The translations under genes were made by a program, and so were the position numbers. DNA of 64,000 nt from Fodinibius sediminis. Its GTDB lineage: Bacteria > Bacteroidota > Rhodothermia > Balneolales > Balneolaceae. The notes under the pieces were generated by a model, which did no database searches, was not told the origin of the DNA, and worked only from the letters and a program-made list of their open reading frames with translations. Below, piece by piece: positions 1-64,000 of this stretch (position 1 is its first letter; every line of letters starts with the position of its first letter). Location of the stretch: NCBI RefSeq assembly GCF_900182555.1, contig NZ_FXTH01000002.1, positions 186,001 to 250,000 of the forward strand. The letters are read 5' to 3'.

Positions 1-960
1 CCGAATACCTACCGCTTTAGAAGCCTGTAGCACTGATTCGCGAATTAAATTTTTGAAAAATCGGCCTGTTTTAAATTCTATCCCCAACTGCCACAGCTTA
101 TCACGTTGTTTTCTAAATTCAGTCAGTGATTGATTTCTGAAAAGATCCCGGGCAAGGATGATGTAGTATTTCTTCATTTCAATATTCAAACTCTTTTTTA
201 GTTCGTCATCGCTCAGGAAATGGGGCCCATAAGTCAATAAACAGTACAACCTGGCACGTAAAAAAGCATGATTTTCCTTGGCCTGCATATTGCTCATACT
301 CTCCTCATGACGCCGCGTAAAGGTTAAAACCTGGTGCACAAAGCCGAAGTCAGACTCCTGCAGAAAATCGATACAGGCCGGCGTATCGGTCGCCAGCAGC
401 GACTCCTCGTATACCTTCTCCCGTTTTCGTATCAGATCCGAGCGAAGCAGGATTGACGACGGCGAGCCGAAGTAGGACGTTCCGCACATTAAATATCTTC
501 TTGCAATCTCCATGCCCGTATTAAAATTGCTGGGATACGGCAGCCCGTCCAGCCCCACCTTCCTGTCATCCAGGCGATAAGCACTCACAATTCCCACACT
601 AGGATGTTCCTCCATTACTTTAACCATCCTGGTAATGCAGTCCGGAAAAAGCCAGTCGTCTGCATGGACCACCTTGCAATACTTGCTTTCCGGTGATATC
701 TGGTGAAAAGCATGGTTGAGATTTTTCATCTGGGGCAAAAATGCTTCGTTATTATGCACCCTGATCCGTTTATCATTCGCTGCATATTTTTCCATAATCT
801 GCAGACTGTTGTCGGAACTCTGATTATCCACAAGTACATATTCCCAGTGGCTGTAGGTCTGGCTGAGTACGCTCTGGATACATTCTTCAAGATATTTTTC
901 TCCATTGTAGACCGGAGTCAGCACGCTTACAAAGGGTTCGCTATGTATCGCTTCTTCCAT
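1..960 (-). CDS. GT2 family glycosyltransferase (3' end outside window)
   Basis: The minus strand is open from an ATG at 960 to the window edge (320 codons, no stop), so the C-terminus is missing. The N-terminus reads FVSVLTPVYNGEKYLEECIQ, the classic nucleotide-binding start of GT-A family 2 glycosyltransferases. A DNQSSDNS loop follows, and a DxD-like metal site (HADDW) lies near residue 110. No membrane segment is visible, so it is probably a cytoplasmic enzyme adding a sugar to a lipid-linked polysaccharide intermediate. It is the fourth gene of a leftward unit after rfbF, an SDR epimerase and a flavoprotein, with a 53-base gap to the last. Donor and acceptor cannot be read from the sequence. 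Confidence 0.9.
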   Translation of the reverse strand, partial: MEEAIHSEPFVSVLTPVYNGEKYLEECIQSVLSQTYSHWEYVLVDNQSSDNSLQIMEKYAANDKRIRVHNNEAFLPQMKNLNHAFHQISPESKYCKVVHADDWLFPDCITRMVKVMEEHPSVGIVSAYRLDDRKVGLDGLPYPSNFNTGMEIARRYLMCGTSYFGSPSSILLRSDLIRKREKVYEESLLATDTPACIDFLQESDFGFVHQVLTFTRRHEESMSNMQAKENHAFLRARLYCLLTYGPHFLSDDELKKSLNIEMKKYYIILARDLFRNQSLTEFRKQRDKLWQLGIEFKTGRFFKNLIRESVLQASKAVGIR

Positions 961-1013
961 TGGTCTTTAAGTGCTCTCTTCTGTTTTAATGACAAATCGT
1001 GATGTAATGTCCA

Positions 1014-2324
1014 CTAGCGATCTACAATCTTCTGTGCAGCATGCTCACCACTTTTGAACGCCTGGTCGGTCCACTGGTACCCCCAGTCTCCGTATCGCCC
1101 GCAATAGCGTACGCCGATATCATCCAGAAAACCGTGAACGGATTTAAGAGCCTCCTTTCGCTCCAGGTCAAAAATTATATTGGCATACTTGATAAACAAG
1201 GTACTCTTGTGCACGATTGTATCTTTCTCGTTAAGTAATCCGCAGCGTTTCAAATCTGCAATGACCGGTTCAATGCATTCTTCCGGGGTGCGGTCCACAG
1301 GACGATATTTATCGGAAAAGTAAATCTCCGCCTGTATGCTTCCCCCGCCCCGCGGTACATTATTGGGCGACATCAGATGAGGGAAGCTGAGCCTGGTAAA
1401 TATGATATCCGGATCATAGAAGTAGCTCCATACGGCTTCTGTGAAGTCATCCCGGTCTATCCCTATGTTTACTATAATGCAGCTCGTACAGGCCAGTTTG
1501 CTGCCGGCTTCCACAATATCGTCGGGCACCCCGTCGATAATATTGGTCACCAGCTCCGGCAGTGGAATGGAAGAAATCACCTCCTCGTAGTCAACGCAGC
1601 TACCATTGTCGAAATAAATCAACTGGTTTTTCGGATCTATCCGGCTTACGTTGTGATCCAGGTTGATATTCGCCAGCGATCTGAACTTTTCGAGATAATG
1701 AACAAAGCCGTGGTTGGTGGGATACCTGAATTTGTCGACATAATGAACGTCGGGCGTGGAAGGTTCCAGGGCTCCCTTCAGCACTTCCTGCATCTCCGGC
1801 TGATACAGCCTTGGCCCCAGCCAGTCAATATCCATCTTCTCGGCGTCGACGGTATGATATTTCTTTCCGTAAACCATCGGAAAGGTCTCCGCAAACGTCT
1901 CACCGAACTTTGCATACAGCCATTCCTTGTAGTTTTTGACATCGCCATTGCCCTTGTATTTAGCTTCTGCAAAGTCATCGATAATATCAGCCACCAGATC
2001 TGAGGGCAACCCATGGAGATTACACTGCGCCGGATGTTTGATCCAGTGTCCCTTCCAGTAGTTATTTACTGTGGCTTTCAACGTTTCATATTCCTGATCC
2101 ACATTTTCAGCAAATAACTTCTGAAGCCTCTTGTCATCAGTAAATGAGATATGCGGCCCATCATCAAAGATAAAGCCATCATCTGTTTCAAAAGAGGCCG
2201 TATGTCCCCCGATATAGGAGTTTTTGTCATACATGTGGAGGTCTTGGGTCAAGCCCTCCTGACGCAGCCGGTATGCGGCCCCGAAACCGGCCATTCCTGT
2301 TCCCAAAATGCGAATCTTCTTCAT
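1014..2324 (-). CDS. FAD-dependent NAD(P)-binding protein, UDP-galactopyranose mutase/amine-oxidase-like
   Basis: A 436-residue protein opening with a dinucleotide-binding fold (ILGTGMAGFGAAYRLR) and the second FAD motif (YIGGHTASF) typical of the UDP-galactopyranose mutase, protoporphyrinogen oxidase and amine oxidase superfamily. The C-terminal stretch YCGRYGDWGYQWTDQAFKSG matches the usual FAD-contacting tail. In this setting, between an SDR epimerase and a glycosyltransferase, a role in modifying an activated sugar or sugar chain is most likely. True UGM activity is not assured, because the protein is divergent. It starts one base after the upstream SDR gene stops, so the two are probably translationally coupled. 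Confidence 0.8.
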   Translation of the reverse strand: MKKIRILGTGMAGFGAAYRLRQEGLTQDLHMYDKNSYIGGHTASFETDDGFIFDDGPHISFTDDKRLQKLFAENVDQEYETLKATVNNYWKGHWIKHPAQCNLHGLPSDLVADIIDDFAEAKYKGNGDVKNYKEWLYAKFGETFAETFPMVYGKKYHTVDAEKMDIDWLGPRLYQPEMQEVLKGALEPSTPDVHYVDKFRYPTNHGFVHYLEKFRSLANINLDHNVSRIDPKNQLIYFDNGSCVDYEEVISSIPLPELVTNIIDGVPDDIVEAGSKLACTSCIIVNIGIDRDDFTEAVWSYFYDPDIIFTRLSFPHLMSPNNVPRGGGSIQAEIYFSDKYRPVDRTPEECIEPVIADLKRCGLLNEKDTIVHKSTLFIKYANIIFDLERKEALKSVHGFLDDIGVRYCGRYGDWGYQWTDQAFKSGEHAAQKIVDR

Positions 2325-2325
2325 A

Positions 2326-3252
2326 TTAATAATTGTTCATGGTTATCTTTTGATTCTCTTTCCACCAGTCGATCGTGGCGTCAATTCCATCGTCCAAACT
2401 ATATGTTGGTCTCCACCCGACTTCCTTACTGAGTCTGTTGACATCGGCAAATACCACCGGATGACGGTCTTTGGTGTTCCCTCGCTTTCCATAGGAAATA
2501 AATTCCGGTGCATTCAGCTTTCTGCCAATCATATCAACCATAGACCGCAATACTATGGGGCGGCCGGATGCGATATTAACAGCCCCCTCTACGTTACTTG
2601 CCAACAGTGCTACCAGGGCGCCGGCCACATCGGCGACGTGCAGGTAGTCTCGTATCTGGTTGCTGTGCGTCAGTGACGCCTGCCGTTTTGCCAGCAGGGA
2701 TTTAATAACATGGGCAACAAGCCGATTCTCGGACTCATGAGGGCCGTAGACGAAGAAAATCCTCCCAGAGGCAAAATGAACGCCTTTCTGCCGGCAATAG
2801 CCCTCCACAACTTTGTTCAATGAAGCCTTGCATTCCCCGTAGAACGACTCGGGATCGGTGGGAGTAAACCGTTCCCTGCAGTACCCATACCGCCAGTCAT
2901 ACTCCGCACAGCTACCGGCCTGCACAATTTTTTGTCCGCCATTTTCAATAAATGACCGCACCAGGTGCAGCGAGGCCCCGACCCATGCCAGGTTCTCCGG
3001 TGAAGACATACGGTCGCCGGGCACATCATACCAGGCAAGGTGAAGCAGTTTTTCAGCCTTCACTTCCATGCAGAGCTGCCTCACCCGCTCATAATCAAAG
3101 ATATCCACTTGATGCCAGGTAGCATTACCCGCCGCCTTCCCGGTCTTTCCCCTCGAGGTAAGGGCATGAATATCAAAACCGCGCCTTTGAAGAAAGGGAA
3201 GGGTTTGTCTGCCGATAAATCCTGTTGCACCTGTAACAATTACTTTCTCCAT
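2326..3252 (-). CDS. NAD-dependent epimerase/dehydratase (extended SDR)
   Basis: An extended short-chain dehydrogenase of about 308 residues. The N-terminal motif is VIVTGATGFIGRQTLPF (the TGxxGxxG NAD site). A YGECKASLNKVVEGY segment carries the catalytic YxxxK, and the C-terminus binds sugar-nucleotide (HVADVAGALVALL, INIASG-like). I start at the ATG at 3252, just before the Rossmann fold. An upstream ATG at 3279 would add nine unconserved residues. It follows rfbF, so a CDP- or dTDP-linked 4-keto-6-deoxyhexose is a plausible substrate (for example 4-ketoreduction). The exact reaction is not readable. Confidence 0.85.
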   Translation of the reverse strand: MEKVIVTGATGFIGRQTLPFLQRRGFDIHALTSRGKTGKAAGNATWHQVDIFDYERVRQLCMEVKAEKLLHLAWYDVPGDRMSSPENLAWVGASLHLVRSFIENGGQKIVQAGSCAEYDWRYGYCRERFTPTDPESFYGECKASLNKVVEGYCRQKGVHFASGRIFFVYGPHESENRLVAHVIKSLLAKRQASLTHSNQIRDYLHVADVAGALVALLASNVEGAVNIASGRPIVLRSMVDMIGRKLNAPEFISYGKRGNTKDRHPVVFADVNRLSKEVGWRPTYSLDDGIDATIDWWKENQKITMNNY

Positions 3253-3302
3253 AAAACCTGCATTAGAGTCCCCGTTCATTTGCCCATCCGCAGTGATGCA
3301 TC

Positions 3303-4148
3303 TTATGCTTTTACCTTAAGCTGATGTTCGCGCATTTTATTCTCCCTTGATTTACTCTCCACAACTTTGCGCTCATCCCATATCTTCCAGGGTGGATTCT
3401 CCGAACTCCAGATCCCTTCCAGCACTTTTTTATCGCGCAGGGTATCCATGGGCTGCCAGAAATCATAATGTTTAAAGGCGACAAGTTCACCACTTCTCGC
3501 CAAATTTCTCAGCGGTTCGTGTTCCCAAACGGTATCATCCCCCTTTATATAATCGATCACGCCCGGTTCCAGCACGAAAAAGCCGCCGTTTATCCAGGCC
3601 CCCGATCCCATGGGCTTCTCCTGGAACGAGGTAATCTCAACATCATCATCCTCCAGCTTGAACACCCCGAAGCGACCGGGTTCCTGAACAGCTGTAAGCG
3701 TAGCCAGGGCCTCCTGATTTTTGTGAAATTGAATAAGTTCAGTAATGTTCACATTACTGACTCCGTCACCGTAGGTCATGCAGAACGTTTCATTGCCGAT
3801 ATACTCTTTGACTCTCTTCAGTCGCCCTCCGGTCATCGTCCCATCGCCGGTATCTACCAGCGTTACCTTCCACGGCTCAACATGGTTTTGATGTATTTTC
3901 ATGCTATTTTGCTCCATATCAAACGTAACGTCTGATCGATGCAGAAAATAATTGGCAAAATAATCCTTGATCATCGATCCCTTATAGCCGCAGCAAATGA
4001 TGAATTCATTAATTCCATAGTGGGAATATATTTTCATGATGTGCCACAAAATCGGTTGATCCCCGACTTCAACCATCGGCTTGGGTCTAATATAAGTCTC
4101 TTCACTCAATCTCGTTCCATATCCGCCTGCAAGTATGACTGCTTTCAT
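3303..4148 (-). CDS. rfbF: glucose-1-phosphate cytidylyltransferase
   Basis: Makes CDP-glucose from CTP and glucose-1-phosphate, the first step to CDP-3,6-dideoxy- and branched 6-deoxyhexoses. The 281-residue length is close to known RfbF. The signature [13 protein letters not shown] with [18 protein letters not shown] near residues 7-40 forms the nucleotide and sugar-phosphate site. [10 protein letters not shown] holds the metal-binding Asp, and [16 protein letters not shown] is characteristic of the cytidylyltransferase subgroup. It is first in the leftward rfbF-SDR-flavoprotein-GT2 unit, with a candidate -24/-12 promoter about 190 bases upstream. The usual partner rfbG (CDP-glucose 4,6-dehydratase) is not in this window. 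Confidence 0.93.
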
Positions 4149-4333
4149 CGCTTGGTACCCCTCATAATTGAATTAGATTTCTGTTCAACCCGGAACTGTT
4201 GAAATCGCTTCCACACAACAACCGTGTAACATCCCATATGCTTGATATAGCACTTCAAAATTCCGGCTAAGCCCAAAAGTACTGTCTCTATTTGATTGTT
4301 CAGCCGTATTCCTACGGTTCAGTGAATAGTAAA

Positions 4334-4349
4334 TCAATAAGCATGCCAG
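4334..4349 (-). promoter_or_regulatory. candidate sigma-54-type -24/-12 promoter for the rfbF unit (weak)
   Basis: Reads TGGCATG-CTTA-TTGAT on the minus strand. The -24 element is good and the spacing correct (12 bases GG to G), but the -12 element is TTGA where TTGC is expected. It is supported mainly by its position ahead of rfbF and by similar motifs elsewhere in the locus. Confidence 0.35.
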
Positions 4350-4590
4350 TTCATCAAAAAAAACAGGAACCTCCTGCAGGCTGCGCTGACGGTCATTTTA
4401 TTTGTGCTTGTTCTCCTCTGATCACTTTCTTCGCTCTCAGAATGGAATAATCAAGTAATTTTTACACGGATGGTTAATTAAAACTACACATCTCTTTCGA
4501 ATCTATTATTCTTCTCCGGTATTTGATTTTTATCTTATCCTCAATTAAGGCGTCCCAGCAGCGGTATCACCATTCCGCTTAAATTACATC

Positions 4591-4633
4591 CCTACAAGAA
4601 TAATATCTGTTCGATTGGCATAACTCTTGTAGG
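4591..4633. repeat. 9-bp inverted repeat around the dehydrogenase promoter
   Basis: CCTACAAGA (4591-4599) and its exact complement TCTTGTAGG (4625-4633) are separated by 25 bases. The right arm overlaps the -12 part of the candidate sigma-54 promoter. It may be an operator for a repressor or activator, or an RNA hairpin. No direct evidence chooses between these. Confidence 0.5.
4615..4630 (+). promoter_or_regulatory. candidate sigma-54-type promoter for the sugar dehydrogenase
   Basis: Reads TTGGCATA-ACTC-TTGT. It fits TGGYAY-N5-TTGY with correct -24/-12 spacing and lies about 100 bases before the start codon. The -12 dinucleotide is GT, not the usual GC, as in several sister motifs here. 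Confidence 0.55.
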
Positions 4634-4731
4634 ACTATTATTACAAAGGAAAAGCTAAGAGAGGCTCAAGATTCATCATTAAACCTATTCAAAGCACCGT
4701 TGGTAATTGTTAAATGAAGGGGGAGCTTGGT

Positions 4732-6429
4732 ATGAAGATGGGAACGCCGTACAAGTATGTTTTTTCAATCTCAGTTTTCGGAGTCATTGCATTTTTTCTT
4801 TTCGGAGGCTTCATTATCGGTTTGCACAAGCTACCGTCGTATGGCTTCTTTCGAAGAGTTGAATTGAACCTGTTCGGGCGTGTGTTTGAACGGATGGTGG
4901 AAGAAGAAGCGCCTGAATATTATGACTCTATTTTTCTCCGGCTCTACGATACCCAAACCGATATCAGCGACCGCATCAGCAGGGAGGGAAGGGGCGGCGG
5001 GCTGACCTCATTCGGCGATGCGGTGTTATTGTTGACCCACGACGGACAGGTCTTAGCGGTACGCTCAGCTGATGATATAAGGAATACAGATGTTACCGTA
5101 CCGGACAATGGATTCCAGGCATACAAGCAGGTTACAGAATTGGAACAGTACAAAAATCTCAGCCACAATTTCAAACAGTTCAGATACAATGACATCCTGT
5201 TTTATGAGTCGGAGCGTCACCGCGGACTGGCTGTATCCTACACTGACTTTGACAGCACGGCCCACTGTTACCGGAATACCATAGCAGTATTGCCTGTTGA
5301 TTCGAATATTAACTCTGTTGATGAATTAACAGCCCGGCCAGGCGACTGGAATATCATATACCGTTCGAAGCCGTGTCTCCCCTTCAAGAATATTCATTAT
5401 GCCCTGGAAGGCGGACTCGCTGGCGGCAGAATGGCTTTTCGTGGCCCCTCAACTATCTATTTCGGAAATGGGGATTACCACTGGGACGGCATCTATGCCC
5501 CTGAAGCTATTGCTCAGAAACCTGAGTCGGAATACGGTAAAATCATGAAAATAGACCTTTCCTCACAGGAAAGTCACATCGTTGCCACCGGCATTCGGAA
5601 TCCACAGGGTATTGTCTTCGATGAAAATGACAACCTTTGGATTGTCGAACACGGGCTCCGGGGAGGAGATGAACTGAACCGGATAAAAGAAGGCATTAAC
5701 TACGGCTGGCCCGTTGAAACACTGGGAACCCAGTATTCAAAGCTTCCGGTCCCCAACAGTACGGCTGAATCATACGGCCGTCATAATACCTACAAAGAGC
5801 CGGTCTTTGCCTGGCTGCCCTCCGTTGCTATCTCCAACCTGACACTGATTAAAGGATTTCACAGCAGTTGGGACGGTGACCTTTTAATGGGATCATTAAA
5901 AAGCATGAGCCTTTTCCATATTCGGATCAAGGATGACAGGGTACTCTTCTCTGAAAAGATAGAAATTGGTAATCGGATACGATATGTACATCAGCATACC
6001 GACGGCCGTATTATATTATGGACTGACAGCAAAAAGCTGATCTTCCTTACCGGCAAGCCCTATACCGACAATTATATTACGGACTATTTGGAAGATGCTA
6101 TCAGCAATGAATCCCTGCGGGAACGCGTCAAAACGACTATTGATGCCTGCAGGCAATGTCATGCTATTGAACCCGGCGATCATACCGGTGCCCCCAGCCT
6201 GGCAGCAGTATTCAATGCTGAGATCGGCTCTACCAGTTACGAAAACTATTCCGACGCCTTAAAAGAGAATCAGGGAATCTGGACACGGGATAACCTCAAG
6301 AAATTCCTGTCCGACCCACAGCAGTTTGCCCCCGGCACTGTGATGCCGGATCCCGGGATTAGCGACGAGGCGATAATGGAGGAGATTGTCAACCTGATGC
6401 ATGAATTCAACAAAAAGTCCCGTGATTGA
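4732..6429 (+). CDS. membrane-anchored glucose/sorbosone dehydrogenase-like protein fused to cytochrome c
   Basis: A 565-residue protein with an N-terminal membrane segment (about residues 9-28: YVFSISVFGVIAFFLFGG). A beta-propeller domain of the soluble quinoprotein glucose/sorbosone dehydrogenase type follows (GIRNPQGIVFDENDNLWIV, then ELNRIKEGINYGWP). The C-terminal c-type cytochrome domain has a heme site CRQCH and a likely axial Met in GTVMPDPG. Most of it should lie in the periplasm, passing electrons from a sugar or polyol to the respiratory chain. I choose the ATG at 4732 because GGGGGAG lies six bases upstream. The ATG at 4714 has no such site. Substrate and cofactor (PQQ or other) are unknown. 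It sits alone between two leftward polysaccharide units. Confidence 0.8.
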   Translation: MKMGTPYKYVFSISVFGVIAFFLFGGFIIGLHKLPSYGFFRRVELNLFGRVFERMVEEEAPEYYDSIFLRLYDTQTDISDRISREGRGGGLTSFGDAVLLLTHDGQVLAVRSADDIRNTDVTVPDNGFQAYKQVTELEQYKNLSHNFKQFRYNDILFYESERHRGLAVSYTDFDSTAHCYRNTIAVLPVDSNINSVDELTARPGDWNIIYRSKPCLPFKNIHYALEGGLAGGRMAFRGPSTIYFGNGDYHWDGIYAPEAIAQKPESEYGKIMKIDLSSQESHIVATGIRNPQGIVFDENDNLWIVEHGLRGGDELNRIKEGINYGWPVETLGTQYSKLPVPNSTAESYGRHNTYKEPVFAWLPSVAISNLTLIKGFHSSWDGDLLMGSLKSMSLFHIRIKDDRVLFSEKIEIGNRIRYVHQHTDGRIILWTDSKKLIFLTGKPYTDNYITDYLEDAISNESLRERVKTTIDACRQCHAIEPGDHTGAPSLAAVFNAEIGSTSYENYSDALKENQGIWTRDNLKKFLSDPQQFAPGTVMPDPGISDEAIMEEIVNLMHEFNKKSRD

Positions 6430-6706
6430 AGCCAAGCAGGGCATTGTACACTACCCATGGCGGCTCATGCAGGCAAATCGGGTCGGTTACCACCGATAAC
6501 CGGTACGTTCATCATCCCGGTAAATACGGGGATCAAAACTTGTCAGGCAACCGGTGCAACACTCTGCGCAGAGCGATATCTTCTCTCCTTTCTGCTCATG
6601 CAGATGCATCGTATAGGGAGGAAGCGGGAGATCACAGGCTGCAACTTAATATTCCAGCCACGAAGCTGTCAGCCATACCAGCGGACATCGGAATGCTGGC
6701 ATATAA

Positions 6707-7540
6707 TCAATTCTTCAGCTCCTCTCTGCCAGTTAATTCGGAACGCTGCTGGAACTCATCATTCCATACTCTCTTTAAATCAGGAATAGTACCAATATCT
6801 AGAAAATATCCGTCTGGAAACAACACCGTATCTACCTTGAGCCCATCTCTCAGGGCCTGGTGTATAACATCTCCGATAAAAATCTCCCGGCTACCTTCGC
6901 CCTGCAGCATTAGCCCTTCCTGCGTCTTTTGAGCAGACACGAAATGATGAAGGTACTCTGAAAAAGACGGGGTCCAGACAGCAATAATCCAGGTATACGT
7001 TAGATTCGTCTGCTCAGGTTTGATGACGATTTCTTTGACCCTTCCCTGTTCATCTATATCAACCATATCCGCCTTCTGAGGGTTGGCAGCCTCAAACAAC
7101 CCCAGAACAACATCAGCCCCCGTCTTCTTTTGTTTCTCAAGCAGGGCGGGAAAAGCATTTTTCGGTTTAAACAAAATATCCGGAAAGCCCAGTAAAACCA
7201 TTTGGTTACGGACAAACCGGTAGGCCAGATCGATAGTCTGATGAGTACCCGCTGTGGGTTCGGTGAAAATATAGGCCAGTGTATAGTCCGGGGTAGTCCC
7301 AACCCCGAGATACTGTGGAATATCCCACTTTCCCTTTCGCGTAACCATATATACCTGGTTGATCCCCGCCTCCGAGAAGCTCTCAAGCAGATGTGATGCC
7401 GCTGCCTTAATAGTGGGTGATTGTCCCCCCTCTTCGAAACCAATTGGAAAGATCTCCTTGCTGCAGGGAACCGGTGATATTCTCGATGCATTGCCGGCGG
7501 CGGGAATAAGCCCGACCATTTTTATTTCTTCATTCTTCAT
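6707..7540 (-). CDS. sugar nucleotidyltransferase (NTP-transferase fold)
   Basis: A 277-residue protein starting LIPAAGNASRISPVPCSKEI, a variant of the nucleotidyltransferase loop (A/G-A-G-x-A/G-x-R...P..KE), followed by LLGFPDILFKP, the metal and product segment. It resembles hexose-1-phosphate uridylyl/thymidylyltransferases but is divergent, with no canonical GGxGTRL, so the nucleotide and sugar cannot be assigned. It probably supplies an NDP-sugar for the locus. It lies 123 bases downstream of the methyltransferase gene on the same strand, likely co-transcribed. The 277 bases on its other side (6430-6706) hold no feature I can support. Confidence 0.75.
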   Translation of the reverse strand: MKNEEIKMVGLIPAAGNASRISPVPCSKEIFPIGFEEGGQSPTIKAAASHLLESFSEAGINQVYMVTRKGKWDIPQYLGVGTTPDYTLAYIFTEPTAGTHQTIDLAYRFVRNQMVLLGFPDILFKPKNAFPALLEKQKKTGADVVLGLFEAANPQKADMVDIDEQGRVKEIVIKPEQTNLTYTWIIAVWTPSFSEYLHHFVSAQKTQEGLMLQGEGSREIFIGDVIHQALRDGLKVDTVLFPDGYFLDIGTIPDLKRVWNDEFQQRSELTGREELKN

Positions 7541-7663
7541 CTGTCTTTTAAAAGTAAGTCCCTGCTGTGATCGTGAAGTATATCCCCTTAAACCCCTGCA
7601 CTTCCATCTGCAGCCCGGCGTTGATCCAACTTTGAGTTTAGAAGTCCGGCTGCCCCTGTGTGG

Positions 7664-8944
7664 CTATATCTTCTGCGCTACCGCCTTGCGGGGAGTCAGA
7701 ATCGTCGGCTCGGGTATGGGGATAATGAATTTACCGCCCCATTCCTGTACGTATTGAATTTGATTCATTATCTCCTCTTTCAAATTCCAGGGCAGAATAA
7801 GAACATAATCCGGCCGGGTATTCCTGATCTCGTCCGGATGAAATACAGGTATCAGGGAGCCCGGCAGATAGTGATTCTGCTTGTGAGGACTGCGATCCAC
7901 GGTATAATCAATAAAGTCGGTGCCTATTCCGCAGTAATTCAGCAGCGTATTTCCCTTACCCGGTGCTCCATAACCGACAATGCTTTTACCCTGATTCTTC
8001 AGGTCTATAAGCAGGCTCAGGAGCTCTCTCTTCGTCTGCTTAACTTTTTCATCAAAAGTGGTATAGAAATCGACATCCAGGTACCCCTTCTTTTCTTCCC
8101 GGAACAGAATGTCTTTTACGTTGGTGCTCACATCATAATTGTCGTTGGCCTCCCGGCTTACGAAGATTCTGATTGATCCCCCGTGGGTTGACAGCTCCTG
8201 GACATCAAAGATTTTAAAGCCATGATTCTTGAAAATGGACTGCACAGCATGCAGTGAATAGTAGAAAAAGTGCTCATGGTAAATGGTGTCGAACTGGTTA
8301 TTTTCGACAAGCTGCAGTAAGTGGGGAAATTCAAACGTCATCATTCCCCTTTCGCCTAAGATAACATTCAGTCCCCTTATAAAGTCATGTATTTCAGGCA
8401 CATGAGCCAACACATTGTTTCCCAGCACCAGGTCTGCTGACTGGTACTTTCCTTTGAGCATTTCCGCCGTCTGCCGGCCAAAAAAGACCTCTTCGGTGGG
8501 AATTCCTTTTTCTATGGAGGCCTGAGCCACCGTACTGGACGGTTCAACCCCGAGGATGGGGATCCCTTTCTCTTTGAAATACTGAAGAAGGTAGCCGTCG
8601 TTACTTGCAATCTCAACGACAAAACTCTCATGACTTATCCCATAATGACCCGTTACCATTTCAACATATCGTTTCGCATGGTTGAGCCAGGAGTCCGAGT
8701 AGGATGAAAAGTAGCTGTAATCGGAATAGATTTCTTCCGGACTTACCTGTGTTCCCACTTGCACCAAGTAACATTCTTCACAAACATAGGTATGTAATGG
8801 ATATGACCGCTGGCCCCTGTTTAGTTCCCCAGGCTTGATAATTTCATTGCAAAGAGGTGAACTCCCCAAATCAGCAAACGTATACGTTAATTCATTCCCG
8901 CAATTGCGACATCTTATATTATTCATATTCCCCGAATTTTTCAT
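7664..8944 (-). CDS. class I SAM methyltransferase with N-terminal zinc domain (sugar C-methyltransferase-like)
   Basis: A 426-residue protein with the three-part layout of deoxysugar C-methyltransferases. An N-terminal zinc-binding segment (CRNCG ... CEECYLVQ, residues 8-60) is followed by a SAM-binding Rossmann domain (VVEIASNDGYLLQYF, residues 105-120, then NNVLAHVPEI). A C-terminal Methyltransf_14-type domain carries YGAPGKGNTLLNYCGI. The family methylates C3 or C5 of NDP-4-keto-6-deoxysugars. The EHFFYYS segment carries the His-Tyr region used in those enzymes. With rfbF nearby this suggests a branched CDP-sugar, which is an inference. An alternative start at 8926 has a better ribosome site (CGGGGAAT). 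Confidence 0.85.
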   Translation of the reverse strand: MKNSGNMNNIRCRNCGNELTYTFADLGSSPLCNEIIKPGELNRGQRSYPLHTYVCEECYLVQVGTQVSPEEIYSDYSYFSSYSDSWLNHAKRYVEMVTGHYGISHESFVVEIASNDGYLLQYFKEKGIPILGVEPSSTVAQASIEKGIPTEEVFFGRQTAEMLKGKYQSADLVLGNNVLAHVPEIHDFIRGLNVILGERGMMTFEFPHLLQLVENNQFDTIYHEHFFYYSLHAVQSIFKNHGFKIFDVQELSTHGGSIRIFVSREANDNYDVSTNVKDILFREEKKGYLDVDFYTTFDEKVKQTKRELLSLLIDLKNQGKSIVGYGAPGKGNTLLNYCGIGTDFIDYTVDRSPHKQNHYLPGSLIPVFHPDEIRNTRPDYVLILPWNLKEEIMNQIQYVQEWGGKFIIPIPEPTILTPRKAVAQKI

Positions 8945-9048
8945 CTCTCTTACTTATTATTAAATGACTGTTATTGTGACATTTGATCTTGACAGTAATA
9001 TCCCCTTCCTGCTCTGTACTCAAAGCCGGCTACCGTACGTTATAATAT

Positions 9049-9066
9049 GTACAATAGTTGTGCCAA
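9049..9066 (-). promoter_or_regulatory. candidate sigma-54 promoter for the methyltransferase-nucleotidyltransferase unit
   Basis: Minus strand TTGGCACA-ACTA-TTGTAC fits TGGYAY-N5-TTGY with exact spacing and lies about 105 bases before the gene. It shares the 15-base core with the rightward motif at 9414 except for two Y positions. Confidence 0.6.
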
Positions 9067-9413
9067 TCCCCCCCTTCTACCACAAATCAAGGATCCTGAG
9101 ACTCATACTCCGGGTAGATAATCGAAAACGCACAAGTAGTAATAAAATGGCCAACATTAGAAAAGGTGAAAGGCATTGGCCCCGGGCATACTGAGTAAAT
9201 ATTTGCCGCAGATGATGAAAAAATTACTCAACCGCTCTTTCTCCAGTTAGCAGTAGTGCATTGTGATTATAACGCACCCGCTTAAAAAGTGGAATCCCAG
9301 TATTCAAGGTCCCTCCTTTTTTGAGCATTATCGCACCCCGTCACTTTTGCCCTCATACCGGTAAGACCTAAATTTAAAAGCATAACCCTCCCACAGCGAA
9401 ACAAATAAAATTA

Positions 9414-9430
9414 TGGTACAACTATTGCAT
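9414..9430 (+). promoter_or_regulatory. candidate sigma-54 promoter for the membrane operon
   Basis: TGGTACA-ACTA-TTGCAT matches the TGGYACR-N4-TTGCW consensus fully, including GC at -12. The predicted start point is near 9440, leaving a leader of about 240 bases before the first gene. Confidence 0.7.
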
Positions 9431-9678
9431 TATTAAAAAATGCAATGCCTCCACATAACATAATTGAAGGTGCCTGCTGCTAATATAACACCTTGGCTTA
9501 CAATCGTTGGCGATATTCAAGTTCATTAGCAGAAAATAATTTCATGAAACAAAAGGCGCTCAACTTCATAAACCACGGAGTACAACGGGAGGAATAAAAA
9601 ACATATGAAAGACAGCGCTCTACTACCGCTTTGCGAGTGGTATTTTCGGCTCCGCTTTTTTTCTGCAACCATGATGCC

Positions 9679-10233
9679 ATGAACCTGCCAGGATCCAAAA
9701 TTAATCTGCTCATAACATCCATTATTGCACTTTTCATTCTTCAGGAAGTGCTGATTCCCCGTTATATAGCCGAACCCTATCCGGCCCTGAAAATGCCTCC
9801 CTTCCGTGGAAACACCATGAATGAAAATGGATTTTATGAGACAATAAATGTGGAGATTATAGTCACCTTTGGACCAGAAGATACTATGGTACTTACTCCG
9901 CGCGCATTTCTGTTCAATGCTCCGCCGAGTTTTCACTGGGCATTGCTGGGAAACTTCAAACCAACTGAAAAATCAACAGGCAAACAACCCTTTAAAAAGC
10001 TGGAATTCCTCCGCCCTGTCTTTCCCGGGTTTTTCATAAGCCGGGGCCGAAGCACGTATGATATACAGCAGCATTCCCAAACAGCCGACTGGCTTCGCAC
10101 ACAGGTCAAGGCTATAGCTCCTCATAGACAGCCCGAAAACGTTTCTTTTATATGGTACAGGGAGCAATATGATCCCGGAAGTTTATCCCAAAGCAACAGG
10201 GAAGTTGCAGGAACAACAACGATTCAGCTATAG
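9679..10233 (+). CDS. membrane-anchored extracytoplasmic protein, unknown function
   Basis: About 184 residues from an ATG at 9679. An upstream TTG at 9631 is possible. One N-terminal hydrophobic segment (INLLITSIIALFILQEVLIP, residues 8-27) should anchor it, with the remainder outside the cytoplasm. I recognise no catalytic motif. The stop codon lies one base before the start of the multi-pass membrane gene that follows, so the two should be translated together and may form a complex. Proteins of this size often accompany HTTM/DoxX-like membrane proteins, but I cannot name the family. Confidence 0.6.
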   Translation: MNLPGSKINLLITSIIALFILQEVLIPRYIAEPYPALKMPPFRGNTMNENGFYETINVEIIVTFGPEDTMVLTPRAFLFNAPPSFHWALLGNFKPTEKSTGKQPFKKLEFLRPVFPGFFISRGRSTYDIQQHSQTADWLRTQVKAIAPHRQPENVSFIWYREQYDPGSLSQSNREVAGTTTIQL

Positions 10234-10234
10234 T

Positions 10235-11348
10235 ATGCGCAATACAATTACATCCTGGTTTTCCAATTGGCCTTCTCCAAATACAGAGGCCCTGCGTAAG
10301 AATCTTCTCGTCTACCGAGTTATTTATGTACTATATATTTTTGTCGCAGTATTACCTCGTTTTTTGTGGATACCACACTATCCGGATACTTTCTTCCTGC
10401 CTAGAATAGGAATAACCTTCTTCTTCAGCGGCTTTCCGGGTATGGCCTTTTTTTATGGTTTGATTTTATTGCTGGTCTTGGCCCTGCTTATCGGCTATAA
10501 AACAGTGTATTCCTCTCTGGCCGTAGCTATGCTCCTCTTTATAGGAAATGCCTGGGCCTACTCCTTTGGCAAGATCAACCACGACATATTTTTAATCCTT
10601 GTACCCCTTGTACTGGCGCTTATGTACTGGAGGCAAGGATTTTCCACAGGTAAAAAAAACCAACCCTATGCCTGGCCCATTCCCGTCTTTGCGCTCATCA
10701 TTGGGGGGGGCAATGATGACGGCCGCACTGGCTAAAATTACAACTGGATGGCTGGATCCCTCCACTTCGGCGCTGGCGGGTCACATGATTAAAAGTTATT
10801 ACGTTCTTGAACATGAAACCGTTTTCGCTTCCTACCTGCTGTCGTTCAACAACTTTTACCTGTTTAAATTCCTGGATTACAGTACGCTGCTGCTGGAATG
10901 TGCTTTTATTTTCTGCGTATTTTCTCAGCGGTATTTCAGACTGGTATGTGCAACGGCCTGCCTGTTTCATTTCGGCGTTCAGCTGACAATGGAAATCTCA
11001 TTTACCCCCAACGTCATAGCCTACGCCTTTTTTGTTAACTGGGGTGTCCTCTATCGCATGGAACCACTAAAAAAAGGAGCCCAAAAGTTACAGTCTCTCT
11101 CCCATGAATTCGGTATCATGCATCTTGTCATTCTTACCCTGCCGATCTGGACTATGTATACACAGTTTCGCAACCCTTTCACCTTTGATCTTGGCCTGAG
11201 AATGTTTACCGGCGGCACCATAGCAGAGACGCTCATTATGCTGGCCGCCGTATATATCTCCCTGAAATATATACATCACCTGCTGCATGATGCCATTATA
11301 AACTCACGACTCCATCCATCCAAGAAAGAAGCCAAGTTATATAACTGA
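10235..11348 (+). CDS. multi-pass membrane protein (HTTM/DoxX-like), reading frame broken at a G8 tract
   Basis: The reading frame from ATG 10235 runs through four or five hydrophobic segments, then ends soon after a run of eight G at 10703-10710 (stop at 10733-10735). The adjacent frame continues seamlessly from the tract to 11348 with further membrane segments. With seven G the two halves join as ...ALIIGGAMMTAAL..., giving about 370 residues. The composite resembles HTTM (vitamin K-dependent carboxylase-like) or DoxX-type membrane proteins, though I cannot place it firmly. The break is either phase variation by slipped-strand mispairing, a real inactivating mutation, or a sequencing error. 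The gene follows the small anchored protein with a one-base gap. Confidence 0.7.
10703..10710 (+). repeat. poly-G tract (G8) at the frame break
   Basis: Eight consecutive G exactly where the membrane gene changes frame. Seven G would restore the full-length product. Such tracts are classic sites of slipped-strand phase variation and also of base-calling error. Confidence 0.85.
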
Positions 11349-11670
11349 GCTGTCATCTAAGCGCTTCCCGGAAGGCTTAAGGGCACTGCCGTAAAAGAAC
11401 AATGGACGTGATGGATAGGATGACCATGGCAGTCACACTCCCAGGTCTGAACAACCATGAAACAATAAGATGATAGATAGCCTATATCTCCCCGGATGGA
11501 CAAAGATCCAATCGACAAGCGATAACCGCCCTCATTCATTTTCTATAGAACGAGGGGGCGTGCATTTCTAATGGAGCAGGCCCAGGGTGGGATCTCCTTT
11601 CTCCTCCCCTCCATACACCGACCGGTCGGTCCTGTGAAGTCCTCACCCGATTTCCGAGTTCACAACCTCA
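11349..11670. other. convergent intergenic region with a 14-bp palindrome
   Basis: About 320 bases between the rightward membrane operon and the end of the leftward GDP-fucose operon. The only clear structure is the perfect palindrome ACCGACCGGTCGGT at 11617-11630. No T-run follows it on either strand, so it is not an obvious intrinsic terminator. It resembles TetR-family operators, but no such gene is nearby. Confidence 0.5.
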
Positions 11671-12696
11671 CTACACCCAATACAGTTCACTTGTCACCTG
11701 ATTGGTTTGCAACAGGTATTTCAGCTGTTTAAGCCGGGTATAGGGTCTGGCTTCAAATATCTCCGGCTCCATATCAATCTTGTTAAAAATCTCGTAAAGC
11801 TCCTTCGCTCCATCCTCCGCGGTATACGCACAGGAAAAGCCGGGAAGTTCACTATTAATTTTATCAAAGGATACACGGTAACTTCTGTTATCTCCCCCGT
11901 TTGATCCGAAGGTCGTTTTACAGCCCGGAAAAGCTTCGCCGACGATTTCAGCAATTTCCCTGACTCTGAAGTTTTCTCTTGTATCCCCCACATTGAAGAC
12001 CTGGTTGTGCACCGCTTCCCTCGGGGCCTCCAGCACGCATCCAAAAGCCTTGCTGATGTCTTTGATATGCACAAGCGGGCGCCACGGCATGCCATCACTG
12101 GTCATTTCAATGACGCCCGTCGTCCATGCCAGACCTGATAAATTGTTCAATACGATATCGAAACGCATTCTGGGTGAAGGTCCATAGGCTGTGGCGTTCC
12201 TCATGAACGTGGGTGAAAAATCATCGTCCGCCAACTTGCTGACGTCTCGTTCTACTCTCGTCTTACATTCGGCATAGGCCGTCTGTGGGTTGACCTCTGA
12301 CGCTTCTGTCTTATAGCTGTCGTTCCCCTCTCCATAGACGCTGCATGAGGAGGCATATATAAATTTTTGGATCCCCATATCCTTGCAAAGCTTGGCCAGC
12401 TGCACACTTCCCATGTGATTTATCTTAAAGGTAATTTCAGGATTCAGCTTTCCAAGTGGGTCATTGGAAAGTTCCGCCAGGTGAACCACCGCATCAAAAC
12501 CTTCGAGATCCTTCGGGACGATGTTCCTCAAATCTTTATGAATATAGGATGGGTATACCATCTCGCCGTTGTTAAAAAGCCATCCCCCCCGGTAAAATCC
12601 AGTATCAAGCCCCGTCACCTCGTGACCCCTGCTCAGTAAATATGGTCCCAGAACTGACCCTATATATCCATCTGTACCCGTTACAAGAACTTTCAT
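11671..12696 (-). CDS. NAD-dependent epimerase/dehydratase (extended SDR)
   Basis: A 341-residue extended SDR. The NAD motif is VLVTGTDGYIGSVLGPYL, the catalytic triad region YASSCSVYGEG with YAECKTR (YxxxK), and the substrate segment MRNATAYGPSPRMRFDIVLN. I start at 12696, which has GAGGAGAG six bases upstream. The ATG at 12702 abuts that site. Members of this subgroup are common in O-antigen loci and act on NDP-sugars as epimerase, reductase or dehydratase, and the specific reaction cannot be read. It is the last gene of the fcl-gmd-dehydrogenase unit. Confidence 0.85.
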   Translation of the reverse strand: MKVLVTGTDGYIGSVLGPYLLSRGHEVTGLDTGFYRGGWLFNNGEMVYPSYIHKDLRNIVPKDLEGFDAVVHLAELSNDPLGKLNPEITFKINHMGSVQLAKLCKDMGIQKFIYASSCSVYGEGNDSYKTEASEVNPQTAYAECKTRVERDVSKLADDDFSPTFMRNATAYGPSPRMRFDIVLNNLSGLAWTTGVIEMTSDGMPWRPLVHIKDISKAFGCVLEAPREAVHNQVFNVGDTRENFRVREIAEIVGEAFPGCKTTFGSNGGDNRSYRVSFDKINSELPGFSCAYTAEDGAKELYEIFNKIDMEPEIFEARPYTRLKQLKYLLQTNQVTSELYWV

Positions 12697-12729
12697 AATC
12701 ATCTCTCCTCAGTTTATTTTATCTCTTGT

Positions 12730-14130
12730 TTATGCTTTCCAAATTTGATTTTTTCCCCTTGCCTTCACCTGCTTCATAGCATTTCTTGTATCAATAATAA
12801 TATCGTTCCAGTCTGCAAGCTCCTGGTAATTAATGTCGGAATGGTTTGTAGCGATAATAACAGCATCAAAAGAGGAAATGGTATCCCTGTTCCATGACAC
12901 CGTCTGTAAACCCGCCCATTGGCCATGCTCTCTCGTCTCCCATATTTCAGGAATATAGTGGTCGTAATAGGATACGTTTGCCCCATATCCCTTGAGCAAA
13001 TCCATAAGTTTAAAAGTGGGTGATTCCCTCAGATCGTCTACATCGGGTTTATAAGCTAAACCTACAATTAAAATGCGGCTGTCGTTCAAGGCTTTCTCAT
13101 GAGCATTCAATGCCATGATTGTCCTGTCAATAACATAGCGCGGCATGCTGGTGTTAATTTCGCCCGCCAGTTCAATAAATCGAGTATGCTGATCATATTC
13201 CCGGGCTTTCCACGTCAGATAGAAAGGATCAATCGGGATACAGTGCCCTCCCAGGCCGGGTCCAGGCGTAAATTTCATAAAACCAAAGGGCTTGGTATCT
13301 GCTGCATCAAGAACTTCATGAACATCAATGCCCATCTCCTGAAAAACAACTTTCAGTTCATTAACCAATGCGATATTAACCGATCGGAAAATATTTTCAG
13401 TGAGCTTAACAGCCTCAGCCGTTCTGTTATTAGAAACAGGTACGGTTTCCACCACGATGGTATCATACAGGGCCCGGGCAGCTGCCAGGGCTTCTGGTTC
13501 ATTGGCACCGACCACCTTGGGAATTTTTGAGGTGTTGAATGTAGCATTTCCAGGATCTTCCCGCTCCGGACTGTAGGCAACAAAAAAATCTTCTCCCGTT
13601 TTAAGTCCCGAGACCTCTTCAAGGATGGGGACGATCAATTCATCGGTGGTACCCGGATAGGATGTTGACTCCAGAATGATGAGCTGACCTTTCCGAAGAT
13701 GTTCAGCTACCGTATGTGCTGTTTGCTCAACATACTGCATATCCGGTTCCCGATAGGTATTCAGCGGCGTTGGTACACACATGATGACAGCATCAGCTTG
13801 AGCAAGACCGGAAAAATCCTGTGTTGCCCTGCATCGACCAGAAGCCGCCAGTTTCTCCATCATCGTAAACCCGAGATGCTTGATATAGGGACGTCCGCTG
13901 GCAAGCTTCTCAATCTTGTCCGGGTCCACATCGAAACCAACCACTGGAAATCCGGCCTCATGAAAAGTCCACAGGAGGGGCAGTCCCACATATCCCAGCC
14001 CGATGATGCCTACCCGGGCGCTTCTGTTTTGTATCCGGTGGATAAGCTTGTCCTTTATCCCGGCAGCCCCCTCTTTCCCCGATACCTTGGTATCATTGGA
14101 TATATTTTGAAATCTTGGCAAAATCTTCAT
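12730..14130 (-). CDS. UDP-N-acetylhexosamine 6-dehydrogenase (WbpA/WecC type)
   Basis: A 466-residue nucleotide-sugar dehydrogenase that oxidises C6 of a UDP-HexNAc twice with NAD to give a uronic acid. The N-terminal NAD fold is [17 protein letters not shown]. The central segment [17 protein letters not shown] is followed by the catalytic cysteine in [17 protein letters not shown]. The C-terminal UDP-binding domain starts [16 protein letters not shown]. The [17 protein letters not shown] form favours the WbpA-like (UDP-GlcNAc) branch over UDP-glucose dehydrogenase. An N-terminal extension of about 35 residues precedes the fold. The start overlaps the end of gmd by 38 bases, which suggests coupled translation. 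Confidence 0.9.
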
Positions 14131-15187
14131 TGTTGTCTATGACCAAATTTATTTTATCCTGATCTTCCTCGATCATCTCGGCGACCAACTCATCAAATGT
14201 ATATTTGGGATACCACCCGAGCTGCTCGTGGGCCTTGGTAGCATCCCCGATCAACAGATCCACCTCGGTGGGGCGAAAGTAACGGGGATCGATCTCAATA
14301 ACGGTATCCCCGGTATCGGCATTGATCCCCTTCTCATCAATGCCCTCACCGATCCATTCGAGCCTGATTCCCGCATGGCGGAACGCTCGTTCACAAAATT
14401 CACGCACGCTGTGCGTCTCACCCGTGGCGAGTACATAGTCCTCGGGATCCTCCTGCTGCAGCATCAGATACATCCCCTCGATATAATCTTTGGCATGGCC
14501 CCAGTCTCGCTGGGCTTCAAGGTTACCCAGGTATGTTTTATCCTGTACCCCGGCCGCTATGCGCACAGCTGCCCGAGTGATTTTCCGTGTAACAAATGTC
14601 TCCCCGCGTACAGGTGATTCGTGGTTGAACAAAATTCCGTTCACGGCATACATGTCGTAGGCTTCTCGGTAGTTTACAACAATCCAATAGGCATATAGTT
14701 TTGATGCCGCATAGGGAGAGCGGGGATAGAAAGGCGTTTTCTCACTTTGTGGGACTTCCTGGACTTTTCCAAAAAGCTCGCTCGTCGAGGCCTGGTAAAA
14801 TTTGGTCTTCTGTGTTAAATCCAATATTCGAATGGCTTCAAGCAGCCGAAGAACCCCCAGGGCATCGCTGTTTGCGGTATATTCAGGGGCATCAAATGAT
14901 ACCTGCACATGACTTTGGGCCCCCAAATTATAGATTTCGTCCGGCTGTACATCCTGTATTATTCGTATCAGATTGGTGGAGTCGGTTAAATCACCGTAGT
15001 GTAAATGAAAAGGTAACCCCCGGGTGTGCGGATCCTGATATATGTGATCAATCCTGCCGGTATTAAAGGAACTGGATCGCCGCTTGATACCATGAACTTC
15101 ATAGCCCTTGTGCAGCAGGAATTCAGCCAGGTAAGAGCCATCTTGTCCCGTTACACCTGTAATTAATGCCACTTTCTTCTCTTTCAA
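14093..15187 (-). CDS. gmd: GDP-mannose 4,6-dehydratase
   Basis: Converts GDP-mannose to GDP-4-keto-6-deoxymannose, the precursor of GDP-L-fucose. The 364-residue length fits Gmd. The NAD site is [19 protein letters not shown]. The family hallmarks [17 protein letters not shown], the [15 protein letters not shown]-type substrate loop (here AQSHVQVSF), [16 protein letters not shown] and the catalytic [11 protein letters not shown] are all present. The start is TTG at 15187, with AGAGG about eight bases upstream and no in-frame ATG before the fold. It lies downstream of fcl (57-base gap) and overlaps the UDP-sugar dehydrogenase. Confidence 0.97.
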
Positions 15188-15244
15188 AATAACCTCTAAT
15201 TTATCTATGTTTGAATTTACAAAGCACTGGCAGCCTGCTCTATG

Positions 15245-16192
15245 CTATATCGTTACTTCCTTCAATGCATTTCTGTGGTTAATAAACCAGCGATAGGTTC
15301 GTTCAAGCCCGGTCTTAAGATCTGTTCTATGGTGCCAGCCTTCCGAATGGATCTTTGAAACATCCAGTAGTTTACGGGGTGTGCCATCTGGTTTGCTTTT
15401 ATCCCATACTATATCGCCCTGGTGCCCGGTAATCTGTTGAACAATTTTGGCCAGCTTCTTTATGGACAGGTCCTCGCCCGTCCCGATATTGTACATGCTA
15501 TCCCCTAGCCGGTTTTCATAGGCAAACAAGACAGCCTCTGCCAAATCCTGTACGAACAAAAACTCTCTCCGCGGGCGGCCGGTGCCCCAAAGCCTGACCG
15601 GTTGATGCCCGTTCTCACTGGCCTCGTGAAACTTTCGAATCATGGCTGGAACCACATGCGAGGTTTCAAGGTCAAAATTATCTCTGGGCCCGTATAAGTT
15701 TGTGGGCATCAGGGTGAAATAGTTTCGACCATACTGTTTGCCTAAAGCTTCACACAGCTTTAGCCCGGCAATCTTGGCCACAGCATACCATTGGTTGGTT
15801 GGTTCAAGCGCACCAGTTAACAAATATTCTTCCTTGAGAGGCTGGGAAGCATTCCTGGGATAGATGCATGAGCTGCCTAAAAACACCAATTGCTCAACAT
15901 CATTCTCATGGGCCGCATTGATTACATTATTCTGTATTGCCAGGTTATCGTACAGAAACTGGTATGGGTATTGATCGTTGGCCAGAATGCCACCCACGCG
16001 GGCTGCAGCCAGAATAATGGCCTGAGGCTGCTCTGCTGTTATGAATGATACCACCTCCTGCTGATTTCGAAGATCCAGTTCGCTGCTTGTTCGCGTTATA
16101 ATATTGGAATAGCCCCTTCTCTGAAAAACATCAAGCACCGTCGATCCTACCAGTCCCCCGTGACCAGCTATATATATTTTATCCTCTTTCAT
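15245..16192 (-). CDS. fcl: GDP-L-fucose synthase
   Basis: Epimerises C3 and C5 of GDP-4-keto-6-deoxymannose and reduces C4 with NADPH to give GDP-L-fucose, completing the pathway begun by gmd. The 315-residue protein starts IYIAGHGGLVGSTVLDVFQR. It has AAARVGGILANDQYPYQFLY, the SSCIYPRNASQPLKEEYLL segment with the active Cys and Ser, and the catalytic YAVAKIAGLKLCE, all diagnostic. It is the first gene of a four-gene leftward unit. A sigma-54-type promoter motif lies 55-75 bases upstream. Confidence 0.97.
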   Translation of the reverse strand: MKEDKIYIAGHGGLVGSTVLDVFQRRGYSNIITRTSSELDLRNQQEVVSFITAEQPQAIILAAARVGGILANDQYPYQFLYDNLAIQNNVINAAHENDVEQLVFLGSSCIYPRNASQPLKEEYLLTGALEPTNQWYAVAKIAGLKLCEALGKQYGRNYFTLMPTNLYGPRDNFDLETSHVVPAMIRKFHEASENGHQPVRLWGTGRPRREFLFVQDLAEAVLFAYENRLGDSMYNIGTGEDLSIKKLAKIVQQITGHQGDIVWDKSKPDGTPRKLLDVSKIHSEGWHHRTDLKTGLERTYRWFINHRNALKEVTI

Positions 16193-16246
16193 ATGATAGA
16201 TGTATGGATGTCAAAAACCATGTTGACAATATGTAGTACATCCTAT

Positions 16247-16266
16247 GGTCACAACAATTATGCCAA
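16247..16266 (-). promoter_or_regulatory. candidate sigma-54 promoter for the fcl-gmd operon
   Basis: Minus strand TTGGCATAATTGTTGTGACC. The first 19 bases differ at only two positions from the rightward motif at 24398 (TTGGCATATTTGTTGTGACG over 20 bases). GG-to-GT spacing is correct for -24/-12. The predicted start point is near 16240, about 48 bases before the fcl start codon. Confidence 0.65.
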
Positions 16267-16300
16267 CTCCATCACGTCCCTTTTCAATAGGTGCAGTGCC

Positions 16301-16330
16301 ACTCTTCCGCTCTACCAGCTGATCCGGGCA
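16301..16330 (-). other. possible tRNA-derived fragment
   Basis: The minus strand contains CAGCTGGTAGAGCGGAAGA preceded by GCCCGGAT, closely resembling the 5' half of many bacterial tRNAs. No cloverleaf can be completed: the anticodon stem, T-arm (GGTTCGA) and a matching acceptor 3' strand are missing. It is either a tRNA remnant left by integration or chance. Confidence 0.3.
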
Positions 16331-16573
16331 ATGATTGGAGAGTAATTATTATATACCGTTCCCGGGGATGGGCAAAAATGTTACGTCTCTTCACTGCTGC
16401 TTGCTCGTCCCCGCACGGAAAAAATAATAACCGGATCCTGAAGCCGGCCTTCCCCTGTGGCCCACCCCTGCCGATATACGTCGATATTTTTACAACTGTT
16501 TTGTATTTTAGATTGCATTAATGATCAATGCTCAAAAGGGATTCCCAGCGAATCTAAGCTAACAAACCAATTG

Positions 16574-17908
16574 ATGAAGAAAGTTGCTTTTAAAACCCTT
16601 GGCTGCAAGCTGAACTACTCGGAGACCATGGCCATTCAGCGTGACTTTGAACAGGCCGACTACCGCGTTACAGATTTCGACACACAGGCTGATATCTATA
16701 TTATCAATACCTGCTCGGTAACGCAGAGCGCCAACAGCACCTGCCGCAAAACCGTTCGAAGAGCCCTGCGCAGAAATCCTGAAGCCTTTGTGGCTGTCAT
16801 CGGTTGTTATGCTCAGCTTGAACCCGGCGAAATTGCTGAAATTGACGGTGTGGATGCCGTTCTTGGTGCACAGAACAAGTTTAATCTCCTTGAACTTTTC
16901 GACGATTTCAGCAAGCGGTCAGAACCCATGGTCTACAACGCCGATGTCAACGAAGCCGTTGACTTTCACAACGCTTTTTCGGCCGACGATCGTACCCGGG
17001 CCTTTCTGAAGGTCCAGGACGGGTGCAGCTACAGCTGCTCGTTTTGTACAATACCCATGGCCAGGGGGGAGAGCCGCAGTCCCGGTATAGCATCTGTGGT
17101 AGAGAATGCGGAGCTCCTGGTGGAGGAAGGATTCAAAGAAATCGTTGTCACCGGCGTTAATGCCGGTGATTTCGGCCGGGGGCGGGATGAGGATTTCTTT
17201 ATGCTGCTCCAGGAACTGGATGAGGTGGATGGTCTGGAACGTATCCGGTTTTCGTCGGTTGAACCAAACCTTATGCATGAGGAACTCATTCACTATACAG
17301 CCGAATCTAAAAAGATCCAGCCCCATTTTCATATGCCCCTGCAAAGCGGAAGTGACCAGATGCTGGGTCTTATGAGACGCCGGTACCAATCCGGACTATA
17401 TCGTGAGCGGGTAGAACTGATAAAAAAGCTGATGCCTGATGCTGCAATCGGTGTTGACGTCATTACGGGACATCCGGGGGAAACGGAAGAGCTTTTCCGG
17501 GAATCCTATGATTTTATTGACGCTCTTCCGGTCTCTTATCTCCACGTTTTTACCTATTCCGAGCGACCAAACACACACGCTCTTACGATCCAGCCCAGCA
17601 TTCAGGACAGTATTCGCAAAGCGCGTACGCACAAGCTTCGCCGGCTGTCCAAGAAAAAGCGGTTCGCCTTTGATACCTCCTTTGCTGGGAGTGTCCGCCC
17701 GGTCCTTTTTGAGGGGGCCGACCATAATGGCGCCATGCTTGGATGGACCGATAATTACGTTCGCGTAGGCATCCCCTACAACCCTCATTATGAAAATAAA
17801 ATTCTCCCTGTCCAGCTCGGGGCACGTACCAGAGAAGGGTACCTGATTGGGGAATTAACTCCCGAAGCCAAGGAAGAGCAGCAGGTTATCGCAGAACTTA
17901 CAGCTTAA
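16574..17908 (+). CDS. mtaB: tRNA N6-threonylcarbamoyladenosine (t6A37) methylthiotransferase
   Basis: A radical-SAM methylthiotransferase that converts t6A37 to ms2t6A in ANN-reading tRNAs. About 444 residues from ATG 16574. The UPF0004 domain is marked by FKTLGCKLNYSET, a second Cys in INTCSVTQSA and a third in VIGCYAQ, which together bind one [4Fe-4S] cluster. The radical-SAM motif is CSYSCSFCTIP near residue 150. EPNLMHEELI and MPLQSGSDQMLGLMRRRY are typical of the MiaB/MtaB group, and a TRAM-like C-terminus follows. The C-x-N-x-S start (KLNYSE) favours MtaB over MiaB. It is followed nine bases later by the uracil-DNA glycosylase gene. Confidence 0.93.
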   Translation: MKKVAFKTLGCKLNYSETMAIQRDFEQADYRVTDFDTQADIYIINTCSVTQSANSTCRKTVRRALRRNPEAFVAVIGCYAQLEPGEIAEIDGVDAVLGAQNKFNLLELFDDFSKRSEPMVYNADVNEAVDFHNAFSADDRTRAFLKVQDGCSYSCSFCTIPMARGESRSPGIASVVENAELLVEEGFKEIVVTGVNAGDFGRGRDEDFFMLLQELDEVDGLERIRFSSVEPNLMHEELIHYTAESKKIQPHFHMPLQSGSDQMLGLMRRRYQSGLYRERVELIKKLMPDAAIGVDVITGHPGETEELFRESYDFIDALPVSYLHVFTYSERPNTHALTIQPSIQDSIRKARTHKLRRLSKKKRFAFDTSFAGSVRPVLFEGADHNGAMLGWTDNYVRVGIPYNPHYENKILPVQLGARTREGYLIGELTPEAKEEQQVIAELTA

Positions 17909-17916
17909 CGATCCCG

Positions 17917-18732
17917 ATGGATAATTCTGAACAATCTCCCCGGAAACTCATTGATGACATCATCCATTTTATCAGCCAGGAACGCAGCCTCTACGGCGAT
18001 TTCATGGTAAATGAAACTAATGCTGCAGCTGAAGAGGAGGCTTCTGTCACTGATGATTCCTCATCCTCCTCCCCTGTTCGCACTCCCGAAGCAAAATCAT
18101 CCGATCCGCCGGATAAAGACTCCGCCGGCAAAGCAGCAGACAATATCTATGACCAAATCAACCAATGTAATACCCTTGAAGAGCTGGAGGCACTCTGTCG
18201 AAAGGCCGATGTACTTCGTACCGACTTACAGGGAACTCAGCTCGTTTTTGGGGTCGGCAATCCCAAGGCTGACCTTATGCTCATTGGCGAAGCGCCTGGC
18301 GCCGAGGAAGATAAGCAGGGCGAACCTTTTGTGGGCAGAGCGGGACAACTGCTTGATAAAATTCTTGCAGCGATCAACTTTAAACGAGACGAAGTCTATA
18401 TTGCCAATATTCTGAAACATCGGCCACCGAAAAATCGAAACCCCAAGCCGGAGGAGCGGGAGCGCAGCCTGCCTTTTTTACTGCGCCAGATCGATTTGGT
18501 AAATCCCAAGCTTATTTTATCGCTTGGCAAAGTTTCAGCCCAGACGCTGCTCGATAAAAACCTGTCGCTTTCAAAAATGAGGGGAAAATTTCACCCTTTC
18601 CGTGATAAATATGAGCTGCTGGCAACCTATCACCCTGCAGCTCTGCTTCGCCACTCCAAGTGGAAGCGCCCCACCTGGAAGGATGTTCAGCGGCTCCGCA
18701 AACGCTATGATGAACTCGGCGGTAAGCCTTAA
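17917..18732 (+). CDS. uracil-DNA glycosylase, family-4-like, lacking most Fe-S cysteines
   Basis: A 271-residue protein with the family 4 glycosylase core. [21 protein letters not shown] is motif 1, [17 protein letters not shown] the central loop and [14 protein letters not shown] motif 2, with the DNA-intercalating HPAxLLR. It should remove uracil from DNA and start base-excision repair. In canonical family 4 enzymes four cysteines bind [4Fe-4S]. Here the expected KCRPP is KHRPP, the later Cys is Ser (RSLPFL), and the first pair is reduced to one Cys ([10 protein letters not shown]). The first 80 residues are an acidic Ser/Pro-rich, probably disordered extension. It follows mtaB by nine bases. 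Confidence 0.85.
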
Positions 18733-18870
18733 TTTTTTCTATTTGCGTCGGGATTTTTACTTCGTTTAAAGCCGTGCATTTGTTATACTTTATGATCCCA
18801 TAATCGTTCTAAAGTTTGGGCCATGAAAAGTACTACTCATCCTTTTTGCTAATCAGATTTTCTTGTTTAA

Positions 18871-20373
18871 ATGGCGTCACCAGGATCCAATTTTAAGAAC
18901 AATACGTCACAGCAAATGCTTGGTAAGGAAGGAAGGGTCCCACCGCAGGCTGTTGAAGTGGAAGAAGCTGTTTTGGGATCAATGCTGATCGAGCATGAGG
19001 CCGCTACGGTTGCTCTGCAAATGCTTTCAGGCAATGATTTTTATAAACCCGCACACCAGCACATCTTTGAGGTTCTCCACGATCTATATGAACGAGACAA
19101 TCCCCTCGACCTGCTAACGGTCGAAAATGAACTACGCGACAAGGGTTTACTGGATACCTGTGGAGGAGCCGGTTATCTTTCTGAACTTACGAGATCGGTC
19201 AGCTCAGCCGCCAATGTTGACTATCATGCCCAGATTATTGCTGAAAAAGCAACCAAACGAAATCTCATTCTCGGCTGCACCGATATCATCAAAGAAGCCT
19301 ATGACAGTTCTTCCGATCCCTATGATGTGCTGGATAAGGCCGAGCAGCGGATTTTCGATCTTGCCAACTCCAAGCAGCGTGCCCAGGCTCAACCCATCGG
19401 TGATGTGCTCAAAGATACCCTCTCGCACCTCGAAGACATTCGCGGAAAATCAGCCGGTATCACCGGCGTCCCCACGGGCACGGATGTCGATAATAAAACA
19501 GCCGGGTGGCAGGATGGTGATCTTATTATCATAGCTGCCCGCCCCTCCATGGGTAAAACAGCTTATGTGTTGACAACAGCCCGCAACGCGGCTCTCCACC
19601 AGGATCCAAAAATGCAGACCAAGGTTGCCATTTTCAGCCTTGAGATGTCCAACCAGTCCCTGGTGCAGCGCCTGCTTACCATGGAGGGACGCATTAACGC
19701 ACAATCTGCGCGTTCCGGCCGTTTGAATGATGAAGAATTTAAGCGACTGATTGATGCGGCCGGACGATTGTTTACGGCTAACATTTTTGTGGATGATACC
19801 CCCGGGCTCAGCCTCATGGAACTGCGTACAAAGTGCCGGCGACTTAAAAGTGAACATGATATTGGGCTGATCATCATCGACTACCTGCAGCTCATGACTG
19901 CTTCCGGGAAAGACTTTGGCACGCGCGAACAGGAAATTGCTTCAATATCACGAGGTCTCAAGGCCCTGGCGAAAGAACTGAATGTGCCGGTCGTGGCCCT
20001 GTCTCAGTTAAGCCGGGCCGTGGAACAGCGGGGCGGCGACAAGCGGCCACAACTCAGTGACCTTCGTGAATCCGGCTCTATTGAGCAGGACGCGGATGTC
20101 GTCTGTTTTCTCTATCGTCCGGAGTATTATGGCATAAAAACCACCCCGGAAGGACAGTCGACCACAGGGTTGGCCGAAGTTATTATAGGCAAACAGCGAA
20201 ATGGCCCCGTCGGCAGTGTGCCTCTCTACTTTGTTAAAGATTATGCCCGATTTGAAAACCTGACAACGGCCGATTCCGGTCCATTTGAAGAGGGACCCAG
20301 TGATTCAAAGAGTGGAACCGGAACACCTCCCATGGGACACAGTCCCGGTTCCGATGAAGAGGCCCCCTTCTGA
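18871..20373 (+). CDS. dnaB: replicative DNA helicase
   Basis: The hexameric 5'-3' helicase of the replication fork. The 500 residues show the DnaB N-terminal domain (VPPQAVEVEEAVLGSMLIE, near residue 24), then the RecA-like motor with Walker A in ARPSMGKTAYVLT and Walker B in GLIIIDYLQLM. Further on are SQLSRAVEQRGGDKRPQLSD and the DLRESGSIEQDADVV segment. The C-terminal 40 residues are acidic and Gly/Pro-rich, a usual disordered tail. No intein or insertion is present. It is transcribed alone and converges on the GT2 gene at 20408. Confidence 0.97.
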   Translation: MASPGSNFKNNTSQQMLGKEGRVPPQAVEVEEAVLGSMLIEHEAATVALQMLSGNDFYKPAHQHIFEVLHDLYERDNPLDLLTVENELRDKGLLDTCGGAGYLSELTRSVSSAANVDYHAQIIAEKATKRNLILGCTDIIKEAYDSSSDPYDVLDKAEQRIFDLANSKQRAQAQPIGDVLKDTLSHLEDIRGKSAGITGVPTGTDVDNKTAGWQDGDLIIIAARPSMGKTAYVLTTARNAALHQDPKMQTKVAIFSLEMSNQSLVQRLLTMEGRINAQSARSGRLNDEEFKRLIDAAGRLFTANIFVDDTPGLSLMELRTKCRRLKSEHDIGLIIIDYLQLMTASGKDFGTREQEIASISRGLKALAKELNVPVVALSQLSRAVEQRGGDKRPQLSDLRESGSIEQDADVVCFLYRPEYYGIKTTPEGQSTTGLAEVIIGKQRNGPVGSVPLYFVKDYARFENLTTADSGPFEEGPSDSKSGTGTPPMGHSPGSDEEAPF

Positions 20374-20407
20374 TGAGTACAGATCAATTTAGGCTCGACT
20401 TTCCTAA

Positions 20408-21508
20408 TTAAACAATCGATTTGTACGCCTGGAAGTAGGTGTTGATGGTATACAAGCCCATTGCCAGGTTGGTCGTCCCCAAGAGACCCACGAACAGCCA
20501 CAACCACACAAAAGTCAACGTCCCCCCCGCAAATATCCATCCTGCTATATTAGCGGCAATCATCAAAGCAGTAAAAACCAGCATCGTCATGACAGAAGGC
20601 GTCAGCATATCCAAAACCTTCTTGAAATAGGTCGGTGATCTTCGGCTAAGCGCCGCCTTGCAAAATTCAGGCAAATAGCGTCGCACGAGAGAAATCTGCT
20701 TACTATTGCTCCATAAAAGACGTTTTCTGGACTCTCCATTGCTTCCTGGAAGCTGTTTCCAGACAACCGCCTCCGGTGCGAAGTCTACATCTATACCATT
20801 GAGTTGCAGCCTGAGCCCATAGTCCGTGTCTTTTTCCAGGGAATGAATCAACTCCAAATTCTCGTGGAGTGTATCAGTGGAGAAGCAAAAATTATTCCCT
20901 CTCAGGTCCATGCTGTACTTCAGCCCTTTCCGTCCCACCGGGTGAAACAAATTTCTTGTGAAAAAATTCATCTGCCGGCTGTCGTGTTCTCTCACGCTGG
21001 ATTGCGGCAGCATCAGGCTGCTGCTCTGAATGACTTTGCTTCCATGATCCAGGTAGTAATTTATGACGTCCAGGTAATTGCCTGAAATCAGACTTTCGGA
21101 TTCGATAACCAGTACAGCGTCATACGCATTGGAGCCATTCAGAATTTGCTCAATAATCCCGGACAAGGTGTATTCCTGGCTCCTATTTGTCATAGTATCC
21201 CCGTTGTATACAATGGCTCCCATTTCGCGGGCAACCCGGGCGGCCTCTTCTGAAAAACGATCGCCCAGCAGGATCACATCATACAGATTCTTTGGATAGA
21301 CCAGGCCAAAAAGACTGTACAACGACTTTGATAGAACCTGTTCATCCTGTGTTGCTGACAGCACTATGGCAAAATATCGATTCCGGTCGGCCTGTAAAGA
21401 ATTTTTCTTTCTCATCCTCAGTTCATAGACATTGCGTATCAGCTGATAACTGAGCAATAGTATGATCAAACCAGCCAAACCATATTGTATTACTGAAAGG
21501 ATAATCAT
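20408..21508 (-). CDS. membrane glycosyltransferase, cellulose-synthase-like GT2
   Basis: A 366-residue protein with an N-terminal membrane helix (residues 5-25), a GT-A domain, and two or three C-terminal membrane helices (residues 285-355). This is the layout of processive BcsA/HasA-like polysaccharide synthases. It has a VIESESLI segment where a DxD metal site is expected, a KDTDYGLRL motif matching the catalytic TED region, and SRKRLLWSNSKQ in place of QxxRW. The altered DxD and QxxRW suggest reduced or changed activity, or an unusual donor. A perfect sigma-54 consensus lies about 200 bases upstream. It lies 327 bases downstream of the CarB-like gene on the same strand. Confidence 0.75.
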   Translation of the reverse strand: MIILSVIQYGLAGLIILLLSYQLIRNVYELRMRKKNSLQADRNRYFAIVLSATQDEQVLSKSLYSLFGLVYPKNLYDVILLGDRFSEEAARVAREMGAIVYNGDTMTNRSQEYTLSGIIEQILNGSNAYDAVLVIESESLISGNYLDVINYYLDHGSKVIQSSSLMLPQSSVREHDSRQMNFFTRNLFHPVGRKGLKYSMDLRGNNFCFSTDTLHENLELIHSLEKDTDYGLRLQLNGIDVDFAPEAVVWKQLPGSNGESRKRLLWSNSKQISLVRRYLPEFCKAALSRRSPTYFKKVLDMLTPSVMTMLVFTALMIAANIAGWIFAGGTLTFVWLWLFVGLLGTTNLAMGLYTINTYFQAYKSIV

Positions 21509-21835
21509 TTAAAGCACCCTGGAAATCCTGGTATGTTATCCAATAATGAAATAGGAAAAACAGGCCCCGGCCCTGTCTTCGCTTTGTACCGGGGGCTACC
21601 TGATTCTGCTGTATCAGTGGACCTTTTGCTCACCATTCTACCTTTTTTTGAGAAAAACTCTCATTTTAACTACTCCCCTTCATCTCAATTATCTTCTTTA
21701 TTAACCTGCAACAAATGTACCATTACCATCATGCATCGCCACTGCCCTTCATAAACCAGTCGCTTATAAACAGATGACGATCATAATGTATTCGTCACGC
21801 TCTCTCTGTAATTTATGGTAGATCAACCCATCAGA
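21509..21835. other. intergenic region with sigma-54 promoter of the GT2 gene
   Basis: 327 bases between the end of the CarB-like gene and the GT2 start. Apart from the promoter motif at 21707-21722 I see nothing. The small reading frames here have no support. Confidence 0.5.
21707..21722 (-). promoter_or_regulatory. candidate sigma-54 promoter (full consensus) for the GT2 gene
   Basis: Minus strand TGGTACA-TTTG-TTGCA matches TGGYACR-N4-TTGCW at every fixed position, with GG and GC 12 bases apart. The predicted start point is near 21696, about 190 bases before the GT2 start codon. Confidence 0.7.
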
Positions 21836-23779
21836 TTATTGATGGTTCTTGCCATTTCCATCATTTCGTGGAAAAGTCAGCTCAGGGACCTGTACCACCG
21901 GAGCCTTGATTGCAGTGAAGTGCTCATTCAATTTTTGCTGATCTGAACAATCAACATCTATGAAAATGCCCGATGGATCTTCCCTTTTATAAATTTCATG
22001 GATCACTCCCCACTTCAGCGGCTCCAGATAGATACGATCGACGAAAGACATCCACAGCGAAGAAGATTCCGTATTATCCGTAACCAGTATGATGGAGTAC
22101 CCCAACCGCCGCGCCTCGTTAATTAACAGCAAGGTAGGGATGAGGGATGACACCCCCTGGGGCCCTGCGTGTTCGGAGGCCAGCACCATAATTGTTTTAT
22201 CGGGATCCTTCCCCCTCGCAGGTTGGGGAAAAGTGGCCGAAATCAAAGGCAGATCTACTTGATACTCCTCCCGCTGCTCTGAAATATCTTTTTCTGTGAT
22301 TCCAGGATATTTCAACGAGAGGATACTGGTTATCCGACTATCTGAAAAACCACAGCTTCTTAAATTTTTCCACTGTAATTTTGCCACCGTCGTAACAGAT
22401 TCCTGCTGTAACTGCCATTCAAGATCCACAATTAACTTTATATGGACCAAAAACCAAGAATCTATATGTGTGGCTCGTTGGAGGTCTTCGACTGAAACCC
22501 CAATACTCAGTGCCTGGTACAGATGAAACAATTCATCCCAGTACGGATGCTGCAGGCACTGGTTTATAGATTCCCGACCTGTGATTATCGTGTTTCCATC
22601 GCCATACCTGGCATCACCTTCGCGCCAGGCTTTCTGCAAAACCTCGCAGAAATTATGGCCTATATATATCTTTTCCTCCTTTGGCTGCTCTCCTGCAGAT
22701 GAACAAAGATCTCCTGTCCCGTTTTTATTTCCGGGAACAGACAGCAGGACCCGATCGGTGTTCTTATGCTCGAACCCCCTCTCTAAGCCCAATTCCCGAA
22801 GCCTGCTCCCCATCGCCAGCTTGGTAAGCACTTTATACAAGGGGATTCCGGCACTGAGAGAAACCAGGGCAGACCGGTTGATATTAAATGAAACGTCCGA
22901 GACCAAAATATTTCCCTTGCTGGAATCGAGAATAAATTTTACGCGACAGAAACCGGCAAAATCTTCAAGTTCTTTCACAAGCTTAAGCGCTGCCTTGTAT
23001 AAAAACCTACGGTCATCGGTATTGAGCGTCTGGACAGGACTGATTGAAAGCCGCTCGCTTGAGGCAAAAACCGGCATGACATTTTCCGAGGTCCATATGA
23101 CTCTCGCTGTGCCCCCCTGATCTTTTAGAATGCCAATACTCACCTCCTTGCCATCCACCGGGCATTCTTCTGCATATAGTTTTTCAGAACAGTCTCCTTC
23201 AAAATGTCGTTTTACCTTTTTATTAAAGTCCTTAAGCTTGGCAACGGTTGTTCGCTCATTTCTTCCGGTATGCAGTGTGACCGGAAGGCCACCCATACTT
23301 TTTAGTATTTCCGGGACCTCATCCACCGAAAGAATATCAGCACAGCCCGGCTGTTGTAAATTGGCTTTGGATATAGCTATTCGAAGTTTCTGAAATCGCT
23401 TGTATTCGTAACCGGTGGGCAGATTGGCATTGATCAGTCGAACATTATTTTGCTTCCAATAACCGCACTCCTCCAGTTTTTGAACCATTTCCCATCCTTT
23501 TGAGTCTATAAAGGGGGCAAAGACAGCATCAATGTTCTCTTTATTAAGGATGGCATCTACAGCAGCCTGCGAAAAGGAGGAGGAATAACTCGTCACATTG
23601 AGAATGGTACTTATCACCTGCTCCGTGCCAACACTTGTCATGAGTATGGGACGTTTGCCCTCTTCCATCAAGGCTTCACAACACTGGATTTCACCGCCGG
23701 CTGAATTATAATTTCCATTGATCGGTCTCTCTCCCGTTCCGACAAGTAAAATACTTTCTTTTGCATCTTTGAATTTCAT
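21836..23779 (-). CDS. degenerate, truncated carbamoyl-phosphate synthase large-chain (CarB) homologue
   Basis: 647 residues against about 1,070 in CarB. Residues 8-120 match the first pre-ATP-grasp fold (LLVGTG ... CCEALMEEGKRPILM). Residues 125-335 match the first ATP-grasp domain (SENVMPVFASSERLSISPVQ, then a degenerate RSALVSLSAGIPLYKVLTKL). Residues 375-515 match the oligomerisation domain (SIGVSVEDLQRATHIDSWFL, CGFSDSRI, EQREEYQVDLP). Residues 525-640 match the start of the second half (DRIYLEPLKWGVIHEIYKRE), and the second ATP-grasp is absent. The Gly-rich phosphate loop is lost, and the CarB metal-ligand segment E-M-N-P-R is D-V-S-F-N (residues 295-299). It is therefore probably a non-catalytic ligand sensor or scaffold. 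Confidence 0.85.
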   Translation of the reverse strand: MKFKDAKESILLVGTGERPINGNYNSAGGEIQCCEALMEEGKRPILMTSVGTEQVISTILNVTSYSSSFSQAAVDAILNKENIDAVFAPFIDSKGWEMVQKLEECGYWKQNNVRLINANLPTGYEYKRFQKLRIAISKANLQQPGCADILSVDEVPEILKSMGGLPVTLHTGRNERTTVAKLKDFNKKVKRHFEGDCSEKLYAEECPVDGKEVSIGILKDQGGTARVIWTSENVMPVFASSERLSISPVQTLNTDDRRFLYKAALKLVKELEDFAGFCRVKFILDSSKGNILVSDVSFNINRSALVSLSAGIPLYKVLTKLAMGSRLRELGLERGFEHKNTDRVLLSVPGNKNGTGDLCSSAGEQPKEEKIYIGHNFCEVLQKAWREGDARYGDGNTIITGRESINQCLQHPYWDELFHLYQALSIGVSVEDLQRATHIDSWFLVHIKLIVDLEWQLQQESVTTVAKLQWKNLRSCGFSDSRITSILSLKYPGITEKDISEQREEYQVDLPLISATFPQPARGKDPDKTIMVLASEHAGPQGVSSLIPTLLLINEARRLGYSIILVTDNTESSSLWMSFVDRIYLEPLKWGVIHEIYKREDPSGIFIDVDCSDQQKLNEHFTAIKAPVVQVPELTFPRNDGNGKNHQ

Positions 23780-23881
23780 TAAACTCCCCCATTCTGTTAA
23801 AGTACGGTAGTTGCCATCTTACAAAATCGTAAGTGCCAGTCGCCACTGCTATTCATGACCAGTGCCACCGTCAATAATAAG

Positions 23882-23898
23882 AACAACTTCCGTGCCAA
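23882..23898 (-). promoter_or_regulatory. candidate sigma-54 promoter for the CarB-like gene
   Basis: Minus strand TTGGCACG-GAAG-TTGTT has a perfect -24 element and TTGT at -12, with correct spacing. It lies about 105 bases before the start codon. Confidence 0.55.
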
Positions 23899-24320
23899 GG
23901 GTGCCATTTGCCACTTTATGCCCAGCAGCTCCGCTAAACAGAGTCTTATCTCTTTAATGGTGCGGATTAATTGCACGTGTTTTTTTACATCGTGAAAAAT
24001 ATCTACATCTTTTCTGGGTAAACCGATGGTTAACTGAACCAAAGATGACAGAAGGCCCTGTGGCATGTATCACAAGCTATATGGTAACTTTCTACGCTTC
24101 TCGTTTGAGCATATCGTCCTTTTGCCCGGTTACAGGAACAATTTTTTACGTTCAGTTTGGCTGCTGCAGACTTAAAATAGCATAGCCGGAATAGCTCGAG
24201 TATCTGCACCGTTATTCCCTTCCCACATCCAACCTAACATCTTGCATCTATATTACACATTGATGGAAAAAATCTTGTGAATAAATTTCACAAGACCGCC
24301 GCAACGGACAGCCGCTCTTC

Positions 24321-24337
24321 TGCACGGCCTGTACCAA
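24321..24337 (-). promoter_or_regulatory. weak sigma-54-like motif
   Basis: Minus strand TTGGTACA-GGCC-GTGCA keeps GG and GC at the right distance but has GTGC instead of TTGC. It is far (about 540 bases) from the CarB-like start, so it may be chance or an upstream promoter. Confidence 0.25.
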
Positions 24338-24397
24338 TGCTCGGGTACAGCGTAGAGATTGCGGAAATTTCAACTCCTTTATTGCCTGTATGCTGAA

Positions 24398-24414
24398 TTG
24401 GCATATTTGTTGTG
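24398..24414 (+). promoter_or_regulatory. candidate sigma-54 promoter for the degenerate AAA+ gene
   Basis: TTGGCATATTTGTTGTG fits TGGYAY-N5-TTGY with correct spacing and is nearly identical to the fcl promoter motif at 16247-16266, including the GTGAC that follows. It lies about 200 bases before the start codon. Confidence 0.6.
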
Positions 24415-24617
24415 ACGTATAGAATAAAAAGATGGTCACTGAACAGAAACCTTGCTGTTAAATTCTTCAAAGTGCTCACTGAGCTTGTGAAAATCTTCCC
24501 TCATTAATCGAAACTGTAGAATTTCATGTTCTGTCGGCTCTTAGATTCGATATATTCTGAATCAAACCGACGCAACAGAATATCCGAGCGCGGTAACAAT
24601 CAAATCCATTTAACACA

Positions 24618-25418
24618 ATGCTAACGACAAAACCCTTTTTCAAAAAAAACCTCCTGCATGATATAGAAAAATCATCGAAGAGTATCCTGATGCAGGATAT
24701 TTTCTACAAAATTCTGCGATTGGCCAAATTAGATTCAAATGTCATATTGGTTGGTGAAATAGGCTCCGGAAAAAAAAGGCTTGCCAAAATAATACATGAA
24801 AACAGTCATCGGGCTGAAGGACCTTTTCATACATTTTACTGTCTGAATATCGATGAGGAGGAATATAAAAATGCTTTCTGGGGACGGTTGCAATTTGAGG
24901 ACAACCACCTCTCGCTTAAATACGACCTCCTCGAAAAAACCATAGATGGTACGCTTTATCTGGATCAGTTCTCAGAGCTTTCCCCTGCTTTTATGCTCGA
25001 TGTTATTATCTCATACCACAAGGGATGCAAACAGTTATTTCGCCACCGGGATGATGACAAGGGCAAACCTCGCCTAATCCTCTCCCTGAACCAGGAATTT
25101 TATCACGAAATACTTCATCAGGATGTTTGGGAAAAACTGCTGGATGAATTAAATCCTGTCGTTATTATGCTCCCGCCGCTTCGAGAACACAAAGAGGACA
25201 TCCCCCTTATCATCGACTATTTCCTTGATGAGATCAGAACCAACTACATCGACTATAAGAATCTGAGCATGTCGGCCCATGCACTGCTGGCATGTTTTAA
25301 CTACGACTGGCCGGGCAACCTCCTGCAGCTTAAAAATGCAATTCTCCAGGGAGCCATTCTTTCCCGCGGAAATACGATTGAGCTAAGGCATCTTCCTTTC
25401 TCACTGAGTCTGGACTAA
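24618..25418 (+). CDS. degenerate NtrC-family AAA+ protein, probably unable to activate sigma-54
   Basis: A 266-residue protein aligned throughout with the central domain of sigma-54 activators. It has a Walker-A-like GEIGSGKKRLAK (46-57), a Walker-B-like GTLYLDQFSEL (111-121, where the Glu of LDE is Gln), PPLREHKEDIPLI (186-198) and the sensor-2 segment NYDWPGNLLQLKN (228-240). The sigma-54-contacting GAFTGA loop is missing. The FRxDLxxRL arginine fingers are replaced (HQDVWEKLLDEL). There is no receiver domain and no C-terminal HTH. It could be an antagonist forming mixed rings with the intact activator at 29552, which is inference. A sigma-54 motif precedes it. Confidence 0.8.
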   Translation: MLTTKPFFKKNLLHDIEKSSKSILMQDIFYKILRLAKLDSNVILVGEIGSGKKRLAKIIHENSHRAEGPFHTFYCLNIDEEEYKNAFWGRLQFEDNHLSLKYDLLEKTIDGTLYLDQFSELSPAFMLDVIISYHKGCKQLFRHRDDDKGKPRLILSLNQEFYHEILHQDVWEKLLDELNPVVIMLPPLREHKEDIPLIIDYFLDEIRTNYIDYKNLSMSAHALLACFNYDWPGNLLQLKNAILQGAILSRGNTIELRHLPFSLSLD

Positions 25419-25586
25419 CGGCCAATTTTAAGGGGACGGCTGAAGAATCAAAAGTAAAACCTTCCGGTTTGTTTTAGCAATCCGGAATACCAGCACGAAA
25501 TGCCGATATCCTAACAGGAAGAAATGCTCACTGGTATCCTTCCTTCCGAAATCATAGTGTCACAGGCATACCCAGCATGCCCTTCT

Positions 25587-26225
25587 TCAGTCGATGAGAT
25601 TTTGTTCAAGAGCATACCGGGTAAATTCTACATTGGATTTTAGTCCCATTTTATCTTTGATCCGGGATCGGTAGGTATGGACCGTCTGCACACTGAGCGA
25701 GAGTTCTTCAGCTATCTCGTTCACCTCCTTACCAGATGCAATCATGCACATAATCTGATATTCACGGTCGGAGAGCGTCTCATGGAGGGGCTTGTCTCCA
25801 CTCAGGTCAACATGACTGGCCAGCTGTTCAGCTACATCCTGACTTATGTATTTCTTTTGCTGAATGACAATTCTCTGGATGGCATTAATGAGCTGCTCCG
25901 AGATGCTCCTCTTATTTAAATAGCCGTGGGCACCCGCTTTAAGGGCACGAACAGCAAAGCGGTCTTCCGGATGGATACTCAAAATGAGGACCGGGAGGTC
26001 GGGATACGACTCCTTCACCTCTTTCAGTACATCCAGTCCGCTTTTACCGGGCATGGCGATATCCAGAATCAACAGGTCGGGTTCTGTTTCCTTCAGCTTT
26101 TCCATAAGTTCGCTTCCGTCGGAGGCTTCCCCAATGACCTTGATATCGGTAGCATTCTGCTGCACTACTTTCTTCAGCCCTTCCCTTACCAGCGGATGGT
26201 CATCGGCTATAAATATTGTAATCAT
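25587..26225 (-). CDS. NarL/FixJ-type response regulator
   Basis: A 212-residue regulator. The receiver domain (residues 1-120) has the acidic pair DD (8-9), phosphoacceptor D55 (LILDIAMPG), Ser at the Thr switch (LILSIH) and Lys in GYLNK. The C-terminal LuxR-type HTH (residues 148-212) reads LSDREYQIMCMIASG and SVQTVHTYRSRIKDKMGL. It should bind DNA as a dimer once phosphorylated by the kinase whose gene ends 22 bases upstream. No dedicated target site could be identified. It converges with the degenerate AAA+ gene across 168 bases containing a weak hairpin (25455-25475). Confidence 0.93.
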   Translation of the reverse strand: MITIFIADDHPLVREGLKKVVQQNATDIKVIGEASDGSELMEKLKETEPDLLILDIAMPGKSGLDVLKEVKESYPDLPVLILSIHPEDRFAVRALKAGAHGYLNKRSISEQLINAIQRIVIQQKKYISQDVAEQLASHVDLSGDKPLHETLSDREYQIMCMIASGKEVNEIAEELSLSVQTVHTYRSRIKDKMGLKSNVEFTRYALEQNLID

Positions 26226-26247
26226 GATTTCCTCTATAATTCATTAG

Positions 26248-28065
26248 TTATTCTTTTTCCATTGGAATCCGAACCGTCACACGTGTTCCTTCATTTTCTT
26301 TGCCTTCTATGTAGACATCGCCTCCCAGGAACCGCGCTCTTTCACGCATGCCTATGATTCCATAGGCTGAACGGGCCTCCATTTGGTCCCTGTTGATACC
26401 CACCCCGTCGTCATCAACCATTAAAAGCAAATTGTCCTGAATTTTCTGCAGTTCAATCTTGACTGATGTGGCATCTGCATGTCGTATAACGTTGTGCATG
26501 GCTTCCTGAAATATTCGGTACAGCGTTGTGGCTATGTCTTCTCTCAGGAAATCAGTCTTATTGATATTTGTCTTGAACTGAATATCCAATCCCGTCCTTT
26601 TTGCAAATTCCCGTCCCTGCCATTGCAGGGCCTCAATAAGTCCCAGGTCGTCCAATACCTCCGGCCTCAATTCCGTGGTAATGCGCTGCACAGATTTTAT
26701 AATCGTATCTATTCGTTCAGATATTTTTTCTGATTGCTCTTCATAATAATCGGTAAGGTCTTCCGGCAATTTTTTTGTCACTTTCCCGCTCATCATGGAG
26801 ACATCCATTTTCAGTACGGTCAGCATCTGTCCCAATTCGTCATGGATAGTCCTTGCAATTCTTATACGCTCTTCCTCCCGCGTTCGTTCAGCACGTTCGG
26901 ACAACTTGCGGAGCTGTTCACTGTATTGGCGTAGTCTTACTTCTTTCTCCTTCTGTTCCGTTATATCCTGCACAGTTCCTATCATTTTAGTTATCTTTTC
27001 ATTTTCATCGGTCAGCACCTGTCCCCTGCCCAGTAACGTCCGCACTTCATTATCAGAGCGAACGATTCTGTGTTCAATAGAAAAAGTACTCTTATTCCTC
27101 AGGGCCGCATCCAAAACAGCTTTTACACGCCTGCGATCACTGGGATAGATATGATTGACAAATATATCATAGGAGCATTTATCTTTTCCCGGTACCATTC
27201 CGTAAATCCTGTACATTTCATCCGACCATTCCATATGCGATCGATTTTCTTCATGCAAACTCCACTCCCAACTTCCAACCTTGGCTATCTGCTGGGCTTC
27301 GGTCAGTTTGGCACGGTGTTCTTTTAAATTCTGCATCCGTTTCCTGCGGTTTGTGATATCCCGCGAATTAATGACAATAATCGATCCTTCACGGCTGCTT
27401 GGGATATTCTTGGCAATACTTTCGAGATACCTCCATTCCCCATTGTTATGGCGAAAACGGAAAACAACCGTCCGGGCCATCTCACCGTTGCTTCTGATAT
27501 CATAGAAAACATGTTTTACTTTGTTGACATCCTCATGATGGATAAACTGGAACGCATTCTTCCCAATAAGCTTCTGGTGCGGATATCCAAGGATATGTTC
27601 CGTGGAGGGACTGGCAAACTGTATGACTCCCTTGTAATCAACCACTGTTATAATATCCTGCGCATTCTCAATAAGGGACTGAAAATAGGCCTTGCTGTCG
27701 GATAGTTCTCTTTGAATCTCTTTCCGACTTTCAATCTCCTTCTCAAGCTGTTCATTTTTTTGATTGAGCTCGTCGACCAATGCCCGATAACTTTGAAGCT
27801 TCACTTCAAAGGGAGCCATCCACTCCTTGCAATAATCTGCAGATTTCTCAAATATCTCTTCAGAAGGAGAGATATGCTCACTTTCAAAAATTTGTGCTAA
27901 TACTTCGTGGTGCAGTCCAATCATTGTCAACTCGGTGATTCCTTCTTCCAATATTTTTCGGCTTTCTCCATAAGCCTCATACAAGTACTTCTCATCTCCT
28001 TCGATTACATAACCGTGGAACCCCTTGAAATAAACGGACTTTACTGTTTCCTTTTCTGCACTCAT
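26248..28065 (-). CDS. hybrid sensor: RsbU-type N-domain, two PAS domains, NarX-type histidine kinase
   Basis: About 605 residues from ATG 28065, which has GGGGGAG just upstream. An ATG at 28110 has no such site. Residues 8-95 resemble the RsbT-binding N-domain of RsbU: LYEAYGESRKILEEGITELT aligns with B. subtilis LYQAQKFSRKTIEHQIPPEE, and the later LHHEVL with IHRKVL. A coiled coil (95-125) and two PAS domains (about 125-240 and 255-375) follow. A HisKA_3 dimerisation region carries H408 (IARTIHDELGQ), with a HATPase domain behind (FQEAMHNVIRHADA, DDDGVGI). No membrane segment is present, so it is cytosolic. The RsbT-like gene lies 160 bases upstream and the response regulator 22 bases downstream. 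Confidence 0.9.
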   Translation of the reverse strand: MSAEKETVKSVYFKGFHGYVIEGDEKYLYEAYGESRKILEEGITELTMIGLHHEVLAQIFESEHISPSEEIFEKSADYCKEWMAPFEVKLQSYRALVDELNQKNEQLEKEIESRKEIQRELSDSKAYFQSLIENAQDIITVVDYKGVIQFASPSTEHILGYPHQKLIGKNAFQFIHHEDVNKVKHVFYDIRSNGEMARTVVFRFRHNNGEWRYLESIAKNIPSSREGSIIVINSRDITNRRKRMQNLKEHRAKLTEAQQIAKVGSWEWSLHEENRSHMEWSDEMYRIYGMVPGKDKCSYDIFVNHIYPSDRRRVKAVLDAALRNKSTFSIEHRIVRSDNEVRTLLGRGQVLTDENEKITKMIGTVQDITEQKEKEVRLRQYSEQLRKLSERAERTREEERIRIARTIHDELGQMLTVLKMDVSMMSGKVTKKLPEDLTDYYEEQSEKISERIDTIIKSVQRITTELRPEVLDDLGLIEALQWQGREFAKRTGLDIQFKTNINKTDFLREDIATTLYRIFQEAMHNVIRHADATSVKIELQKIQDNLLLMVDDDGVGINRDQMEARSAYGIIGMRERARFLGGDVYIEGKENEGTRVTVRIPMEKE

Positions 28066-28225
28066 ATCTCCCCCGCTCATCTCAAGAGCTGCAATCCTGA
28101 ATGTAGCCATTCAGATATGATAAGCGTGCACCATTGCACAGCCTGCTGTTTGGAAATACTCATGTTACCACCCGATCTATACACATGTCAATACTCCTTG
28201 CGATATTCTGCATCGTATTTTCAAC

Positions 28226-28654
28226 TTAATCCTTGTCCAGGTATTTGCACATCCGTATGGTCGTTCCCTCATCACGGGCCGTTCGGATCTCAAACATGTC
28301 CATGAAGCGCTTGGCTCCCGGAAGACCAATCCCCAGACCACCCCGGCTGGAGAATCCTTCTTCAAGAGCCTTCTGTACATCCTTGATGCCGGGTCCCTGG
28401 TCTTTGACCGTAATAAAAAGGCACGGTTTTTTTGAGCCCACGACTTTGATGGTAACTGTGCCTTTGCCAGCATGGTCAATCACATTTCTGCATATTTCAT
28501 AAAGTGCGGTAGAAATCATTGTACAATTATCCGTACTGAATTCCATCTGAACAGCCAGTGAACGACAATATTCTCTAATCTTTATCAAGTCCTCATCAGA
28601 ATTTAACGGCAGGGTTTTACCCGCTGACTTGTTCTTTTTCCTCTCTATGTTCAT
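28226..28654 (-). CDS. RsbT-like switch kinase/ATPase
   Basis: About 142 residues of the GHKL anti-sigma/RsbT family. The segments STALYEICRNVIDHAGKG, VKDQGPGIKDVQKALEEGFS and GGLGIGLPGAKRFMDMFEI align closely with B. subtilis RsbT, notably the shared AGKG, DQGPGI, GFS and GLPG(A/V)KR. In stressosomes RsbT phosphorylates RsbS/RsbR, is released, and binds RsbU's N-domain. No STAS partner gene is in the window, but the next gene carries an RsbU-like N-domain. I start at 28654 (GGGGA upstream). The ATG at 28672 lacks a site. A weak sigma-54-like motif lies about 285 bases upstream. Confidence 0.88.
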   Translation of the reverse strand: MNIERKKNKSAGKTLPLNSDEDLIKIREYCRSLAVQMEFSTDNCTMISTALYEICRNVIDHAGKGTVTIKVVGSKKPCLFITVKDQGPGIKDVQKALEEGFSSRGGLGIGLPGAKRFMDMFEIRTARDEGTTIRMCKYLDKD

Positions 28655-28937
28655 TCTTGTTCCCCGCATCACGTAATTTAAAACGGTTTAGCCAATACCC
28701 CTCTCATTCACTTATGAGCAGGCCGCATTAAGATTTTTTACTTATTATTCGAAGCTGTACTCAATCTGGTCCAAGCATCTTACCGTACACTATCATCCAT
28801 ATCCCAGCAGTGCCGTTCACTATTTTCCTGCAAAGATCCACGGACCGGACAATATCAAATAGAATCTTCCATGACACCATGCGATTAATAAATGTAATGG
28901 TGTACTAAATATTAATGTCCGTCATACTAATCTTTAT

Positions 28938-28954
28938 TTCAAAAAGCGTGCCAG
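28938..28954 (-). promoter_or_regulatory. candidate sigma-54-like promoter for the RsbT-like gene (weak)
   Basis: Minus strand TGGCACG-CTTT-TTGAA has a perfect -24 element and correct spacing, but A replaces C at -12. It resembles the rfbF-side motif (TGGCATG-CTTA-TTGAT). Confidence 0.35.
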
Positions 28955-29489
28955 TTGACTATAGTAAATTAATTTAGTCATTAAACCGATTGTATGGATA
29001 TAAGACCCTGCCTGAGAAACCAGCCGTATATGCGGAAAGATAACATTGAGTAATTTTTACTCGTCCAGCCTTTTATTTTTATACAGCACGTCTGGCTGAA
29101 TAAATTTTAATCAGTACTTCCAGCTACTCATTTTATGGTTGGGCTGAAAGTAAAACGGATCTTTATTCCTTATCTATTGCATGCTGAAGTAAGCCCCAGG
29201 ATGGGGGGGCGTCAATCAGAAACGGAATAAAACCAAGGTTTTGCTCGGGGGTTGAGTGTACTTATTGTGATCCTGCACCACCGTAAGTAAAAATAGAAAT
29301 GCACAACCGATTAAAGCATTGACTGTATTATGATCCACTTATACTCATTCAGGTGGGGCATGGATCACGATTCAATTCCATGGAAACGCCATTCAAAAAA
29401 AAAGAAGGGGGAGTAATGTACATCAGCTCTAAAAAAATCACCTCTCCATACCAAACCTTCAATCCCGGCCGAACCACTACCTTCTGTAA

Positions 29490-29518
29490 GAGAATAAAGG
29501 CTGGTTCATCCAACCAGC
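29490..29518 (-). terminator. intrinsic terminator after the sigma-54 activator gene
   Basis: Minus strand hairpin GCTGGTT-GGATG-AACCAGC followed by CTTTATTCTCTT, 34 bases after the stop codon. The 7-bp stem is perfect, but the U-run is interrupted. Confidence 0.55.
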
Positions 29519-29551
29519 TTCCTGTACTGTAGGGTAGTTATTACCCCAGGG

Positions 29552-30571
29552 TTATTTTTTTGAATATCTTTCCAGCTTGTTATGTAGCGTTTTTCGACTA
29601 AATCCCAATATTTTTGAAGCTTCTGTTTTATTATTATCCACGGAACTCAGGGTATGGTTGATAACCTTTCGTTCAACTTCTTCCAGGCTTATCCCGATCG
29701 GAATTTGAATATACTTATCAAATTCACCGTCCATGTTGACGGGGTATATTTTATCATCAGCACGAATGTGTGAAGGTATGGCATCTACCTGTACCTCTTC
29801 TCCCTGGCATAAAACCACACACCGTTCAACGATATTTTTCAGTTCTCTTACATTTCCCGGCCAATCATAGGCTTTGAAGAGTCCCATGCATTCCTCGGAG
29901 AATTCGATGGGTTCCATTCCATAAACCTCTGCAAAATGATTCTTGAAATAGGTTATTAGCAATGGAATATCCTCCCTGCGGTTACGAAGAGGAGGTACAT
30001 ACAGTTCTATTACATTAAGCCTGTAAAAAAGATCTTCGCGAAAATTCCCGGAACTAACCTGGTCAATTAATACTTTATTCGTTGCTGAAATTATGCTCAC
30101 ATCAACATCAATTTCCTTTTTGCCTCCTACTCTTCGAAATGCACACATTTCTACAGCCCGCAGCAGCTTAACCTGCGTATCTTTTGGCATTTCCCCGATT
30201 TCATCGAGGAACAAAGTACTCTTGTCAGCCAATTCAAAACAGCCCTCTTTTCTTTCACTGGCTCCTGTAAATGCACCTTTTTCATGCCCAAACAGTTCAC
30301 TTTCCACCAGATCAGAGGGGATCGCACCGCAGTTTACGGCAATCATTTCTTTATCGCTTCTCGAACTGTAGTAGTGCACCAACCGGGCCAGCACCTCTTT
30401 TCCTGTTCCATTCTCACCGGTAATCAGCAGAGTGGCTTTGGTCCTGGCTACCAACTTTATTTTCGCCAGCAAATCCTTCATGGCCTGGTTTTGAGTAATA
30501 AAAACCGGTTTTCCTTTTTCTTTCGACTCTCCCTGTTTGGTACTGGTATTACCGCTATTATCGTTACTCAT
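29552..30571 (-). CDS. sigma-54-dependent transcriptional activator without receiver domain
   Basis: A 339-residue bacterial enhancer-binding protein. Only about 22 polar residues precede the AAA+ domain. It has Walker A GENGTGKE (52-59), an intact GAFTGA loop (99-104), Walker B TLFLDEIGE (119-127) and arginine fingers in FREDLFYRL (177-185). PPLRNRREDIPLL and YDWPGNVRELKN are also intact. A Fis-type HTH closes the protein (TEASKILGFSRKTLHNKLERY, about 316-336). With no receiver it resembles PspF-like activators controlled by a partner protein. The degenerate paralogue at 24618 is a candidate. It probably activates the -24/-12 promoters of the surrounding locus. Confidence 0.95.
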   Translation of the reverse strand: MSNDNSGNTSTKQGESKEKGKPVFITQNQAMKDLLAKIKLVARTKATLLITGENGTGKEVLARLVHYYSSRSDKEMIAVNCGAIPSDLVESELFGHEKGAFTGASERKEGCFELADKSTLFLDEIGEMPKDTQVKLLRAVEMCAFRRVGGKKEIDVDVSIISATNKVLIDQVSSGNFREDLFYRLNVIELYVPPLRNRREDIPLLITYFKNHFAEVYGMEPIEFSEECMGLFKAYDWPGNVRELKNIVERCVVLCQGEEVQVDAIPSHIRADDKIYPVNMDGEFDKYIQIPIGISLEEVERKVINHTLSSVDNNKTEASKILGFSRKTLHNKLERYSKK

Positions 30572-30848
30572 TATGTGGTTCCCTCTTTGTTTTACTTTTT
30601 ACCAACAATTCTCTTCTCTTTTTATAAACGTCCTCACTTCAGACGGTATACTTCAAGACATATACTCGTCTTTTTCGGAAACTCTCTCTCTGTTTAAAAA
30701 ATCAGGATAAAACAATTTAGCCTCTCCTATTTTTGTTTTAGCCCTACATGCTTATCGCGTTCGGTAATTTAAAAAAAATTAAGAACTATTCAAGGAAGAT
30801 ATTTAGAATATTATTTACTCTTTTGTAATAGTACTACCTACAAAACTC

Positions 30849-31598
30849 CTAGTTGTTCTGCAGAATGGTATATGCTTTGTGTGCGGCTTTTTGTTCCGCT
30901 TCCTTTTTGCTTTTTCCAATCCCCCTTGCAACAGGATTCTGGTCAACATAAACCTCCACTTCGAACGTTTTATCGTGGCCGGGCCCCTTTTCGGAAACAA
31001 GGCCGTAGGTGGGAATTTCCATTCTTCGGGCCTGGGCAAACTCCAGCAGTAAACTTTTGTAGTTATCCAGGGAAGTTGTCACCTTGTCAAAATCTATATA
31101 ACGGTCAATGATTTTTCGTACGAAACCAGAGACGGCTTTATAACCCCCATCGAGATACATGGCGCCGATAAGTGCCTCAAAAACATCGGCGAGTATGCTT
31201 TTGGAGTTTTCTATCCCCTGACCGCGTACCTGATCGGCCAGCAGCAGCAATTTATTAAGGGCGAGTTTCCGGGCGAACATAGCAAGGGTATCTCCCTTGA
31301 CAAGCTTTGCACGTAATTTGGTAAGAAATCCTTCATCCTTGTTGGGAAACAGATCAAAGATAATCTCGGTAACAATAAGATCCAGAACGGCATCACCCAG
31401 GAATTCCAGCCGCTCGTAGGAATCGGTATGTCCAAAATTGTCATCCACCAGCGTAGAACGATGACGCAGCGCCTGGACATAGATATGGGGATTATCTATG
31501 GGCGTCTCAATAACTTTTTCAAGTTGCTCGATGCGTTGCTTTAGCTCAGGTGATAATTCCTTTTCTGATTTAAAAAGAGCCCGGAGCTTCTCGAACAT
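30849..31598 (-). CDS. rnc: ribonuclease III
   Basis: Double-strand-specific endoribonuclease for rRNA and mRNA processing, 249 residues. The RNase III signature ERLEFLGDAVLDLIV lies near residue 62, and a second catalytic segment, DVFEALIGAMYLDGG, near residue 138. The C-terminal double-strand RNA-binding domain (residues 178-246, from YKSLLLEFAQARRM to KKEAEQKAAHKAY) is complete. It starts two bases after the fabF stop, so it is coupled to the fatty-acid cluster, as in many bacteria. The 277 bases beyond it, up to the activator gene, are AT-rich and without a clear terminator. Confidence 0.97.
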   Translation of the reverse strand: MFEKLRALFKSEKELSPELKQRIEQLEKVIETPIDNPHIYVQALRHRSTLVDDNFGHTDSYERLEFLGDAVLDLIVTEIIFDLFPNKDEGFLTKLRAKLVKGDTLAMFARKLALNKLLLLADQVRGQGIENSKSILADVFEALIGAMYLDGGYKAVSGFVRKIIDRYIDFDKVTTSLDNYKSLLLEFAQARRMEIPTYGLVSEKGPGHDKTFEVEVYVDQNPVARGIGKSKKEAEQKAAHKAYTILQNN

Positions 31599-31600
31599 TG

Positions 31601-32845
31601 CTATTCTTCAAACTTTTTAAATACAAGCGTAGTGTTATGTCCGCCAAAGCCGAACGCATTGTTCAACGCATATTTGACATCGCGAACAACCGCTTCGTTT
31701 ACGGTATAATCCAAGTCGCATTCGGGATCCGGCGTTTCATAATTGATGGTGGGTGGAATTATACCGTGATAAGTGGCAAGCATAGTTGCCAATGCCTCCA
31801 TAGCGCCGGCAGCGCCGAGGCTGTGCCCTGTCATCGATTTGGTAGAATTGTGATTGATCTCGTAAGCATGGTCCCCAAAAACCTTTTTTATAGAATTGGT
31901 CTCGGCAATGTCTCCAAGTGGAGTGGAAGTGCCATGCATATTGATGTGATCAATATCTTCGGGCTCGATGCCTGCAGCATCCAAGGCCCTGTTGATGGCC
32001 AGGATAACCCCTTTTCCGTCAGGGTCGGGAGCAGTAATATGGTGCGCATCGGCAGAAAAACCATACCCTATAAGTTCTCCGTATATCCGGGCGCCGCGCT
32101 GTTTGGCGTGTTCATACTCCTCCAGGAACAGAATGCCCGACCCTTCTCCCAGAACAAAACCATCCCGGTTCTTGTCGAATGGTCGTGAGGCCGTTTGGGG
32201 GTCGTCGTTACGATTCGACATTGCGCGCATGGAAGTAAAACCAGCCACGCCTATACGCGATACCGGTGCCTCCGATCCCCCGGAAACCGCCATATCGCAC
32301 TGCCCGCTTTTGATGGAATCGTAAGCAAGGCCAATGTTATGCGAGCCGGTTGCACAGGCCGACACGGCACAGAAGTTAGGCCCCTTGAATCCATATTTTA
32401 TTGATATCTGTCCCGCAACCATATCAGGAATGAGCATGGGAATAAAGAACGGAGAAACCCCTCTTGGACCATGCTCATGAAAAGAGATGGATTGATCATA
32501 AAAAGTGATCATGCCACCGATTCCCGTTCCTACAATAACAGCCACCCGGTCCCTGTCGACCTCTTCGAGATCAAGTCCCGTATCCTGGATGGCCTCTTCG
32601 GCAGCTATAAGCGCATACTGGCATACTTTATCCAGGCGGCGGGCCTCCTTGCGATCGAAATAGTCCAGTTCGTCGTAATCCTCGATCTGGGCGGCAAATT
32701 TTGTAGGAAAGTCTTCGGTATCAAAATGCTCGATGGGACGAGCACCACTCTTTCCTGATATTAATCCATTCCAGAAATCCGGTGCCGTCTTACCTACAGG
32801 GGTAAGGGCACCGATTCCGGTAATGACTACTCTACGGTCAGACAT
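31601..32845 (-). CDS. fabF: 3-oxoacyl-ACP synthase II
   Basis: Condenses malonyl-ACP with acyl-ACP in fatty-acid elongation. 414 residues, the normal FabF length. The active Cys lies in VSACATGSHNIG, the two His in HGTSTPLGD and KSMTGHSLGAAG, and the C-terminal glycine-rich loop is NNAFGFGGHN. It is next to acpP (41 bases upstream) and abuts rnc. No unusual substitutions are seen. Confidence 0.97.
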   Translation of the reverse strand: MSDRRVVITGIGALTPVGKTAPDFWNGLISGKSGARPIEHFDTEDFPTKFAAQIEDYDELDYFDRKEARRLDKVCQYALIAAEEAIQDTGLDLEEVDRDRVAVIVGTGIGGMITFYDQSISFHEHGPRGVSPFFIPMLIPDMVAGQISIKYGFKGPNFCAVSACATGSHNIGLAYDSIKSGQCDMAVSGGSEAPVSRIGVAGFTSMRAMSNRNDDPQTASRPFDKNRDGFVLGEGSGILFLEEYEHAKQRGARIYGELIGYGFSADAHHITAPDPDGKGVILAINRALDAAGIEPEDIDHINMHGTSTPLGDIAETNSIKKVFGDHAYEINHNSTKSMTGHSLGAAGAMEALATMLATYHGIIPPTINYETPDPECDLDYTVNEAVVRDVKYALNNAFGFGGHNTTLVFKKFEE

Positions 32846-32886
32846 GCTAATGATTTAGCGTAAAAAATTAAAGTATGCAGTTATCT

Positions 32887-33123
32887 CTATACTTTATCCT
32901 GGAGATATTCTACAGCATTACCTACCGTTGCAATATTTTCAGCATCTTCATCGGGAATGCTAATGTCGAATTCTTTTTCAAACTCCATGATAAGTTCAAC
33001 AGTATCCAGCGAATCGGCACCGAGGTCATTGGTAAAATTCGCATCATGCGTTACTTCTTCTTCGTCAACACCTAACTTGTCAACGATAATTGCTTTTACT
33101 TTTGATTCTACGTCTTGTGACAT
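32887..33123 (-). CDS. acpP: acyl carrier protein
   Basis: A 78-residue acidic protein carrying growing fatty acids on a phosphopantetheine arm. The attachment serine is in [15 protein letters not shown], the canonical DSL motif. Length and acidic composition are typical. It lies between fabG and fabF, with 138 bases to fabG. Confidence 0.98.
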
Positions 33124-33261
33124 AACTATATGTTTTAGCTTGAATTTAAGTTAATGATAAAGATAAACCTGCCTACTTACGCAAAGCATGGGCAGAAAAT
33201 ACAATTAAAATTATTAAAAATACACCTTAAGAGGTTGAGCTTGAAAAAAAGCTCCTTTTCG

Positions 33262-34011
33262 TCACATGGCCATCCCGCCGTCGACCCTCAGTGTTTCACC
33301 GGTAATGTACGAACTAAGCTCTGAAGCTAAAAATGCGACGGCATGGGCCACTTCCACCGCTTCACCCGGACGTCCAAGCGGGGTCTCATCCTCAATACTT
33401 TTGAGAATATTATCATCCAATTCGCCGGTCATTTCAGTGGTTATATACCCGGGTGCAATCACATTTGCGCGTATATTACGCGAGGCCAGTTCCTTGGCAA
33501 ACGATTTTGTAAACCCAATAATCCCCGCTTTCGAAGCAGCATAATTACTCTGTCCGGCGTTTCCGCTGAGCCCGACAACCGAACTGATATTAATGATGGA
33601 TCCCCCCCGGTTGCGCATCATCGGCTTGGCAACGGCTTTGCTGTAGTTAAAAACACTTTTGAGATTGGTATCAATAACCTGATCCCACTGTTCCTCGTTC
33701 ATCCGGAGAATCAGGTTGTCGCGTGTGATGCCCGCATTGTTAACCAATATATCGAGCTTGTCCCAGTCATCGATGATGCCGCCGATCACGTCTTCAGCTT
33801 TATCGTAGCTGACGGCATCGGCCTGCAGTGCTTTCGCTCTGGCTCCCCTTGATTCGATCTTTTCTTTTACAGCTTCAGCTGCTTCAACAGATCGGGCGTA
33901 GGTTATGGCCACGTCGGCCCCCAGTTCCGCCAGATTCAGGGCTATGGAGCGTCCAATACCCCGGCTTCCCCCTGTAACAAGTGCTGTTTTCCCTTCGAGT
34001 GATAATGTCAT
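33262..34011 (-). CDS. fabG: 3-oxoacyl-ACP reductase
   Basis: NADPH-dependent reduction of 3-oxoacyl-ACP. A 249-residue classical SDR: TGGSRGIGRSIA binds the cofactor, NNAGITRDNLILRM is the FabG hallmark, and the catalytic Ser, Tyr and Lys lie in NISSVVGLSGNAGQSNYAASK. The C-terminus TGETLRVDGGMAM is standard. It is placed between fabD and acpP in the usual order. Confidence 0.97.
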   Translation of the reverse strand: MTLSLEGKTALVTGGSRGIGRSIALNLAELGADVAITYARSVEAAEAVKEKIESRGARAKALQADAVSYDKAEDVIGGIIDDWDKLDILVNNAGITRDNLILRMNEEQWDQVIDTNLKSVFNYSKAVAKPMMRNRGGSIINISSVVGLSGNAGQSNYAASKAGIIGFTKSFAKELASRNIRANVIAPGYITTEMTGELDDNILKSIEDETPLGRPGEAVEVAHAVAFLASELSSYITGETLRVDGGMAM

Positions 34012-34077
34012 AGCATTTACTTATTGTGCGCTGATGCATCACTTCCACAGGATGAAAGAATGCATCACCAATTAATA

Positions 34078-34965
34078 TTATTCGTATCCGTTGATTTCTA
34101 CGTCTTCAAGAGTTCGTTTGACCAAGCCCTGCAATACTTTTCCGGGCCCGACCTCCACGAAAGCATCTGCTCCATCCTTGTGCATATTCTCCAGCGTTTG
34201 GGTCCATAATACCGGATTCAAAAGCTGGTTGAGAACATTGGACCGAATTTCTTCCGGATCCATTGTCGGCTCAGCGGTATAATTACTGTAAATCGGGCAA
34301 TCTGGCTTGGCGATTGTCAATTCTTCCAGACTGCTCTTAAGTCCATCATAGGCAGGTTGCATCAGGGAAGAATGAAAAGCGCCGCTGACCGGAAGAATCT
34401 TTGCGAGACGGCATCCCTCTTCCTTTAACAATTCCACGGCTTTTTCCACCGCGCCCTTGTCACCCGAAATCACCAGCTGACCGGGACAGTTGTAATTGGC
34501 TGCAATAACTTCAGCTCCCGTCTCACGGGTTGCCTGTGCGCAGATATTTTCCACCACCTCGTCATCCATGCCGATCACTGCTGCCATGGTACCCGGGTTT
34601 TGCTCCCCAGCCTGCTGCATCAGCTCTCCTCTCCGACGTACAATGAGCAAAGCGTCTTCAAAATTAACAGCACCGCAGGCCACCAGGGCTGAGAATTCGC
34701 CCAGGCTGTGCCCCGCAACCATGTCGGGCTTCGCCTCCAGCATGTGATAGAGCGCTACCGAATGCAGGAAAATGGCGGGTTGCGTAAACTCCGTCTGCTT
34801 AAGCTTTTCTGCCGGCCCTTCGAACATGATGGTTTTTAAATCAAATCCGAGGACCTCGTTCGCCCTGTCGACATAACCGGCGAATGCCTTTTTTTCTTCA
34901 TAATGCTCCAGAGCCATACCGACGGATTGTGATCCCTGTCCGGGAAATAAATATGCAGTAGTCAT
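34078..34965 (-). CDS. fabD: malonyl-CoA:ACP transacylase
   Basis: Loads malonyl groups onto ACP. About 295 residues, starting AYLFPGQGSQSVGM. The nucleophilic Ser is in GHSLGEFSAL and the catalytic His in PVSGAFHSSLM. I place the start at 34965, where the ATG overlaps the fabH stop (TAATG), a sign of translational coupling. The longer frame to 34980 would add five unconserved residues. Confidence 0.96.
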   Translation of the reverse strand: MTTAYLFPGQGSQSVGMALEHYEEKKAFAGYVDRANEVLGFDLKTIMFEGPAEKLKQTEFTQPAIFLHSVALYHMLEAKPDMVAGHSLGEFSALVACGAVNFEDALLIVRRRGELMQQAGEQNPGTMAAVIGMDDEVVENICAQATRETGAEVIAANYNCPGQLVISGDKGAVEKAVELLKEEGCRLAKILPVSGAFHSSLMQPAYDGLKSSLEELTIAKPDCPIYSNYTAEPTMDPEEIRSNVLNQLLNPVLWTQTLENMHKDGADAFVEVGPGKVLQGLVKRTLEDVEINGYE

Positions 34966-35960
34966 TATTTGCCTCCCCATTTCATGTAAATTGAACCCCA
35001 GGTGTACCCACCGCCAAAAGCAGCGAGTATCAGGTTATCTCCGTGATTAAGCTGGTCTTTCCAGTCATACAGACAAAGTGGAATTGTTGCAGCGGTCGTA
35101 TTGCCATAGCGATCGATATTCACCATTACCTTTTCACGATCCAGTCCCATGCGATTCGCCGTCGCATCTATGATACGCAAGTTTGCCTGGTGCGGAACCA
35201 GCCAGGCCACATCGTCGGCCGCCAGGTTATTTTCTTCCATAATCTCCGCAACCACATCGGCCATGCCCACCGTTGCCTTCTTAAAAACGGCACGGCCATC
35301 CTGTTTAATAAAGTGCAAGCGGTTGGCCACGGTATCCTCGCTGGCCGGATTCATACTTCCCCCCGCGGGCTGGCAGAGGGCTCCGTTTGTATCTCCTTCG
35401 GTATGATGAATATAGTCGATTATGCCCGTTTCATCCTCTGATGCTTCAAGCAGCACCGCCCCTGCCCCGTCACCAAACAAAATACAGGTTGACCGGTCGC
35501 TGTAGTCCACGATGGAACTCATTTTATCCGATCCAATGACCAGCACTTTCCGGGCCTGTCCGGATTCAATAAAATTTGCACCGGTGGAAAGTGCATACAA
35601 AAAGCCCGAACAGGCCGCCGAGAGGTCAAAACCGTAGGCATTGCTGGCACCGATTGCTTCCTGTACCAGGCAAGCAGTAGCGGGAAAGAGGTAATCGGGA
35701 GTAACCGTGGCCATAATAATGACATCAATCTCCTCAGCATCGACACCACGCTGCTCCAGGGCCTCCCGGGCAGCTTCTGCTCCCATGAAAGCGGTCGCCT
35801 TGTCCTTGTCTTTTAAAATCCGACGCTCTTTAATACCGGTTCGTGTCCGAATCCATTCATCATTTGTATCGACCATTTTTTCCAAGTCGCTGTTGGTCAG
35901 CTTATCTTCAGGCAAAAAATGGCCTACAGCTGTAATGCCTGCTCTTTTTGTTTCCGCCAT
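34965..35960 (-). CDS. fabH: 3-oxoacyl-ACP synthase III
   Basis: Starts fatty-acid synthesis by condensing acetyl-CoA (or branched acyl-CoA) with malonyl-ACP. 331 residues, with active Cys in AACSGFLYAL, His in WLVPHQANLRI and Asn in RYGNTTAATIPL, and the typical N-terminal region DEWIRTRTGIKERR. The stop overlaps the fabD start. Confidence 0.97.
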   Translation of the reverse strand: MAETKRAGITAVGHFLPEDKLTNSDLEKMVDTNDEWIRTRTGIKERRILKDKDKATAFMGAEAAREALEQRGVDAEEIDVIIMATVTPDYLFPATACLVQEAIGASNAYGFDLSAACSGFLYALSTGANFIESGQARKVLVIGSDKMSSIVDYSDRSTCILFGDGAGAVLLEASEDETGIIDYIHHTEGDTNGALCQPAGGSMNPASEDTVANRLHFIKQDGRAVFKKATVGMADVVAEIMEENNLAADDVAWLVPHQANLRIIDATANRMGLDREKVMVNIDRYGNTTAATIPLCLYDWKDQLNHGDNLILAAFGGGYTWGSIYMKWGGK

Positions 35961-35972
35961 GTAAGGGATTAT

Positions 35973-36956
35973 TTAATTGAGAGATGCTACAATTTTTTCA
36001 TTGATATTGTACTCAATGCATTTGGCTGCATTCAATATCATGTTCTTTATGGCTTGAGGAGTACTGCTTCCGTGCCCTACCATACTGACACCATCAACTC
36101 CCAGGAAAGGAACACCACCCACGCGATCGGGATTGAATTCGTTCAGTGAGGCCTTTAACACCTTTCCCACCAGTTGTGTCTCCTCGGCCCCCATATCCAA
36201 CTGTTGAATCCCCCTTTTGACAAAAATCTCCAGGGCTTCGGGAATAGACTCGCCGAATTTAAGCAAAATATTTCCCACCAGGCCATCGCATAAAAATACA
36301 TCCGCCCTGGCATTGAAAATATCCCGTCCTTCCACATTACCGACAAAATTGGGAAGTTCATTCAGCTTCTGAAAAGCTTCCTTCAGGTTGTCCGTACCCT
36401 TTTCTTCCTCCTCACCGACATTCAGAAGTCCTACGCTGGGATCATCAATACCCATAATTTCACGGACATAGATACTGCCCATCTGGGCAAACTGGAGGTA
36501 CATCTCGGGCCGCACCTCCAGATTTGCACCGACGTCCATGAGCAGCCGCACGCCTTTGACCGTTGGATAGATCGCAGCTATGACCGGGCGTGATACGCCT
36601 TTAAGCTTTCCCAGCAAAAATGTGGAAGCGGCCAGCAATGCACCAGTATTGCCACTGCTCACAAAAGCATCACACTTGCCGGCCTTGTGCATGCCCACTC
36701 CGGTGACAATCGAAGACTTTTGCTTGGTCTTGACAGCCTGGGCCGGGGATTCATTCATTTCTATTATTTCAGGCGCATGCTGTATCATAATGCGCTGCCG
36801 GTCATATTCCTGATCGGCAAGCTCATTATTGATTAAATCCTCGGGACCGACCAGAACCACTTTGAGGTCAGCAACTTCATTAACAGCTTCAATAGCTCCC
36901 TGTATCGGACTTTCAGGATAATGATCTCCCCCCGCGGCATCTACAGCAATAACCAT
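35973..36956 (-). CDS. plsX: phosphate acyltransferase
   Basis: Makes acyl-phosphate from acyl-ACP for phospholipid synthesis (PlsX/PlsY route). 327 residues, with AVDAAGGDHYPESPIQGA at the start, SIVTGVGMHKAGKCDAFVSS, GNTGALLAAS and GADVFLCDG-like (RADVFLCDGLVGNILLK) segments. It is 12 bases upstream of fabH and 21 bases downstream of rpmF, the classical order. Confidence 0.97.
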   Translation of the reverse strand: MVIAVDAAGGDHYPESPIQGAIEAVNEVADLKVVLVGPEDLINNELADQEYDRQRIMIQHAPEIIEMNESPAQAVKTKQKSSIVTGVGMHKAGKCDAFVSSGNTGALLAASTFLLGKLKGVSRPVIAAIYPTVKGVRLLMDVGANLEVRPEMYLQFAQMGSIYVREIMGIDDPSVGLLNVGEEEEKGTDNLKEAFQKLNELPNFVGNVEGRDIFNARADVFLCDGLVGNILLKFGESIPEALEIFVKRGIQQLDMGAEETQLVGKVLKASLNEFNPDRVGGVPFLGVDGVSMVGHGSSTPQAIKNMILNAAKCIEYNINEKIVASLN

Positions 36957-36977
36957 GAAAAAGAAATTAGGATAAAA

Positions 36978-37157
36978 TTATTTATTTACATCTAATACTT
37001 GCCGGCCGCGGTAGTATCCGCATTCGGTACAGATATGATGGTACTTGTGATATGCACCACAGTTTTGACATTCTGCCAGGGTGGGTTCAGCAATCTTATG
37101 ATGCGACCGCCGTTTGTTGGTTCGTGAAGATGAATGTCTGCGTTTTGGATGTGCCAT
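36978..37157 (-). CDS. rpmF: 50S ribosomal protein L32
   Basis: A 59-residue basic protein starting MAHPKRRHSSSRTNKRRSHH, the bL32 signature. A zinc ribbon is formed by CQNC (residues 30-33) and CTEC (43-46), so this is the zinc-containing (C+) form. It lies between yceD (24-base gap) and plsX, as in many bacteria. Confidence 0.97.
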   Translation of the reverse strand: MAHPKRRHSSSRTNKRRSHHKIAEPTLAECQNCGAYHKYHHICTECGYYRGRQVLDVNK

Positions 37158-37181
37158 TATAAAATTGAAATAGTGTTTCTG

Positions 37182-37688
37182 TTAATTCTTAAGTTTCTTT
37201 AGCTTTTCCCAACGGGGATCCACCTGTTCGGTTTCTTCCTGTACATCACCGAATTTTTTAGTTTCAAATTCCCTGGGATTTCCATCCGCATCAAGGAATT
37301 TGGGATGCAGCTTCTTTATCGGAACATTCAGCATGATGGTATCGCGAACCTCCTCTTCGACACTGAGCGTGTTTGAGGAAAAGTTAAACCGCCGTATGGC
37401 GCCATCCTCGTTTTCCGTTTCTTCCTGTACATCCACTTTAAAAAGAACTTCATAGTCTGATGCTATAGGCTGAACATAGGACTCAAGCGAACGGTCGCAT
37501 ACCAGTTCAACATCTGCATCCACATGGAAATTAACCCGGATAAAGTGAAGCGTGCGGTAAAACGACAGATCAACCTCACCACCTTTGAAGGCATGGGGAG
37601 ACAAATCCAGATCCTCGTCAGACAATCCAACGGTTCGCCGGCTTTCCCCTTCGGGTATTTCAACTATTTTAAATTCAAGTTTTGACAT
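37182..37688 (-). CDS. yceD: YceD/DUF177 family protein (23S rRNA accumulation)
   Basis: About 168 residues from ATG 37688 (MSKLEFKIVEIPEG). The longer frame to 37706 is unlikely. It is acidic overall, with the family's core: a VDLSFYRTLHFIRVNFHVDADVELVC-like beta region (split here as VDLSFYRTLHFIR and VDADVELVCDRSLE), then a C-terminal DPRWEKLKKLK, the usual DUF177 ending. Members lie next to rpmF and affect 23S rRNA levels in E. coli, with unknown mechanism. Confidence 0.88.
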   Translation of the reverse strand: MSKLEFKIVEIPEGESRRTVGLSDEDLDLSPHAFKGGEVDLSFYRTLHFIRVNFHVDADVELVCDRSLESYVQPIASDYEVLFKVDVQEETENEDGAIRRFNFSSNTLSVEEEVRDTIMLNVPIKKLHPKFLDADGNPREFETKKFGDVQEETEQVDPRWEKLKKLKN

Positions 37689-37734
37689 AACAGTAATAGC
37701 TTGCAAAGTTATGAATATTTGGGTTTATCCGCAA

Positions 37735-38403
37735 TCAATTAAACAACCCAAATAAACGTTGCTCCACGAGTTCTATTATGCGCCCCAAATCCTCGTCATT
37801 ATTTACAAAGTCAAGATCATCGGTGTTGATGATCAGCTTTTCATGGGGATACCGTTCGATCCAGTCTTCATAAAGACGGTTCAAACGTTCCAAATATTCG
37901 ATGCGGATGGTATTCTCGTAGTCACGTCCGCGCTGCTGAATCTGTTCCACGAGCGTGGGAACCTGCGCCCGGATGTAGATCAACAGATTCGGGGCCTGCA
38001 GGTAGTTGACCATCTCCTCGAAAAGCGCGTGATAGTTGTTAAAGTCACGGTCACTCATAAGGCCCATTTCGTGGAGATTTTTGGCAAAAATTTCCACGTC
38101 TTCATAAATAGTACGATCCTGAACGATACGCCCCTCCATCTCAAGCATTTTCTTCTGATGGCGAAACCGGCTGGAAAGGAAATAAATCTGAAGGTTAAAA
38201 CTCCAGCGGCGCATATCCTCGTAAAAATCAGACAGATAGGGATTGTCATCCACCGACTCGTAGACGGGCTGCCATCCAAAGTGCCTGGCCAGCAGTCCCG
38301 TCAGTGACGACTTCCCCGCCCCGATGTTGCCGGCGATGGAAATAAATTTCAGCTCATCCCCGGATGAATGGTCTGTCAGTTCCTGATCGTTGTTTGAAGC
38401 CAT
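37735..38403 (-). CDS. deoxynucleoside kinase (dNK/TK2-like)
   Basis: Phosphorylates deoxynucleosides for salvage. About 222 residues with P-loop SIAGNIGAGKSSLTGLLA, the active-site ESVDDNPYLSDFYEDMRRW (the Glu-Ser motif), a DRTIYEDVEIFA segment (DRS-like) and the lid arginines in RGRDYENTIRIEYLERL. This is the Bacteroidota-type dAK/dGK family. I start at 38403, five bases after the pgi stop. The longer frame to 38454 would overlap pgi by 47 bases. Confidence 0.92.
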   Translation of the reverse strand: MASNNDQELTDHSSGDELKFISIAGNIGAGKSSLTGLLARHFGWQPVYESVDDNPYLSDFYEDMRRWSFNLQIYFLSSRFRHQKKMLEMEGRIVQDRTIYEDVEIFAKNLHEMGLMSDRDFNNYHALFEEMVNYLQAPNLLIYIRAQVPTLVEQIQQRGRDYENTIRIEYLERLNRLYEDWIERYPHEKLIINTDDLDFVNNDEDLGRIIELVEQRLFGLFN

Positions 38404-38407
38404 ACTT

Positions 38408-39694
38408 CTATTGCTTACCCAGTAATTGGTACATTTCCTTTTTGTAGAACTCAACGCCGGGCTGGTTGAATGGGTTCACGCCCAGGCAGTAGCAGTAGAC
38501 GGCCGTCACAAGCTCGTATAGGTAGATAAATGCACCAAGATGCTGGGCATTGAGCTTTTCCATGGTCACTGCTATGCAGGGAACACCGCCTTCGTGATGG
38601 GCCGAGATAGTTCCCTCAAAAGCACGGCTGTTGATATCATGAAAGGAGCGTCCCTCCAGGTAATTCAGCCCGTCATGATTCGGCTTCTGCGCCTCAACCT
38701 TCAATCGACTGTTTCGCGATTCCACGCACAGAAAGGTTTCCATGATATTGCGTGTACCCTCCTGAATGAACTGGCCCAGGCTGTGCAGATCAGTCGAAAA
38801 TGTTGCCTTTGCCGGAAACATCCCTTTGTGATCTTTGCCTTCACTTTCTCCCAGCAGCTGCTGCAGCCAGCCGCACAGGCCATGTAGTTCGGGTTCAAAG
38901 GTAGTAAAAATATCTATGGCTTTCCCCTGCTCATAAAGGGCATGCTTAACAGCGGCGTATGCAAGCAGCTGTTCGGCATTCTTTTCCAGCGATTCATATT
39001 TTGAAACCGCACCATAAAACAGGCTTCGAATATCAATGCCGGCCACAGCAATGGGAAGCAGCCCCACCGGGGTCAACACAGAAAATCGTCCCCCCACGTC
39101 GTCGGGAATGACGAACTTTTGATATCCATGCTCCTCTATAAGCTTGTTCAGAGCACCGCCCTCGGCACTGGTCGTGCAGATAATGCGGTCGTTCAACTCG
39201 TCATACTGATCTGCCATCCAGTTACGCAGCATGCGAAATGAAAGTGCCGTCTCCAGCGTTGTACCGGATTTGGAAATAACATTCAGATATACACTCTTGG
39301 CTTCCCCGTCGCTGTTGGGCGTGCCGAGATAGTCGATCAGCTCGGCCAGGTACTTTCCGCTCATATGGTGCCCCGCATAAAGTACCTCGGGACCCTCCTG
39401 CCCAAAAAAGGAAGTCAAGGCCTCGATCACGGCCCGCGCCCCCAGATATGACCCCCCGATACCGCACACAATAAAAACATCGGCATCATCGCGAATAGCG
39501 GACGCCAGGCCATCCAGCTGCTCCAGGATGGCATCATTGGGATCGGAAAGCAACGTGCGCCATCCCAGCCACTCGGCCCCCTCTCCATCCTTCTGCTGCA
39601 CCTGCCTGAAGGCCTGTTTTGCCTTTTCATAACTGCTGTCGAACTCCTGGTCCGTTACAAAGGTGCGAGCACGACTTATTTCAACTTCGATCAT
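38408..39694 (-). CDS. pgi: glucose-6-phosphate isomerase
   Basis: Interconverts glucose-6-phosphate and fructose-6-phosphate. 428 residues, the shorter bacterial form. The phosphate-binding region is GIGGSYLGARAVIEAL, with NVISKSGTTLETALSFR, the motif GGRFSVLTPVGLLP, the catalytic Glu in IQEGTRNIMET and the C-terminal PFNQPGVEFYKK. It supplies fructose-6-phosphate for amino-sugar and GDP-mannose synthesis, so it links to the polysaccharide locus metabolically. Confidence 0.97.
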   Translation of the reverse strand: MIEVEISRARTFVTDQEFDSSYEKAKQAFRQVQQKDGEGAEWLGWRTLLSDPNDAILEQLDGLASAIRDDADVFIVCGIGGSYLGARAVIEALTSFFGQEGPEVLYAGHHMSGKYLAELIDYLGTPNSDGEAKSVYLNVISKSGTTLETALSFRMLRNWMADQYDELNDRIICTTSAEGGALNKLIEEHGYQKFVIPDDVGGRFSVLTPVGLLPIAVAGIDIRSLFYGAVSKYESLEKNAEQLLAYAAVKHALYEQGKAIDIFTTFEPELHGLCGWLQQLLGESEGKDHKGMFPAKATFSTDLHSLGQFIQEGTRNIMETFLCVESRNSRLKVEAQKPNHDGLNYLEGRSFHDINSRAFEGTISAHHEGGVPCIAVTMEKLNAQHLGAFIYLYELVTAVYCYCLGVNPFNQPGVEFYKKEMYQLLGKQ

Positions 39695-39843
39695 AATAGA
39701 TTAAAAATTTAGTAATTGGCTATTCATATTCTATATTTCCGTAGCAAAAAGGTATCGGAAATGACGGAAGTATAAAACCTGAATAATTATTAAATTTCAA
39801 CTTTTATTTACCGCCTTAATATCAAGGTATACAATGTGGGTAC

Positions 39844-40863
39844 ATGATTGAAACGCAATTGAAAGAAGTCGCCTCCTTTAAAGGAAAAGACAAAAAAACG
39901 CTCCGGCAGATTACGCACCCGGTATCGGATGAGCTTTCCGAATTCCGCAATTTCTATAAAAAGGCATTGCGAACCGACGTGTTTGTGCTCGACCAGATTG
40001 TGCAATATCTGTTGCGACAGAAAGGAAAGGAGATCCGTCCTACCCTGGTGTTCATGTCGGCACGTCTTTTTGGCAATATTACCCAGCGAAGCTATGTGGC
40101 AGCCACAATGATTGAGCTGCTCCACACGGCAACGCTCATACACGATGATGTTGTTGACGATGCCGAAGTGCGGCGCGGCTTTCTGAGCATCAATAAAGTA
40201 TGGAAAAACAAAGCCAGCGTGCTGCTGGGCGACTTCCTGCTCTCGAAGGGCCTGCTGATCGCCCTCGACTACGATGAATTCAAGCTCCTGAAAGTTCTCT
40301 CAAAAGCTGTCAAAAGCATGAGCGAGGGCGAGCTCAGACAATTCAAGGCCGCACGGCTCTTTAACATGGATGAGGAGTATTATTTCAAGGTTATTTCGGA
40401 AAAAACCGCCAGTCTTATTGCTGCATGTTGCGAGTGCGGGGCCATCTCTACTACGGATGACCCTGCCTATCATCAGAAAATGCACGATATCGGGATGTAT
40501 ACCGGCATCGCCTTTCAAATCCGCGATGACCTTTTTGACTACGGCGTGGGTGACATTGGCAAACCGAAACGCAACGACATCCGTGAGCGCAAGGTGACGC
40601 TCCCTTTCATCAAGGCCCTGGACAACGCTTCTGTGACGGAGACCATCCGTATCCGGTACCTGATGCGAAAACGTAACAAGAGCCAGTCCGATATCGACAA
40701 CATTGTCTCTTTTGTACACGAGAAGGGAGGCATGGAATACGCACGCTCCATTATGGATGACTATGCCTCCAAAGCCCTCTCCAAGCTCTCCACGCTGCCG
40801 GAATCTGATGACCGGCAAGCCTTTGAAGATCTCATTGAATTTATTATCAGGCGGAAAAAATAG
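39844..40863 (+). CDS. all-trans polyprenyl diphosphate synthase
   Basis: Extends farnesyl or geranyl diphosphate to a long side chain, probably for menaquinone. 339 residues. The first Asp-rich motif is LIHDDVVDDAEVRRG and the second FQIRDDLFDYG, with GKEIRPTLVFMSARL near residue 60 and the KVISEKTASLIAACCECGA segment. Product length is not readable. It diverges from pgi across a 149-base promoter region. Confidence 0.93.
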   Translation: MIETQLKEVASFKGKDKKTLRQITHPVSDELSEFRNFYKKALRTDVFVLDQIVQYLLRQKGKEIRPTLVFMSARLFGNITQRSYVAATMIELLHTATLIHDDVVDDAEVRRGFLSINKVWKNKASVLLGDFLLSKGLLIALDYDEFKLLKVLSKAVKSMSEGELRQFKAARLFNMDEEYYFKVISEKTASLIAACCECGAISTTDDPAYHQKMHDIGMYTGIAFQIRDDLFDYGVGDIGKPKRNDIRERKVTLPFIKALDNASVTETIRIRYLMRKRNKSQSDIDNIVSFVHEKGGMEYARSIMDDYASKALSKLSTLPESDDRQAFEDLIEFIIRRKK

Positions 40864-40880
40864 CGCTGCTATTGCAACGG

Positions 40881-41675
40881 ATGGATGAATTGACCTTATC
40901 CCCCCCCATTTTATTTCTGTCGGATGCACATTTGGGTGGTTTTTCCGATGCCGAAAACAAGCGCATAGAATCGGATCTCATTCAGCTTATTGATTACTGC
41001 CGGCACCATGAGATCCGGATAGCTGTACTGGGCGACCTCTTTGACTACTGGATGGAATTCCCCGGCCATATCCCATCACTCGGGCGCCGGCTCCTTGACC
41101 GTTTCGAAGAATACAACAGGGCCCTGGGACCCACCTTCTATATCACCGGCAACCATGACAACTGGACTTTTGGCCATCTTGCCGACCGGGGATTCCGGGT
41201 AGTTTCGGAACAGGTCGAGCTGACAGTGGACGAAAAAAAAATTCTGCTGCTACACGGCGATGGCCTCGCTGATCCCCGGTTTGAGCTGCAGAGGCCTCTG
41301 GTACACCGCATCCTGCGCCACCCGCAATTCATCCGGCTCTACCGGAGCCTGTTCTCACCGGCATGGGCCCTGCGGCTGATGAAATCCTTCTCGAAATGGA
41401 ACCGGAAGATCGGTTCTGACGAAGAGGATGGAGCCCCGCTCACCCGCTGGGCCAAACGCCAGCTGAAGAATTCCGAATATGATCTTGTCATATGCGGTCA
41501 TGATCATATTCCACGCATGAAACAATTTGCCTTCGGAAGCTATATAAATTTGGGTACCTTTTACCAACACCGCACCATGGCTTACTACAATAATAGGTCC
41601 ATCGACCTCGTTTCTTGGGATGCGGGGGCACAGATGCTGCAACTTTTTGATTCAACAAACACCATAGATGAGTAA
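40881..41675 (+). CDS. LpxH-like UDP-2,3-diacylglucosamine diphosphatase (calcineurin-type phosphoesterase)
   Basis: About 264 residues. The metallophosphoesterase ligands are in order: LFLSDAHLGG (D-x-H), LGDLFDYWMEF (GDxxD), ITGNHDNW (GNHD), LLHGDGLAD and CGHDHIPRM (GHxH). LpxH removes UMP from UDP-2,3-diacylglucosamine in lipid A synthesis, and the family in FCB bacteria looks like this. ATG 40881 is chosen, and TTG 40872 is possible. It overlaps the PBP gene by eight bases. Confidence 0.88.
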   Translation: MDELTLSPPILFLSDAHLGGFSDAENKRIESDLIQLIDYCRHHEIRIAVLGDLFDYWMEFPGHIPSLGRRLLDRFEEYNRALGPTFYITGNHDNWTFGHLADRGFRVVSEQVELTVDEKKILLLHGDGLADPRFELQRPLVHRILRHPQFIRLYRSLFSPAWALRLMKSFSKWNRKIGSDEEDGAPLTRWAKRQLKNSEYDLVICGHDHIPRMKQFAFGSYINLGTFYQHRTMAYYNNRSIDLVSWDAGAQMLQLFDSTNTIDE

Positions 41676-43995
41676 TTCAGATTTCGACAACGAGATGGAT
41701 CGTTATTTCAACGATCCGGAGTATCGCAGACAAAAAGCCAACGGAGGTGATGAAGAACAAAAATCACCGTTCAACTGGGATCTTTTCGCCGGCAAAAACT
41801 ACCATATGGACGAGATCTACAAGTGGTCAGGCATCGCCGGTGGCATCCTGATCATCCTCTTTACCGGTTTTTTGATTTATCTTTTTTCCGGCCTCCCCTC
41901 TATACAGGAGCTTGAAAATCCAAAAACGGCCATTGCTTCGGAGGTAAAGAGCCGTGATGGGGTGACGCTGGACCGCTTTTATACCGAGAACCGTTCCTAT
42001 GTGCCCTATGAAGACATCTCTCCCCATGTAATAAATGCCCTTATTGCAACCGAGGATCACCGTTTCTACAATCACTGGGGCATCGATATGGTGCGCACAC
42101 TTGCGGTACCCTGGCACCTCCTTAACGGGCGGGTGCAAGGGGGGTCCACTATCACCCAGCAGCTGGCCCGAAATCTCTACAAGAAGATCGGACGGGAATT
42201 CTCCATTGTCCGGAAACTGCGGGAGATGATTACCGCGGTAGAAATTGAAGACAACTATACCAAGCGCGAAATTATTGAGATGTACCTCAATACGGTTGAA
42301 TTTCCCAACAGTGCCTTCGGTATACAATCGGCCGCAAGAACCCATTATGGCAAAGATGCCAAGGATCTCACCATTACGGAGGCGGCAACGCTCATCGGTT
42401 CGCTCAAAGGTGTTTACCTGTATAATCCCCGCATCAACCCCGAGAATGCCACCGCACGCCGCAATACGGTTATCCGGCAACTCAACAAACGGGCTTTTTT
42501 GAGTGATACCGCCTCCACGCAACTCCTGGAGAAACCCATTGCACTCGACTATCATCCACCTTCGAAAACAAGGCGGGAAAGCAAATATTTCGGGCAATAT
42601 ATACGCCAGCAGGTTGATGACTGGGCTGAGGAAAATGGGTATAATCTCGATACCGATGGACTCACCATCTACACCACCATCGACTCTCGCCTGCAGCGGT
42701 ATGCCCAGCAAGCCGTCGAAACAAAACTTGATTCTATTCAGGCTGTTTTTGAGGATGAATGGACCTCTCCCAACGGGGAGTTTTTAGACATCCTCTGGAA
42801 TCGCTACCCCAATTTCCTGGGCAGCCTGATTGAAGAAACGGATCGCTATAAAAACGGATTTTCAAAATACAATACAGACCAGCGATCGGTTGTCATGGAC
42901 AAGCTCAAGGCGGATGAAGCGTTCGTCGATTCCGTCATGCGCGACCGGATGCGCCTGGAGGCCGGCTTTGTGGGAATAGATCCCCAGAACGGGCATATCC
43001 TGACCTGGATCGGGGGCTCCAACTATGGAAATGTGCAGTTCGACCATGTCTATCAGTCCAAGCGGCAAACGGGATCCACCTTCAAGCCGTTTGTTTACAC
43101 GGTAGCCATTGACAACGGCTACAAACCGTATCACCGGTTTTCAAACGAACCCGCCAGCTTCAAACAGAAGAACGGAAATACCTGGAGTCTGCGTAACTTC
43201 GGCGGCGAAAGCGGCGGTAAGGTTCCCCTCAGGGAGGGCCTGGCCCGCAGCCTCAACAACGTAACCGTCGCCCTCCTTCCCGAACTCGCCGGCGCCCCGG
43301 GCACCAACCGACTGGAAGATCTCATACCAGCGGCCCGCAAAATCAAACAGATGGCCCAGAACATGGGTATTGATATGGAAGGAGTCAAACCCTATCCCTC
43401 CATTGCCCTTGGAACGGCCGAAGTAACCCTTCTTGACCTGGTAAGCGCCTATACCACCTTCGCCAATCAGGGCGTGCACATCGAGCCTATAGCCATTACT
43501 CGTATCGAAGACAAAGCCGGGAATGTGGTCAAAGAGTATCAGCCGGAATTTCAGCAGGAGGTGATTAGCCCCGAAACCGCCTATATCATGATCGACATGA
43601 TGCGTGGAGTCATCAACGGCGGGGAAGACTATTACGGAACGGGCGTTCGGCTGCGCAACAGCTATCAGGTAAAACAGGATATCGCCGGCAAGACGGGAAC
43701 CACGCAAAATGCAGCCGATACCTGGTTTGTGGGTGTTACCCCCCACATTGTTATGGGGGCATGGGTTGGAGGAGCCGACCGTCGTATTCGTTTTCCCGTG
43801 AACAGCAGGACGGGGCAGGGAGCCCGAACCGCTCTCCCCATGGTGGGCCAATTCATCAAGCTGGCTTCCAATGATCCGGAAGCGCCCTGGAGCTTTGAGC
43901 CCTTCGAGCCCCCCCCCGGTTTTGTTATGCCCGAGCGGAATAACAACTTTCAAAACAATGGCAACAATACCGGAACCGGTCGTATTGACTGGTAG
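41668..43995 (+). CDS. mrcA: class A penicillin-binding protein 1A
   Basis: A bifunctional peptidoglycan synthase of 775 residues. An acidic cytoplasmic tail (1-50) is followed by a membrane anchor (about 54-76: GIAGGILIILFTGFLIYLFS). The glycosyltransferase domain has catalytic Glu in ATEDHRFYNHWGIDMVR, GGSTITQQLARN, and EIIEMYLNTVEF. The transpeptidase domain has SxxK in TGSTFKPF (near 473), SxN in SLNN and KTGTT in AGKTGTTQNAADTWF. The C-terminus is Asn-rich. The start overlaps the LpxH-like gene. Confidence 0.96.
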   Translation: MSNSDFDNEMDRYFNDPEYRRQKANGGDEEQKSPFNWDLFAGKNYHMDEIYKWSGIAGGILIILFTGFLIYLFSGLPSIQELENPKTAIASEVKSRDGVTLDRFYTENRSYVPYEDISPHVINALIATEDHRFYNHWGIDMVRTLAVPWHLLNGRVQGGSTITQQLARNLYKKIGREFSIVRKLREMITAVEIEDNYTKREIIEMYLNTVEFPNSAFGIQSAARTHYGKDAKDLTITEAATLIGSLKGVYLYNPRINPENATARRNTVIRQLNKRAFLSDTASTQLLEKPIALDYHPPSKTRRESKYFGQYIRQQVDDWAEENGYNLDTDGLTIYTTIDSRLQRYAQQAVETKLDSIQAVFEDEWTSPNGEFLDILWNRYPNFLGSLIEETDRYKNGFSKYNTDQRSVVMDKLKADEAFVDSVMRDRMRLEAGFVGIDPQNGHILTWIGGSNYGNVQFDHVYQSKRQTGSTFKPFVYTVAIDNGYKPYHRFSNEPASFKQKNGNTWSLRNFGGESGGKVPLREGLARSLNNVTVALLPELAGAPGTNRLEDLIPAARKIKQMAQNMGIDMEGVKPYPSIALGTAEVTLLDLVSAYTTFANQGVHIEPIAITRIEDKAGNVVKEYQPEFQQEVISPETAYIMIDMMRGVINGGEDYYGTGVRLRNSYQVKQDIAGKTGTTQNAADTWFVGVTPHIVMGAWVGGADRRIRFPVNSRTGQGARTALPMVGQFIKLASNDPEAPWSFEPFEPPPGFVMPERNNNFQNNGNNTGTGRIDW

Positions 43996-44218
43996 TGGAA
44001 CAGGGGCGAATTCATCTGATATGGGCTGATCTGAACCTGCAAGAAGCAGGGGCTGCCCGTTTCAACTGCCTCATAGCTGCTCTTGTTGCAGTAAAGGTAT
44101 GCCATCCCCATCCTTGTCTGTATCCGTTTCAGCCGGTGCATTGACTCACAAACCATGCTATGGGCATTCTGCGGCCTCTCGGACCATCGCATGTCTGTCC
44201 CGCTCCAGTTACCACCAT

Positions 44219-44251
44219 AAAAAAAGGCGACCTCCGGGAGAGATCGCCTTC
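44219..44251 (-). terminator. intrinsic terminator after atpC
   Basis: Minus strand AAGGCGATC-loop-GGTCGCCTT followed by eight T (complement of A-run 44219-44226), 25 bases after the atpC stop. A strong, typical Rho-independent terminator for the atpD-atpC unit. Confidence 0.85.
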
Positions 44252-44275
44252 GACAAATATCAGAACCTGAGGCCT

Positions 44276-44695
44276 TTACTGGGTAGATACCGATACATCG
44301 GCATAAAGCCTGATCCGGTTTTTAGCCCGTTCAAGTGCTTTCTGGGCCCGGTCCTTGTCAATACCCTCACCGCCAGACTCCAGGCGCTCAAGGGCGCGTT
44401 CCTTGGCCGCTTTCGCCCGATCAATATCGATTTCCCCGACCGGTTCAGCAGCTTCCGCCAGCAGGTTCAGCGTATTATCCACGACTTCTACAAAACCGCC
44501 GGTGATCGCAAAATGCTGTTCTTCACCAGCAGCCTTTCGAACCACCACCTCACCCACTTCAAGTGTTGATATGATGTTGGCGTGAAGCGTCTTCACCTCA
44601 AAGCTGCCCAGCGTACCCGGCAATTTAACGCCGGTTACCTCGTCATCAAAGAGTGAACCTTCAGGAGTTAGAATCTGTGCTTTGAAACTGTTCAT
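44276..44695 (-). CDS. atpC: F1 ATP synthase epsilon subunit
   Basis: 139 residues. The N-terminal beta-sandwich starts FKAQILTPEGSLFDDEVTGV and includes PGTLGSFEVKTLHAN, and a two-helix C-terminus (DIDRAKAAKERALERLESG) follows, which can inhibit rotation. It lies 11 bases downstream of atpD and is followed by a terminator. The rest of the ATP synthase genes are elsewhere, a split arrangement seen in FCB bacteria. Confidence 0.95.
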   Translation of the reverse strand: MNSFKAQILTPEGSLFDDEVTGVKLPGTLGSFEVKTLHANIISTLEVGEVVVRKAAGEEQHFAITGGFVEVVDNTLNLLAEAAEPVGEIDIDRAKAAKERALERLESGGEGIDKDRAQKALERAKNRIRLYADVSVSTQ

Positions 44696-44706
44696 ATTCT
44701 ATATCC

Positions 44707-46640
<1,934 letters not shown>

Positions 46641-47489
46641 ATGGCAACATACCTTCATCAGTCAATACGATCGATAACCCGCAACATATGCCTTGCAGGG
46701 ATTTTACTCATATATACCCTACCGCTGAGTGCACAGGACCTGGATGTGCCTTACGTACCCACCCCGAACGAGGTGGTGGAAAAAATGCTTGATCTTGCCG
46801 AGGTCCAGTCTGATGACTATGTAATAGACCTGGGATCCGGCGATGGACGTATTGTTATTGCAGCAGCCAAGCGTGGAGCCTCCGGCCATGGAATCGACCT
46901 GGACCCCAAACGTATTGCGGAGGCGCGGAAAAATGCAACCATGGCTGAGGTAGATGACAAAGTCATGTTCAAACAGCAGGATATCTTTGAAACCGACTTT
47001 CGGGAGGCCTCCGTCATAACGATGTACCTGCTTCCTTCAGTCAATAAAAAGCTGCGTCCCCGCCTCCTCGATGAGCTGCGTCCCGGCACTCGCCTGGTGT
47101 CGCACAGCTTCGATATGGGCGATTGGGAACCCGACCAGGAAGTAACGCTTTCATCAGAAAGCAGCAACCGAACGCACAGCATTTTTTACTGGGTCGTCCC
47201 GGCCAAAGTGGATGGGAGCTGGCAGTGGTCGGCCGAGAACACCACCTTCAATATGAACATCGATCAAAAATATCAAGAGATCATCGTATCCCTGAAGGAT
47301 GAAAACGGGACTTCCTACGATATTCAGGATAAGAAGCTCGAAGGAGAACGTATCACGTTCCAGGCTCTCAACGGCAACGAACGCTTTGTATACAGCGGGC
47401 GCATAAGCGGTGATAACATCGAGGGAACGATGCAACATCATTCCACCAACGACAAAACCGTCTCTGACTGGTCTGCTACGCGGCAGTAG
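46641..47489 (+). CDS. exported SAM-dependent methyltransferase-like protein
   Basis: A 282-residue protein. ATG 46641 has AGGTGA five bases upstream. Residues 1-35 look like a Sec signal peptide (basic start, hydrophobic ICLAGILLIYTLPLS, cleavage after LSA in LSAQDL). A class I methyltransferase fold follows: VIDLGSGDGRIVIAAAKRG (motif I), HGIDLDPKRI (motif II acidic residue) and ITMYLLPSVNKKL. A beta-rich C-terminal domain (190-280) closes it. Export would place a SAM-fold protein where SAM is not known to be abundant, so substrate and cofactor use are unclear. Confidence 0.8.
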   Translation: MATYLHQSIRSITRNICLAGILLIYTLPLSAQDLDVPYVPTPNEVVEKMLDLAEVQSDDYVIDLGSGDGRIVIAAAKRGASGHGIDLDPKRIAEARKNATMAEVDDKVMFKQQDIFETDFREASVITMYLLPSVNKKLRPRLLDELRPGTRLVSHSFDMGDWEPDQEVTLSSESSNRTHSIFYWVVPAKVDGSWQWSAENTTFNMNIDQKYQEIIVSLKDENGTSYDIQDKKLEGERITFQALNGNERFVYSGRISGDNIEGTMQHHSTNDKTVSDWSATRQ

Positions 47490-47522
47490 CCTCCAGCCAC
47501 AGCAAATTTAACAGCCTTATAT

Positions 47523-48845
47523 ATGCAAGACAGCGACCCGGGACAGCCGAGGCAGATCTTCAATAATCTGAGTGCGGCTGCAGTCGTTATCGGCATTGTT
47601 GTGGGCATCGGCATATTCCGCCTGCCCTCCATGGTTGCCCAGAATGCATCCTCTGAGTTGCATTACCTCGGGTTCTGGCTTGCCGGGGGTATTATCTCGA
47701 TACTCGGGGCCCTCTGTTATGCCGAGCTGGCTTCCGCCAAACCGGACGCCGGAGGGGAGTATCATTTCCTGACCGAGGCGTATGGCCCGGCCATGGGATT
47801 TCTCTTTTCATGGGGACGAATGTCGGTCATTCAAACCGGCTCTATCGCTCTTGCCGCCTTCATCCTGGGCGACTATGCGGCCACTATATATTCCCTCGGG
47901 CCACAGAGTTCCGCTATCTATGCAGCTATTACGGTTATCACCCTGACCGGGCTCAACATCTGGGGTACCCAGCCATCCAAGAATGTCCAAAACCTACTGT
48001 CGTCACTTATCGTCATCGTTCTTCTTGCAGCGGGTATCTCCGGGCTGATCGAAGAGCCGATGGCCTGGGGCAACAGCAACTCGGGAGGTGTCAACACCTC
48101 GGCCGGTGCCGCTATGATCTTTGTCCTGCTGACCTACGGGGGATGGAATGAGGGCGTATATCTTTCTGCTGAGCTCAAGGAGGTACGCCAAAACATCAGC
48201 CGGGTACTGCTCCTGGCCCTCGCGACCATCACTGTTTTATACCTGCTCATTAACGTCGCCTACGTGCAGGTACTGGGAATGGAGACCCTTCGAAATTCTG
48301 CCACCATCGGCGTCACACTCAGTGACCGCATCGTGGGTTCGGGCGGAGCCTACATAATGGCACTCTTTGTCATCATCTCAGCCTTGTCTACTGCCAATGC
48401 AACCATTATTACCGGAGCCCGAACCAACTACGCACAGGGGCGCGATTTCCCTCTTCTTGGATTTCTGGGTCGATGGAATACAACAGCCAACGCTCCCGTT
48501 AATGCCCTCCTGTTACAGGGCGGAATTGCCCTGGCCCTGGTGGGGCTGGGAAGCTTTACCCAGGAAGCCGTCTCTACCATGGTGGATTATACTGCACCCG
48601 TATTCTGGTTTTTTATCCTTCTCACCACGGCCTCCCTGTTCATTTTCCGTCAGCGGACGGATGCCAGCTACAACCCGGGTTTTCATGTACCTTTCTACCC
48701 CCTGACCCCCATCCTCTTTATGCTTGTCTGCCTCTATCTTCTCTATTCAAGCGTAGTTTTTACCGGCGCCGGGGCCCTCATCGGCATTGGAATACTGCTG
48801 CTCGGATTGCCGGTTTATGCCCTGGCCAGGAAGAGAACAGCATAG
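47523..48845 (+). CDS. APC-family amino-acid permease
   Basis: A 440-residue integral membrane transporter with about 12 hydrophobic segments. The first-helix motif is VVIGIVVGIGIFRLPSMVA (the GxG(I/V) unwound substrate site), followed by GALCYAELASAKPDAGGEYHF-like residues (LCYAELASAKPDAGGEY), the family consensus in helix 2. TYGGWNEGVYLSAELKEVR is typical of the LAT/YveA-like branch. Substrate cannot be assigned. It follows the exported methyltransferase by 33 bases, possibly the same transcript. Confidence 0.92.
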   Translation: MQDSDPGQPRQIFNNLSAAAVVIGIVVGIGIFRLPSMVAQNASSELHYLGFWLAGGIISILGALCYAELASAKPDAGGEYHFLTEAYGPAMGFLFSWGRMSVIQTGSIALAAFILGDYAATIYSLGPQSSAIYAAITVITLTGLNIWGTQPSKNVQNLLSSLIVIVLLAAGISGLIEEPMAWGNSNSGGVNTSAGAAMIFVLLTYGGWNEGVYLSAELKEVRQNISRVLLLALATITVLYLLINVAYVQVLGMETLRNSATIGVTLSDRIVGSGGAYIMALFVIISALSTANATIITGARTNYAQGRDFPLLGFLGRWNTTANAPVNALLLQGGIALALVGLGSFTQEAVSTMVDYTAPVFWFFILLTTASLFIFRQRTDASYNPGFHVPFYPLTPILFMLVCLYLLYSSVVFTGAGALIGIGILLLGLPVYALARKRTA

Positions 48846-49048
48846 CGAGCAGCTATGTTATTACCGGATCGACCGAATTTCATGATTCTTCATTAGCAAC
48901 TCCCCTCCTAAAACTGTATTTTTTGCAACCTTGGTTGTCCATTTATTTTTGAATTATATGGCTGCATTTTAAGAATGGCCCCCGGTATCGGCAGCAACGC
49001 ATTCGTCAGTTATGGTCAGCTAAGATCACCAGAAAGTTTAACCTAAAA

Positions 49049-50380
49049 TTGGATATTGCATTGGATACTGAAGCATCTGCTCGTTCTGTCAGCGTAGAAA
49101 TATTAATTGATTTTGATGAAAATAATGTCCTGGATTATTCAGCTGCCAATCAGCTTGATGCACGAGGCCGTGCTGAAGTACGTGAATATGTGCAAAACAT
49201 TCTCAGACGCCGCTCCTACCTCGATTTCCTGATCGATGAGTTTTCAAATGTCAAAATCGTGGAGATGAAGTCCAGTTTAAAAAATATTCTCCGGCTGGGC
49301 ATCTATGATATGATTTTCATGGACAGCACTCCCGATTATGCGGCCATTAATGAGTCTGTTGAAATTGCCAAGCTTAAACTTGGCTCCCGTACAGGTGATC
49401 TTACCAATGCCATCATGCGCAACCTGCAGCGCGATATCAATAATCTGCCCAAGCCATCTTTTGAAGATCGCACCAAGCTGGTGGCCACCACATTTTCACA
49501 TCCGGAATGGCTGGTGAAGCGATGGACGAAGCGTTTTGGCGAACGCGAAGCTTTTCAGCTGATGCAGGCCAACAACCAGCGCCCCAATTATTACATACGA
49601 GCAAATAATCTGCGTACCAAGACCAAAAACTTCCGCCTCCGCATGACCAAGCATGGTATCACTTTTACGGAGAGCGACTGGCTGCCCGGATATTTCCAGG
49701 TAGACAGTGTGGCTCCCTTTATCAGCAAAGGCTGGCTAGACAAGGGCTTTTGCCAGGTTCAGGATATTGCTGCCGGCTTTGCTCCCTTCCTGCTCCACCC
49801 CCAGCCGGGCGAAAACATTTATGACCTCTGTGCCGCACCGGGCACAAAAAGTATCTTGATGGCTGACCTTATGAACGCCGAAGGCAGTATCCTGGCCGTC
49901 GACATCTCTTCTGAGCGACTGGACAAGCTGGCTGAAAGTGCCCTCTCCTACCATGCGGAAAATATCCGGGTACGTCGTGCCGACGTAACGGAACTAACGC
50001 TGGAAGAGGCCGACGGCGTGCTTCTGGACGCTCCATGTACCGGAACCGGCGTGCTAAGCAAACGGGCCGACCTTCGCTGGCGTCGAGACGAGGAAAGCCT
50101 AAAGAATGCTGTCGAACTGCAGAAAAAGCTTCTGGATTCGGCTGCCAGGATGGTCAAGAAAGGAGGACGCCTGGTCTACAGTACCTGCTCACTGGAAGAA
50201 GAAGAGAATATGGATCAGGTTATGAACTTCCTTGACCGGCATGAGAATTTCGAGCTTCAGACAGTAGAGGGATATGTGCCTGACGAAGTCATGGTGGATG
50301 GCGGATTTGGCTACCAGACCTTCCCCCACAAACATCAGTGCGATGGTCATTTTGGGGTGTTATTGAAAAGAGTAAACTAA
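49049..50380 (+). CDS. rsmB: 16S rRNA (cytosine-967-C5) methyltransferase
   Basis: 443 residues. The N-terminal NusB-like RNA-binding domain (1-135) is followed by an RsmB/NOL1-type methyltransferase. SAM motif I is YDLCAAPGTKSILMADLM, motif IV has the releasing Cys in LLDAPCTGTGVLSKRADLRW, and motif VI the nucleophile in YSTCSLEEEENMDQV. No ATG precedes the domain. TTG at 49049 or 49061 must be the start. Confidence 0.93.
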   Translation: MDIALDTEASARSVSVEILIDFDENNVLDYSAANQLDARGRAEVREYVQNILRRRSYLDFLIDEFSNVKIVEMKSSLKNILRLGIYDMIFMDSTPDYAAINESVEIAKLKLGSRTGDLTNAIMRNLQRDINNLPKPSFEDRTKLVATTFSHPEWLVKRWTKRFGEREAFQLMQANNQRPNYYIRANNLRTKTKNFRLRMTKHGITFTESDWLPGYFQVDSVAPFISKGWLDKGFCQVQDIAAGFAPFLLHPQPGENIYDLCAAPGTKSILMADLMNAEGSILAVDISSERLDKLAESALSYHAENIRVRRADVTELTLEEADGVLLDAPCTGTGVLSKRADLRWRRDEESLKNAVELQKKLLDSAARMVKKGGRLVYSTCSLEEEENMDQVMNFLDRHENFELQTVEGYVPDEVMVDGGFGYQTFPHKHQCDGHFGVLLKRVN

Positions 50381-50404
50381 CCCTCTTTGTCATTGGTAAT
50401 CTAG

Positions 50405-50446
50405 CAGCTCGAACATCGTGGCCCGGCGCCCGTCCTGTTCGAGCTG
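50405..50446 (+). repeat. 11-bp perfect inverted repeat upstream of valS
   Basis: CAGCTCGAACA (50405-50415) and TGTTCGAGCTG (50436-50446) flank a GC-rich 20-base loop, 110 bases before the valS start. No T-run follows, so it is not a plain terminator. It may be a leader hairpin or protein site. Confidence 0.6.
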
Positions 50447-50558
50447 TACCATCTTATAAGAAGAGCGATTTCATAAATCACTCAACATCTTCTCTCCTTT
50501 TTCTTATCTTCCTTTTCTAAAATCGAAACCTGTTTAACACCTAACATATTTCCTCATT

Positions 50559-53252
50559 TTGAGTACTTCAGTATCCCAAACAAGCATTCCAAAGCATTTT
50601 GATCCCGCCAGCGTTGAAGAGAAATGGTATCGTTTCTGGGAGGAAAACGGTTTTTTTCATTCCGAACCTGATGACAGAGAATCCTATACCGTCGTGATTC
50701 CACCGCCCAACGTCACGGGAGTGCTTCATATGGGACACATGCTCAACAATACCATTCAGGACGTGCTGGTTCGTCGTGCACGCATGCTCGGGAAGAATGC
50801 CTGCTGGGTGCCCGGAACCGACCACGCCTCCATTGCCACGGAGGCCAAAGTGGTGCAGAAGCTACGGAAAGAAGGCATCACCAAAGCGGATCTCACGCGT
50901 GAAGAGTTTCTGGAGCACGCCTGGGAGTGGACCGATGAGCACGGCGGAATCATCCTGCAGCAGCTTCGGAAATTAGGGGCCTCTTGCGACTGGGAGCGTA
51001 CCCGTTTTACCCTGGAGGATGACCTCTATGAGTCTGTTATTGACTGTTTTATCGAACTCTACGACCGGGGGTATATCTACCGCGGCAAGCGTATGATCAA
51101 CTGGGATCCTGAAGCACAAACAGCCCTCTCCGATGAAGAAGTGATCCACCGGGAAGAACAGTCAAAGCTGTACCATGTACGTTATAGAATTAAGAACAGC
51201 GCGGAGTGGGTTACCATTGCTACCACGCGTCCCGAGACCATTCTGGCGGATACGGCCGTCTGTGTTCATCCCGAGGATGAACGCTACCAAAACCTCATAG
51301 GCAAGACCGCCATCATCCCCATTGTAGAGCGGGAGGTGCCTGTCATTGCGGATGAGTATGTGGACATGGAATATGGAACGGGCTGCCTGAAAATCACACC
51401 GGCTCACGACGAAAATGACTATCAGATCGGGCAGAAGCACGATCTTGAAATTATTGACATGCTGAATCCTGACGGCACTTTGAGTGAGGCGGCAGAACAC
51501 TATATCGGCAGCGACCGGTTTGAGGCACGGCAGCGGATCATCGATGAACTTGAAGAACGGGAACAGCTGGTTGACACAGAAAAGATAAACAACAAAATAG
51601 GTTATTCAGAGCGAACGGATGCGGTCATCGAACCCCGCCTGTCACTTCAGTGGTTTTGCAGGATGGACGAACTCTCCAGGCCGGCTCATGAGAATGTAAT
51701 GAACGACAACATCCAGTTCCACCCGGCAAAGTTTAAAAACTCATACAACCACTGGATGGAAAACATCCGGGACTGGTGCATTTCAAGACAGCTGTGGTGG
51801 GGACAGCGCATTCCAGCCTGGTACTACGGCCACGGAAAGGATGATTATGTTATTGCCAAAACCGAAAATGAAGCGCTCGAGAAAGCCCGGGAAAAATCTG
51901 GCACTCCCTCCCTGGGCCGCGACGATATCCGCCAGGATGAGGATGTACTCGACACCTGGTTTTCCTCCTGGCTGTGGCCCATAACAGTCTTTGATGGTAT
52001 CAAGGATCCCGACAACGAAGAGATCAACTACTACTACCCTACCGATGATTTGGTAACAGCCCCCGAGATTATGTTTTTCTGGGTGGCCCGCATGATCATC
52101 GCCGGCTATGAATTCCGCAATGAAAAACCATTCAGTAACGTTTACTATACAGGCATTGTCCGTGACAGCCAGCGGCGGAAAATGTCAAAGTCACTGGGAA
52201 ACTCCCCGGACCCCATCAAGCTGATGGAACAATACGGGGCGGACGGAGTGCGGGCAGGCATGCTTTTTTCCTCTCCCGCAGGCAATGACTTACTCTTTGA
52301 GGAACAGCTCTGTGAACAGGGCCGGAATTTTGCCAACAAGATCTGGAATGCTTTTCGCTTCCTTTCCATGAATAAAAAGGAAGAGACAGACTACAGTCCC
52401 GAGCTCCGTATTGATGAGTCGAACCTTGTTGACCGGTGGATGTTCTCCCGGCTGCACGAAACCATTGATGCCATCAATAACGATATGGAGTCGTTTCGCA
52501 TCAATGAAGCACTGCATAAAATTTATTCACTGATCTGGGACGACTTCTGCGACTGGTATATTGAGCTTATCAAGGCGGATGAGCGGGGCGCTAAAATTCC
52601 CGCAGACCGGCTGGCAAGGGGACTGAACTTCTTCGAGCAGCTTATGAAACTGCTTCATCCTTTTATGCCGTTTATAACCGAGGAGATATGGCAGCATATT
52701 CGTCCCAGAGAAACCGGGGAAGCAATGATCGTTGCCTCCTGGCCGCAATTTGATAGCACTGCGGTATCAGAAGATGACCAGGCCCTCTTCGGCACTATCC
52801 AGCGGATCATTTCCGCTGTACGGAATATCCGCGCTGAATTCAAAATGAGTCCCAACGATGAGATTGAGCTGCTAATCAACGCTAAAGATAAACAGACGGA
52901 AGAGGCATTCCGCCAAAATAGCTGGATCTTTGAGAAACTGCAGACTATCGCACGTTTCGAGGTGAAAGCGGGCTTGAGCAAACCCGGCACCTCCGCTTCA
53001 GCCGTGGTAGAAGGTTCTGAAATTTTTGTGCCTCTTGAAGGCTTCGTGGATATCGAGAAAGAACGGGAACGCATCCAAAAGGAAATTAACCGGCTGGAAG
53101 GCTTCTTGAAATCAGTTGAAGGAAAGCTCAGCAACGAGGGTTTTATCAATAATGCCCCCGAGGCGGTGGTTCAGCGCGAACAGAACAAGAAACAGGATAC
53201 AGAGACAAACCTTGAAAAGCTGCGCGGTATTCTATCAGAACTCACCGCATAG
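50559..53252 (+). CDS. valS: valyl-tRNA synthetase
   Basis: Charges tRNA-Val. 897 residues, class I synthetase. The HIGH motif is VLHMGHMLNNTIQD, the editing (CP1) domain has ATTRPETILADTAVCVHP, and the KMSKS loop is RKMSKSLGNSPDP. An anticodon-binding domain and a C-terminal coiled coil (about 825-895) typical of ValRS follow. TTG start at 50559, because no ATG precedes the conserved HFDPASVEEKWYRFWEENGF region. Confidence 0.98.
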   Translation: MSTSVSQTSIPKHFDPASVEEKWYRFWEENGFFHSEPDDRESYTVVIPPPNVTGVLHMGHMLNNTIQDVLVRRARMLGKNACWVPGTDHASIATEAKVVQKLRKEGITKADLTREEFLEHAWEWTDEHGGIILQQLRKLGASCDWERTRFTLEDDLYESVIDCFIELYDRGYIYRGKRMINWDPEAQTALSDEEVIHREEQSKLYHVRYRIKNSAEWVTIATTRPETILADTAVCVHPEDERYQNLIGKTAIIPIVEREVPVIADEYVDMEYGTGCLKITPAHDENDYQIGQKHDLEIIDMLNPDGTLSEAAEHYIGSDRFEARQRIIDELEEREQLVDTEKINNKIGYSERTDAVIEPRLSLQWFCRMDELSRPAHENVMNDNIQFHPAKFKNSYNHWMENIRDWCISRQLWWGQRIPAWYYGHGKDDYVIAKTENEALEKAREKSGTPSLGRDDIRQDEDVLDTWFSSWLWPITVFDGIKDPDNEEINYYYPTDDLVTAPEIMFFWVARMIIAGYEFRNEKPFSNVYYTGIVRDSQRRKMSKSLGNSPDPIKLMEQYGADGVRAGMLFSSPAGNDLLFEEQLCEQGRNFANKIWNAFRFLSMNKKEETDYSPELRIDESNLVDRWMFSRLHETIDAINNDMESFRINEALHKIYSLIWDDFCDWYIELIKADERGAKIPADRLARGLNFFEQLMKLLHPFMPFITEEIWQHIRPRETGEAMIVASWPQFDSTAVSEDDQALFGTIQRIISAVRNIRAEFKMSPNDEIELLINAKDKQTEEAFRQNSWIFEKLQTIARFEVKAGLSKPGTSASAVVEGSEIFVPLEGFVDIEKERERIQKEINRLEGFLKSVEGKLSNEGFINNAPEAVVQREQNKKQDTETNLEKLRGILSELTA

Positions 53253-53341
53253 CATAGGGCGGGGCGGCGAATACCGCATCTCCCGCTCGGGAAGCTGCCC
53301 TCTGTTTGATTCACATATAAAAATATTTTTACAGTTAGCAT

Positions 53342-55609
53342 ATGCCTCGAGAACCCGAATTTATTCACGACCTGAATGATGAACAGCAACGTGCCGTTCG
53401 GCATACTAATGGTCCCCTGTTAATTGTTGCCGGGGCCGGAAGTGGAAAAACACGGGTATTAACCTACCGTATTGCCTACCTCATTCAACAGCAGAAGGCC
53501 TCCCCCAACGAGATCCTGGCCTTGACGTTTACCAACAAGGCAGCCAAGGAGATGAAAGAACGCATCAAGCAGCTCATTGGCGATGAAGCCCGGCGCCTCT
53601 GGATGGGAACATTCCACTCCGTCTTTTCCAAGATACTGCGTTTTGAGGCTGAAAAAATCGGCTTTACCTCTAATTATTCCATTTACGATACGGATGATTC
53701 CAAAAATGCCATCAAGCAGCTGCTGCGGGAAAATAACTATGACCCGAAGGAGATCCGCCCGCGAACCATTCAGCGCCTGATCAGCGATGCCAAGAATGAG
53801 CTGATCCACCCGGACCATTACCAGGAGAAATTTGTTCACAGCACCCTGGATGACATCACGGCAAAAATCTACGGACAATATGTTGAGCGGCTGAAGCATA
53901 ACAATGCCATGGATTTTGATGACCTGCTCATCAAACCCATCGAACTGTTTCAAAAGCATGAAGAGGTCCTTGAAAAGTACCAGGATCGGTTCAAGTATAT
54001 CCTGATTGATGAGTACCAGGATACCAATCACGCGCAGTACAAGGTAACCAACATGCTTGCAAGTAAATACCAGAATCTGTGTGTTGTGGGCGATGACGCC
54101 CAGAGTATCTATTCGTTCCGCGGAGCCGATATCCGCAATATTCTTGATTTTAAAAATGATTATGAAGATGCCGTAGAGATCCCGCTCGAACAAAACTACC
54201 GTTCTACCAAGGCTATTTTGAAAGCTGCGGACTCTATCATCAAGCGGAACAAAAGTCAGCTTGACAAAACGCTCTGGACCGACAACGACATGGGTGATAC
54301 CATCACCATGCTCGACAACTATGACGAGCGTGACGAGGCCAACCGGGTGGCCAACTATATCAAGGAACTGAAGGCCCGCAAGGGATATGATTACAACGAC
54401 TTCGCCGTTCTGTATCGAACAAACTACCAGAGTCGCGTCTACGAGGAGACTTTTCGCCGCAAAGGAGTTCCCTACCAGCTGGTGGGCGGACTTTCGTTCT
54501 ATCAACGCAAGGAAATCAAGGATATCCTGGCGTATTTGACGCTTCTCATCAATCCGGACGACGACACCAATCTCGTCCGCATCATCAATGAGCCCTCGAG
54601 GGGGATTGGCAACAAGTCGCTGCATGATCTCATGGCCCAGGCTCGGGCTAAAAATCAGTCGCTGTGGCGCATCCTGGAAAATGTGGAAGCCATAGACCTC
54701 TACAAGCCCGCTGAAAACAGCGTTAAGAAGTTTGTGTCGATGATCAACGAGCTGAAACGGGATATGGAGAACGGAAAACGGCTCGTGGATATCACGAAAA
54801 AACTGTTGGAAAAGTCGGGATACATGAAAGCGCTGGTCGAGGAAAATTCCCCCAAGTCGATGTCGCGCCGTGAAAACATCCTGGAGCTTGAAAACGCGAT
54901 CTCCTATTTCGAAAAAAATAATACCAATCCATCGCTGAGCTCTTTTCTTCAGGAGATCAGTCTCATTACCGATACTGACAAATACGATGAAGATAAGCCA
55001 GCCGTAACCATGATGACGGTGCATGCAGCCAAAGGACTGGAGTTTCCGGCCGTCTTTGTGGTAGGGTTGGAAGAGGAACTTTTCCCCGTCGGGAGTAGGG
55101 ATAATGAAGAGGTCAATATTGAGGAGGAGCGCCGTCTCTTTTATGTGGCCATTACACGGGCCGAGGAAGTGCTCTTTTTCAGTCACTGCCGCAGCCGTTA
55201 CAAATACGGGGAAGAACAGCGGAAGCGTCGCTCACGTTTTTTGGACGAGGTGAGTCCCGATGTTGTACGGACTGAAACAGGCGCCTCCATTAAGCAGAAT
55301 AAGAAGAAGCTGGGCCAGAGCAATCAAACCAATCACAACTCTTCAGGCACCACGATAGAGTACGACTGGAAAAAACCTCTTTACCAGAAAAACAACCGGT
55401 CTTCGAACAATACTCAAATTCACTACGACAATCCCGATGAAGATCCGTTCCAGGTAGGAGCTAAAGTGGAACATAATATTTTCGGTCCCGGTAAAATAAT
55501 TAGCCGGAGTGGGCAAGGTGAACGCACCAAAGTCGTTATCTATTTTACAGAGCGGAAGCAGCGCAAAACCCTGATGCTGCGGGTAGCCAAACTCCGTGTA
55601 GTCGGTTAG
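53342..55609 (+). CDS. UvrD/PcrA-type DNA helicase
   Basis: A superfamily 1A 3'-5' helicase of 755 residues. Q-motif and Walker A are LNDEQQRAVRHTNGPLLIVAGAGSGKT in two adjoining blocks, then AKEMKERI, motif II in ILIDEYQDTNHAQY, motif III VVGDDAQSIYSFRGAD, motif IV EQNYRSTKAIL and motif V MTVHAAKGLEFPAVFV. Motif VI is LFYVAITRAEEVLFF. The Tudor-like C-terminal end (VEHNIFGPGKIISRSG) favours PcrA over Rep. It probably acts in repair and clearing RNA polymerase or replication blocks. Confidence 0.95.
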   Translation: MPREPEFIHDLNDEQQRAVRHTNGPLLIVAGAGSGKTRVLTYRIAYLIQQQKASPNEILALTFTNKAAKEMKERIKQLIGDEARRLWMGTFHSVFSKILRFEAEKIGFTSNYSIYDTDDSKNAIKQLLRENNYDPKEIRPRTIQRLISDAKNELIHPDHYQEKFVHSTLDDITAKIYGQYVERLKHNNAMDFDDLLIKPIELFQKHEEVLEKYQDRFKYILIDEYQDTNHAQYKVTNMLASKYQNLCVVGDDAQSIYSFRGADIRNILDFKNDYEDAVEIPLEQNYRSTKAILKAADSIIKRNKSQLDKTLWTDNDMGDTITMLDNYDERDEANRVANYIKELKARKGYDYNDFAVLYRTNYQSRVYEETFRRKGVPYQLVGGLSFYQRKEIKDILAYLTLLINPDDDTNLVRIINEPSRGIGNKSLHDLMAQARAKNQSLWRILENVEAIDLYKPAENSVKKFVSMINELKRDMENGKRLVDITKKLLEKSGYMKALVEENSPKSMSRRENILELENAISYFEKNNTNPSLSSFLQEISLITDTDKYDEDKPAVTMMTVHAAKGLEFPAVFVVGLEEELFPVGSRDNEEVNIEEERRLFYVAITRAEEVLFFSHCRSRYKYGEEQRKRRSRFLDEVSPDVVRTETGASIKQNKKKLGQSNQTNHNSSGTTIEYDWKKPLYQKNNRSSNNTQIHYDNPDEDPFQVGAKVEHNIFGPGKIISRSGQGERTKVVIYFTERKQRKTLMLRVAKLRVVG

Positions 55610-55627
55610 TATAAAACAGATCATCCA

Positions 55628-57193
55628 TTGACAAAGGAACACCTTATTTCATCACATAAAGAGACACGGGCTTGGCTGTCGGCCTTCACCTTTCTGGTAC
55701 TTGCACTGAGCACCCGGCTCGTCTGTGCCCAGCCGGCCATCACCGCCGAAAGCATTGGGCTGGGCGGAGGTGGAACGGCATACCTGAACGGACCCGAAAC
55801 CACCTTTTGGAATCCGGCCAACCTGATGATTTCCGACCGTCCCGGCAACTTCCACATTGGAATTGGTCAAAGTGCACTCCAGTACAAACCTGTTCTCGCT
55901 GGCCGTTCATTACAGCATCAGCTATCAAATTTCATCGACGGCTACCAGCCCTACGAACGTAAAGCAGTCCGCATAAGCCCCTGGAAGCAAAACCGTATTC
56001 TCAATACCCATTTCCCTGACCATACACTCCGATCGCAGAACAGTCAACGGGCCGACATGGTCCTTGCGGGGGCCCTTTGGCAGCGGAAAGACTATGCCCT
56101 CTCCATCGCCTTGCGTGCCCGCTATGCTTCGATGACCACCACGGGACGCGGCTGGTACGACGACCGGTTTATTGAACAGAACGATCGCCAGGTTCGAGAT
56201 TTTACACTGTCGCAGCGTCGCAGCGAATTTTATGAGCTTGCCGTGGGTTATGCCCAGGAGTTTACCTTTATCAATGGACTGATTCCACGACTGAACAAGC
56301 TCTATATCGGCATTTCTCCCAAAATCATCCTTGCCGGTCCCACCTTTCAGGCCGACTATAAGGCGCAATACCTGCGCGAAGATAAACCGGGCATCCGTCA
56401 TACCTTTATTTCCGATTTCAAGCTGCATAGCTCCGGCAATTTCAGCAGGTTAATATCCGACTACCTGCAGGTACAGAATCCCCGCGACGCTGTCCGCCAA
56501 AACCTCAGCTGGGATTATCAATTCCAGCCAACGGGTTACGGTGTCGGTTTTGACTTTGGTTTCAACTATGTAATACCCCTGAATGGCAATTCCCCAGCCA
56601 GTGCTGGCTCCACAAGCCGCCCTCCCCTCCACAAGTCGCTGCGGTTGGCCTTCTCACTGAACGATATAGGTGCCATCCGGTATTATGATCAGCCCCTGGC
56701 CCTATCTTCTCCCGCTGACACCGCACATGCTGATCTTCAGGCATCGAGCAACACCATTTTTGTGGGAACGGGCGGCCAGTATATCAACCACCTCCACCAG
56801 GCGAAACTGCTTCCCAATCCCCTGCTTGCTGCGCCTCAGCGATCCGAAAACAATTACACATCTCTTCTTCCCACATCTTTGAATGCGGGGCTGCTACTCG
56901 ATCTTTCACAGTTGCGGTTCATGGGAGACATTAGCCTCGGCCTTAACAATTCCGCGTTTACGAAGTCTGGACTATCCGCACAGCTGGGGGCCGAATTCCG
57001 TCCCGTTCAGCAGGTTCCCATTCGCCTGGGAACCCGTTTTGCTGCTGAACAGCCTTTTCAGATGGGCTTTGGAACCGGCATAGAAACAGAGCACTGGGAT
57101 TTTGCGATCAGCGCTCGGGCCCTGTTTTACCGGGAATCTTCCCAGACAACCATCGGGAGCGGAGCTTTTGGCGGACTCCAGCTTCACTTTTAG
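55628..57193 (+). CDS. outer-membrane beta-barrel protein of unknown function
   Basis: 521 residues from a TTG at 55628, 18 bases after the helicase gene. A signal peptide (hydrophobic AFTFLVLALSTRLVCA, cleavage near AQ) is followed by alternating beta-strand pattern to the end, and the final residues are FGGLQLHF with a terminal Phe typical of Bam substrates. The N-terminal SIGLGGGGTAYLNGPETTFW with NPANL resembles PorV/FadL-like and DUF5723-type proteins of Bacteroidota, where a conserved NPA motif follows the signal. Function not known. Confidence 0.75.
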   Translation: MTKEHLISSHKETRAWLSAFTFLVLALSTRLVCAQPAITAESIGLGGGGTAYLNGPETTFWNPANLMISDRPGNFHIGIGQSALQYKPVLAGRSLQHQLSNFIDGYQPYERKAVRISPWKQNRILNTHFPDHTLRSQNSQRADMVLAGALWQRKDYALSIALRARYASMTTTGRGWYDDRFIEQNDRQVRDFTLSQRRSEFYELAVGYAQEFTFINGLIPRLNKLYIGISPKIILAGPTFQADYKAQYLREDKPGIRHTFISDFKLHSSGNFSRLISDYLQVQNPRDAVRQNLSWDYQFQPTGYGVGFDFGFNYVIPLNGNSPASAGSTSRPPLHKSLRLAFSLNDIGAIRYYDQPLALSSPADTAHADLQASSNTIFVGTGGQYINHLHQAKLLPNPLLAAPQRSENNYTSLLPTSLNAGLLLDLSQLRFMGDISLGLNNSAFTKSGLSAQLGAEFRPVQQVPIRLGTRFAAEQPFQMGFGTGIETEHWDFAISARALFYRESSQTTIGSGAFGGLQLHF

Positions 57194-57351
57194 CACATAT
57201 TACTGCCAAGCTGTCAATTAAGACTCCATATTCTGCAACATTTTGTTATTTTGCCAGTAAGCATGACTAATTGGTAGGCAGAATGACCTTGGCTCCTTAT
57301 TTGCATCTTACGTATCATAAAATATGAACCATTTACTAAATTATTGCTTAC

Positions 57352-59886
57352 ATGAAGGATATGTTCAAGAATATTATGAACTTTGAGGATATCGACGATC
57401 AACTGGAAGATTTTGAGCAAGCAATACCTTTGATGTCCGAGGAGGAAGAGAAGGCACTTACGGAGTCTGAGATTCCCGATGAGCTGCCGTTACTTCCGCT
57501 TAAAAACACGGTTCTTTTCCCGGGCGTGGTCGTTCCTATTACCGTAGGCCGCGACCGTTCCCTTGAGCTTGTCAAGGAAGCTTATGAATCTGATAAAACC
57601 ATCGGGGTTGTCAGTCAGAAAGACGAAGAAGATGAAAACCCCAGTCCAAAGGACCTTTACGAGGTCGGAACAGTGGCCCAGATCCTTAAGCTCATTAAAA
57701 TGCCCGATGGCAGCAAAAGCATTGTGATCCAGGGCAAGACCACCTTCAAGGTGGACGAATTCCTACAAGAGGAACCCTATTTCAAGGCCAGGGTGAGCCC
57801 CTATCGTCAGGAAATGGACCTTGAAGGCGTCGAACTGGACGCCTCTATCCGTTCGGTTAAAGAAACGGCGTCAAAGATCGTTAACCTGTCGCCCAATATC
57901 CCTTCGGAAGCGTCCATTGCCATCAATAACATAAGCAGTCCCATTTTCCTGCTGAACTTCATCTCCTCCAACCTGAATGTATCCACAGCGGATAAGCAGG
58001 AAGTGCTGGAGATTCGCACCTTCTCCACGCGCATGGAGCGTGTCATGGAATTCCTTAACAAAGAACTTCAGGTGCTGAACCTGAGCGAGGAGATCCGTAC
58101 CAAGGTAAAATCCGATATCGATGACCAGCAGCGCGATTTTTACCTGCGCCAGCAGATGAAAGCAATTCAGGAGGCGCTTGGCGAAGACGGAGAGCACCAG
58201 GAGGTAGAAAAGCTGCGCAAGCGTGCCAAAGAAAAGAACCTACCGGAAGAGGCCCAGGAAACCGTCGATAAAGAAATCACCCGGCTGGAACGCACCCCCA
58301 ATTCATCACCGAACTACGGGGTCATTCACAGCTATATCGAGTGGATTCTGGACCTGCCGTGGGATCGTTATTCCGAAGACAACCTTGACCTGGAAAATGC
58401 CCAGAAGGTTTTGGATGAAGATCACTATGGTCTGGACAAGGTGAAAAAACGTATCATTGAATATCTGGCCGTACTCAAGCTGAAAAGTGATATGAAGGCG
58501 CCCATCCTTTGCTTCTACGGTCCTCCGGGCGTGGGTAAGACCTCGCTTGGAAAATCAATTGCCCGTGCGCTGAACAGAAAATTCGACCGTTTTAGCCTAG
58601 GCGGCATTCATGACGAAGCAGAAATACGAGGACACCGACGCACCTACATTGGAGCCCTGCCCGGACGCATACTGCGATCTATGAAAAAGGCAGAGACGGC
58701 TAATCCCGTCATAATGCTCGATGAAATTGACAAAGTTGGCTCAGACTACCGCGGGGATCCCACCTCGGCACTGCTTGAGGTCCTCGACCCTGAGCAGAAT
58801 GACAGCTTCACCGACAACTATCTCGAACTGGAGTACGACCTTTCGAAGGTACTGTTTATTGCTACGGCAAACTCGCTGGATACCATTCCCGCTCCCCTGC
58901 GCGACCGTATGGAAATTATCAATATCAGCGGTTATACCCTGCAGGAGAAGTCCCAGATTGCCAAGGAACATCTCATTCCCAAGCAGATTAAAGAGAATGG
59001 ACTGACTGAAGATAAGATTAAGATTACCCACCAGGGCCTTGAGAAAATCATCGAACAATATACCCGTGAATCGGGGGTCCGCTCCCTCGAACGCCAGATA
59101 GGATCGGTCTGTCGTGGGGTCGCAGCCAAAATAGCCAAAGGCGATGAAGGGCCGCATACCGTGGGAGTCAATGAACTCCAGGAGTATCTGGGCAAGCGCA
59201 AATACTTCTCTGAGGTTGCTGAACGAACCAAGGTCCCCGGTGTAGCAACAGGACTGGCGTGGACGCCTTATGGAGGCGATATACTCTTCATTGAGGCCAG
59301 CGTTTCCAAGGGAAGCGGAAAACTGCATATTACAGGACAGCTCGGTGATGTGATGAAAGAATCAGCCATGCTGGCAATGTCTTACCTGAAGGCTCATTCC
59401 GAGGAGCTGAATATTCCCGAAGAGGCGTTCAAGTACTGGGATCTGCATATTCACGTACCCAAAGGCGCTGTGCCCAAGGATGGTCCTTCGGCCGGGGTAT
59501 CGATCTTTTCGGCTGTGGCATCCATCTTTACCCAGCGCAAGGTCAAAGGTACGCTGGCTATGACCGGCGAAATCACCCTTCGCGGACTCGTATTGCCGGT
59601 GGGCGGTATCAAGGAAAAAGTGCTCGCTGCGAAACGAGCCGGTATTCAGAAGGTATTGCTGCCTCAGAAGAATGAAAAAGATGTGGAAGAGATAGACAAG
59701 GAAGTTATGGGTGACCTGGAAGTTCAATACCTGGAGCGGATGGATCCACTGCTGGATATTGTTCTGGAAAAGGAATCCGTTGCTGACCCGGCTGAACGGT
59801 TCAAAGTCAGCGAGGAATATAAATCGCAGAATGGTAAAAATTCCAAGAAAAGCGATTCCACCGAAGAGACCACTTTAATGGAATAA
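57352..59886 (+). CDS. lon: ATP-dependent protease La
   Basis: 844 residues, complete domain order. The N-terminal substrate-binding domain (LPLLPLKNTVLFPGVVVPIT) is followed by a coiled region and an AAA+ domain with Walker A LCFYGPPGVGKTSLGKSIA and Walker B VIMLDEIDKVGSDY. The protease domain has catalytic Ser in PKDGPSAGVS and Lys in LPVGGIKEKVLAAKRAG. The tail is acidic and Ser/Lys-rich. It degrades misfolded and regulatory proteins in the cytosol. No heat-shock element could be recognised in the 158-base upstream gap. Confidence 0.98.
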   Translation: MKDMFKNIMNFEDIDDQLEDFEQAIPLMSEEEEKALTESEIPDELPLLPLKNTVLFPGVVVPITVGRDRSLELVKEAYESDKTIGVVSQKDEEDENPSPKDLYEVGTVAQILKLIKMPDGSKSIVIQGKTTFKVDEFLQEEPYFKARVSPYRQEMDLEGVELDASIRSVKETASKIVNLSPNIPSEASIAINNISSPIFLLNFISSNLNVSTADKQEVLEIRTFSTRMERVMEFLNKELQVLNLSEEIRTKVKSDIDDQQRDFYLRQQMKAIQEALGEDGEHQEVEKLRKRAKEKNLPEEAQETVDKEITRLERTPNSSPNYGVIHSYIEWILDLPWDRYSEDNLDLENAQKVLDEDHYGLDKVKKRIIEYLAVLKLKSDMKAPILCFYGPPGVGKTSLGKSIARALNRKFDRFSLGGIHDEAEIRGHRRTYIGALPGRILRSMKKAETANPVIMLDEIDKVGSDYRGDPTSALLEVLDPEQNDSFTDNYLELEYDLSKVLFIATANSLDTIPAPLRDRMEIINISGYTLQEKSQIAKEHLIPKQIKENGLTEDKIKITHQGLEKIIEQYTRESGVRSLERQIGSVCRGVAAKIAKGDEGPHTVGVNELQEYLGKRKYFSEVAERTKVPGVATGLAWTPYGGDILFIEASVSKGSGKLHITGQLGDVMKESAMLAMSYLKAHSEELNIPEEAFKYWDLHIHVPKGAVPKDGPSAGVSIFSAVASIFTQRKVKGTLAMTGEITLRGLVLPVGGIKEKVLAAKRAGIQKVLLPQKNEKDVEEIDKEVMGDLEVQYLERMDPLLDIVLEKESVADPAERFKVSEEYKSQNGKNSKKSDSTEETTLME

Positions 59887-59917
59887 GGAACATGCGCCTC
59901 TGTTTTTCTGCATGTAC

Positions 59918-59949
59918 AAGTCACCTCGATTTATCGGGGTGACTTTTTT
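59918..59949 (+). terminator. intrinsic terminator after lon
   Basis: AAGTCACC-TCGA-TTTA-TCGG-GGTGACTT with a T-rich end, 31 bases after the lon stop. The long near-perfect stem and T6 make this a strong Rho-independent terminator. Confidence 0.9.
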
Positions 59950-59988
59950 ATGTTATATTGACCAAAAATTATAAATAACCATAACCAC

Positions 59989-60918
59989 TTGGAATACCGA
60001 GGACGTGTTGTAGAGTCAACGGGACGCTGGTACGAAGTCTCGTACCAACAGGATGAGGGCATGGAAAACATAAGCTGTCGTCTTCCGGGTCGATTTCGTC
60101 TTGAAGATCAGAAGCTCACCAATCCAATTGCTGTGGGCGACTTTGTGCAGTTCAGTATCAATGAGGATGGTACCGGTCGTATTGAAAAGATCGAGGATCG
60201 CAGGAATTACCTGATCCGTGAATCAACCCACCACCAGGAAGGCAACCAAATACTGGCCGCCAATATCGACCGCGCCTATGTTGTTCAGGCGATCAGACAA
60301 CCAATTCTCAAGCGGGGATTCCTGGATCGCTTTCTGGTAACCTGCGAAGCCTACCAGATTCCGGCCCGCATCGTCTTGAACAAAATGGACCTGGCCACCG
60401 AGCAGGACCAGGCCTTTATTGATGATTTTACAGAACTCTATGATTCCCTCGGCTACCATGTCCTCCTTACCAGCATCTACGATGAGCCATCGCTGGAGAA
60501 ACTGAAGGATGATCTGCGCGATAAAACCTCGGTCTTTGTGGGACCTTCAGGAGTTGGCAAAACCAGTCTGCTAAACCATATAGAGCCATCCATCGACCGT
60601 AAAGTGGGAGCAATTTCCCATTATAACGAGAAAGGCATACACACCACTACCTTTGCCAAGCTGCTCCCCCTTCACTTTGGAGGATACCTGGTGGATACTC
60701 CCGGTATCCGTGAATTCGGCCTCGTTAACATTGAACCCTGGGAACTCTCCCTCTTTTTTCCAGAGATGCTCGAATATCGACAGCAGTGCAAGTTCAACAA
60801 CTGCACCCACAGCCATGAGCCCGGATGCGGTGTGGTTAACGCTTTTAAAGAGGGACATATCCATCCCGACCGCTACGACTCCTATCTCAACATCCTCGAT
60901 TCTCTGGAAGAAGACTGA
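59989..60918 (+). CDS. rsgA: small ribosomal subunit biogenesis GTPase
   Basis: Checks late 30S assembly. A 309-residue circularly permuted GTPase with an N-terminal OB fold (RGRVVESTGRWYEVSY), G4 VLNKMDLA, G1 FVGPSGVGKTSLLNHI, G3 DTPGIREFGL and a C-terminal zinc finger from CKFNNCTHSHEPGCGV. Start TTG 59989, with no ATG before the OB fold. Confidence 0.97.
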   Translation: MEYRGRVVESTGRWYEVSYQQDEGMENISCRLPGRFRLEDQKLTNPIAVGDFVQFSINEDGTGRIEKIEDRRNYLIRESTHHQEGNQILAANIDRAYVVQAIRQPILKRGFLDRFLVTCEAYQIPARIVLNKMDLATEQDQAFIDDFTELYDSLGYHVLLTSIYDEPSLEKLKDDLRDKTSVFVGPSGVGKTSLLNHIEPSIDRKVGAISHYNEKGIHTTTFAKLLPLHFGGYLVDTPGIREFGLVNIEPWELSLFFPEMLEYRQQCKFNNCTHSHEPGCGVVNAFKEGHIHPDRYDSYLNILDSLEED

Positions 60919-61092
60919 CCGGCGGGCGAAAGTTCCGCTTCGTACCTGTCTTGTATCATAGATGGATGCACCGGCAAATGAACTGGCCGGAAAGTTTTGG
61001 AACTAAACGGGCAATTCGTTGTTTAAATAAGGGCAGGCGTCCCATAGTTTTACTCACTTTCTTCAATTATTTCCAACATTATTCCTCACGCT

Positions 61093-62220
61093 ATGAATAA
61101 AACGATATATGCCATCATCAGTTTTGGTTTCCTTTTAATAGCAGGGGCTTCTCCTCTACGAGCCCAGCTCGACAATGCCGGAACCATTATCAAGGCGTCC
61201 GCCACCGAGCAGGGCCGGCAGGATGCCAACACGCTTCTAAAAGCCTATTTTAAGCCCATCGGTAAAGGATTTGGTACGGACCTCAACACCGGCTGGTTCA
61301 ATACGGCAAAGACCCACAGCCTGCTGGGTTTTGATCTGACCGTCAGTGCCAGTGTAGCCCGGGTCCCCGGCAGTGATCGCTCCTTCAACGTACAGAAACT
61401 GAATTTGAAAGAACTGGAATATATCGAAGAGGAATCGACCTCACCGGTCACTCCCACCGCCTTCGGTCCCGGCGAATCAAATACTACCATGGGCGCCTAC
61501 TATTCGTACACCAACCCGCAGACGGGCGAGCAACAGCGGGAGCGGGTGGACTTTGAAATGCCCGCGGGTACCGATGTCCCCTATGTGCCTGCCCCCATGG
61601 TACAGGCAAGCGTGGGCTTTATCAAAGGAACCGATGTAACGGTACGCTATGTACCTCCCCTTGATCTTCCCAACGATATCAAGCTGGACCTCTGGGGAGT
61701 CGGGCTCAAACATGACATCACAGAGTGGCTGCCTGGCGGTAAGCTTATCCCGGTCAATATTTCACTGCAAGCCGGTTATACCAAGCTGAACTCTTCTATT
61801 GCTTTTAATGTTGATCCGGAGCAGGGCGCTGATGTGGAAAACAACTATGATCCCTCTACCTGGAATGGACAAAAAGCAGCCCTGCGCACCAATGCCTTTA
61901 CCGTGAACGCCCTGGTCGGCAAGACCCTCCCTTTCATCTCCTTGTATGGAGGCATCGGCTACGAAACCTCAAGCCTGGTCATCGACACCCCGGGTTCATA
62001 TCCCGTGACCGTTCCTAATGAAGATTTTCCCGACCAGTCGAGCCAACCTAAAAAAATAAAAAAGGTCGATAACCCTATTGATATCTCCTATGACAAAAAC
62101 AGCTCTTTTCGTGGGCTGGTAGGAACACGAATCAAGCTGGCCTTCTTTAATGTCACTGCGTCCTATACCCTCTCAAAATATCCCGTTGGTCAGGTCGGCG
62201 TGGGATTCAGTTTCCGGTAA
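61093..62220 (+). CDS. DUF6588-like outer-membrane protein
   Basis: 375 residues with a clear signal peptide (MNKTIYAIISFGFLLIAG, cleavage after LRA in LRAQLDN). A beta-rich body with repeated Y/F-ending strands finishes in VGVGFSFR. KAYFKPIGKGFGTDLNTGWFN near residue 50 and ALVGKTLPFISLYGGIGYE near 275 match the DUF6588 family as I know it from Bacteroidota/Balneolota. Function unknown. Convergent with polA across about 120 bases without a clear terminator. Confidence 0.8.
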   Translation: MNKTIYAIISFGFLLIAGASPLRAQLDNAGTIIKASATEQGRQDANTLLKAYFKPIGKGFGTDLNTGWFNTAKTHSLLGFDLTVSASVARVPGSDRSFNVQKLNLKELEYIEEESTSPVTPTAFGPGESNTTMGAYYSYTNPQTGEQQRERVDFEMPAGTDVPYVPAPMVQASVGFIKGTDVTVRYVPPLDLPNDIKLDLWGVGLKHDITEWLPGGKLIPVNISLQAGYTKLNSSIAFNVDPEQGADVENNYDPSTWNGQKAALRTNAFTVNALVGKTLPFISLYGGIGYETSSLVIDTPGSYPVTVPNEDFPDQSSQPKKIKKVDNPIDISYDKNSSFRGLVGTRIKLAFFNVTASYTLSKYPVGQVGVGFSFR

Positions 62221-62339
62221 GCCCCCCCTGTGGCGGCCCGGGCATGAGGCTGGCAGACCAAGCTTTGATAATACAGGGAAAACCGATCCTCGAATAGGTC
62301 AGGCACAGAAAACGGGATCCGGGGGCCTTCGCGTCGAAT

Positions 62340-64000
62340 TTAATGGGCTTCCAGCCAGTTATCGGCCAGCCCCATCTCCACCTCCAGGGGTACAGCCAGC
62401 TCATAGGCCGATTCCATAAGATCCTTGAGTTTTCCGGGCACTTCATCCGCCTCTTCATCCGGTATGCTGAAGATAAGCTCATCGTGAACCTGCAGCAGCA
62501 TGCGTGAGCCAAGCCCCTCCGTCTCAATATACCGCTGGATGTTGATCATTGCGGCTTTGATGATATCAGCTGCCGTACCCTGTATGGGCATGTTAATAGC
62601 CGTCCGTTCGGCAAAAGCCCGTACATTCCAGTTGCCGGAAGTGATCTGCGGGATATAGCGACGTCGACCCATCAACGTTTTGACGTACCCATGCTCTTTG
62701 GCGAATGCCTTGGTTTCATTAATATAATCGAGGATGCCCGGAAAGCGCTCAAAATACTGATCGATCATTTCCTGTCCCTCACTGTTGCTGATGCCCAGCC
62801 GCCGGGCGAGCCCATAGGCACTGACCCCATAGGGAATACCAAAGTTGACTTCCTTGGCTTTCCGGCGCTGGTTCGCGGTCACTTCATCCAAAGACGCCAA
62901 CCCGAAGATCTCCTTGGCTGTCCGGGCGTGAATGTCCTCCCCGTTGTTAAAGGCTTCAATCATGTTCTTGTCTTTGGCGATGGAGGCAATCACGCGAAGC
63001 TCCACTTGCGAATAATCAGCCGAGAGCAGCTGACGGCCCTCCCCGGCGGTGAAAGCCTTCCTTATTTCACGTCCCCTTTTGGTTCGAATGGGGATGTTCT
63101 GCAGGTTGGGGTTGGAGGAGGAAAGACGTCCGGTTGCTGCAATACTTTGATTAAAATCCGTATGAATACGCCCGGTCTCCTCGTTGATCAGCTTCGGTAA
63201 GGCATCCACATAGGTCGATTTCAACTTGCTCAGGGCACGATATTCCAGAATGAGATCGGGCATTTCGTAGTCTTCAGCAAGCTTTGTGAGTACCGACTCG
63301 GCCGTGGAATACTGTCCTGTTTTGGTCTTCTTCCCGGCTGGCAGCCCCATCTTGTCGAACAGAACCTCTCCCAGCTGTTTTGGAGAATTGATATTGAACT
63401 CGGTTCCGGCCTTCTCGTAAATGTTTTCTTCCAGGGCAAGCAGGTCGTCCCTGAGCGTCTCGGAAAACTCCTCCAGCTTGGCACGGTCCACCAGCACCCC
63501 TTCCATCTCCATCTTAGCCAACACTTCCATCAACGGAAATTCAAGCTCCCGGGCAACCGCTGACAATTCATCATCTTCCAGGATATCACTCAACACTTCA
63601 TACAGACGGAGCGTGACATCGGCATCTTCGCAGGCGTAGGTGGTAATCTTTTCAGCGGGAATTTCATCCATGGTCTTCTGCTTGCGGCCTGAACCAATGA
63701 GATCACTGATAGGAATACACTTATACTCAAGGTATTTGTGGGCAAGGACATCCATCTTCAGTTTCTGATTCGCATCAATCAGATAGGCCGCAATCATGGT
63801 ATCAAAAGCGGGTCCGTCGACCTTCAGGCCCGCCCGGTGCAGCATCATGTAATCAAACTTAAAGTTATGAGCCACTTTCAAGGAAGAGGTCCCCGTAAAA
63901 AGTGGTCTCAGAAGATCCATGGCCTCATCCTGCGGTATCCCCTTTTCCACATTGAGGGGGATGTAATAGGCTACCCCGGCCGTGGTCGACAGGGAAAGCC
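62340..64000 (-). CDS. polA: DNA polymerase I (5' part outside window)
   Basis: The minus-strand frame stays open to the right window edge, so the N-terminal 5'-nuclease domain and the start of the exonuclease domain are missing. Visible are the 3'-5' exonuclease-like domain (AGVAYYIPLNVEKG, KVAHNFKFDYMML, FDTMIAAYLID) and the polymerase domain. The polymerase has motif A LLSADYSQVELRVIASIA, motif B RRKAKEVNFGIPYGVSAYGL and motif C LLQVHDELIFSIP. An ATG or GTG near 63950 is internal, not the true start. Exonuclease residues appear partly conserved (a Tyr/Asp pair in TYACEDADVT), so proofreading is possible. Confidence 0.96.
   Translation of the reverse strand, partial: LSLSTTAGVAYYIPLNVEKGIPQDEAMDLLRPLFTGTSSLKVAHNFKFDYMMLHRAGLKVDGPAFDTMIAAYLIDANQKLKMDVLAHKYLEYKCIPISDLIGSGRKQKTMDEIPAEKITTYACEDADVTLRLYEVLSDILEDDELSAVARELEFPLMEVLAKMEMEGVLVDRAKLEEFSETLRDDLLALEENIYEKAGTEFNINSPKQLGEVLFDKMGLPAGKKTKTGQYSTAESVLTKLAEDYEMPDLILEYRALSKLKSTYVDALPKLINEETGRIHTDFNQSIAATGRLSSSNPNLQNIPIRTKRGREIRKAFTAGEGRQLLSADYSQVELRVIASIAKDKNMIEAFNNGEDIHARTAKEIFGLASLDEVTANQRRKAKEVNFGIPYGVSAYGLARRLGISNSEGQEMIDQYFERFPGILDYINETKAFAKEHGYVKTLMGRRRYIPQITSGNWNVRAFAERTAINMPIQGTAADIIKAAMINIQRYIETEGLGSRMLLQVHDELIFSIPDEEADEVPGKLKDLMESAYELAVPLEVEMGLADNWLEAH

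Follow-up and report, generated by a model that had tools for sequence, protein, structure and literature searches.

The locus and its genes

The stretch of DNA analyzed here (the window, 64,000 nucleotides) is from Fodinibius sediminis. It contains a gene for a homolog of the large chain of carbamoyl-phosphate synthase (CPS), CarB, which is referred to below as pseudo-CarB. The relevant features are:

20408..21508, minus strand: GT2 glycosyltransferase, EpsU-like but under the NCBIfam cut-off
21708..21722, minus strand: -24/-12-like site TGGTACATTTGTTGC, 214 bp upstream of the GT2 start
21836..23779, minus strand: CarB-like gene for pseudo-CarB (647 aa, ATG start)
21950..22117, minus strand: second preATP-grasp domain (Pfam D1 match, residues 555-610)
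22322..22555, minus strand: oligomerization domain D3 (residues 409-486), the best-retained part
22793..23188, minus strand: second part of ATP-grasp A (Pfam D2 match, residues 198-329); K214/E215 kept, H243, Q285, E299, N301 and R303 lost
23180..23398, minus strand: first part of the degenerate ATP-grasp A (residues 128-200, from which the base positions were converted); R129, R169 and the Gly-rich loop lost
23882..23898, minus strand: -24/-12 site TTGGCACGGAAGTTGTT of the CarB-like gene, in a 21-bp block identical in Fodinibius salsisoli
24398..24413, plus strand: -24/-12-like site TTGGCATATTTGTTGT, 220 bp upstream of the ATG of the AAA gene
24618..25418, plus strand: AAA protein of the sigma-54 activator type (266 aa) without GAFTGA and without HTH, Walker B DE changed to DQ
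29552..30571, minus strand: intact sigma-54 activator (GAFTGA, Walker B DE, Fis-type HTH)

The open reading frame of the CarB-like gene has exactly the ends listed, and a Shine-Dalgarno-like GGGGGAG is found directly 5' of its start codon. The GT2 gene is probably its own transcription unit. The divergent neighbor on the other side, the conserved AAA gene, is found beside GT2 in 8 of 12 Fodinibius genomes, and the intact activator is encoded close to it. The Gln in its Walker B motif is also present in F. salsisoli (G007) and in the congeners G009, G010 and G011. The equivalent exchange in PspF (E108Q) results in hydrolysis-defective, constitutive hexamers (PMC4132715). The intact activator may have an inactive partner in the AAA protein. 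In the window, these two genes are separated by genes for a response regulator, a PAS histidine kinase with an RsbU_N-like N-terminus and an RsbW-like HATPase (25587-28672, minus strand). They are adjacent in F. salsisoli, and only the response regulator is present in G011.

The assignment to a polysaccharide locus, already made in the first-pass annotation, is backed by G009, in which the gap between AAA and GT2 holds genes for polysaccharide export (Poly_export/SLBB), Wzz and a Wzc-like ATPase. There (L061:4582-8721), the export genes are joined by one for an outer-membrane-like protein without a Pfam match. Two further observations were made by eye. At L098:6421-10770, a 441-aa leucine-rich-repeat-like protein is encoded, the repeat part of which recurs, apparently identical, at the C-terminus of the adjacent 943-aa protein; this is apparently a recent tandem duplication or an assembly effect. 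At L098:11461-14354, an AsnB-type amidotransferase adjoins a RimK-like ATP-grasp protein within the polysaccharide gene cluster.

Domain structure of pseudo-CarB

The domain order is preATP-grasp A, degenerate ATP-grasp A, oligomerization domain D3, preATP-grasp C and a short tail. A profile search, which had been proposed as a check, places three Pfam domains above the cut-off: CPSase_L_D3 (2.2e-17; PF02787, 63-67 bits with a cut-off of 26.6), CPSase_L_D2 (4.3e-14, covering only the C-terminal 131 of 211 profile positions) and CPSase_L_D1 (1.1e-11, matching the second preATP-grasp domain). For D3, pseudo-CarB scores 67 bits and the CarB of the host 82 bits. The NCBIfam CarB equivalog NF003671 matches residues 5-628 (4.5e-53), but equivalog level is not reached (180/599 bits and 175.6/1027 bits). 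The alignment to E. coli CarB covers residues 7 to 663 and ends ahead of the second ATP-grasp. An AF2 model (46 sequences in the alignment; pLDDT 76, pTM 0.80) compares to E. coli CarB (1c30_A) with a TM score of 0.79 by query length and a VIA Z of 29. The predicted structure has the overall fold of CarB; since the AF2 alignment included CarB sequences, this agreement was to be expected and is no independent evidence. Pfam, NCBIfam, alignment and model agree with the CarB homology and the domain order, ending ahead of the second ATP-grasp, that had been read from the sequence.

Pseudo-CarB thus resembles CarB (E. coli 1BXR/1JDB, Pfam PF25596-PF02786-PF02787) in fold and domain order over E. 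coli residues of about 7-663. It differs in having a single degenerate ATP-grasp, devoid of catalytic and metal residues, where CarB has two, and in lacking an adjoining carA. It also stays under the equivalog cut-off and is only 26-28% identical to the host's own CarB. The latter is complete (945 aa) and is encoded on another contig, directly behind the only carA of the genome; one carA and one intact carB are thus found together. In some archaea and in Aquifex, CarB is split into active, complementary fragments. Pseudo-CarB is likewise a CarB fragment encoded by a separate gene, but the lost catalytic residues and the complete CarB elsewhere in the genome rule out a split but active CarB.

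Ortholog, distribution and origin

A search of the genome and 58 relatives returned one ortholog, from F. salsisoli, which is full length, has an open frame and shares 49% sequence identity. Both genomes have the gene order dnaB, GT2, CarB-like gene, AAA protein, sigma-54 activator, rnc and fabF. F. salsisoli is the single carrier among the 11 congeners examined, and the gene is absent from 10 of the 12 genus genomes and thus dispensable. No third member was found in 395 genomes of the phylum or in one scan of GTDB species, and viral contigs contained no further member either. Matches in a plasmid collection were all below 60% identity, and those listed (23-25%) are consistent with ordinary carB. 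One of the genomes without the gene, G011, groups with the genome of the window in the CarB tree (96/83); if this grouping is right, the gene has likely been lost in G011. Neither G011 nor other congeners have remnants of the gene in the corresponding gap.

The first-pass annotation had proposed a phylogeny with the true carB. The pair of orthologs is monophyletic (100/100) but on very long branches, and a common group with the CarBs of Balneolales could be neither demonstrated nor dismissed (AU p = 0.313). Signature residues lean weakly towards a Balneolales origin (10 shared with Balneolales, 4 with the outgroup), and profile scores drop with taxonomic distance from the genus. A copy of a Balneolales carB probably gave rise to pseudo-CarB, in which the second ATP-grasp would then have disappeared, along with the catalytic residues of the first one. 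The two orthologs differ in net charge and pI. At otherwise conserved columns, they have 87 residues in common that are missing from true CarBs, and they share the new motifs FAPFID..GW, EPLKW and IKAPVV..P.

Lost catalytic residues and purifying selection

Both orthologs were compared to 49 CarBs, using E. coli numbering. Invariant in the 49 CarBs but lost or replaced in both orthologs are R129 (R129F), R169 (R169H), the Gly-rich loop (171-174 deleted), H243 (H243A/S), Q285 (Q285K), E299 (Asp in one copy, Ser in its ortholog), N301 (N301S) and R303 (R303N/H). The loss of the Gly-rich loop and of the E-x-N-x-R residues, noted before for the one gene, thus extends to its ortholog. K214 and E215 are kept, while the GGQT motifs are lost. 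Residues of the tunnel region are altered too (C232W/F, A251S and A314S, at tunnel-lining positions, plus Q22, A23 and E25). Between the two orthologs, conservation is among the lowest in the N-terminal part of the ATP-grasp.

The orthologs differ at codon positions 1, 2 and 3 with frequencies of 0.37, 0.27 and 0.57. The NG86 dN/dS ratio is about 0.13, of which only the direction is safe because dS is saturated. Substitutions are thus concentrated at third codon positions, which argues against decay. A dN/dS near 1 or frameshifts in relatives had been named as signs of decay; the ratio is far lower, and the ortholog is free of frameshifts. Identity between the true CarBs of both species is 95%, compared to 49% for the pseudo-CarB pair, so that the pseudo copy evolves far faster, though under constraint. 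The open ortholog, the codon-position bias and a conserved promoter block (see below) rule out a simple pseudogene, as had been held from the open frame. A decaying carB duplicate that is open by chance would fit the patchy distribution and the long branches, but it can hardly account for a frame that has stayed open over its whole length in two lineages (49% identity), for the low dN/dS and strong codon-position bias or for the promoter block.

By its sequence, pseudo-CarB is the homolog of an active enzyme that has lost catalytic residues and is under purifying selection, which is the definition of a pseudoenzyme. It is very probably dead and kept by selection, and the protein itself is presumably inactive in catalysis. 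In the general class of pseudoenzymes that regulate active relatives, an inactive-looking paralog is under selection beside an active enzyme, as is the case here. Among open-access papers, nothing relevant was found on a pseudoenzyme of the CPS large chain or of the ATP-grasp type, nor was a sequence-dead CPS large chain kept by selection, for which there are two species so far.

Selective retention of the oligomerization domain

D3 keeps 13 of its 19 CarB-invariant residues, compared to 62 of 290 elsewhere (Fisher p = 3e-5), and the excess holds separately for hydrophobic residues (p = 0.002) and other residues (p = 0.007), although related sequences and neighboring columns are not independent in these statistics. 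Among true CarBs across the phylum, D3 is the least conserved domain (0.37 identity, compared to 0.57-0.72 for the other domains). Between the pseudo copies and the host CarB, the identity is 0.33-0.35 for D3 and 0.19-0.29 for the other domains. Fold constraint alone could contribute to this retention, and it could reflect only fold stability or self-association. A role as scaffold, which the first-pass annotation had offered as an alternative, is supported by the selective retention of D3.

Predicted sigma-54 promoters

About 120 bp upstream of the CarB-like gene, the sequence TTGGCAC-N5-TTGT is found, with a -12 element TTGT instead of TTGC. The upstream regions of the two orthologs are unrelated except for the 21-bp identical block (the next longest has 9 bp). 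In 100 resampled pairs, the longest shared block had at most 14 bp. The -24/-12 motif that had been attributed to the gene is within this block. The strict -24/-12 pattern occurs seven times in the genome, compared to zero for the reversed control, and three of these sites are clustered within the polysaccharide region and next to it (C2:173-210 kb). The AAA gene and GT2 have -24/-12-like sites in several congeners too. The genome has one rpoN, and the intact activator encoded nearby is a candidate activator of the -24/-12 promoters. Thus, the CarB-like gene is probably under sigma-54 control, and the predicted promoters in general would be used by sigma-54. Sigma-54-regulated polysaccharide loci likewise have -24/-12-like sites, a nearby activator and a glycosyltransferase, with export and chain-length genes as in G009. 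The CarB-like gene is an extra part, found in two species only.

Possible functions

In E. coli, the small subunit CarA touches the carboxyphosphate and oligomerization domains of CarB, and tetramers form across the latter (PMC6245113). Pseudo-CarB keeps both domains plus half of the next one, and the rest has been dropped. This pattern suggests an action by protein contact, which we consider fairly likely, and makes CarA/CarB the most likely partner, an assignment that in itself is somewhat less likely than not. The best overall explanation is a CarB pseudoenzyme that acts by contact with CarA/CarB and has an effect on carbamoyl phosphate; we regard its chances as nearly balanced, with a slight tilt towards doubt.

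It is tempting to speculate how this would operate. Selection keeps pseudo-CarB in at least two Fodinibius species, in a polysaccharide locus that has -24/-12 promoters. The neighboring activator would drive sigma-54 RNA polymerase to switch it on together with the polysaccharide genes. With the two putative CarA-touching parts (carboxyphosphate domain and D3) and the tetramer-forming face of D3, the protein would join CarAB assemblies or hold CarA, and carbamoyl-phosphate synthesis would be lowered or redirected while nucleotide sugars are spent, with an effect on both carbamoyl phosphate and polysaccharide. In this specific form, in which a sigma-54-induced dead CarB uses its carboxyphosphate and D3 domains to enter or titrate the CarA-CarB complex and thereby controls how much carbamoyl phosphate is supplied while polysaccharide is made, the proposal is rather unlikely to hold in full. 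A precedent for a link between CPS and polysaccharide exists in E. coli, where loss of carB raised cellulose in the presence of uracil (PMC3281075). It counts against the proposal that oligomerization itself had no effect on the regulation of CPS activity in E. coli (PMC6245113), as do the dispensability of the gene and the difference in charge and pI between the orthologs.

Pseudo-CarB might instead serve the polysaccharide machinery as a scaffold or regulator, without any relation to CPS; its self-associating (D3) CarB fold would then bind the glycosyltransferase or another polysaccharide protein. The gene is located between GT2 and the AAA gene in both genomes, all three genes have -24/-12-like sites in the genome of the window, and the 87 pair-specific residues are as expected of a new interface. 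However, six congeners have GT2 and AAA but no CarB-like gene, so that neither needs it, and nothing points to any particular partner; this reading is doubtful. A ligand sensor would bind a metabolite (nucleotide or nucleotide sugar) in its degenerate pocket or its Rossmann-like preATP-grasp domains and report it to polysaccharide regulators. This reading would fit the Rossmann-like domains, which are predicted fairly well in the model, and the new motifs of the pair. It is improbable given the loss of the ATP-binding residues, GGQT motifs and Gly-rich loop, and given that the N-terminal part of the ATP-grasp is so poorly conserved between the orthologs. The ligands originally suggested were UMP, ornithine and IMP, and this proposal is rejected as stated. 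In E. coli CPS, all three bind the C-terminal MGS domain (residues about 933-1073) (PMC6245113). No match to this domain was found in pseudo-CarB or in the 945-aa host CarB, so that sensing through the known site is unlikely. A new enzymatic activity on the ATP-grasp fold could make use of the retained K214 and E215 and of the Asp at the position of E299 in one copy. It is highly improbable, since the ortholog has Ser in place of this Asp and both copies lack N301, Q285 and the Gly-rich loop, so that the usual metal ligands are absent.

Carbamoyl-phosphate synthase is a textbook allosteric enzyme. If the contact with CarA/CarB is real, this lineage, in which CarB has no allosteric domain, would have a protein regulator in pseudo-CarB. 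It would also provide a natural test of the role of the oligomerization domain, freed from catalysis. An inactive CarB that is switched on together with surface-sugar genes would represent a new coupling of nucleotide and arginine precursor supply to polysaccharide output.
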